From Siniperca chuatsi (taxonomy: Eukaryota > Chordata > Actinopteri > Centrarchiformes > Sinipercidae), in contig NC_058062.1 in the NCBI RefSeq assembly GCF_020085105.1, positions 6,179,945 to 6,243,944 on the forward strand: a DNA stretch of 64,000 nt, in the 5' to 3' direction. Shown in pieces: positions 1-64,000 of the stretch (position 1 is its first letter; every line of letters starts with the position of its first letter). The notes under the pieces are model-generated. The model was given only the letters and a program-made list of their open reading frames with translations. It was not told the DNA's origin and ran no database searches. Made by a program: the position numbers and the translations under genes.

Positions 1-2328
1 GTGACCAACAAGAAGCAGTCTCCACTGTTCAGCGACCGCACTGAGGGCTCCACCAGACGCACCTGGACATGCCGCCTACCTGTCACCGCAGGCAATAGTT
101 AATAAACAAACCTGAGCACAAACACAGTATCGTGATGACACTCATGTACACAGATAAACCAAATCTGACCTTTGATGTGAATGAGCATCAGGCTGCTAAA
201 GGGAGGATAAGACTTGGTGGTCGCAGCATCTGAGGAGGAGATAAAGTTTCCTGATCTGGTAAGATGTGAATCCGCCACGGAGGAGTTCTTGGACTCTGTG
301 TGGGAGGGAAAAGCACATGATAAGGAAGCTGAAGAGGGAAGACAGCAAAAAGAAAGGAAATGAAAAAAGAAAAAAATATTCCCACTCACTCTTCTCTGCT
401 TGGATCCTCTCCTCAGTAGCTGTGTTAACTCTCTCTCCCATGTAGTCCTGCCTGATGTCCTCCCTGGCAGCGAGAGCCCTCAGAGGGTTTCTGGAGCCCT
501 GAGTCCGACGGGACGGACGCACCGACCGCCTGTGCTCTGCTACTGCCGAGGTCAGCCTGCACCACACGCGCACAACAAATACGGTTTCACACAGACAGTA
601 TAGACTGTCTCCATGAGGTTATTATATTTAATCGCTAATGATTGTGTATGCAAATCATACAAATTACTACTGTGACATTGTTGTGATTGGGGCCAGTATG
701 TATCAGAGTAAATTTTGGTCTTTAGTGCATAAAAATGTTATAATTTTGCTCTTATTCCAAGAACTGAAATTGCAATCAATACTTTTTGAGGGAGTTTCGA
801 AATTATTTCAGAGAGCTCTGGAAGTTTTACTAACCCTGTTAGGAGTCACCAGCAGATGGCTGTATTAAATGCACAGAGGAAGAGGCTACACTTAGCAACA
901 AAGACAAGATATGAAAAAGATACAAGGTCTGTTCCAATACCACACAACATGGAAGAGTCGGAATCATCCATATCGCGACATGATGGATTCAGCACATAAA
1001 CCACATGTATATCAATTTAGAAAAGCGTAATATTTATCATATTGGCTGAGCTATAAAATACAAGAATTTTGGTGAATTTAAAAGCAAAGAAAGCATAGAC
1101 ATGACTCACTGTAAAAACAACCCCAAAACAGAAGGGTGCAGCTTCCCTCTACCACATCCCTGAATATTTAAGATATTTATAATACAGCGATAGCAAAGGC
1201 CAATAATCTTACAATCTGCGGTCAAACCAGGCTCACATGGGTGTGTTGGTCTGGCAGAGGACACCCAGGTCCTGCTCACTCTCTGTGGCAGCACAATCTC
1301 CACAGGGTGGCGGGGCGCAGGCAGAGGGAGGTGACAGATCTCCGTCAGACGTGTTTGATTCATCCACAGGCGTCTCCTCCTTCACCTCATGCGGAGTCAC
1401 TGAGAGTAGAGAGCTCTGTGGAGCTGCCGGGGGGACGGGACAGAAAGTGTAAACTTAACTTACTTAAGATTTACACAATTTATATCAATGAGCCTTTACA
1501 TGATTTATATATGTATTTCTTTGTAACTAGTTTCTGGGATTTGTTGGGTCTCTGTAATTAATATTATAAAAAGTACGGTCTAGACCTGCTCTATAGGAAA
1601 AGCGCAATGAGATAACTTCTGTTATGAATTGGCGCTATATAAATAAAATTGAATTGAATTGAACCTTCAAACTGCAACACAGACAGTCAGAGACACAAAC
1701 CTACCGAGGTTGAGTTTAAAGATGCAAAGATTATGGGAGTAAAGAGAGTGAGTAAACCAGTGCAAGTAAACTCACCACTCTTGGCCATATGTCCGGCTTC
1801 TTGCTCGTTCCGTTCCTGCTGTGCATTCATTTCCTCGGCTTCGTCCATCTGAAGCTCATCCTTGACTCCCTTCGCCTACACAGCCAGAGAAACAGACGTG
1901 TTAATGTAAGATTCAAGCATCAAAAATATTAAAAGATTTAAAGAAATGCCGGCCTGCATCACCTTCTGTCTCCACTGAGGCTGAATCTGGTTCTTGGTAG
2001 GAGAGGCGACTTCTTGTGCCTCAAAGGACAGATTTGTCTGAGGATGAAGTGAAAACAGAAAAACATGGATAAAAAGGTATCAGGTGAGTCCTTCATTGTA
2101 CGAGAGTGAGGGGAGATGTCGTTAGGGATGTGCATGACCGGTGGAAAAAATATAATGCGGAACAAAAGTTGAATGAATCTGATTCATTTGGAGATAATAA
2201 ACAAGAGTGCTCAGAAGCTAACAAGGCTATCAAATGTATTCAGGCAGCAAAACATCACATACAAGTACAAGATGTACTTTCAAACTGTTTCTATTAGCAT
2301 TATATATATTTATATATATATAATGCTA

Positions 2329-2359
<31 letters not shown>

Positions 2360-5300
2360 CATATACATATATATACACATATACATATATATATACATAT
2401 ACATATATACACACACACACACACGCACACACACACACACTGTATAGTGGATGATATCATTATATTATAGTTAGAGCCTATAGGTTCTGTTCAGTGTTTC
2501 TGCCTGTTAAAAGGAAGTTTTTCCTTGCCTCCGTCGCCAAGTGCTTGCACATGGTGGGAATTGTTGGGTTTCTGTAAATAATATTATAAAGAGTACGGTC
2601 TAGACCTGCTCTATAGGAAAAGTGGAATGAGATCATTTCTGTTATTAATTGCCGCTATACAAATAAAATTGAATTATTGCATCAATGTTTTGCTGATTTT
2701 GCCGCTATTGTCATTTCAGTGCCGTAGCAGTTGACAATTAGCCTTCTAGCTAACACTGGCACATTGACAGAAACACTGATTAATGTGCATTGTAATTATA
2801 ATTACATGACTTATTGTGTCTAAAAAGTTTAACTTGCATTTTTCATTTGAGCAACAGAACTCAAACTTGGTATTTCTTTGTAACTAGTTTCTCCAGTATT
2901 GTTGCAGGTCCAATTGGGGAGGTTGGGTGCGGTGGTCCGACATTTTTTTTTTATTTCCAACAAGGGGAATCACAGATAAAGTTTAGAAACCAGTGCAAGA
3001 GAAAGTATGAGAGTAAGAGCACAGAATTAACAGAAACAACATGGAAACTGTAAAGTTAGAGTTGCGATGTATCACTTATAAAAAAAGGATCATTTTCACA
3101 CAAAAAGCACTCTGCAGGTGACAGTTGACTCGTTAGCGTGATTGAAACTTCCAACATCATCTGTAAAAATCACAGCCTCCTGAAAGTGTGCGCTGAAAAA
3201 ACTTTTCACTGCATACAAAACACTGCAAAACCAAAAAGCGATAATTAATCTGCCATGCATCGGCTCAAACAGTTACCTGATTGAAACACATGATATATTG
3301 GGGTGTACTGCTAGAATAGACAGAGGCAAAGACGGGTCCCTGGGAGAGAACATGAATTAGAAGAAAGAGGGGCAGGCTAAAGCTATTGTAAAATTAGTAA
3401 TGGAGATAATAATGGAGACTTAGACCGATCTATGCATTTCAAAGCATTAGTTGAGGACTTACCCAGCACTGAGGGTTGACACTCTCCACATAAAGGTTTT
3501 CTGTCTCTTCCTGCAGAGGGCAGAATGGGGGTGGACGACACAGGAGGATAGATAAAAAAAATAAGAGTAAACAAATTAAAATGTTCCTCGAAGTATAAAA
3601 TTAAATTAAATGAATAGAACGGGAAAAGAAGAGTAAAATGAATACACACACATACACGTACACACACACACTGTCACTATGGTGCAGCTGAGATCAGAAG
3701 GTCATAAAAGGGTCAACATTTAACCACCAGAATAATCAGTCTGTTTACATTCCACATCCTGTTCTGAGACAGTCAAACCCACATCAGCACATAAACACTA
3801 ACTGGTCTAGATATATTCCCCAGTAACTTAAGTCTGATCTCAAGACATTTAGCACCTACCAAATCCAGAGTGCTGTTGCTAAGAGATGCTATATCTGGTT
3901 TCATTGGAATGACAAATACACTGATCTAACCACTGCCCTCTTCTCCTTCTGGATTCAAGGAAGGCAGAAAGAATAAACCCAATAACCTCTACATGCAATT
4001 TTCTCCACGGGCCGCTTTTCCAGAGAGTTTAGATGCAAAAATCTGTGACATTTTGTATTGGTTTCTAATATGATTCAACGTGTTTAAAGAAAAGTGTAAG
4101 AAAAGTCAAGTGTAATTTTTCTTGATACCGGTGGAGTGACCTGCCATATGCACTCCTGAAGACAAGACGTTACTGATACAATGGAGATTAGGTCACAGCA
4201 GCAGCAAAAGTATTTGTTTTGCTTTAAATATTTTTATTTATCTATTTTTAGGATTCGCTTTGGGGTGGCATAGCAATCGTCATTTTTTTCTGTCTGGTGC
4301 TGCGTCATAGACCGAACAGTCGCTATTTCAGATCACTCACTCTTTCATTCAATCATTCATGCAACTGTGTTTCTGACATGGCATGAAAGGAGCCTGTGTT
4401 TTATACAATCAGTAAGGTGACAGGGTATTTGCTTATGGCTTAGGTATGGATATATTATCTGAAATAAGCCCAGAATAGTCCTGTGGTGATAGTAGTGACA
4501 AATTTCCCTATTTGAAAGAAACAAGTTGAGAAGTAGAAAAGCAACTGGGAATTTCAGTCCACATTAAAATACACTATGTTGATGTGCACATGCAAAAATG
4601 TTGTGTTTCGACTTAAAAATGCCATAACTAATCAAAGTTAATGTTCTTCCTGCACAACACATAAAATCAAGGGTGTAGGTTTGGTTTCAGAAGTCAAGAA
4701 AATCAGAGGTTCTTAAAAAATTGATAAAAACTTTTAAATATATGAATGCTATTTCCTTCCTGACCGCACAGTAATACTTGAAAGACCTAGATGAACATAT
4801 CAACATCTCTCTTCTCACCTCTGGATTTTGGCAGCTTGTGAAGATTCTGTTTAGAGAGAAGTTAGTGAGTAAATCAAACTGAAACCTCAAAAGTGAGGGG
4901 GACAAAAACAGGAGCTGTGAAAATACGGCTTTACATAAAATGTTGGAGGGCTGACTGAACAATATGCATGTCTGGTTCTCTGCAGGAGATGGACCCGCCC
5001 TCTGATTTTTTCTTGCAGAGAACCAGTGCGTATTGTCAGTGTCGGGTGGCCTGTGGTGGCCAGGGTTTAGTCTGTGCTGGCCATAGACTAAAGCCACCAC
5101 TGGAAACCCATTGGCTGGCTCTGCCATTGCAGACTAGAGACTGCATGACTTGTTAAAGATGGACGCTCCTTGCTGGGTTGACTCCACTGCTGTCAACTTT
5201 ATCCCTCTCTGCTGACAGTCTGAAACCCACTGGCTCCAGACTGGACTCTCAAAGGATTAGAGATTATGGAGGGGCAAAGCAATGGCAATTACAAAGAGTT

Positions 5301-8300
5301 GCCCCTTTACATACAAGAGGTCAACCTTTGGCAGAGCAGCAGCTGATTCTGCAGCTGCGATTTGGTCCACTGAGATTCTCATCAGAGACCTTTACAGTAT
5401 GGCCTATCTTTGTTTCTTACCTTACTTCTGCTGGTGTTGGCTGTCTCCTGAAGTTTAATGGTGCCATCTTCCAGTGTGACCTGAACATGTCCCATGGCTG
5501 TGGTTTCTTCATTCATCTTCCTCACACTCTCTTCCTCATTCTGTTGCCTTTTGAACAGATCACATAAAATATAAACCATAGAACATATCAAAATACTAAA
5601 CAAAAACTGTATTCCACTTCAGTTTGCAATCTAAAACTGCTGAGAGCTGATGTTTGTGCTGGTGACATCTGTAAATTTGATCATTTTTGTAGCTCCAAAT
5701 ATCTGAACTACTTAATGTTCCCCAAGCACATTCATGTATACTTCAAAATGTCACATAACAATCAGAGCAAAACCTTCCTGATTTAAAATTCTTCTTATAA
5801 TGAGGCATGTATCAGCCCATCTAACTTAATTTCTGACACTTACTGAACTCTCCCAGTAGTATCCGAGCTGTGTTCCACAGAGGAAACCAGCTGTTCCTGT
5901 GGCTTGGTCCAGCTGTTCCTCTCCTCCTGAGGAGCGTCCTGCTCTGACAAGGCTCTTACTGGTGTACAGGAAACGGTTTCCCTCCTGGTTCGAGCCCTCT
6001 GCCTCCAGGGAGCGGCAGTCAGCGAGCCTCCCTCCACACCTGAAGCCTCACGTCTCTCTCTCTGTGATGCTACAGAAATGTCCTGCCGCTCTGTGCTCTT
6101 CATCCCTTGTAACCCTGCTTCTTCACAACCTCCACCATTCTGTTCATAGCTGAACGGTGCATCCATCTGACCGCCCTCCATCCTGCTCCACTCTGAGCCT
6201 CCAGAGCAGCTCTTCTTCAGGATTCCTCTCAAGCCTGGCTCGGAGTCGTGACGCAGCAGGCCCTGCTGGGTGGGGCCACCAGGCTCCCCAGGCACAGGGC
6301 CGGTGTCAGGTCTTGGCAGGGAAAGGCGTAGCTCACTGGGTTTTAGGTTGACAGACGAGGCCTGCTGTCTGTCGGACAGATGAGGGGACAAACTGAAGGC
6401 AGGAAGCTGTACGGGGCCTTTCTGCAGCTGAACACAGATAAAGCACAAAGGTGAGATACAGGTACAGATAACTGTTCAAAATGTACTTGATTTAGAAACA
6501 TGCTATACATTCAGAGAGGGTATATATCAACTTTTTTAACCAAATGAGGCAACATGTAATATACATATACAGTAGTTTGATCAGACTATATTGTTTTGGC
6601 TCGTCTACTCACCAGGCTGACCTCCTCCACAGTGATGGGCTGTGTGCGGTACCGAGCCCCCTTCTGCCTTCGTCTCTCTGGGGGCCCGTCAGCAGGGCCG
6701 CCCCCCTGCCTCCCCGGCAGGGAAAGTTTGTTGAAGAGGGCCAGCTTCTCACTCATGCTCAGCTTGCAGCTCTCATCGCTATCCTCCACTGACTCAGCCT
6801 GCACGGACTGGGACTCCACTGGTGGTGCTGGTTTGGGGGCGCTGCAGGGAAACATGAATTTACATGATATAAAGCAGGCTTATAATTACAAGATAAGGCT
6901 TATTATGAGTCAATCCCACGTGCACCGTCCTGCTGCCCCAAATACTCACTAAAGCACCAAATGTGTATTAATCTGCCGCTGAAAATAGTCCCCAACAAAT
7001 GCACTTTGTACTTCTGTTTGAGTAACATTTGCTAAAAGCTACAGTGCCCATCTGTTTTAGGAAATTACAGATAAAGAAAAAATGAAGCTATATATTTGTG
7101 ACCTGTTTTTAAAGATTTACATCCTCAGTAGATACACCTGGGCTTGTGTCTGAGTGTCACAGACAGAGTAGGGAAGTAGTAAGTATTAAAAAATGATTAC
7201 CAACCTTTTTACCACATGACCTGTTAAAAAGAAGCAACATACTATATGTTGCATATATAAATGAGTTGTGGACATTGTCATTTTCATTCATCTGATTTTT
7301 GTTTTACCTTTTTAGAGGTACAACTATCCGGTATTTCACAAAGAAATCTAAATTTTGTTTAGCAGATCTATGTATTTTCTTCTTTCTTATCCTGTTAATC
7401 GTGACCCCCAAATTTATCTTGAAGTGGTCCAAACTTACAGGGTGGAAAACAATCTAAACTCATCAACAAATTCTCTAATTTCCAGTTTGAATTACTTTTG
7501 TTAAAAACTACAAAACCCAGCTATTTTAGGAAATTAAAAAATGAAACTATACAGTATATTTATGATCTGTTTGTCATTGTTGGTTTTGGTCCTTTTATGG
7601 GATTTGTTGACAATAAGAAAAATATAGAATAATGGCAGCTTTGCCCTCTAAAATATGAGAAGGGCATCCCCAAACGGCTAAGCTAAAAACAACAACTATG
7701 GAACAAATTTGTGGTGTTATGCCAACATCAGCTTGTCCTGTGCATAAAACTGTTTAGAATCCAACCAGATTCCCATGAAATATGCTTCTATATATGTATC
7801 CCAATTACTGAAGCTGAAATCTCCCTCCGTCTGGCCACTAGGCTTCCCCACCTGATTGCCACGATTTCCTCACAGGTGATTGGCTGAGTTAGAAACCGAT
7901 GGTCGTTGCCACGGCGCACCCTGCGCTCATGACAGACGCTGCCTGAGCGAGGCTTCAGGAAGGCAGAGGCCTCGGGGGCAGCAGACTTCTCCAGCTCCTA
8001 CAGAGGAGGCGGGTAACATGTTAATATCAACACATGACATTTGGGTCAATGGGGCCTTTTTTTCACAGGTGGACCCCAACATTCAGGTCAAATAGCAGCT
8101 TCAATCAACAGCCTCGAGCTGCTAAATAAGTAATAAGGGTGACCACAAAAATGGCAGCGAAAATTCCCTCTCCTGATGTCTCCCGTTCTATTTGTATGGA
8201 CAGATGGAGGGAGGGGAAGCGGGTTGGACAGCCGGTGAATAAAGCAGCTAGCTGTAAGGTAGAGCGCCTTGGCTCCATGGATTGAATGCCAGCACAACAG

Positions 8301-11300
8301 GTCAGAGTGTAACCAGAGCTCTGCTGGCTTCAGTTACCTCTCGCCTGCCTCCACAGAGAAGCAGGCTAATTATAACACCGCTGCTATGGTTGTTAATGGT
8401 AATACACTGTCTGCCACATTTTCACCTGATGCTTCCTGACTAAAACTGTGCAGGAGGTGAAATGTAGGAATGAACATTGGTAACTGTTGAGGAGAAAATC
8501 CACAATCATCTTTCATCTTCTGTATAGGGACAAAAAAAAACTTCCGGACTGTTCCGGGTGTGTATTTATGACTCTATATATTTAGTCTTTCTTTTAATAA
8601 GTACAGACTATAGCATCGAATTAAACTGTGGATCCGGACACAGCACCTGTTCGACCATTCATATCCCTCAGCATGATCAGGCTGTGTTCTGCGTGCTCAG
8701 CACTGACTCACCATGCGTCTCGGACTGTAAGGTGAGCAGCTGAGGTGACTGTCGATGACGGACGGAGCTTTCTCTTTAAGATGTTCAATATATTCCTCAA
8801 CAATTTATCACCAGTCCATAATATTAGCTTTTAATCTAGTGAGGGACATCACATTATTAGATACGTTTCAGTTTGCAGTTACATATCAGCAGCAATTCTG
8901 GTTAGACAAGTTCATCTAGGATCTGACATTCAGATAACAGCTGAATTGTCATGAGTAAACTTTTAAAAAAAACTTTTCAGCTGTGACTGTACATGAATGT
9001 CTCACATCACATTAGACGGAGAAGCAGGGAATGGCCACGGACTGACTTCCACGATCTCCACACAGAATCATTTTTAGCAGCAGGCATTAGGACAGAGACA
9101 GAGAAAATGAACAGCAATAAAGATCCCGTGTCAGTGCTGAGACTAACATAGACTCACTTTAAACAAAGACATCTTGGCTGCCACACTCATTTTGGCTCGG
9201 TCATCTGTTTTCACATCAGCTGCGAGGGGAAAAAAGACATAAATCATCATGTCATGGTTTGCAAATAAACATACTGACTATCTGACAGTTATCAGCAGTT
9301 AAGAAAGGTGCTAGTGGTCAAACAGGCTTTGAAATGAACACTGATTACCAGAAAAATGCTGGCGAAGAAATGTCATTTCTGTAAGTAATTACGCTTTAGT
9401 TGAGTATTTCTATTTTCTGCTACTTTATACTTCTACTTCATGATATTTCAGCTGGAAATGCATTCCTTTTTACTCCACTTTATTTATCTGACAGCTATAG
9501 TGACTAGTTTCATTTCACATTAAGTTTGTACATAATAAGACACACAATGATCTTATAAAATACAATACATTGTTAAAGATTATACAAAAGTTTGGGGTCC
9601 CATAGTCACGTTTTAGATGTCTATGAGTTGTTAGTATACTTGGATAAAGTAAAATTATCCAACATTTCACAAAAAAGTAAAGATTGTTAGCAAAAATTGT
9701 AGCAAAACTTTGATTTTTCTTCTTTAGCACCCCATTAATCATCTCACGACCCCTCAGATGGATCTTGTGAGGAGGCCTTACCTTAGGTAGGGAACCACTG
9801 GACTAAACTACCAATCTGTATATAAAGTTGTTATAACTCGCCCTCGAGCAGCTACAACAGTAAAATGCTTACACACTGATGCATCATTATTAACAATACT
9901 ACAGTACTTTTACTTTTGATACTTTAAGTACATTTTGCTGATAATACTTCTGTACTTTTAGCCTGATCATATAACAGGCTATGGAAGCAGGGCTGTATTT
10001 AACCAGCACATAGAACAAGTAAGCGTTCTATCAGGACACTATGAGACTTGATGAGCCTTGAGACTGATCCCTTGGTGTGAGGCCATGGGCCATCTCACAC
10101 CTGGCAGACAGAAACACCACACTAATGTCTCTGATCTGGAGAAGCTAAACAACAAGCCTGTTAGAAGATGAAACTCCTCCCTGCCAGTTCATTGGAAAAA
10201 AGCAAATGTGAAAAACAAATGTAAACAAGCCACATTTTAGAGCATCCACGCTTTAAAAGTCTGTCTTAAGTGAATCCTTGACGTATGTTGTATTTGTGGA
10301 GTTAATACACAGAAGCGTAAGGCACAGAAAAACATTATGACATATGAGCTGAAATTAGTCCAAATAGTAATAAAAACTAGATTTATGTTGGTGAAATCTG
10401 TCATCACTGAGGAGATTAACTATGTGAGCCTAAAAATATAACCTGATTTATTTCATGAACTATTAAATGAGTTTAAGGAGGCAGCTGCGCAAGTTGGATG
10501 CACGTTCCAAATATTTGTTTTGTACGCAACATGTGGAGAGAATGAATATTTTTCCGAGGTCTATGTTCCTTCTGTCGGCTCTTAGTATCTCATGTGAGAT
10601 ATGAGATGCAACTTTTTCCCTCCTGCTGTCATTCTCATTGTGTTTTCGTCATTGTGTTGTCAGTGGTTGTTAAATTGTTTGTGTCTAAACACAATAACAA
10701 ACCGTATGATCCAAGCCAGGCGGGAACACCGCTTTACCTTTACAGTTCTCCTCTTCCTCTGCGTCCAACAGCCTAGAAGAGTGAAAAGAGGCAAAACATC
10801 ATGTCACCAGATGAAATACGAACAGGGAGGTGATGTGGACTTAAATCTCCGGCTCCTGTGCGCTCTCTTCCAGGTCCTGCTTCGAGCTAACTATGAATGT
10901 CTTTGTGCCTCTGTATGCAGCTCACACAATCAAGATACTGTGTCATATTTGCATGCAAACACATGCAAACCACACCACCCTTGGCCATTTATGTAAAGGT
11001 GCTGCACCTGCCACACCTAAGTGTGACTGCATTTTTATTAGTGAAGAGCAAATATCAAACACAAGCCATCAGTAATTTGAAAGCCTTGTCTGAAAAAACA
11101 CATTATTCAAAATGACTAAATGTAAGTAGGTCATACACTGCTTATGTGCTGCTAATATGTCACTGCAAACAGCATTTTCTTTGGGAAAAACCAAACCAGG
11201 TGCCTCATCTGCAGAGCTCGCACCATGACTACAGCACGCAGTCCCTACCCGCTGCTCTCCTCCATCTCATTGGCTGTGACTGGCTGTGTCCTGAAGCGCT

Positions 11301-13314
11301 CGCTGGTCTTGCGACCGCCACCTGACCCGCCGGGGAGGTAACGCCGGGTGCGCCGCCGGCCCCCCTCAGAGCCCGGCTTCACAGCCAGATCCAGAGAGGA
11401 CGTGGCCCGCCCAGCATCAGGGCAGCTAGTATCCACACAAACAGAGGAGGAGGAGGAAAAGGAAGACGATGTTGAGATGAAGACGAATATTGTCACAGAG
11501 GTACACAGGCTGATAGTGACAGTCTGGATCACACACATGCAGGTGACCCTACACTTTCTCGGGCTGCGCTCTGCTCCCCGTCTGCTGCAGAAGGGCACTT
11601 CTCAACTGGCCCACCGACACCCGAGTGTGGAGCTGCGGGGAATCAAGTCCAAGAGGGACGAGGTACCCCTCCCCACTCAGCAGAGCAGAGTCCTGGGAAC
11701 CCTGCCTGGAGGGGGCGGGAGTTAGGGGAAGGAGGTGAGGATGCAGGAGTGGGGAACGTGGGGTGAGGAACGCTCTCAGAAACAAAAGTACAATCTTGAA
11801 CCTTTCCATCAAGAGCTGCCAAAAATATGTGCAGTTCCAATCACGAAAGGTGCAATGTTGTACCTTTTTTCTGGCAGTAAAGAGTTGCCAGTTCCTTAAT
11901 GCCAGCTCCATGATGGGAAAAGTGTCAGGCTGGGAGAGCACCAACCAAATGCATAAGAAGAATCAGACTGGCTTTAAAATTCCCTGCTGGGACCCACTGA
12001 TTTAGACCGCTCAGTTTTAATTAGTAACAAGGGCAGCAGAGCAACTGGTGAAGTCAAGGATCTGGAGCTGCTGAAAGGTCACTGGTAAGAAGCAGACCAA
12101 GTTTAATAACTGGTAGTATAACCTGCTTGGATTACTGAATGGGTGGATTTACATTGTAAACTTCTGTCAAATGCAAAAAAATGTGTATTAAAAGTTTTTT
12201 AAATACATTCCCATACATGATTGTAAACTCATTCCCTTACTAACTTCTTGTAAGTCTAGAATCAAGACTTATTTGAACTCTAATTTGACCCTTGTCTGGT
12301 GTGAATCTAAAAAGAATAGAATAGAAAGCTGTTCAGTAGCGGTGACTAAAACAAAAGGAAGTGGATCAGACTGTTTTCATGCATCTGAAGAAGAGAGCAA
12401 CCCACTCGTATCCATATTCTGCATCATTTACATACAAAAGATCATGTAATATCCCACCTACATCTTGTATATATAGACTGTACAACTACATGAAATCCTT
12501 TTTTCTTTCTGGTCATGTTACCCTTCTCCTCAGTGATGATATTAATATGATGCTACGCTGTAATTAGCAGTTACTAAAATACTAACTAACCATTGTGCTA
12601 TTTTAGGACACCTACAGTCCTTGACTGATGTCAAGGTGGAAAAGGTCATCGAAGTTAAAAGGCGGACACGTCGCTTTATCGGTGTTTGGACAAATTAAGC
12701 TCAAAACACCTGCTCCCCTCCACATCCAGGCTCACGACCAAGAAAATATACAGACACCTACACTGTGCTGTACCTGCACGACACAAAACCTTCAGTTATT
12801 GATAAGGTCCATTATTTACAGATTTTTAACAAGATGTTTACACAGATTCTATGTAATAAACAAAACGTGTTGTATTTTCAGCTGGAAGAAGACACTGATC
12901 ACCATCAGTAAACAGAGACGAATTCACATATATAATTTTGTTTTGTTGGATTTTATGGAAAAGTTTGCCCTAGTTGAAGACCGTTTCAAGTTTACACACA
13001 ACCGACTCATCCTTCACTCCAGACATGACTCACCTTCTCAAGTGATTGGACTCTGCATGAGCGTCTGCCTCTAATCCATTCGTGACCCCTCGCGTCCTGC
13101 CGTTAACTCTTTCACTGAGGCCATCTGAGTTCAATGCTCCTCTGTGGGCTTGGGTCGCTGGGTCGTGCACCTCTTTCCCATCCCTCCTCACCCACTTGGA
13201 AGGTAGCTCCTCCATGTTGCCATAGCGTTCGGCCAGTTCTCGCCTCCTCTCAGCTTTGTAACGAGCGATCCGCTCTGATCTGGGCTCCGGGACTGGGTTC
13301 TCCATGGCGTCCAT
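1..13314 (-). CDS. svil: supervillin, N-terminal half (partial, continues beyond the left edge)
   Basis: Supervillin is a membrane-associated actin and myosin II binding protein of the villin/gelsolin superfamily. Phase-consistent exons (minus, 5' to 3'): 13314-13034, 11705-11555, about 11376-11249, 10772-10738, 9219-9158, 7997-7852, 6841-6613, 6427-5844, 5547-5421, 3510-3463, 3339-3277, 2037-1963, 1875-1776, 1423-1280, 542-390, 229-170, 79-1. Family marks: [20 protein letters not shown] near the N terminus, RAKMSVAAK, the repeated xRTQPVT / LTQPIT / YRTQPIT motif, [20 protein letters not shown], and LNSGDCFLL entering the gelsolin-like part. The 584 bp exon encodes a low-complexity Ser/Gln/Arg region. 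The start is ATG 13314 in context GGGACTATGG. The 5' edge of the 11249 exon (acceptor near 11377) and the 1280 donor are the least certain joints. Teleosts have several svil paralogues and I cannot say which one this is. Introns hold mainly repeats. Confidence 0.88.
1535..1663 (+). repeat. L2/Maui-like LINE 3' tail (or SINE sharing it)
   Basis: The segment contains the tail phrase GTACGGTCTAGACCTGCTCT followed by GGCGCTATATAAATAAAATT and GAATT iterations, a 3' end shared by many fish L2-type LINEs and their SINEs. It lies in a svil intron in plus orientation, opposite to the gene. Family assignment rests on recall of the tail. Confidence 0.75.
2300..2441. repeat. compound (TA)n/(CA)n microsatellite
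   Basis: An alternating TA tract passes through TACATA units into a CA tract, in a svil intron. Short open frames across it are repeat artefacts. Confidence 0.95.
2485..2672 (+). repeat. second L2/Maui-like LINE 3' tail
   Basis: This is a longer copy of the same tail as at 1535-1663. It includes the upstream part GTTAAAAGGAAGTTTTTCC and CGCCAAGTGCTTGC, then the GTACGGTCTAGACC block and an AATAAAATTGAATT end. It has the same orientation as the first copy, about 1 kb away in the next svil intron. Confidence 0.8.
3511..5420. other. large svil intron, no recognised gene
   Basis: This intron separates the svil exons 5547-5421 and 3510-3463, which join in phase 0. I see no confident exon or full repeat in it. 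A 28-base candidate exon at 4819-4846 has splice-like ends but the wrong phase (see rejected items). Confidence 0.6.
7020..7600. repeat. pair of diverged direct repeats in a svil intron
   Basis: The stretch around 7040-7100 (ATCTGTTTTAGGAAATTA then GAAGCTATATATTTGTGACC) recurs in diverged form near 7510-7575 (CAGCTATTTTAGGAAATTA then GAAACTATACAGTATATTT). Between them lies a segment ending in GTGACCCCCAAATTTATC, which resembles the 'GACCCCT' repeat at 9.75 and 36.2 kb. It is probably an old dispersed element. Confidence 0.5.
9390..9990. repeat. decayed MITE-like element (tracts of TACTTTTACTT)
   Basis: The segment has the phrase composition of the better preserved element at 32,281-32,859 (CTTTAGTTGAGTATTT, CTTCATGATATTTCA, TACTTTTACTTTTGATAC). 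It is interrupted by another repeat ending near 9780 (AGGTAGGGAACCACTGG). It lies in a svil intron; its ends are not clear. Confidence 0.5.
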
Positions 13315-16280
13315 AGTCCCTCAGAAGGATTCAGTCAGTTCTCCTCAAATAATTGCAAAGCATTTAGTAGCAGAAAGCCGATGGGTTGTTCTTTCTCCAC
13401 TTTTCAGCTAAGGCAAAACACGGGAGCCAAACTTTCTTCCAGTAAAATCCTGATTCCATTGGACCTAAAGACTTTCTTCGCTGAGAGTCCACCAATCAGG
13501 GATTGCAGAACAATCTGTTCCTTTTTGGATGAGACATTGCTCCTGAAAAAGGAATAAGCAAACAAAAAACAGGTAAGAAACTTGCATTTGCAACACGTCA
13601 CTTATGTGCCCTTCAGCAGTTTGTATGTCTTCCTAGAAAGGTGACTTCATCATATATTAACTAATTTTTCTAGAAGTGCATCCTTCATTTAAGCCTCTTC
13701 TCTCCTCTTGCTTGAGTCTGTGTAAGATGAGCTGCACCAGCCTGCAGTGCCATGCAGGAATCTCCCCTTGCACTGAAACTCAACACCTCAGCAGCTCAGC
13801 TCCACTCTGGGTCGCTGGCCTTTTCCGCAACCCTGGATGTAACTTAAGCTGAACAAGTCACTGTTTTCTTGTTGAAATGTTATTGAACAAGCTGCACAGG
13901 CAGTTGTCAATGGTATGGTTGGCTATGGTTTAATTTTTGTTCAAATACACATATAATGATCTGAATTATGACATGTTCCCAGGCAACATGCACACATAGA
14001 TGAGCCAAAATAATGTCCCCGTTGGCTACATGGTTGCCTGGAAGTGAATAAACAACACCAACAATGCCTGAGGCTGTAAACCACATATAAGTAGTACTGA
14101 TATGACTCATTTTGCATTGAAAGTCAGCAGCTAACCATCAGCTAGGTTCACAAATGAGTGACTATGTGCGCTCACAAATATGTACAAACATAAATGTGTG
14201 TTTGCACATGTGTCTGTGTGTTTTCCAAAACTGTGCATGTCAGCATTCCTGATGCAGGAAGCACAATGGAGCCAGAACAAAGAGACGTGAGCCACAGACT
14301 TAGCACACCAGATAGATCTGCAGCAGGGCTGAATGCTTCTGGTGGCAGTAGAGTTCACAAAGTAAAAGATGCAACTTTTAAGTTTATTTTATCATGTTTG
14401 CTGCCCCTCTTAGACTGCTGGAAGGAAATATGGAGTGAACAGACAAAAGAGATATAGATTAAACACACAGTCTGCACAACTACAGGTCAGGTCTGCCTTT
14501 CAACTGTCAGAAACACACAAACACACACAGATATAATGTCATAATGAATAAACCGAAGGCCACGTTTGCAGACGTTGTCAGCAGGAGAGTGTAGATCCAA
14601 AATGACCACGCCACAGAGAGCTTTAATGAGCCGAACTGTAAGATTCAGTGATCCACACATGAGACAACAAGCCCAAGGATTTGTGTTCTGTGTATCTGTG
14701 TCGGCACTTCAACACACGTGTACATGTACTTTGAACAAAGGCAGTCAGCCAACCATAACGGGAGAACTCACCTCCCTGTCCAGACCCAGAGAGAGCAAGC
14801 AACAAGCATCCCCAGTCTCACTGACGCCACGCTCCTTTATGTTTTTACTGGCAGAACACGAGTAAGAGTTGAGAGTGCCCACACTTGTTTAAAGAGCAAA
14901 AGTCACGTGACAAGCAGGAGGATTGTCGATTGGAGGGGAGACTGCCATCGAGGCTCAACAGGGATCATGGGCTTCTAATCCAGCAACACTAGCTGACACT
15001 AACTCTGAAATAAATCCGGTAGATGAGCTCACAGGACCCATTCTCTACCTACTCAGACAGGGAAACTTCAACAATGGTATAATATTCAAATGAAAATGTC
15101 CAGAGGGTTAAACAAAAGGCCATTAGTGCTGAGCTAAGGATATAAATTCAAATCTTCCACATAGTTTAACAGATTAATTCCTCAAAAACTCCAATATCCC
15201 TTTCAACACACCATTAGAGACCTGTGTTGGGAATATTTTTTACAGGCTAATTGTTTTCTACAACACTAATTTTACTCAGTGTGCAGAAATGTTAGATAAC
15301 AAGAGGATCTCAGTGTCCAGCAGCAGCACAGTAAACCAGATTAAAAGGCTGTCCAAGAATAAGCCTCAGATCAATTACACCTGTCCTGGCCGGGCTACCT
15401 GCACTAAAGGCCCCCATGGAGCACCATTCATTCTCAGAGGCCTTTCCTTTATACTTCCACTAAATACGTGAGTACAAATGGCATATGTAGCAGTATATAT
15501 AATGAATATGGATGGGTTTACAAACCCATGCATTGTCCAGGAGTAAGACAGGGATGTGTGAAAGTGACATCAGCAGCTGCAGTCACTGTTATGCCTTTGT
15601 CTGATCTCTACATTAAAGGCACGTCGCTGCAGGGCAGAGAGTAAGAACAGCTTTCTTCTCATGCCACCACCATAATCCACTTGTTAGCGGGATGTAGCAC
15701 ATTAACAGTTGCTCTGATGGCAGTTTTTACATTACACATATACATTTGCTTATGTTGAACTAATATCCCCCCAGAATGTCAAACTCCTAACGTTTGAAAT
15801 GGATTGGGCAAATCATAGATGGTGAGAATATTTCAAATTCTATCACAGTCTCTTTTATATACGTCCAGACACATGCTCATAGTGAGTAACATACTCTGAC
15901 GTTTTTAAAACCCACAATAAATCGTTTGGGAAATAATAAGAGTAACGGGTGATTAAAGGTTCTTGCAGTTTCAATCATGCGTAACTCGTGCGTAAATTGT
16001 GCGTAAAACATGTTACATAATTTTTAGACAATACTACATAAAACTCTTTACACACAAGGCTCACAACGTAACTAAACACCATGACTTCCATGTCCAATAG
16101 CCCAGCCCGAACTTCAGCAGGTCAGACACAACGCACACCAACAGATGAGCGACTGTAAGAAGTGACTTGTGATAAAAAAATATTCAGATCTTGGTTCTAG
16201 CTGTTTCCGGATTAGATTTTCAACTGCAAACTCGTTATAAGAGACAATGAATGTAGAAATAAGTCACTTATATACTTACA
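13315..16280. other. svil 5' UTR exon edge and probable first intron
   Basis: About 30 bases upstream of ATG 13314 form a short 5' UTR after a candidate acceptor (TTATTTGAG). The rest, up to the candidate non-coding exon at 16.28 kb, is likely the first intron. I see no coding exon, RNA gene or well-bounded repeat. Confidence 0.45.
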
Positions 16281-16450
16281 TGCACTGCGCGCCGTGTGAA
16301 GTGGGCATGAGTGGTGCCACTGCCCTTCCTCAGACCGGCGGTCCCTCCCCACTGGCCCTTCACTGTACGGACTGTCGCTCCAAATGTAGTCACACTCACA
16401 GCTTCGGAGGGCTCTCCGTATTAAGGGGGAGAGTATAAATAGATGGACAA
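16281..16450 (-). promoter_or_regulatory. svil: candidate non-coding first exon and promoter of svil
   Basis: On the minus strand a strong splice donor (GCAT then GTAAGTATAT) ends a GC-rich stretch containing CpGs such as GCGCGC. This fits a 5' UTR exon splicing to the ATG exon about 3 kb downstream. A TATAAATA box lies at the far edge (about 16,432). It reads best on the plus strand, so its role for svil is uncertain. No coding potential is visible. Confidence 0.4.
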
Positions 16451-16923
16451 ACCGTGGGACGCCCCTTCCACTGTCCAGGGAGCCGCCGAGAGACGCTGCT
16501 CTCGTCGTGCTGTGGTCTCAGGAGCTGTTGTAGCGTTTATAGGAGGATAAGCTCTCCAAACGCTCCAGCTTCACTTCACGTCAGTTGTTTGTTTGTTTTT
16601 TGGTAATAATTCATTGCGAATTTCTTAGTTAATTTGCACCACTAAAGTACAATATCAACCAAGACCTAAACTTGTGGCCCTGTGTCAAAATCTAGTTTGA
16701 AAACTTTTAATAATTTTATTTTACATTGTTCTCATATATAACTAAAAAAAAGTTGTAAATTACCTCAAAAGTAATTGACACAGAAAACCTTGGGCCATTT
16801 ATTGTTCCCGCATTGGTGCACTGGTTGGTTTCTGGGCATTTAATGAAGCTGCCATGTATAGCCTGCTGTGAACATTGTGTGCTAATATAAAATCATTCCA
16901 AAATAATTACATTCTGTGTAAAA

Positions 16924-16974
<51 letters not shown>

Positions 16975-18452
16975 TATTTTATTTTAATTATATATATATA
17001 TATATGTATGAATTAAATAAATATATTAAATTATATTTAGTTATTCAGTCTATAAATAACAGACATTTAAAATGGAATAACAAAATTATTTTTAAAAGAC
17101 TTTTCAAATGTTAGTTTTTGTCATTTTACTTACTAATAGTCTGCATGCCAGGTTCCATCTCTCTTGTCTCCTGCTTCAACATTTTCACATCTGGCATATC
17201 TTCATTAAGATATTTCAAATCCTCGGCACCTACAGTAAAACTAGAGATGAGTGCAGAAATGTTTTGTAATTTGGGTGAACTGACTGTTTAAGTAAAATAA
17301 CATTTCCTCTGTTGCGTTAGTAAGTTTAATATTTGCAACTGAAGTTTGGTTTGGCTACTGGTTCTTCTCTGTTTCAGCACTGCCCCCTTCTGTTCAGGCT
17401 ATGTGGTTGCAAGGGAAAAGATATGTGTTCTGTTAATCCATCCAGTATCTATACCTGCTAATGTAACTGTTCACACAAGCCTGGGACCAGAATCCATTAA
17501 AAGGTGAAGTACACAGCAGATTAGTTCAAACTCACAATCAGTCACAGAGCCAAAGTCTGCAGATCTTCTAATCTACCTGAATGAATCATTCATGTTGTCG
17601 CTGGTGTTGCATTCAAATGCAGAGACAGGTTTTTAGGGACAATTATTTATAGAAATGCTTCTTGAACAGTGCAACTCGTGTAGAAAAATATCTTGTATAA
17701 TCTGTTAATACAAACATAAATACAGGTGTAATGTATTCCAGTGATTACACCATAAATATCTTCACAAAAATAACAAAAATTTAGGACATTTCCGCCAGTG
17801 TATACAAGTCTAGAACAAAAAAAGCTTTGGTGAAGCAACATAAACCAACTCATCAACTTAAAGGTGCTCATAATAGTGGCGTCAGTAGTTTACAGCAAAA
17901 CAGAATCCCTACTTTTAATAGTAACACTCAACAACAACAAAGTAGCACTACATTTTGTGGAAATTCACAACGTACATATACTCAAATCAAAGAACAACAT
18001 ACTTTTAGTCCGACCATATGAAGGCAGGTCAAGTTTAGAAATTGATACAGCTAAGTAAATAAAACTGTTATGGAGCAATCCTTTCGAAAATGTCTAATGT
18101 TTTGTTTACCAAATACATATTTTGAAATTTTATCACAATCTATGTTACTGTGTTCAGGATTTTGTGCCATCAGAGACATGTTCTACTAGTCAGGCATAAT
18201 GTGTTTTTTTATTTACTGATGTTTAAAAGGTGTAAAGTTGTTCCCTAAAACCTGACCACAGTTTCTCATGATGCTGGTGAGCTGATGTTTAAAGCTGTCA
18301 AAGCCAATAAACAGTCGACGTTCTGACCAAAGTGTACGATGGATTTTATGGCACAAGGCTAGTTAGTGTAGCTGACAGTAGAGTCAGGCAGGGAGGAGGA
18401 GGCAGAAGGAGCTGAAGTCTTTCTTCTTCCACTCAGCATTCGACTGAAATCT
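16451..18452. other. intergenic svil-cdk21, with cdk21 3' UTR
   Basis: There is no gene here. It holds a poly-A plus (TA)n tract at about 16,921-17,005. The right part is the presumed 3' UTR of the minus-strand kinase; a minus-strand AATAAA is present near 18,208. The rest is unique-looking AT-rich sequence. Confidence 0.5.
16921..17005. repeat. poly-A followed by (TA)n tract
   Basis: About 22 A residues run into a TA dinucleotide array and then AT-rich sequence. The open frame through it is low complexity and not a gene. Confidence 0.95.
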
Positions 18453-23491
<5,039 letters not shown>

Positions 23492-24894
23492 GGTTTTCCA
23501 AATAAATTCAGGATAACTTAACCTGCACTTTCCAGATAAATGTTTATTTTAGGATGACAGCAGTTAAATATGTCGTATTTACCTCCCTTCATCACATAAT
23601 TTAAGTCAAAGAGTAACCTAAGCTAGCTAAGGAGGCTCTGAGTAAACTGAGGTTTGCGTGTTAGCTAGCAGGTAATTATCACCTGTCACATACACCACCT
23701 GTAATAACAATGTTTTGAAGTAATAAGTTTTGAATTTCGGTCTTTTTGTCACAGTATCTGGTGTTTTTACTTTACCTCAAACTGATGAGCGCACTTTCCC
23801 CTCCATGCCGCTGCCTGCAGGAAAATGTCTTTGCATAACCGCAGCCAGCATCAGAAAATTAAGAGAAAAGCACACCCCTTTTATTCGCCAACTAATCAGA
23901 AAGCTCAAATTTTACATTTTGGGAAGCCCACTTCTTGTACACGTGTTCCCTGCTGCTGTCAATGTCACTGTAAACACATGCTGCGTTCAGGTGCAGACAA
24001 TTTACTGAGGCCAGTGCATATAAACAAATAAACATAAAAGTCGCGTTTGGGAAGAAGGTAGTTTCCAAACATTTACCATTTCAACAAAGTAATAGCTGAG
24101 CTTTGTAAATAATGAAGCCCCAAAAAGTCTGTTTACAAATTTAGAGTTTAAATCTTAGTAATTATCAGCAAACTGAATCTGTTGAATTATATTGATAGGA
24201 CATTTTAGGAATAAACATATAATATTATTGCTCATATTGACAACATGCTTGAGTTGCAGAGATGTGACATTCAGGTGATGCAGTAAAAGTAGGTGGCAAA
24301 ATATCAACTAATGCAGTTAGAAATTAAGTGAACCTGTTGACTAAATATTGTGAAAAATCTATAAACACATCAAAGACCAAACTGTAACCAATTCATTGTT
24401 TGGACCCTTTAATATTACAAATGGTGCAACCTTTGTGAACCTGTTACAAACTGTAAAACAAACACACCACAGGCACAGAGTGAAGTGCAAAGGCCTTTTA
24501 GAGTAAAACAGTACACAAGTTGCACATGAATTTCAACATAGTGAATGGTTTATAAGCGTTTGCGTCCAAAGCTGAGGTCATGCTAACTTTGGTAAGCTAG
24601 CTTTGACTGTTGGAAGCTCAACAGCCTCGTTACTCAGACATAACACAGTTTATCAAAACTGAACATGAGTTAGTGTAGGTATACATTTTTCAAAGTATAG
24701 ACGCAGCTTAGTGCAATGAGCTGCTGTGGAAAATTCACCTTTCCACGTTTTGTATAATAACTAATTTGTTAGATGAAATCTGGGAGTCTGCTCGGGTGCT
24801 TTGAGCCTCCTTACACAGGGTTTTTTGTGGGTTCGATGCAGCTACTGATTAATTACAGTATATAACGGTCACTCAGCTGAGTGTTGTCAGGCAG
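23492..24894. other. intergenic: cdk21 upstream region and retsat 3' UTR
   Basis: Both flanking genes are on the minus strand. The left part is the cdk21 5' flank and the right part is the probable retsat 3' UTR; a minus-strand ATTAAA lies near 24,409. I see no other gene or bounded repeat. Confidence 0.5.
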
Positions 24895-27800
24895 TTACTC
24901 CCCTTTCACTTTGGCATTAAGGCATTTTGTTTTCTTTGCCAAGGCGATGGCATCCAGATGGAGGTTGCGGTTGAGGATGACCGAGCCGCAGGTGAGAGCT
25001 CCAGCGAGAGCGCCGGCAAAACCACACACAAACACATCCTGACCTGCAACACAAAAACACGAAACGTACTGAACTCAGTTCGTACTGTGAAGTCCTGTCA
25101 GGAATTACAGGTGACCTCCGGATGATGTTGCCGCTGCACAGACGGACTCACCGGTCAGATAGAGGTTCTTCAGTGGAGTCTGAGGTCTCACTGTAGCGTT
25201 GAGTTCGGGGCTGAATCGGGCAATGCCATGATCCGCTCCGTAGATTTCACCTTTGGGGGCTCCGATATAGTGCGTGTTTGTGATGGGGGTTCCAGCATCA
25301 ATGTACTCAATCTACACAAACAAAAACAACAGGCAAGTGAATATACGTGTTTTTATTGAGCCAGGAAAGCGAGCCTGGTTTCAGACTTCTGTATCACCGT
25401 CCTAATCTGATTCGCGATTCAAACATGAATGAAGAGAAACAAAACGGCAACTCAGTCTGATTATTATTATGATTCTCAGGAAAGTTTTGTAGTTAAAACT
25501 CGTTTTTTAGAGTTTCCTGGCAAAGATAGGCAACAATAACAAAGAGTTATAAACAACATAAAACCAATAACACAAACTAATAATAATAAAAAAAGCGATT
25601 ATAAAATCATGAACTTATATAATAAGACTGATATAAAATATTTCGTCCTAGAAACAATCTAAAATGGCCCCATTAAGTAATAAGACCAAAGTCTAACACA
25701 TCAAGATTCAATCAAGAAGAAGCCATAGGGAGAGCACAGAGTTTCTGCAGCACTGATTTGAATTCACAGAGAGAGACCACATTTTGCAGTTTTATATTTG
25801 TTGCAGGAGGTTTAAGGCAGCGGGCGCAGCATACATAAAAGCTCTTCTACCTAGTTCAGTTCGGACTTTGGAAACTGGTCATAAAAATGAGACATACATG
25901 GAAAAAAGGACATACATGTTCCCACATTTCTTGGTGAATTTCTATAAATGAGGTGGTTGGGACCCAGGAAGGGCCGCCCCACAGAAGGTTAAAGAGGGCA
26001 AGCCGACCCGAGCCGACAAACAACAGTGATGAGTGAGAGCCTTTCTTTTTGTGATAAATCTCAGTGCTCCATCATAAACAGTATCCAAAGCTAATGAGCA
26101 GTGAGAGGACAGCACACAGATTCAGAAACTTTACCTTGTCTCTGGTTATCTTAGGGAAGACACCCAAAACCACCTCCAGAAGAGAGTCAATGAGCGCCTG
26201 TTTCAGCTCTTTGTAGTCAGACCCTCTGTTTGTCACTTTGCCATCCTTCCACTCCTCAAACCACTCGTAGCTGGCAAAACTGACCAGACTCAAGGTGGAC
26301 TTCCCTAGTGTGAGGAAAAAAATAAGAGAATGTTTGAGGTGAACAAACCAAAAAAAAAAAAAACATGTTGTTCTGGAGTCAATTAATTGTTACGACTCAT
26401 GCATTAAGATAGCTTCACTGTAAAAACTGACGTGCTGCATCACATCACAGTTTCTGTACCTGGCGATCTTTCCTCCCAGGTTGGATCTTTAGCTGAGGGA
26501 GAGGCGATGAACGTGAGAGGTACATTTTTAGCAGACTCTTCCCTCTTTCCATTCATGTAGTTCTCCATCCTGTAAAAGAAAACAGATCATTCTGGTGACA
26601 GAATAGTTGAGAAGACATTTCTAAATGAACTTACTACATTTCTAACAGCATGTACTAACTTTTTCACACTGCATGTTTGAGTTCTACTCAATAAGAGATA
26701 ACATCTTTCACCTGAATTCACCTGGTCAGTCCACATAATAAAAATGCAGCTATTTTATACACTCAGAATGGATTGCGGCCGCTAATAGCACCATGAATTG
26801 CGCATCACTTGCTACCGCTATCTGCCCTGAGTCAAGGTCTGATCCATAAAAGATATTGCGCTAATGATATTACAGCGCAAACACCCATAAAGTTTTGCAG
26901 CTGAGTGATTTGTCATTATTTTGCATCTATTAAATGTTCATCTGCACTTGTATGTAGTGGTCCCAGTAATATTTGTTCTTAAGGTGTACTGAAGAAGCAT
27001 ATCACATGACATGGTTAAGCAATGTTTGAGTCAAAACATGTTAGAAATGCAGTTGCAAGAACAATACTTTCCCCTCATACCTTAATACGTTTGATTTGAA
27101 AGAGAACTTATACCTATTCTATTTATCTATGAACTCCCCTGCTCTTTCATTCGTTTCTATCTGCAGGATGTCTCTCTTATTTTTCTATGACTCACTCTGT
27201 ATGGAGGGATTGTTATTTGTGGTGCTTTAACTGTGCGCTCTGCCTCATGCCTCTGTGCCCATGGATGCTGTTTTCTCTCCTACTCTGCTCTCTGCTGGAC
27301 TGTTACTGTGCGTAACCATCGTCTCCGTTTCTCACAGCAGCAGGATTTATGTTGTTTTACAGTTTCATTCCCTCATGATGAATATCAGGTATTGCACTGT
27401 CTCTGTGCCACCTGTGCACATATGATGTACTGTGATGCGCTATTGCTTCGCCTGGCTACAAGCACTGCTGCCATGATCACTGGAAAGTCTCGGCGTGACT
27501 CTCCTTATAAATACGCTTCAGTTACCACCAACTCTCAGAAGACGGAAATCATTTTCACTCTAACTGCGTGTGGCTATTAGCACAGGTGTTTGTGAAATAG
27601 ACTTTTTTTGCAGTGAGCGTCATTTGCATAGAAAGGGGCCAATTTTGCTCCAAATGTATGCATATTACCTCATTTAAATACATGCATATAGCACCGAGAT
27701 GATATTTGCCTGCAGCGCAGTTCACTCTATGCGCGCAGTCCTTTTGTGAATTCGCCCCTCAGTGTGTTTTTACAGTGACTAAAATCTCCACAGCTCATGT

Positions 27801-30800
27801 GTATCTTCATGTTTCTTTCAGACGTATTGAATTATATTAGAGCGACTTTAAGTCCATATAAAGTTTAGAACCACGTGACTTTTCACAGTCAAGCAGTGTA
27901 TACATGTAACATGCAATGCCACATTAGGCATTTTGTGATTTGCATGTTGAGCAAAAACAGATACCTTACAAACTAAATAGAAGTGTTTTTTAGTAGCCAG
28001 GTCTGTTTGGCCATAACTCAAATGTGAATTCTAACAAGCTAAAGATACAAGATGCGTGACGACGTACAATTCGTCAAAATTGTTCTCAGCAAAGATCCAG
28101 TAGTTGTCTGCCTTCAGGCCCAGCTCCTCCTTGGTTCCATTCAGACCCAGAAAAACACTCAGGCCACCCTCACCGTGCTTCATCATGCTCAGCTGCTTCT
28201 GGATAGCTGCATGGCAGGAGTAACATACAGTACAACTTAACCGACAGCTCACAGATGAAACCAACATGAAAACTTGTTTTATAAGTGTGTGAGTCAGTTA
28301 ATGAAAATAATGGAGCCTGTGCTGTTTTGCAGCGTCACTGCTTACACTTTACACTTCCCTCCAGAGCTGAAATGATTAGTCAATAAGTGCGTTTCCATCC
28401 ACCTGGTTTTCATTTTTTCCCCACCGTTTGAGGTTTGGCTTGCACTGTTAAGGACGTCATCTTGTTGCGCCCTCTTCTTCTGCAATGCTATAATAGCACC
28501 TGACTGGAGCATTAGCGCCACCTACTGCTTATCTCGATGGACCAACTCCCAGTCTTTGCGTAACAGTAGTGGATGGAAACGTGCAATAATTCACATTTTC
28601 TTTTGCCAATTTTCTGAAGAGTCGGTTAAAATTTGCGCTACATTTGGATGGAAACCTGGCTAATGAATCAATCGACACAGGATTAATCACCAACAGTTGA
28701 TAACTGTTTAACTCATCTGTCAAGGAAAAATGCTAAACAATCTCTAGTCCCGGCCTCTCAAGGGTGAAAAAAAAGCTACTTGAAGTTGTCACCTGGGCAT
28801 TTTCCCTATATTTGGACATTCTCTAGACTTAAGGATTAACTGATTACTTAAAAATTAATGACTATTAATCAAAAATAATCAATAGTTGCAGCACTTATTC
28901 CTCACCTGGCATGGCCTGGAGCTCTTTGGGCAGCAGCTCCTGGTAGGTGTTGAAGATGCCAGCATTAGAGATGACCATAGGGGCACGGATATGTATTTCC
29001 TCTTGGCCTTTCATGACGCTCACACCTGAAAGCATAAAAACAAACAAACAAACAGTGAATCTCCTCTCTGTGGGAGCTGCATGATGGGATTGTGTATAGC
29101 ATAACTGAGGAAATCACACCCACCATAAGCTTCCTTGGCGCCATTGAACAAGATGCGGTTGACTGGGGCTCGAACTAGAACAGCACCACCAGCCTTCTCA
29201 ATGATGGGGATCATGTGGTAGGCAATTTCACTGGCTCCGCCTTTCGGGTACCAGGCACCATTCAGGTAGTGAGTGACCAGCAAGCTGTGCATAGAGAAAC
29301 TGGCATCTTTTGGCATGTTTCCTGCAGATCAGAGAAGGAAACAAAAACTATGAGCAGAATACTGAAGAAATAAACTGATTACACCAGCAGAACTGTGGCT
29401 TGGCGTACCATAGGTGCCAAAGATGTAGGTGAAGACAGCCCTGAGGTCCTTGTTCTCCGTCAGTTCATTGACCACCTCTGTCAGGCTGCGGGATGCCATT
29501 TTGAAGAAGAAGGACAGACGTTTGGCCAGGCCGGTGTAGACCAGGAACTTGGCCAAGGGGACCGGGCAGACCTTCAGCAGAGCAAGGAGCCAAATGCTCC
29601 GCCTGACTTTCTGAAAACAAAACCCGCGAGACACAAATAAACTAACAGATAAAGGCTAAAATAGACTGACAAAGACACTTGAACATGAGTGCAATCAAAG
29701 TAGTTTTATTTCTATAAAGATCCCACTTAGATTTCTATATTTCCTATATTACTTATATAAGTAAACGCTGCTGTTTTGTGTATTTTGGTCCTACAAACTA
29801 TATGAGATGTCCTTTGACTGTGTTTCATGGAAGATTAAATGGTTGTTCTAACATTTGTAAATTAACTCTGAATACATGCTCTTTTCTTATTTCTACATTT
29901 CCTTACTGTAACCAAAACAATATTTAATAACTGGACATTGGCTGAGTGAGGATGCACCTTCCACAGGAAAATGGACAAGCAGATAAAAGGATGTATAGAA
30001 GAATACTTATAGACCGAAACTACGGACAAAAACATTTGAAAAAAAATGGCACGTACTTGTTTGAAATAATCTCTTAGGCCCATGAAACAGAAAAGTGAAT
30101 GTTAATGTTGTGTCATAATGCAACGAATCCATCTACTCTTGTTTACTCACCTTTTATATGTATATATCTTATTTTGGCTTCTGTAAGTTCATTTTTGCAA
30201 ACAGCTAAGAGCAATTTAAAAGAAACAAACAAGCTGAAAAATATGAATAGATGCACTAAATTGACGCCACAAAGATAAAGAAAGTGACATTCCTTTACCT
30301 GTGTGTCAAAGCAAAACGCTCTTGCAACTCAGTCTGGGTAAAGAAATGTAATATCGCAGCTAATAAGAGGCCTCGCCAATTACTCTGACCTTGATTTGCC
30401 AAACCTTGAGCCCTTGAAGAGTAAAACCAACAGAAGTCTGGATAATGAAGCCTTTTTGTGCTAAAGTACAGTTTAGAAAGACACGGTTCACGGGGAGAAA
30501 AGGCATTTTCGCAATTTTACACATTTAAACAAGTAGAGGAAGAAAATAAATGGCTAGATTGTCACTGAAATAATATTTGACTCTAAACCTCGAATGTCAA
30601 TGCAAGTTTGTGTATTGAAGATAGTCAGTATTTTGTCCTGATACTTTAAACCACCTGATCACAATCTGTAATGCAAAAAGATCCCACCTTGACCAGCTTC
30701 ATGTACTCATCGATGGCCTTTTCCTCTCCAGGGAAGCACTTCTTCAGCTCCTCTGGGAAGCGGGTCCTGCCGCTGTAGATGGGATACCGGCGGCGGTTTT

Positions 30801-33068
30801 CTGGAGGTCCCAGCACTACGTGGTCAAACGGATTCTCCAGAGGCTCCCACTGCAGCTGTCCATTAGTCATGTTGTCCAGCATACAGCGGAATGGCTTGTG
30901 GTCCAGCAGGTCGCCGATGTAGTGGATTCCTGAGGTAGGAAGGCAGAAAACATGTGGACAGAGCAGGGTTTTATGTGACCAAGACTTGCCTGTTGGAAGT
31001 CTTTTTGGTTTTTTTGCCTTGAAATATTCCCATCTCATCAGGCTACATCACAAAGAGAAGAGTTGAAAAATGATCCGTCACGCGTACTGAGGCATATCTG
31101 CACAACTTTTACAGGCCCAAATTTTGATGTTGGGTAAAAAATCTTCACACAGTGTGTCAAATGAAAAAAGGTGCGACACATTCATGAAAAGAAACAAGAG
31201 CCATCCTTCTCACCGACATCAAACTCAAAACCCTTCTCAGTGAACGTGTGGCAGCATCCTCCAGCCCGATCGTGCTGCTCCAGGACCAGGACTTTCTTTC
31301 CAACTTTGGCCAGCAGCACCGCAAGCCCAAGCCCACCGACCCCGCTGCCGATGACGATGGCGTCCAGGTTGTCAGGTACTTTACTGGCCACAAAACCTAA
31401 AAAAGAGGCAGCAACACATTCAAACAGCAGCGTGGATTCGGCAGAAATGGCACGACAACAATAAATCTGAGGATCCAGAAGGAGAACAAATATTTACTGT
31501 GTAGTCGATTTCAAAAAAAGTATTAATAAAAACATTACTTGGTTCCTTCACTGCAAATGTGAGAATTTACTGCTTTTCTCTGTTTTATGTCTTTGTGAAC
31601 TGAATACGTTTGGGTTTTTAGACTGTTGGTCACACAGAAATTAAGAAACATAATGTGGACTTGTCTTTATATTTAACAGTAATTTAAGGTTGCACACTAA
31701 ACATCACCATGATTCAGGACAACCGTAACTTTGCAATATTCGCCTGTAGAGAGTTTCTTCAACTCCAGAGATTCGATTTCATTTAGAATTAAAATATATA
31801 TTTGGATAAAGAAGTGCATGCAGTGAGTTAGGGCTGCCACTAACGGATATTTTCATTATCGATTCATCTTTCATGTAATTTTACAGTGAAAGATTAGAAT
31901 TTTCCAACAGTATAAATCAGAAAGGCGAGAAATCCTCACCTTGGAGAAGCTGGAACCAGATAATGTTTTCAATTAGTACAACCTCTGAAGGAGGAAGCAA
32001 TGTTTTGCTAATGCTATGCATCAAATTCTGGATGACAACTGAATTTGGTCTGACAGGAATATTTCAGTCTATAGTTCAAATCATAGCAATGTCCTTGGTC
32101 AGCACTAAGCATGTGGCAAGAGATTACTGCCCACGACAGTTTAAATGTGTAAATTCCCCAACAGCTACATTCTTCAGTTTGCCTTGCAGCGCTGACTGCT
32201 GTACACATTACTTAAATAAACATTTTACTTTACCGCTGTTTTCTATAGAGACATCCACTTCAGGCTTTTGCAACTAAAAAGCAGTGGTGGAAAGTAAATA
32301 AGTAAATTTACTCAAGTACTGTACGTAAGTACAATTTTGAGGCACTTGTACTTTAGTTGAATATTTCCATTTTATGATACTTCATATTTCTGCCCCACTA
32401 CATTTCAGAGGGAAATATTGTACTTTTTATTCCACTACATTTGTTTGATAACTTTGAGTTACTAGTTACTTTACAGATTCACTTTAATAACACAAAATAT
32501 AATCAACAAATAAATGATGATGTGATATTAGAGATTAAGATAAAACGTTATTGATCCCTGGAGGGAATTCACAAGCTGCCCAGCAGGTAAAATTTATAAA
32601 GGACTTAAAATCAGCTTCACCTTTACCAGCTGCAACATTACAGTGATGAACACATTAATGCATCAATAATCATCATCTGTTGATATAATATTCTGATATG
32701 GGCCATTCTGCATAAAGAGTACATTTACTTTTGGTACTTTTACTTTGATGCTAATACTTTTGCACTTTTTGGACTTTTACTTGTAACAGAGTATTTGTAC
32801 ACTGAAGTATTGCTACTTTTACTTGAGTAAAAGATCTGAGTACTTCTTCCACCGCTGCTAAAACGTAAGTTAAACAACATATTTAACGACTTTGGTCACT
32901 TAACTTACCTTGCTTCAGAACTTTATTTTTCTCTTTCCTGTCGTGAACCATCTTCTTCAACGGTTCACGAGTATCCGTCTCAAAGGGGTTGGGCCCGGAG
33001 CTGCCGAAGACATATTTCAATATAAATATGGCCAAAGCGACACAAATTATCACCACACTGATCAACAT
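24895..33068 (-). CDS. retsat: all-trans-retinol 13,14-reductase (retinol saturase), complete
   Basis: An ER-membrane flavoenzyme that saturates the 13-14 double bond of all-trans-retinol. Eleven exons (minus): 33068-32909, 31396-31214, 30929-30688, 29610-29409, 29321-29124, 29025-28906, 28206-28068, 26569-26460, 26304-26135, 25311-25152, 25043-24895. All phases agree and give 610 aa, equal to the human protein as I recall it. The N terminus is a hydrophobic anchor (residues 3-19). A Rossmann dinucleotide fold follows (VIGSGVGG, GxGxxG at 70-75, then [17 protein letters not shown]). Further family marks are [46 protein letters not shown] and, at the end, [16 protein letters not shown]. The ATG at 33068 starts directly before the anchor; no upstream in-frame ATG is seen. 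Exons 5-7 are duplicated in inverse orientation at 46.1-47.4 kb. Confidence 0.97.
27660..29341 (-). repeat. inverted duplication, left arm, block 2 (retsat exons 5-7)
   Basis: The reverse complement of this stretch matches 46,082-47,834 almost base for base, apart from a 73-base segment missing here and scattered single changes. It spans retsat exons 7, 6 and 5 with their introns. It ends about 20 bases upstream of exon 5. Confidence 0.93.
31830..31965. repeat. fragment of a fish repeat with internal AAATCCTCAC-type block
   Basis: The stretch GGGCTGCCACTAACGG ... AGAAATCCTCACCTTGGAGA resembles the repeat in retsat intron 6 and its copy at 46.53-46.75 kb. It helps show which duplicate carries the ancestral form of that repeat. 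Confidence 0.5.
32281..32859. mobile_element. MITE with inverted ends (GCAGTGGTGGAA...TTCCACCGCTGC)
   Basis: The left end GCAGTGGTGGAAAGTA and the right end TACTTCTTCCACCGCTGC are inverted repeats, followed inward by ACTCAAGTA and its complement. A nested RTE-tail-like piece sits near 32,533-32,580 (ACGTTATTGATCCCTGGAGG). The element lies in retsat intron 1, about 50 bases from the exon 1 donor. Decayed relatives are near 9.4 and 22.3 kb. Confidence 0.8.
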
Positions 33069-33260
33069 TGTGGATCTCTCAGCCAGATAGATGTTGACCA
33101 CTCCGTTCAGTGTGAGTTCACTTCCACTTTAGACCTGCTAAAGTACTGCCTGTATAACTGACAGGTGATGGTGCTGGCCAATTAGAGCCTTCCTTTAATA
33201 CGCGTCTGCCAGTTCCGACCAATCAACGTCAAGTTCACTATGAGAGCGACGCCTCGTTTT
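33069..33260 (-). promoter_or_regulatory. retsat: retsat 5' flank / core promoter region
   Basis: This is the stretch immediately upstream of the retsat ATG. It contains CCAAT/ATTGG motifs (near 33,178 and 33,215) and no TATA box that I can see. The promoter role is inferred from position. Confidence 0.4.
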
Positions 33261-33434
33261 AAAAAACGAGAAGAGAGACAGAAATCACGCCCCGACTGTG
33301 TTTCATAATTGCAAAAGAGAGGTCTGCTTGACCTCGGTGTTCCTTATGAAGAATAAAAATGAATATATATATGTATAAAATATAGAAATACTACTAATTA
33401 CTATTGCTACTATTATTATCTGAGACCTTCACAA

Positions 33435-34806
33435 TCATCTTTAAATCTATTCTAAAAACCTAACTCTTAAAAACAGGGCCTTATTAAGTGTATTTTTACA
33501 AATCTTAATCTGTTTTATTTGTTTATTTGACTCAGTGGAGTTTTACTTTATTCTATTCCGCTTTCTATACTTTAAAATCCCTGGTTTTGTTCAATAACAG
33601 TCCTGAAATGTCTAAATCTTGATAATAACTGTTTATTTCTTTCAGAAAGGGCTGTATAGATAAAGTTCAGTATTATTACTGTTAGTGGTGGGAGTGCTGT
33701 ACTGTATACACAGGAAACCAGCGATACCTGTTTGTTGTGTCACAGCGGTTTACGTAACACACTTACTCGCTTTTTCCAAAGCTTTCTCAGCAGAAACACC
33801 ATCCAGTGAGGAAGACCGTGAGATCCGGTTTAAATCTACTGATAAAGCTAGCAAGTGGACCTTGAGTTAAGATTTTTTGCCAATGGTTTACTTCAATTTA
33901 GTAAATTGCTGCCTTGATTTGAAGAACTGTTTAATTCTGTGAACATAAAATCCCCCTTTGACAAAAAAAACATGCAAAAACCTCACAGCAACTTCTAGAT
34001 TTTATTTTTTTGCTCCAAAAAAAAAGAAGAGAAAACTTCACCTGCGTCTTCAGTCTTTTCCTGCATCATAACACCATGAGAACCACTATTCTTTTACATC
34101 AGTTTGCAAACAGAACCAACATTTTACATAAGAAACACTTTAAGTGGGGCATTTCCCCAGTCATTATCATCCCCACCCACCCTGCACAATGTCCTGAAGT
34201 CCAGACTGCTGTTCATGGGCCCGGTTCCAACATCCACCCTCACACCTTAACTGATGTCACCTGCATGATCCGTGTAGAGCTCTAAAAGCTGCACTGAGGT
34301 GAAATGCTACCAGCAATGCTCATATTTCATATTATCTAGGTTAATAACATTGTGTTTGTCACTTTCTAAATGAAGCTTATAAAAGCATATTAGTGATGTC
34401 GTTTCATCGAACGAGACAAAACAAACTATGATCATGCCTTTATAAGAACTAAACACAGTAGGTGCCATGTGCATGTACGCTTGTTGCTAGATCTTTCAGC
34501 TTTTCTTGTTGGTATATTTTATTATATTAATGTTTATGACTATTTTAAGACTTTATGTGATTCCGTCAAGCAAAGTCAGCATAATGAGCTCAAAAAGTCT
34601 TCAAAAAAGTGCCCTCAAGAACATTCGATTTCCCATTTCGACCTAAGTGCTTACTGAGAGCCCATAATGGTGGACATTGAAACTGGGACCCAGTTAAACC
34701 AAGCCGTGTTATTACAAATGGGATCCCTGCTGATAAATGTGTTGAGTAAACCCCATCAGAATGTCTTCTGATGGGGTTTATCATCCTTTGTGTGGCAATC
34801 ACAACC
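33435..34806 (-). repeat. inverted duplication, left arm, block 1 (retsat-nmt1 intergenic)
   Basis: The reverse complement matches 43,224-44,581. Short open frames in it recur unchanged, or with one residue altered, in the other arm, reflecting nucleotide identity and not coding. Differences include a 14-base insertion making a hairpin at 34,747-34,780 and a one-base run-length change. Confidence 0.94.
34747..34780. repeat. perfect 15-bp hairpin
   Basis: Arms TAAACCCCATCAGAA (34,747-34,761) and TTCTGATGGGGTTTA (34,766-34,780) are perfect inverted repeats around a TGTC loop. The duplicate arm near 43,250 has only one arm of the hairpin. Confidence 0.9.
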
Positions 34807-35129
34807 TCGTCCACACACACACACACACACACATTTCGTCATTAATGCCAGAAATTTGTGCACCATGGAAATCTGCATCCTCTCACGTGCTTCCTGTCAA
34901 ACGCTTCACCGTGTTAATTAGCCTTTAGGCCAAATGCAGATCACATGGCTCTAATCGTGTTTGTGTACTTGTGGGATAGAATAAGAGATTAAATCCACTA
35001 AATCTCAAACTTCATATTACAGTCGTGAGAAATGTAAGATGTAAATGTAACTAAAGTTTCAAAACGAAACTATCACCACTATATTATGAGCTTGTGTAAT
35101 CATAACCTCTTGGAAACACCCACTAGCAG
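34807..35129. other. intergenic retsat-nmt1, right of the duplication arm
   Basis: It starts with a CA microsatellite (about 34,812-34,832) just outside the duplication boundary. I see nothing else identifiable before the nmt1 promoter. Confidence 0.5.
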
Positions 35130-35231
35130 ACAACAGTGAAAACATTTCTATCACCGCTCTCAGCCAATAGCATCGAGCGAGGTTTAAAGCTGTCGATGGC
35201 ACGCGGTGTCTCCTCCACTTCCTGGTTGAAG
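35130..35231 (+). promoter_or_regulatory. nmt1: nmt1 proximal promoter and 5' UTR
   Basis: A CCAAT box (35,164) and an ETS-like CACTTCCTG close to the ATG lie in a TATA-less, CpG-containing stretch, as expected for a housekeeping gene. Further CCAAT/ATTGG motifs occur in intron 1 (about 35,483 and 35,525). Confidence 0.45.
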
Positions 35232-42381
<7,150 letters not shown>

Positions 42382-42836
42382 CACCCTTTACGCCACACAC
42401 AAGTGTTACCAACAGGCCAGGAGACGGCACCATCGCACTGACCACCTGGCAGATGGACTGACTTCCTGCTGCAGGAACGGAAAACCCACCACCCATTTTT
42501 ACTTTTTGACCTTTTGAACTTTGACCTGCACTACCGCTGCCAGGCGTGGAGGCAGGGAGAGTCTTCCTGCTCTTCCTCCTCCTTCAATCACATGGACCTT
42601 AAGCCATTGTAGTCACCATCCCAAACAACTGTATTTCATCTGAGAGCTGTCTTGATTGTACCAAACACATATACACACAAGAACAGTTTGCACAGATACC
42701 AAACACTCATTGTTGGCATACCTACAAAACATACATGTAAATAATATCAAACATTACTGCGGATTATGCCCTAACACATACAGACTAGAAGCTGTTTTAT
42801 TTTATTCCTGAGCGTTGGAAGTGCTTTTGCAATTAA

Positions 42837-42842
42837 AATAAA
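42837..42842 (+). terminator. nmt1: nmt1 polyadenylation signal AATAAA
   Basis: AATAAA lies 456 bases after the nmt1 stop codon, in AATTAAAATAAATCTG. A genomic A-run begins near 42,869, about 25 bases on, so cDNA 3' ends here could be confused with internal priming. Confidence 0.6.
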
Positions 42843-43223
42843 TCTGTCATCCTTCAGTTTTAGAGATAAAAAAAAAAAAAAAAAAAAAAATCAAAATGAT
42901 CAAAAAATATTTTAAAGAGGAAAAGGTTCAAATAGGTGAGGTAATAAATACCAAAAGTGGACACCAGATAAGGGCTTCTGTTAAGATTTCTCTTGTCATG
43001 CTTGACCCTGTGTCTTTTTTTTATTTTTCTCATCAAACCCTTTGTGTCATTATGGATTTGTTTCAGCACTGCTTGAAGAAGACGTTAATGCCAGAGTTGA
43101 CATTCGTCTCCTGTTCTTCTCATCTGTATTAACTTTAATGACCCTCCTCCTCCTCCTCAGCTCACTGCACTAACAGAAGACTGATAACAATGGACTGTTG
43201 CAGAAAAAAAAAAAAATCAGAAT

Positions 43224-44581
43224 GGTTGTGATTGCCACACAGAGGATGAAGACATTCTGATGGGGTTTACTCAACACATTTATCAGCAGGGATCCCATTT
43301 GTAATAACACGGCTTGGTTTAACTGGGTCCCAGTTTCAATGTCCACCATTATGGGCTCTCAGTAAGCACTTAGGTCGAAATGGGAAATCGAATGTTCTTG
43401 AGGGCACTTTTTTGAAGACTTTTTGAGCTCATTATGCTGACTTTGCTTGACGGAATCACATAAAGTCTTAAAATAGTCATAAACATTAATATAATAAAAT
43501 ATACCAACAAGAAAAGCTGAAAGATCTAGCAACAAGCGTACATGCACATGGCACCTACTGTGTTTAGTTCTTATAAAGGCATGATCATAGTTTGTTTTGT
43601 CTCGTTCGATGAAACGACATCACTAATATGCTTTTATAAGCTTCATTTAGAAAGTGACAAACACAATGTTATTAACCTAGATAATATGAAATATGAGCAT
43701 TGCTGGTAGCATTTCACCTCAGTGCAGCTTTTAGAGCTCTACACGGATCATGCAGGTGACATCAGTTAAGGTGTGAGGGTGGATGTTGGAACCGGGCCCA
43801 TGAACAGCAGTCTGGACTTCAGGACATTGTGCAGGGTGGGTGGGGATGATAATGACTGGGGAAATGCCCCACTTAAAGTGTTTCTTATGTAAAATGTTGG
43901 TTCTGTTTGCAAACTGATGTAAAAGAATAGTGGTTCTCATGGTGTTATGATGCAGGAAAAGACTGAAGACGCAGGTGAAGTTTTCTCTTCTTTTTTTTTG
44001 GAGCAAAAAAATAAAATCTAGAAGTTGCTGTGAGGTTTTTGCATGTTTTTTTTGTCAAAGGGGGATTTTATGTTCACAGAATTAAACAGTTCTTCAAATC
44101 AAGGCAGCAATTTACTAAATTGAAGTAAACCATTGGCAAAAAAATCTTAACTCAAGGTCCACTTGCTAGCTTTTTCAGTAGATTTAAACCGGATCTCACG
44201 GTCTTCCTCACTGGATGGTGTTTCTGCTGAGAAAGCTTTGGAAAAAGCGAGTAAGTGTGTTACGTAAACCGCTGTGACACAACAAACAGGTATCGCTGGT
44301 TTCCTGTGTATACAGTACAGCACTCCCACCACTAACAGTAATAATACTGAACTTTATCTATACAGCCCTTTCTGAAAGAAATAAACAGTTATTATCAAGA
44401 TTTAGACATTTCAGGACTGTTATTGAACAAAACCAGGGATTTTAAAGTATAGAAAGCGGAATAGAATAAAGTAAAACTCCACTGAGTCAAATAAACAAAT
44501 AAAACAGATTAAGATTTGTAAAAATACACTTAATAAGGCCCTGTTTTTAAGAGTTAGGTTTTAGAATAGATTTAAAGATGA
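43224..44581 (+). repeat. inverted duplication, right arm, block 1
   Basis: Near-identical inverted copy of 33,435-34,806. It starts directly after an A-run (43,204-43,216) and about 840 bases beyond the nmt1 stop codon. Homology stops abruptly after TTTAAAGATG, where the AT-rich segment begins. Confidence 0.94.
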
Positions 44582-46081
44582 AAACATGCAGAATCACTGA
44601 ATGTGTGAAAGTCACGAGACCTTCATAGGACTATTCAACAGATAACTGCATTCAGTTGTAAGACAATGATGCATGAAAAATCATCAAACCTTTCAAATAA
44701 ATCTGAACTATCTAGTGTTGGTCTAGATATGAATCAGGAAGAATCTGAGCGATCTGATTCATTCTAGATGATGATCTAGTTTGCATCTAGTATAAGTATT
44801 GAGCTACATAACAATCAACATTGACATACTTTACTCAATAGACATCAAAGATATAGAAACTTTAACTAAAATTGTACACAACATATCTCAATAATGACTT
44901 AGATTAAAAATCAGTATAAATGTCTTACCATAGTCATATGTCAGTACTATTTCATATATGTTCATAGTAGTTAGTACGTTGCAATACATTATATATAAAT
45001 AATGACACTTTAGTGCATTAATATTTAGTACGTGGTATCGTAGAGATCTAATCTAAACTGACATCTTGTATAAATAGATAACATATCTGCTAAACTTGAC
45101 ATAGCATAACATATGCTGAAAAAGTATGTATAAAATCTTAAGACATTCTATTCAAAATGACCAAGCGTTAATATTTGCCAAATAAAATCCACTGTTGGAA
45201 TAAGGATTACCTGTAAACATTAAATTTTCTAGCTAATAGCAAAGTCAAACTCAAAATAATTGCAAACTACTTAATAAAAATGCGCAAAAGAAAAAATTCA
45301 ACTTACAAAAAACTTTAGAAAGAAACTTGTTAAATAATAGGCCAATAATACTAATTACTAACTTATTGTAAACTAATCTGAATTTTCCTTAATTGAAATA
45401 TTCTTTTTGTAATTAATTTGAAATTCAAGTGAAAAATATTTATATCATACAATTAAATATAATAATTAAATTCATAAAATAATATATACTTAACTGTTCA
45501 CATAAGTATTATTAAAATTAATGACTGAAATAATCACTCTTAATCAAACTCAATCAACTCACATTATAAATAAAGAACAAATCTTATGATCTTATTATCA
45601 TAATTAGGAGTTAAGAGGAATAATTGCACTTTTTAGTCAACAATAGTTAAAGAACTAGAGATTACTATAAAAGAACTAAGATAATGGATAAGTACAAAGT
45701 GACAGTTTACATCCTTAATCTACTGAAAAATTTAACATGGTAAACAAAACTAAGTAATTTTCCTCTAAAATTCTTACTTCGAAGCAAAACTCACTTAAGA
45801 AAAACCCAATCTAGAGATCACAAATGTAAATTCCAGCTGCAACAAATGCATAAGTTCAATAAGTGAAATAATCTTAAGAACAAAGCCATGTCGACTAAAA
45901 AAACTCTGTCAGAGGGAATTATCGACAGATGTCCTCCAGTATGATTTTACCAATACACAACCCAATAGAAAAAAATAATGACGTCAGTACTGCACTTTCA
46001 ACTTTTAGACAAATACTATGAGGAAACTTAACGCACTAAATGAAAAGTCACAAATATTAGACAACACCAATTTCACAACAT
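44582..46081. other. 1.5 kb AT-rich segment inside the duplicated arm, origin unknown
   Basis: It replaces the 4.1 kb (retsat exons 1-4 and their introns) found at the matching place in the left arm. It is strongly AT-rich with few GG/CC runs. It has no open frame over about 60 codons, no obvious terminal repeats and none of the repeat families seen elsewhere in the window. The last part runs straight into the sequence 20 bases before retsat exon 5. Confidence 0.6.
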
Positions 46082-47834
46082 TTTCCTTCTCTGATCTGCA
46101 GGAAACATGCCAAAAGATGCCAGTTTCTCTATGCACAGCTTGCTGGTCACTCACTACCTGAATGGTGCCTGGTACCCGAAAGGCGGAGCCAGTGAAATTG
46201 CCTACCACATGATCCCCATCATTGAGAAGGCTGGTGGTGCTGTTCTAGTTCGAGCCCCAGTCAACCGCATCTTGTTCAATGGCGCCAAGGAAGCTTATGG
46301 TGGGTGTGATTTCCTCAGTTATGCTATACACAATCCCATCATGCAGCTCCCACAGAGAGGAGATTCACTGTTTGTTTGTTTGTTTTTATGCTTTCAGGTG
46401 TGAGCGTCATGAAAGGCCAAGAGGAAATACATATCCGTGCCCCTATGGTCATCTCTAATGCTGGCATCTTCAACACCTACCAGGAGCTGCTGCCCAAAGA
46501 GCTCCAGGCCATGCCAGGTGAGGAATAAGTGCTGCAACTATTGATTATTTTTGATTAATAGTCATTAATTTTTAAGTAATCAGTTAATCCTTAAGTCTAG
46601 AGAATGTCCAAATATAGGGAAAATGCCCAGGTGACAACTTCAAGTAGCTTTTTTTTGTCTGACCAACAACCCGAAACCTAAAGATATTTAATTTACAATG
46701 ATATAAAACAGAGAAAAGCAACAAATCTTCACCCTTGAGAGGCCTGGACTAGAGATTGTTTAGCATTTTTCCTTGACAGATGAGTTAAACAGTTATCAAC
46801 TGTTGGTGATTAATCCTGTGTCGATTGATTCATTAGCCAGGTTTCCATCCAAATGTAGCGCAAATTTTAACCGACTCTTCAGAAAATTGGCAAAAGAAAA
46901 TGTGAATTATTGCACGTTTCCATCCACTACTGTTACGCAAAGACTGGGAGTTGGTCCATCGAGATAAGCAGTAGGTGGCGCTAATGCTCCAGTCAGGTGC
47001 TATTATAGCATTGCAGAAGAAGAGGCGCAACAAGATGACGTCCTTAACAGTGCAAGCCAAACCTCAAACGGTGGGAAAAAATGAAAACCAGGTGGATGGA
47101 AACGCACTTATTGACTAATCATTTCAGCTCTGGAGGGAAGTGTAAAGTGTAAGCAGTGACGCTGCAAAACAGCACAGGCTCCATTATTTTCATTAACTGA
47201 CTCACACACTTATAAAACAAGTTTTCATGTTGCCTTCATCTGTGAGCTGTTGGTTAAGTTGTACTGTATGTTACTCCTGCCATGCAGCTATCCAGAAGCA
47301 GCTGAGCATGATGAAGCACGGTGAGGGTGGCCTGAGTGTTTTTCTGGGTCTGAATGGAACCAAGGAGGAGCTGGGCCTGAAGGCAGACAACTACTGGATC
47401 TTTGCTGAGAACAATTTTGACGAATTGTACGTCGTCACGCATCTTGTATCTTTAGCTTGTTACAATTCATATTTGAGTTATGGCCAAACAGACCTGGCTA
47501 CTAAAAAACACTTCTATTTAGTTTGTAAGGTATCTGTTTTTGCTCAACATGCAAATCACAAAATGCCTAATGTGGCATTGCATGTTACATGTATACACTG
47601 CTTGACTGTGAAAAGTCACGTGGTTCTAAACTTTATATGGACTTAAAGTCGCTCTAATATAATTCAATACGTCTGAAAGAAACATGAGGATACACATGAG
47701 CTGTGGAGATTTTAGTCACTGTAAAAACACACTGAGGGGCGAATTCACAAAAGGACTGCGCGCAAAGAGTGAACTGCGCTGCAGGCAAATATCGTCTCGG
47801 TGCTATATGCATGAATTTAAATGAGGTAATATGC
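46082..47834 (+). repeat. inverted duplication, right arm, block 2
   Basis: Near-identical inverted copy of 27,660-29,341 with an additional 73 bases (46,657-46,729) and scattered single-base changes. It ends inside a repeat-like sequence after GAGGTAATATGC. Confidence 0.93.
46102..47426 (+). pseudogene. retsat fragment: exons 5, 6 and 7 only
   Basis: Exons at 46102-46299, 46398-46517 and 47288-47426 match retsat exons 5-7 (457 coding bases). By eye I see no coding difference, and all six splice sites are kept. It lacks the N-terminal anchor, the FAD-binding Rossmann fold (exons 1-4) and the C-terminal exons 8-11, and no retsat promoter is copied, so it cannot encode an enzyme. It is on the plus strand, the same strand as nmt1 upstream and opposite to plcd3 downstream. 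A read-through nmt1 transcript would see it in sense and a read-through plcd3 transcript in antisense. Lack of decay points to a recent event, gene conversion or an assembly error. Confidence 0.9.
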
Positions 47835-49779
47835 CAAAATACATTTATTAAGAACTTACCCGCAAAACTGATGGGTTATTAGGAAGTGACAAACCCATCA
47901 ACAATTACTGATGGATTACCAACATCTACAACATTCATAACTGAATTATTACCAAACATAAATGATAAACACCAGGCAACAGAATTTGTAACAACCTAGC
48001 AACCCAGATTTAGTTCTAATTAATGGCTTGTTACTGATATTTAAAGCATTAGCAAATTATTTATTGACCATTAATAAAGCCATTATTTACAACGTATAAA
48101 CTCTTAATAAAGGTGCCTTATTAGAAAGTGGTTTATAACTTTGAGAACGCAAACACACGGGCCAATGTGAGCTTCAATGCAAGTCCATCAAAAACCTTTT
48201 TATTCCTTTTCGAATAAAGAGCAAGATAGCCCTGATGAAGGCAAGTTAGCTGAAACCGTCTGGTGAGTAAAGGTGTTTTCATTTTATTATTAAGGGGTGC
48301 CAGCATTTTTACAAATAGCCTCCTGCTTTATTTTGGCCTTGGCCCACATGCAGTTCACTGGCCCTCTGGATCTCCCGCAGCTTATCAGCTTGCAAGGAGT
48401 TTAGCTGTTCACAAGGTGCAAATCAATGTGATGTGGAAATATTTCTCCATATATGTATTCCTGCGCACCCCCACCCCCCTATACACACATACTCTGTCTC
48501 ATATACAAAAACAACAATAAAGGGGCTCACACAGTGATATGTTATTAGTGCTTTTATGAAAACAGTATTTTCCTCTTATTACCAGCTGCCATTCACACAA
48601 AATAGGCTATAAGCTTTCAAAGTGCAATGTCTTACTTTACTCAATGGTTGTTACTTGCTATTGAAACCCATCCTGACCATATATACTGTAATTACAGTAA
48701 TCCATGTGCAGCACCTTTCATTACTGCACCATTTTATTATCAGGGAACCTCCCCTATAAGAGTATTTAATGATTCGCTGTAGCCTACGGTAATTGGTGGT
48801 TGTATTGGATTGTTGCAATTAGCGTGTAACCACAATTCAAAAGATCTGAATGTAAGGACAAGAATAATTACATAACAAAAATAATTATGCAGGGTTGTCA
48901 AGGATACTACAAGCAAATATCTTCAAAAGTCAAACACAAATTGACTCACCAGCTTATTTTAACATGTGTGACATGATACTGAGGCACATACAACAATTGA
49001 AATTTGTTGTGGAAATACATTGTCATTTGTTTCAGAAAATCAAAGCTTTCTCCTGAGAGGAATTAAAAGTATCTGAAGTATCAAGTAAGACTAACTGAAT
49101 AAACTCTTAATTTTGTTCAACCTTCATAGACAACACAACCTGTGACAGTCGTTGAAACATTATTACGTATTTGTAAAACAAAAATCATCATTTTGTAATC
49201 ACAGCCAGTCATGCTTAGATTCCTACTTATAGCGCTTATGAGTCAGCCTCAGTTAAGTAAGTGCTTTGTTCGGTTAAACTATCCTCACTCTTTAAGTGTA
49301 AGTCAAATATTTCAGTGTAAAAAAGCTAAAATATTTTTCTAATCAAAAATACAAATAACTCTCTAACATCTCCACTCTGTCCAACAGATTAAGGGATAAC
49401 CTACACACTAGAGTTAGCAACATTAAAATGAATTTTGTAACGATTCCCTTATAAGTGTGTTTCATGAACCACAATCCTCAGTGCCCTGTTTCCAGAGCAC
49501 TCAGCACTGACAAGACCAGATACTCCCACAGTGTATCATGGATTCATTATTCAGCCCGGGGCAATTCATTTGCTAAGAGCCAGCGCGCTTCTTCATTTCT
49601 TATAAACAACATCTTTCTTCCTGCATTAGGAAGTGGCACAGTATAAATTGGACCACTCGAGGTCTGGACTGGGAGACCGGCTGGCAGCAGTCTCTCTCTC
49701 TCTCTCTCCTCACATTCAGAGCTCCTTTTCCAAAGCCCTTTGTCAGAAAATGCATCTTTCCATCTCGTTCAGATGCACG
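47835..49779. other. intergenic between retsat fragment and plcd3 3' end
   Basis: The first 450 bases look like dispersed-repeat material (GGTGCCTTATTAGAAAGTGG; CCCTGATGAAGGCAAGTTAG). The rest has no gene visible and includes the presumed plcd3 3' UTR on the minus strand, with a CT-rich tract at about 49,688-49,708. Confidence 0.45.
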
Positions 49780-52700
49780 TCATGCCTTTCCTTTGGCAAT
49801 GGCCATACGCTCTGACACAGTTTTGATGGGAACTCCTTTGCGGGTCACTCTGACATGGATGAAGAGTGTGGCAGGGGACAGACTGGAACCATCTGCTTTC
49901 AATAAATGAACATGTCGATAACCTGAGAAGAAAGAGTGTATTACACACATTATAAACAACATGCCACAGTGATGACTGTTCTATAATGTGTACAGTGTAC
50001 TTTATGAGCACCTGTTCTTAGGCTTGTGAAAGGCACAGTGAACTGCCCCACAAAGTCATTTTTGGCAGTGTGATCGTGGTCCTCCACTACAAACCGCACC
50101 AGGGCCAGTTCAGGGACCTGCATCTGGAAGCTCAGGGTGCAGTCCCATCGTGGGTTAAAACCTGTAGAGGGCGCACAAGAGCTGTAAATACATCATCCAG
50201 TCCTGTACCTTTCAAACAAACTAATCATGGCGTTGCACAGGAAAGGCTCCTACAAAAATATGTCAAAGATCTGCGCTGCTTAATGCTGTCATGTACTGCT
50301 TCCTGCAGTTACATCGTTATAAAATAATACAATAATGAAAAAACAGCATAACATTATTTTACAGCAATAATTGGTTTTGAATAAAAATACGGCATTAGCT
50401 CTCTGCTTAAAACATTAATGCAGGTAATAATATGAGGTTGACACTATTGTTAATGCTTTATAGTGAATAATGAAGTCTCAGAATTACCATTGTTGTCAAT
50501 GCGGTGGGTTTTGTCTCTTGCATTATCAATAGCCACACCATGAATTTCCACCCACACTTGTGGGTCAACAATGGAGCTGGCCTTTTCTGTGTTGATTTTT
50601 GGCAGCTGCTGTGCAGATATAATCTGAAAAGCAAAATGTAATCAGTCACCTTTCATATCAAATTCTGATGGGAAATCTATCAAAATTATGTTCAAGCCAA
50701 GTCAAATCAATTTTATTTGTATAGCCCAAAATCACACATATGAAGGGCCTCAGGAAAAAAGTGAGAAATTGCAGGAAGAGCAACAGAGGAGGAACACTTC
50801 TTGCAGGATGAACAGACATGTAATAGATGTCGTAAGTACAGAGTAGACAGAAACAACAATAGTAAAATGACACTATAGAGAATCAAAGGCAATATTAGTT
50901 CAGTAAAGTACAAACATATATTTCAGACAATAACATGCTCTTAAATCATTTAAGATGGATTTGAGTCAACCAATCAAAATTTGCTGTAGCACTGTTCTTC
51001 AATAGGTTACCACTCACTCGTATAGTCAGCTGGGTGGGGATGTGACCGGGGCCTCCTCCCGTGTTCTCTGGGTTAAAGTTGGTCGAGGGGCTGCACATGA
51101 AGCTCGGTTTGAGGACGTATCCACAGCGACCATTGGGGAGGAAGCGACCCTGGTTCAGGTCCATCTGCTCCCCGGGGGTCTGGAAGTTCAGAGCCACTGC
51201 ACAACACAGAGAGTGGAGTCAGTAATACAGCAAGCCAGATCACACACGTGCCATTAGAAAACATTTCAGCATCAGTGAATGCTGAATTACAGTCAATCAG
51301 TAAAAGCCGGTGACATAAATGTGTTGGGATGTAGCAGCAATTTGCAGAAATGAGAGTCAGTATAATATTTCATTGGCACTTACTGACCACATAATGTTTT
51401 TCAAATGAATTGCCTTAATTTGCTGCCATCAGAATACCATCCTAGCTTCAAGTCTGGAGTACTAACCCATCTGGCAGCCACCGTTCCACATTTCCTGAGG
51501 ATCATAGTTGGATGATTGGAGGCGCTGGCCAGAGGGGTAGATCCGGCTCAGCTGCCTGCTGTTATGTCTCACAAAAAGCTTTCCTGCAAATGAAAAGATG
51601 AAAACCGCATGCTATGATACACTGGAGGCTGATTATATTTTCTGTAGAATCAGCTGCAGTAAAGCAATGTCATAAAATCTTTTTGACTTTTTCTCTATAA
51701 TGTCAAGATGCAATTATTTCCACTGTTGTACCCGAGTCTTTGATGAGCCTGAGGGCCTCACTTTCAGAGAAGGAGGATATTTCATTTGGAGGTTTTTTAG
51801 ATAAATTTTCAAACCCACGGAAGGCAACACTGCTGCAATACACCACCAGCTCTGATAGCTCTGGGCTCACTTTAGAACAGACCTGGGAAGGACAAAGGCA
51901 AACATAAAAGAAAATTGGACAATTATCTAAAAAGTTAGCTTTAACAGCTTCTCGGTCTTAAAGTGGTCATATTATGCTTTTTGGCCTTTTCCTTTATTGT
52001 GTGATGTATTTTTTTTGTGCATGTAATAGGTTTGCAAAGTGAAAAAGCCCGAAAAGAGGGAGTTACCCTCTCCCACAGAACACACTGCTCCTGAACTGCC
52101 AGAAAACAGCTCGACTGTAGTCCAGCCTTTACTTCCGTAACGTATCTACCTCACTATGTAACAGGCGTCATAATGCACGAATTGAGCAGTTTCCACAAGT
52201 ACACCAAAATATGAAATTAAAATAACATTAGATACTCTCTAGGCAGTCAATGGGCATAAAGTTGTTACTGTGATGTAGAGACAGTGCACACTTAAAACGT
52301 TACCTATGAAAGACAAATTAGTTACAAATTAAGAATTGTCTTGCTCTAGTCTAGGTTGTGAAGCTGGTTCGGGTTGTTGGAACATGTACAGCTGAACCGT
52401 AACGGTATGGTGCCGTATGGTGTTTTTTGAAAATGAAACTGTGTCAGCCTATTGTGGTACAACCCCAAAATAAAATGATGAACCTGAAAATGAGCATAAT
52501 ATGACTACTTTAATGACAAGTCTTCCTGAACTGACCTTTGCAGGATCCTTCTTGGGTGTGTTCTTATTGCTGCTTGCTGGCTCATCCTCAGAGCTTGAGG
52601 AAAAACTGGCATAGCTGCCATTCTTCCCCAGCTGGCCCAAGTGAGGAATCTGCTTCTTCCCTTTTACCAGAATATGCCCCTTCAGCTCCTGCAACGAAGG

Positions 52701-55700
52701 TCATTGGAACAAATTACTTCATTAGAAAACCAGACAGCCAGGGGTCTTTGAAAAAGGATCCAGCTGTGTGTGTTGTACCTCAGGAGAAGGCAGATCCTTC
52801 AGCGGCTGGGAACTGAGGGGCTTGGTGAGCAGTTTGCTGCCCAAGATAGTGCGGAGGTGTTTGGCCATAACAGCCTGCTGCTCCACAGAACAGTGGTTCT
52901 CCAAGGACAGGATTAGAGGATATGGGGACGCCTGCAGGGAGAAACACAGGAAAACTTGTATGCCAAGCCATTAAAATGCAATTAGATCTCATAATAGCAA
53001 TGCAGGACCTAACACTCTAATGCTATAGTATGTCAAAACCAAAATATGGCAGGGTTGCCTCAGAGCCAAGCATGCAACCACAAGAAGTGCAGTAGGCTGT
53101 GAACGCAACAAGTCAGGAATCTGGATTTGTTTACTGACTGACTACTCACGTATTTCATTAGCAGTGACGAGGAGCAAAAAGCATACTGTCATAGCTGAGG
53201 ATTTACACCATCAGATCAAGCTCCTCTTACCTTGAAGGCGTACTGGGCGACGGTTTCGATGACCTCCTTGAAAGGCACTTTGGAGGTGAGAGTGTGGCCG
53301 TGGTAGATGACAGGTTCACCTTTATCTCCATCCCAGCAGTCCAGCTCCACACAGCGACAGCCCTGATTCAGAGCCCTGTCAGCGAAAGACACATACTTAA
53401 TCTTACACCACAGGACGATCAAACAAATTAAGAACATCTACATAGATTTTGATCATGATAAAATATGTGCCGTTTGAAGAGTCTGTCTGAATACCTGATG
53501 TATGGCTCAGTGCTGCTGGCGCTGGTAACTTGGTCCTTGGTAAGGTAGGTGTTGTGCGATGAAGAGATGAAGTAGTGGGCCAAAGGGCGGCTCATGTCCT
53601 GGTAGACTCTGGCATGGTCAGGGTTAACCACATCGTTCTCCCGGGACAGCATGTACATGGTGAAACCATTCTGGGTCATGAGCTGGTTCTTCTGAGCTGC
53701 AATTAATGGCAAAATGTTTCCATCGAGTCGGCTATGTTTTAGTGGGTTTATCAGCAAAACTGGTGAGAGTTTAATTGAAGGGTTTAAACAACATATATTA
53801 GGACTGGGTTACATGGACGACAAGCAGCCTCCCTCTCTCACAGGGATTGAGCTAGACAGTCTAGGGGGAAAAAATTTACTTGACTTCTTTTATTAATTAT
53901 ATTCATTAAATAAATAAATTCATTTCAAAGTCATTGTTGTGGTGTTGCTGCACTGTACTTCACCTGGCAGTCAAACTGTGTTGAAAGTCTCTAGTTCAGA
54001 AAAAGTATAATCTTTTACAAATATGTAGATAGAATTTAAGGAAGTCATGCAGATAATTTCGTCTTATTTCCAAACAAATTTTCAGATTCTCTTTTACTGA
54101 ACCAGACAGTCATATAATCTTCATCAAGCGAGGCTATGTAACTTTTGACAGATCAAATAACTTATTCTTCCACTTACAAATAAAAAGTTAAATTCATTCA
54201 AGAAACAAAACGCACCATTGCTCAATTTAGTACACTCAGGGGCTTAGCTGCTACAGCCTTACTTGGTCTGGTATGGCCGCTGGCGTTTGGTGGCTAACGT
54301 AAGCTAATGTTAGCAACCTTTAGGTAAATATCACTGTATAAAGGCACATTACTGAGTCACTTCACTGACTTTATGACTCTCCTCCATTTGTGCTACAGTT
54401 ACAATAGCTTAGCATTTTAGCTCAATGCTAAAAAGTAGTTTAGCTTTTAGCATTATCACGTACAATAATTGTCATTTGTAGCCACTGTTCGGCAAAAGTT
54501 AAATAGCCTTGCTTTAATGTCGGCAAAGCACATGTTTTAAAAAAGACTTTAAACTCTGTTGGATAATTTTGTTTAGTTTTTTATGTCATATCTTACATAT
54601 ATATATATATACTCAAGATTGACATTGTGAATATTGTTTTTTATTATTTACTGTAGGTAGAGGTAATGAATAAGAGCCTTTTGGCCTTTTTATGTCATTT
54701 GTTTGATTTCAACTTGTGCAAATAAATAAAACTTTGCCTTGGACATTCTGTTAATAAAGTTTGAGTTTTTGTGGGTGGCATTTTGTTCTTTTTATTTCAG
54801 CCATTTTATTTTCAGCTATTATTTATTATTTATTTTATTTCAGCCATTTTATTTTCAGCTATTATTGCTCATTCTAAGTACTTATTTCTTCCTTAAAACA
54901 AACCACTCTCACTGCTGGAAACACAAAACAGAGTACACCGCATTATTGTGCAGCAGAGGATTTTGCCTCAGTGTTTAGAATAGCAAATGCTTTCACAGGT
55001 ATAGGCCAAATCACTATTTTGTCAGACGGCAGTATCAAAAGGGACATTCACTGTGTTTTTATGAAAATGTTATGGGTTCTTACTTTAAAGCCTTAAATGA
55101 ATGCTTTTAGGACCTACCCCAGTCATTGAGCTCATATGTGAGTATGAGGCTCTGAGCATGATTCAATGAGGCATCTTCTCCTTGGTCTCCCAGGAAGTCG
55201 CGCAGCTCAGCAGTGGCGAGCACACAACCATTACTCGAATAGTGTCTGAAGACGGCATCCAGCTCGGGCCGTCGCAGCAGCTCCCTGCAGAACTCCTCAA
55301 TCTCTATATGATCCAGACGACCATCGCCGGATCGGTCACACCTCTGGGATACAGGGGATAGGGATGAGTTAAAAAGACAAACAACTGAATACACACGGAG
55401 AAAGATAGACACATATCAAACACAGAATGCTTTTATTTTGGGAGTGTTTCGAATTCCCTGTGGGGAAAGCATCGCCATAATAATGCAACCCATCTGTGCA
55501 AACTTACATTAAAAATATGGTTCTCTGAGGAGGGTCAGTGCTGGAAATTGCATCGGGAAGGAGCATAAAAACCAACAATTCAGCTGTAATAGAGAGCTGA
55601 GGGACATAGCAGGCAGTAATCCCCCACAATAAAGAAATAACTGGCTCTTGATTTGTTGTGGAGAAGACAAGAGGGAGGGGATAAAGATGTGGAGGGGGGC

Positions 55701-58568
55701 TGGTGGTTGGCCTGCTGCTGGCTTGGTAATTGAACACAGACTCTAGACTCCAGGGTGTCACAGTAAACTGATACAATCCTAACTAGCAAAAATATCACCA
55801 ACTCTACATCACTGTGCAGTTACTCCCTCTCTTCTCACATTTATGCTTTCAGTATTCGGCTCATATAAATTACATCTACTGACCATGACCAAGCTGAGGA
55901 TATTTTACAGGTGCTAAAAACTCACACAATGTACATGATGACCCTGACCTTGAATAAAGAGCGGGCATACTGCTCACTCAGGTCAATGTTGATCATCTGG
56001 AGGAGCCGTTTGACCTCATCGTAGCTCATCTTGCCGTCCTGGTTCTGATCCGCTCGCCTCAGGTAGCCTCGGATCCAAGTGTAGAGGGTTAAGGAATAAA
56101 ACCAGATTTAAACCTAAAGACTACAGTCAAACAGGTGAGGCAGTCTTTGGATTCATAACGTGCAGAGAAACACTTAAATCTCATCAGAGAGTCTTTACCG
56201 AGCTCCATTCTGTCATTCTGCAGCTTTTTATTTGTTAGTGAACCACTTGGCACCTATTGTTTGCCCTGCAAGGGGGTGGGGTTCCCTGAGGGATGCACTT
56301 ACAATTTTTGATGACATCTAGCTCTTGTTTCTATGCAGGTAGAACGCAATTATTATAAGTCCCTTTGGAAAAAAGAGTCTGCCAAATGAACGTAATGTAA
56401 CTGCATAAAAGAGTCGATAGTAACGAGAGACTTCTTAGTTTGTTGTCACCTGCCTGTAGGCTACTAAAAGTCTACATTATGAAACATAATAAACTAGATA
56501 ATTGCCCTGATGATGTATGTGTTCACAAAACTAAAAATATATCAACAGAGAATGAGGGTGTAATAAACAGAGAAGCAGAGATGATCTTAACGTTATACAC
56601 TACCTGATATCTACACTCATATTATCCTCTGGCTATGAGGGATTGTAATTACCAGTCATAGTCGGACTATATTTAGACAGGGATTTTTTATCTAGTCATT
56701 ACTGCTCACCTTAGCTATGCTGTGGACGTAGGATGGCGCATGTGACAGTGCTGCCTCAGCTACACTATATTTATTCTAGCATATTAGAAATTGGGCAGGA
56801 TATTGGTCTAGTTTTTCATTCTGAGTCATGTTGGACACATGCTCCTTTAAAGTGCGGAGCCCTCGCACCCAGCGCTGAGCTTCATCCTCACAGGGGCACA
56901 GCAGGTCCAGGCTCTTCCTGGCTCCTCTGAAGATCACTGTGAAGCACTGGTTGTCCGGCACCGACCCAGACAGACGCCTCAGCGCCTCGGACTGGCAGCC
57001 TTCACGCACACACTCCACTTCTGTCACTGCGACTGGGAGAGGAGAAGGAAAGAAAAAAGAGGGAAGAAGAGTTCAAACCAAAGAAAGTTCTCCACAAGAT
57101 CACAAGAACACATGGAGCAAAGCAGCTTCAATTTCATGTGTTTTTAGGGATTCATAAATCCCACCACGCAGAGTGACATAGCAACATGACTGTAAAATAT
57201 AACATGCGCTTTACATACGTCTTAACAGGATCATTTTAACCTGCAACTTCATGACTCTTAACAGCACACAAACTGACACGTGAGTGAAAGCTGGACCTTC
57301 AGTCTGTGCTCTTGCTGCTGACAGTCAGAGAGCAGGGCCTTCTAATGGGTTTTATATATATTGTTATCACAACGTGGTGGCTGCACAGGATCATTTGGAG
57401 GGTTGATACATGGGATATGTAAAAAATACAAGACTAGCCATGCTGGCGGCTCTATGAGGCTGTGTTAGCTAAATGCTAACATCACCATGCTAACATGCTC
57501 ACAATGACAATGCTAATACAGTATGTAGATGTTCGCCATATAAGATGGGTGTGTTAGCATGCTAAAAACAGCAAATTAGCACTAAACACAAAGTACAGCT
57601 GAGGCTGATGGAAATGTCATTAGTTTTGCAGGTATTTAGTCATTTTTAATTCATATTTAGACATAAATCAAAGCAGAGCTGAAACGATTAGTCAATTAAT
57701 CAAAGAAAATTGATAGCAAGTATTTTGATAACCAATAATTGAACAAATTTTGACCTAAACCTAAAAATATTGGAAAACTGAAATTTTGACCTGATGATGA
57801 AAAGCCAGGAAGTCATTGTCTGGGCACCATGAATGCGTGTACAAAATGTTATGCCAGTTCCACTACTGTCGTAGATGTTGAGATATTTCACAGAACAAGA
57901 GAAAACTTTGACCTGTTGGTGGCGCTAGAGGAAAAGTCAGGGGATTACCAAAGTCAGTAGGATTCATCCTCTGGACACCATGCATGTGTGTACCAAATTT
58001 CAAGTCAACTCATTCAATAATTGTTGTGATATTTCAGTCTGGACCAGACAGATCGATATTGCCATTTTGTCTGAGGAGTCACAGGACAAAAAGATTGAGA
58101 TTTATTTAACTTTTTATTTAACTTTATTAAATGTTTCTAGTATTTGCAGAGCTCTGGTGAGTCTGGGCAAAAAGACAGCCAAACACAAGCACACACTGGC
58201 TACTAGCTGATCTGCAGAAGCTCATCTAGTTCTGCACTGGGATGTCTGCAGTGTGGTGATCACTCACTTGGATACTAAGCAGTGTCTGCCCTGACAATAG
58301 CCTCATTCTCTTGCTGGAGGTCATAAAGCCTCTGCCGTCCACCTCTTCAAAATTACTCCACATTCCTCCTTTGTGGTTATCCCAGAGACGTGGCAAAAGT
58401 GACGCGTGTGTGTGAGATGGTTTAGATAGGAGCAGCAAAAGTGTTAAGTGTTGTATTCTGTGCCAAGTGCTTTTGAGCACAAGACACAGCACTGAAATAC
58501 AGGCGTCAGATCACACTGGACCTGGAGAATCGCCTGGAGCTTGGAAAGCCTTCATCCCAGATTCACAT

Positions 58569-58637
<69 letters not shown>

Positions 58638-61600
58638 TATGTTCCTCAGCAGCCTGCCAGCGTGGAATTATCTTCCCTCACACTGCTTGTTGTCATCATT
58701 GTATGGAGTGTTACACACTGCAACTCAACCACTGTGTCTATTTCTGACGGGGCTGCAGCACAATCAAGACGGCCTTCACCACCCGCTGACCCACAAACCT
58801 GCCCACCCACTGTCTCTGTAAGGCCAGCAGGGGTTAGCATTTAACTGCATTCCAACATCAGCACGGACGGCACAAGCAGAGGAGAGGTGGGAGAGCTAAA
58901 GGTCACGCAACAAGGAAGAAAATAAAAGAAAAAGAAAGAGAGGGAGGGTGGGAGAGATTGGTTCCATGTCAGCTGACACTTTAGTCCCCTTGCAGTAAAT
59001 TTTCTTTCTAGGAGAAGAATTAGTGGTAGCGCTTTACATTACAGCTCGGTAATTGCATAGTAATAGTGGGGTAATAGTTTCATAATAAAGAGGTTAAAAA
59101 TGAAGCAATACCATGTATTTACCAAAGTAATAACTAGGTAATAGCTTGGAATTAACAATGGGTATATCTGGGTTTTATCTCTGCTAAAATTCCTCCTCCC
59201 TAATATTTCAAACACTACCTTTTGTTTTAAGGTAATACTCTACAAACTATATCTGCATATTTAATGCAGTGACTTGTTTCCTGGTGGTAGTTTCTGTGTA
59301 GTAACCCGGAATCAGGGCTGCAAAATGGTAAACGACCTGTTTCTATTCAGTTTCATGGTGGCATACTGATTACCTGGAAACAGGTGTGGTAGTTTCTGCG
59401 TAGTAACCATGAATCAGAGCTGTAAAATGCTTAACTAGCTATTTCTATTCAATTTCTCACTACTTTCGACTAGACACATATAATGCTTTGTACATGTTTT
59501 ACATTTAAAGCTTCCATTTTGTTACTATAATATTACTATACTATTACTAAATAGGTTTGCCTCATTGCTATCTCTAAATGTATTTCCCCATTATTACCTT
59601 TTGTTTTTGGCCCCCTATTACTTTGTTACATAAATTTCAGTCTAATATTACCCAGATATAAAGATTGTTAATACCAAGCGATTACCTGGTAATTACATGG
59701 TATTACTTCATTAGTACCGCACCTTATTATCATACTATTACCACTATTACCAGCTGTAATGCTACTGAATTAGCTCCAAAAAATGTAAATGAATAGAAAA
59801 TGTATGATTAAATAAATCGCTCTGCACTTCTCTGCATTCTCCAGAGTCTAATCTTTTGTTCAAATACATTTTCTGTGTCAATATGGAAAACATGAGGCAG
59901 GTGAAATGCCTCTGCTGAGGTATAAAGAGCTAATGTTGTCCTCTTAAACCACCATCGTCTCAGCATTTATATTGTTTTTATGATTAACACCCCAATCAGA
60001 TGTAAAGTCTTTGTCTTCCTTTTTTCTGTGTTCCTGTAATTTAAGCCACCGGTGTAACCGGTGTAAGATGCTGTGATAGCGCTAACAAGATATGTGTCCT
60101 ACATTCTGACATCCTCAACTTGATTCAAAGACATCACCAATGCATGTTTGGACACAACATCCCATTACAGCTAATGCATGACAACATTGGGTGCTATTGA
60201 GAATTAAGACAACGTATAGAAAATTTGAATTATGGGTATCTCACTTCTTTTTTTCTTTCGCATTGTTTCCTCTCTTTCGCTCCATATGTAAAGGTCACTG
60301 CTAACTCTCCCACTCTTGACCGGGGTAAGGCTTCTTCCAATAAACATTGTATTGCCAGACGTCTTTTTTTCAGCTAAGAAGGAACTTCACTACAAGATCT
60401 CAGATCCACCTTCGCACAGGCACCCCAATCAATGGACGTTTAAAAGGTCAGTCCACCCAAATTACAAAAAAATTCCATTTTCCACTTAATCCCATGCAGA
60501 TAGTTTTACTTTAAAAAAAATAAGAAAAGTCTGGAGAGACTTCAGCCACTACCAGGATAATTCAGAGTGTTAAAAATACTAAAATTTGCCCACAGTGATG
60601 TCTTTGGATTATTCGGAGTAACCTGTACTTTGATTCAGAATTGTCCCCCTCACTTTTACAGTTTCAGTTTGATTCATTCACGAAAAGATCACTACTGTCC
60701 AACCACCAAAATCCAGATGGGAGAAGATCTGAGCTGATCAAAATGTTAAAATCATCTGAGACACATTCAGTTATTACAGTGCGCTCACAGCATTTAAGTT
60801 TTACAAGTAACAAGTGATTTCCAGGCTTTTTTGCCTCTCAGGCAACATACAAGATGCCCTACCTTCTTGGTGACTGCAGACACTAGTCAGGGCTGAAAAA
60901 GTCCCCCAACTCAGGTAAAAAAAAATCATTTAGCTGTTTTTATTTACAGATAATTCTAACCCCTCACTTCTGAAACCAAACCCTTGAGATTAAATATTAC
61001 ATTCCCACTCCCAATTAAAGCAGCCCAATCATAAAGGATAACCACCAAAGTTCACTTTCTGTGCACTGTGGGAACTGGTGTCATTAGTGAGCTCACGCCA
61101 GCTTCACCGTCTGATCCGCACTTTACATGACAGCTTATCAAAGTAGAAGTGAGCCAGCATACTGCACCTGACTCTTCACAAGTCTAGGTATATGTTTTAT
61201 GAATTGGTACATAAATTACACATGATTATTATTTAGCCAGGTTGCAATACCCATGATTAGTCTCCTCACTCACCCAGGAAACAAGCACCCACTTTAATGA
61301 GGCAAAGTGGAGCAGAGGGCATGAGATAGAGCCAAGATAAAACAGCTCAACAACTCTGAACAATAAGCTGGCTGAATGAGCGCTCTAACTCACATCCCAG
61401 TTTGCACTGGACTAGTGGAAGGCAAAGCCCTTTTCTCCTAATCGGATATCGCTCAAGTTTCCTCTCTTTTCATAGTGGAAGACCAATTCCTATTCATGAG
61501 CACGGCTTTTCCTCAACAACCCTCCTCACGTCTTATAACTAACTCCCTTTTCCACTTGGTCCTCTGCCTCTTTTCCACCTTAAATCCTCCCTTCTGATGA

Positions 61601-61847
61601 TTAGTCTGCTCAAGCCATTCCACACACACACACACACACTCTTTCCCTGATCATGGAGCCAGGTTTCAGCAATACTTACATGTCTGCTGGGCTTTGGCTT
61701 TGCGGGAGCTCTTGGTGGACTCGCACCACACAGTGAGTCCGTCCTCCAGGAGCCGCAGGTTTCGGCTCTTCTGCCACCTCTGAGAGCGAACTTTCACCAT
61801 GTTGCAGCCCTGCATCATCACACGAATGTCCTCATTGTCCAGCAGTC
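49780..61847 (-). CDS. plcd3: phospholipase C delta (plcd3), all but the first exon
   Basis: Cleaves PIP2 into diacylglycerol and IP3 in response to calcium. Fourteen phase-consistent exons (minus): 61847-61680, 57032-56804, 56078-55949, 55343-55118, 53696-53495, 53375-53231, 52931-52779, 52688-52536, 51882-51732, 51583-51467, 51196-51018, 50623-50488, 50161-50012, 49922-49780; about 760 aa. Order: PH domain ([22 protein letters not shown]); EF-hand loops [12 protein letters not shown] and [12 protein letters not shown]; catalytic X box with both His ([17 protein letters not shown]) and ELDCWDG; an acidic Ser-rich X-Y linker (SSSSEDEP); Y box ending in ALNFQTPG and CGYVLKP; C2 domain ([25 protein letters not shown]). 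The initiation exon is not found up to 64,000. Subtype 3 is chosen because nmt1 is the convergent neighbour, as in mammals; plcd1/plcd4 are the alternatives. The intron between exons 57032-56804 and 56078-55949 is of U12 AT-AC type. Confidence 0.93.
50703..50900. repeat. LINE/SINE-tail-like fish repeat
   Basis: It begins CAAATCAATTTTATTTGTAT followed by AGCCCAAAATCACA, the complement of a typical fish non-LTR tail. It lies in a plcd3 intron. Confidence 0.65.
51958..52513. mobile_element. MITE with inverted ends (AAAGTGGTCATATTATGC)
   Basis: The left end TTAAAGTGGTCATATTATGC and the right end GCATAATATGACTACTTTAA are inverted repeats about 18-20 bases long; the element is about 555 bp. It ends about 20 bases from the donor of the plcd3 exon at 52688-52536. 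Confidence 0.8.
54791..54866. repeat. two-copy tandem duplication (43-bp period)
   Basis: The unit TTTATTTCAGCCATTTTATT followed by TTCAGCTATTATT occurs at 54,791 and again at 54,834, in the plcd3 intron between exons 55343-55118 and 53696-53495. Confidence 0.85.
56079..56803 (-). other. plcd3: U12-type AT-AC intron of plcd3
   Basis: Read on the minus strand the intron begins ATATCCTGCC and ends TTCCTTAACCCTCTACAC. The start matches the U12 AT-AC donor consensus (ATATCCTT). TTCCTTAAC is the exact U12 branch-site consensus, about ten bases from the terminal AC. No GT donor near the exon end gives a correct joint. The AT-AC joint restores [18 protein letters not shown], the expected PLC-delta sequence. 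Confidence 0.92.
56330..56400. repeat. teleost repeat tail (AAGTCCCTTTGGAAAAAAG)
   Basis: The phrase TATAAGTCCCTTTGGAAAAAA with GTCTGCCAAATGAACGTAAT resembles the very common fish tail 'GTCGCTTTGGATAAAAGCGTC'. It lies inside the U12 intron. Confidence 0.6.
57440..58045 (-). repeat. fish dispersed repeat, inverted relative of 18,740-19,235
   Basis: It starts with GCTAACATCACCATGCTAAC-type motifs and contains CAGCTGAGGCTGATGGAAAT, the reverse complement of phrases at 19,08x. A CTAGAGGAAAAGTCAGGGGA block also matches. It lies in the first visible plcd3 intron and is more diverged internally. Confidence 0.65.
58568..58635. repeat. long (AC)n microsatellite
   Basis: About 33 uninterrupted AC units occur in the first visible plcd3 intron; it is likely polymorphic. 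Confidence 0.97.
59031..59762. mobile_element. MITE-like element with internal 102-bp tandem repeat
   Basis: The ends GCTTTACATTACAGCTCGGTA and TACCAGCTGTAATGC are inverted. Inside, GGTAGTTTCTGTGTAGTAAC (59,286) recurs at 59,388 with one change, followed by similar sequence, giving a 102-bp period. It is in the plcd3 first visible intron. Confidence 0.65.
59763..61679. other. plcd3 intron, no recognised element
   Basis: I see neither coding exon nor bounded repeat. A short direct repeat CCGGTGTAA occurs twice near 60,050 and a CA tract lies at about 61,620-61,640. Confidence 0.5.
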
Positions 61848-62457
61848 CTGGAGCACACACACACACACAAAACAAAACGGGAAGTTTTAATGTACAAAAT
61901 ACACTGTGATTCAGTTTGACTTTGAGTCACAGTGTCATCATCAAGTTAAGTTTGACTTGGTCTTGTGCTGTTTTATTGTGACGACATACAGGCTTAATGT
62001 CCTGATTCTAATGAGGTTCAACAGAAGTTGATACTGTCTGTTTAGTTACTCATCTTCCCTGACTATCTTGTCACAATGTTGTCTATATCACAGAGTAAAG
62101 ATGTGCAAGATTGCAAAATCCATTAAAAAGTCACAAAAAAGCTAAAACTACAGTGCAGGATCCTAAAAGTATCACAAAAATTGAGGTACCTATAAGAATA
62201 TGATAAAAAAAAATACTGTGTTTGCACGTGTCAAGACTGATGTGAGCAGGACAACAGGAATAAACCCAAATGCAGACAATGGAGGCAGAGCTAGAGCAGA
62301 TCAGTGATTTATTCACAAAAATAAGATACAAGGCTTACAAGACCACGAGGCAGGCAGGCAAGCAGGTAGGTACAGGTAAAAGTGACATGATTCCAGGAAA
62401 CAGATGACAGGATTCCAGGAAACACTGACGAACTGGTAGGAGGAAAAATGGATCTGG

Positions 62458-62504
<47 letters not shown>

Positions 62505-62689
62505 GGAGATGGGCGGGGAAGCTCAGGTGAGGGGTATGAGGCGATTGCATTGATTGCAGGGCAGATGAGGAAGAGTGGAAACACATGAGTGGGCGGGGAA
62601 TATCAGGTGACTGGGACTGGAGAGTGAGAGGTTATTGCAGGGCAAAGGGAGTGGCTGGATGTGGGAGTAAGATGAATGCTAAACGGTAA
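61848..62689. repeat. plcd3 5' intron with dispersed repeat and (TA)n
   Basis: From about 62,230 there is a fish repeat (AACCCAAATGCAGACAATGG; AGTGATTTATTCACAAAA; CCAGGAAACA units) with a (TA)n tract at 62,462-62,500 and two copies of GGGCGGGGAA (about 62,511 and 62,592). I cannot find plcd3 exon 1 here. Confidence 0.55.
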
Positions 62690-64000
62690 ATGGACTTTTT
62701 TGCCTGCCTCATGGACAGTGTCTTGAACACTGGCAAACACTGCATAATTTCAGGACCACTGCCCTCCCTCTGTTTTGGCGACGTAAAGTTTAGCTGACTA
62801 AGGCAACTGCACATCTGGTTTAAGGGCTACTGCTGTACCAGAAACATCCCCTACGTGGATAACTTCACCACATTCTACAAAAAAACATATCTCTTTAAAC
62901 ATGATCGCCTCCTTTCCAAATCTGCAGGATCCCGTCTTCTAGCTATGAACATCAAACACTACATTGCTGCAAAGCATTCACCTCCTGAAGGTATGACATG
63001 GGGTGGCTCATTTTCCAGGTAAGACCGGTTCAGAACACATTCTGTCCTTCACTCTCACTCTCTGCTCCTGTGTCTGACATTCCTGTATTGATTACTAATG
63101 GCCCTTGTAAACACCGCAAGCCTATTTCTTGAACAAGTTGTTGCAACCCTAAAAATGTAATAATCATAAAACCCAAACCACATGGCTGTATATGTGAAGT
63201 CATGTTTATCTGTTAGTGTTTTAAATGCTGTCACCATACTTCATTCCTTTGAATTTATTGCACTGAAAGTTAACCTATCTAGTAACAATTCAATTAATGT
63301 GATAGGTGTATACAGACCACCCTCAGCTGACTCTAGTGCAATAATAAACTAGCAGACTTACTTGCTCAGTACAGTAATTTAGAGATGCTGGTTCTAGGTG
63401 ACTTTAATCTAAACTGGTTAGCAAATGACTCAAATAGTCTAAAAGAGATGTGTGACAATCTCAATCTGTCACAGCTAATTGATGAGCCAACCAGACCTAA
63501 TTTAAAGGATCCTTTAAAATTGATTTGATTCTGTCCAATAGGAGGGACAAAATTACTGCTTCTGGAGTTTTTGCGCTTGGCCTTAGTGACCACTGTCCTA
63601 AGTGGACAGACATAAGACATCAGAGATTTGCCATGCTTTCAACATACATTTTGCTGCTGCTGGAAATCAGTTTGATATGGTATACTCAGGATATGCTCTT
63701 AATAGTAAGCCTTTGGCTCATGTACCTCTCAGTTCACCCTACAGGCCTTCACCTCCTCTGTTGTTAAGGAGGCACTTCAAGCTACTGACTCCAGGAAAGC
63801 AACTGGGGAGGATAAACTACACCATTATTTTTTAAAGCTTGGTGCCCCAAATATTGCTGAACAAATTACATATCTCTTTAACCTCTCCATTTCTACTGGA
63901 GTTATGAAATATGCACATTTAGTCCTACTGCATAAGGGTGGTGATATCAGCCAATTGCCAAACTGTCCTGTCTTGCTAAAGTTCTGGAGTCATTAGTTAA
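62690..64000 (+). mobile_element. decayed L2-type LINE (esterase, endonuclease, start of RT), cut by window edge
   Basis: Broken frames on the plus strand read in order. First, an SGNH-esterase remnant (SGPLPSLCFGDVKFS, YVDNFTTFYKK, SAGSRLLAMNIKHYIA) in which the expected DGLHPN is degraded. Second, the end of an APE-type endonuclease (VLGDFNLNWL; SDHCP). Third, the start of a reverse transcriptase (ATDSRKATGEDKLHHYFLKL, GAPNIAEQITYLFN). Stops and frameshifts interrupt all three (for example a stop near 63,527). The element is non-functional and continues past 64,000. Family placement near fish L2/Maui is by motif recall. Confidence 0.85.

Follow-up and report, generated by a model that had tools for sequence, protein, structure and literature searches.

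Inverted repeats around nmt1 in Siniperca chuatsi: a probable recent duplication of part of the retsat region

Results

Two pairs of near-identical inverted arms were found to flank the whole nmt1 gene in a 64-kb stretch of Siniperca chuatsi DNA (referred to below as the window). A real, recent and local inverted duplication is the probable source of this arrangement, taking together the two versions of that reading weighed in the Discussion. Self-BLAST of the window gave three inverted blocks, and base-by-base alignment extended the inner arm to 34,806 / 43,224, across a 14-bp indel and one further substitution. Both analyses confirmed the inverted blocks of the original prediction together with their coordinates, and the claim that the inner arms enclose about 8.4 kb with a complete nmt1 was borne out as well. 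The blocks, the arms and the DNA that they enclose are as follows.

27,660–28,768 and 47,834–46,728, inverted: outer block, distal part, 98.9% identity (self-BLAST)
28,767–29,341 and 46,656–46,082, inverted: outer block, second part, 100% identity over 575 bp (self-BLAST)
33,435–34,768 and 44,581–43,248, inverted: inner block, 99.8% identity over 1,335 bp (self-BLAST)
27,660–29,341, plus strand: left outer arm, retsat introns and exons 5–7 (the exons on the minus strand), part of the original retsat
33,435–34,806, plus strand: left inner arm, central part of the head-to-head retsat–nmt1 intergenic region, ending beside a (CA)n tract
34,807–43,223: unduplicated spacer between the inner arms, 8,417 bp, including the whole of nmt1 between its start and stop codons
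43,224–44,581, minus strand: right inner arm, inverted copy
44,582–46,081: A-rich segment of 1,500 bp, 27% GC and 42% A, in the place of the 4.1 kb missing on the right
46,082–47,834, minus strand: right outer arm, inverted copy carrying retsat exons 5–7

The length and identity of the arms exclude a chance origin of their similarity. The two copies are at least 1 kb long, at least 90% alike, opposite in orientation and low in copy number, as is characteristic of an inverted segmental duplication. With perfect runs of 893 (the longest), 574 and 388 bp between them, the arms are also capable of pairing as long, nearly identical inverted repeats.

The window is part of a 25.4-Mb contig in an assembly of 718.8 Mb and 65 contigs, and sits within 273,945 contiguous bp without N (about 200 kb to the left of the window, the window itself and 10 kb to the right). 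No other repeat pair of at least 250 bp and above 89% identity was detected within these 273,945 bp. An inverted repeat of about 0.5 kb, 86% identical, is situated approximately 2.7–3.5 kb left of the window start, and a related copy (86–88%) stands some 145 kb from the window on the same side.

Among the matches listed from the 719-Mb assembly, neither arm had a third near-identical copy. The 41 matches listed for the outer arm (best 40 of 1,081 candidates) comprised the left arm, the right arm in two pieces and 38 rows of a dispersed repeat, 77–86% identical, within 28,386–28,672. For the inner arm, 48 matches were listed (best 40 of 328 candidates), namely the two arms and 46 rows shorter than 100 bp. 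These searches score the best candidates only and the counts are lower bounds; a third near-identical copy should rank high. Rfam gave nothing on the whole window and a tRNA scan of it returned 0 genes. Towards the window ends, open frames at 63,170–63,993 (plus strand) resembled by eye the endonuclease region of a non-LTR retrotransposon, and protein kinase exons were seen at 20,808–23,548 (minus strand), with kinase matches for 20,808–21,035 and a cyclin-dependent-kinase-like appearance by eye.

The coding features around the arms are listed below.

24,898–33,068, minus strand: original retsat, 11 coding exons placed by eye
29,342–33,434, minus strand: left-only stretch of 4,093 bp with retsat exons 1–4 and proximal upstream DNA, absent on the right
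35,232–42,381, plus strand: nmt1 from ATG to stop codon, both ends read by eye
46,101–46,301, 46,397–46,519 and 47,287–47,427, plus strand: right-copy retsat exons 5–7
53,219–53,437, minus strand: phospholipase C exon to the right of the arms, named plcd3 as to isoform in the original prediction

A 362-residue piece of retsat exons 2–7 matched the CrtI family model crtI_fam (E 2.8e-37) with 128.6 bits, under the model cut-off of 238.1. The gene nmt1 was identified by the open reading frame at 40,536–41,135, which matched structures of N-myristoyltransferase 1 (E 1e-41). In the window, nmt1 and the putative plcd3 stand tail to tail, the gap between them being convergent; human NMT1 and PLCD3 are presumably arranged likewise.

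In the right unit, exons 5, 6 and 7 retain their splice sites and show zero exon-sequence differences from the left. A retroposed copy was rejected because the introns between these exons are kept. The unit ends before retsat exons 8–11, and the inner arms hold only the middle of the retsat–nmt1 intergenic DNA, with 366 bp beside the retsat start codon and 425 bp beside the nmt1 start codon lying outside them. The right unit is a retsat fragment (exons 5–7) without the proximal upstream DNA of the gene. Judged from its sequence, it should not make RetSat, since it lacks exons 1–4 (the dinucleotide-binding N-terminus) and exons 8–11 as well as the 366 bp beside retsat and the 425 bp beside nmt1. 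The genome holds two more retsat-like exon sets, with 33–73% identity, one near 6.14 Mb of C20 and the other near 20.57 Mb of C21.

Base-by-base alignment of the left and right arms revealed substitutions at 12 bases, together with four indels of 1 bp and longer ones of 73 bp and 14 bp. With these substitutions and indels between the copies, neither arm set echoes the other. Two features attach to the longer differences.

46,657–46,729: 73 bp kept on the right and deleted on the left at 28,767, part of a dispersed repeat
34,747–34,780, plus strand: hairpin that only the left arm holds in full, its 6-bp loop lying between perfect 14-bp stems (TAAACCCCATCAGA paired with the reverse complement)

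Both edges of the 73-bp segment were spanned in 37 of the 39 listed non-self genome copies of the repeat family, a count drawn from the best 40 of 2,202 candidates ranked on the version bearing the 73 bp and so biased towards copies that keep the segment. A second copy of the same repeat inside the window also aligned across both edges. As the repeat family keeps the 73 bp, the left arm has lost them by a derived deletion, and the right arm therefore does not echo the left haplotype. Another repeat reads CCC at left position 28,470 in all five copies compared, and the right arm has CC; on sequence comparison the right arm would have lost one base here, unless this is a homopolymer sequencing error. 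These are the two differences that could be polarised, and only one of them, the indel of a single base within a short C run, concerns the right arm. All four 1-bp indels fall in short homopolymer runs, which are prone to sequencing errors. The right copy of the 34,747–34,780 hairpin holds one arm only, and the left-arm hairpin looks as a short template switch would leave it (PMC7954356).

The substitutions were clustered, with nine in the distal 602 bp versus two in the other 2,410 bp, the 602-bp boundary having been picked after inspection. The scan-corrected p, which accounts for this choice, was about 0.001 for substitutions and 0.02 when indels were included. The substitution at left 34,788, beyond the 14-bp indel, was excluded from the evenness tests, and the change at 28,260–28,261 was counted as two bases in the nine-versus-two comparison and as one event in the scan test. 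Gene conversion, or origin from another allele, would give an inner 2.4 kb more alike than the distal 0.6 kb.

The A-rich segment between the right arms had itself as the sole match in a genome search, which skips simple repeats and very common words. Against the window it gave only weak AT-rich matches (the best with 62% identity and E 1e-7, low-complexity filter off), and searches for plasmid and phage sequences returned zero matches. Low-identity repeats within the segment look like chance in AT-rich DNA. Its GC content of 0.274 is below the lowest value (0.313) among 1,190 overlapping stretches of the same size, and it is thus extreme for the window. The nearby stretches 42,870–43,223 (GC 0.34, A 0.36) and 48,835–49,334 (GC 0.32, A 0.38) share its richness in A and its low GC content, and 48,335–48,834 is not A-rich (GC 0.41, A 0.28); the A-rich stretch 47,835–48,134 is almost entirely dispersed repeat. 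The segment is possibly native nmt1–plcd3 intergenic DNA. The compositional case for this is weak because of the repeat at 47,835–48,134, the absence of A-richness in 48,335–48,834 and the extreme GC content of the segment itself.

The repeat beside the outer right junction was inspected together with its family.

47,862–48,132: arm of a dispersed repeat, starting 28 bp from the outer right junction

The family has fold-back members. Among 47 listed non-self places there were eight minus/plus pairs, always with the minus arm on the left, and 31 places were unpaired. No fold-back partner of 47,862–48,132 was found in the stretches tested, the 1.5-kb segment included, and this result lends no support to a former junction of the segment with 47,835; the 31 of 47 listed family places that are unpaired too act as a counterweight. 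The same figures, eight pairs and 31 unpaired places among the 47 listed, weakened the notion that the outer right junction was broken in a fold-back loop. At 43,216–43,261, a 9-bp inverted repeat (ATCAGAATG / CATTCTGAT) spans the inner right junction, next to 13 consecutive A. Such 9-bp inverted pairs within 45 bases start at 0.18% of window positions (117 positions).

Discussion

According to the original prediction, one inverted duplication of retsat and upstream DNA had entered the nmt1–plcd3 gap. Much of this stood, as the right blocks are inverted, follow the same order and have no third near-identical copy among the matches listed. The account proved incomplete: the right side lacks the 4.1 kb with retsat exons 1–4 and has instead 1.5 kb for which no other match was found. 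We lean slightly, and only tentatively, towards a two-piece templated insertion around native DNA. Parts of the retsat gene and its upstream DNA would have been copied, reversed, into the convergent nmt1–plcd3 gap as two templated pieces, one of 1.36 kb from the upstream DNA and one of 1.75 kb carrying retsat exons 5–7, and both pieces would have been inserted via replication-based template switching (FoSTeS/MMBIR-like) so that they flank 1.5 kb of native intergenic DNA. This version is weakened because the A-rich right flank is mostly dispersed repeat. Nearly as likely, and still somewhat short of an even chance, is a single 7.1-kb inverted copy of 27,660–34,806 that then lost its middle 4.1 kb and gained 1.5 kb. 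The order and orientation of both right blocks are as expected from such a copy, but an extra replacement event is required and the genome search gave no other source of the 1.5 kb.

The main rival to a real duplication is an assembly artefact in which retsat-region DNA from the second haplotype was misplaced, inverted, behind nmt1. The divergence of the arms is within the range of fish heterozygosity and thus at allelic levels, and the 73-bp and 14-bp indels could be ordinary polymorphisms. The artefact is slightly strengthened because the right arms show a single polarised change, an indel of 1 bp in a homopolymer. Set against this are the 273,945 bp without N and without another near-identical pair, the four separate breakpoints, the absence of 4.1 kb and the presence between the right arms of 1.5 kb for which no other match was found, and the matches listed on the assembly contigs, which include no further copy of an arm. 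After these indirect tests we regard the artefact as less likely than a real duplication and, taken by itself, as unlikely. An inversion of nmt1 by staggered breaks that left inverted duplications at its ends is very unlikely; nmt1 and plcd3 are tail to tail, as we assume for human, so nmt1 does not look inverted, and the missing 4.1 kb would be left unexplained. Inverted flanks around a gene superficially resemble a transposable element or the terminal inverted repeats of one, but the arms are ordinary gene and intergenic DNA with no third near-identical copy among the matches listed, and dispersed copies with common ends were not seen, which makes this reading extremely improbable.

The locus can be compared with known systems. 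With the products of MMBIR (Hastings et al. 2009, PMC2621351) a real duplication would share a layout of inverted local copies, discontinuous and interrupted by other sequence. That source describes discontinuous duplications as well as inverted ones with 2–5 bp of microhomology at the junctions; the likeness of the retsat/nmt1 locus is one of block layout. Human polymorphic inversions (Aguado et al. 2014, PMC3961182) share near-identical inverted repeats around unique gene-bearing DNA; they are polymorphic, whereas a single orientation is known at nmt1. Fold-back inverted duplications with a disomic spacer (PMC3907307) have in common inverted copies with an unduplicated spacer between them. 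The 21 sequenced spacers in that work span 766–70,466 bp. The duplications it describes are large and lie beside terminal deletions or translocations or in rings, whereas the one at retsat/nmt1 is small and interstitial. A literature search for retsat with an inverted duplication found nothing, and one for nmt1, plcd3 and retsat together gave only a proteomics study.

By the map, a crossover between the inner arms would flip nmt1 and leave retsat and plcd3 intact, the latter as the original prediction had stated. A crossover between the outer arms, which that prediction did not consider, would split retsat exons 1–4 from exons 8–11. From the sequence, flipping of nmt1 is plausible, with one orientation known here. 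Human inversions between inverted repeats are often recurrent (PMC3961182). We think it rather improbable that the arms are in active recombination, such that nmt1 toggles via the inner arms, conversion homogenises exons 5–7 together with the upstream DNA that both sides share, and less frequent outer crossovers give a null retsat.

The duplication is ordinary in kind and changes no general idea. If real, it would be an example of an intergenic gap gaining a partial gene copy, and it would offer a natural substrate with clear boundaries on which inversion and gene conversion could act between retsat, a retinoid gene, and nmt1.
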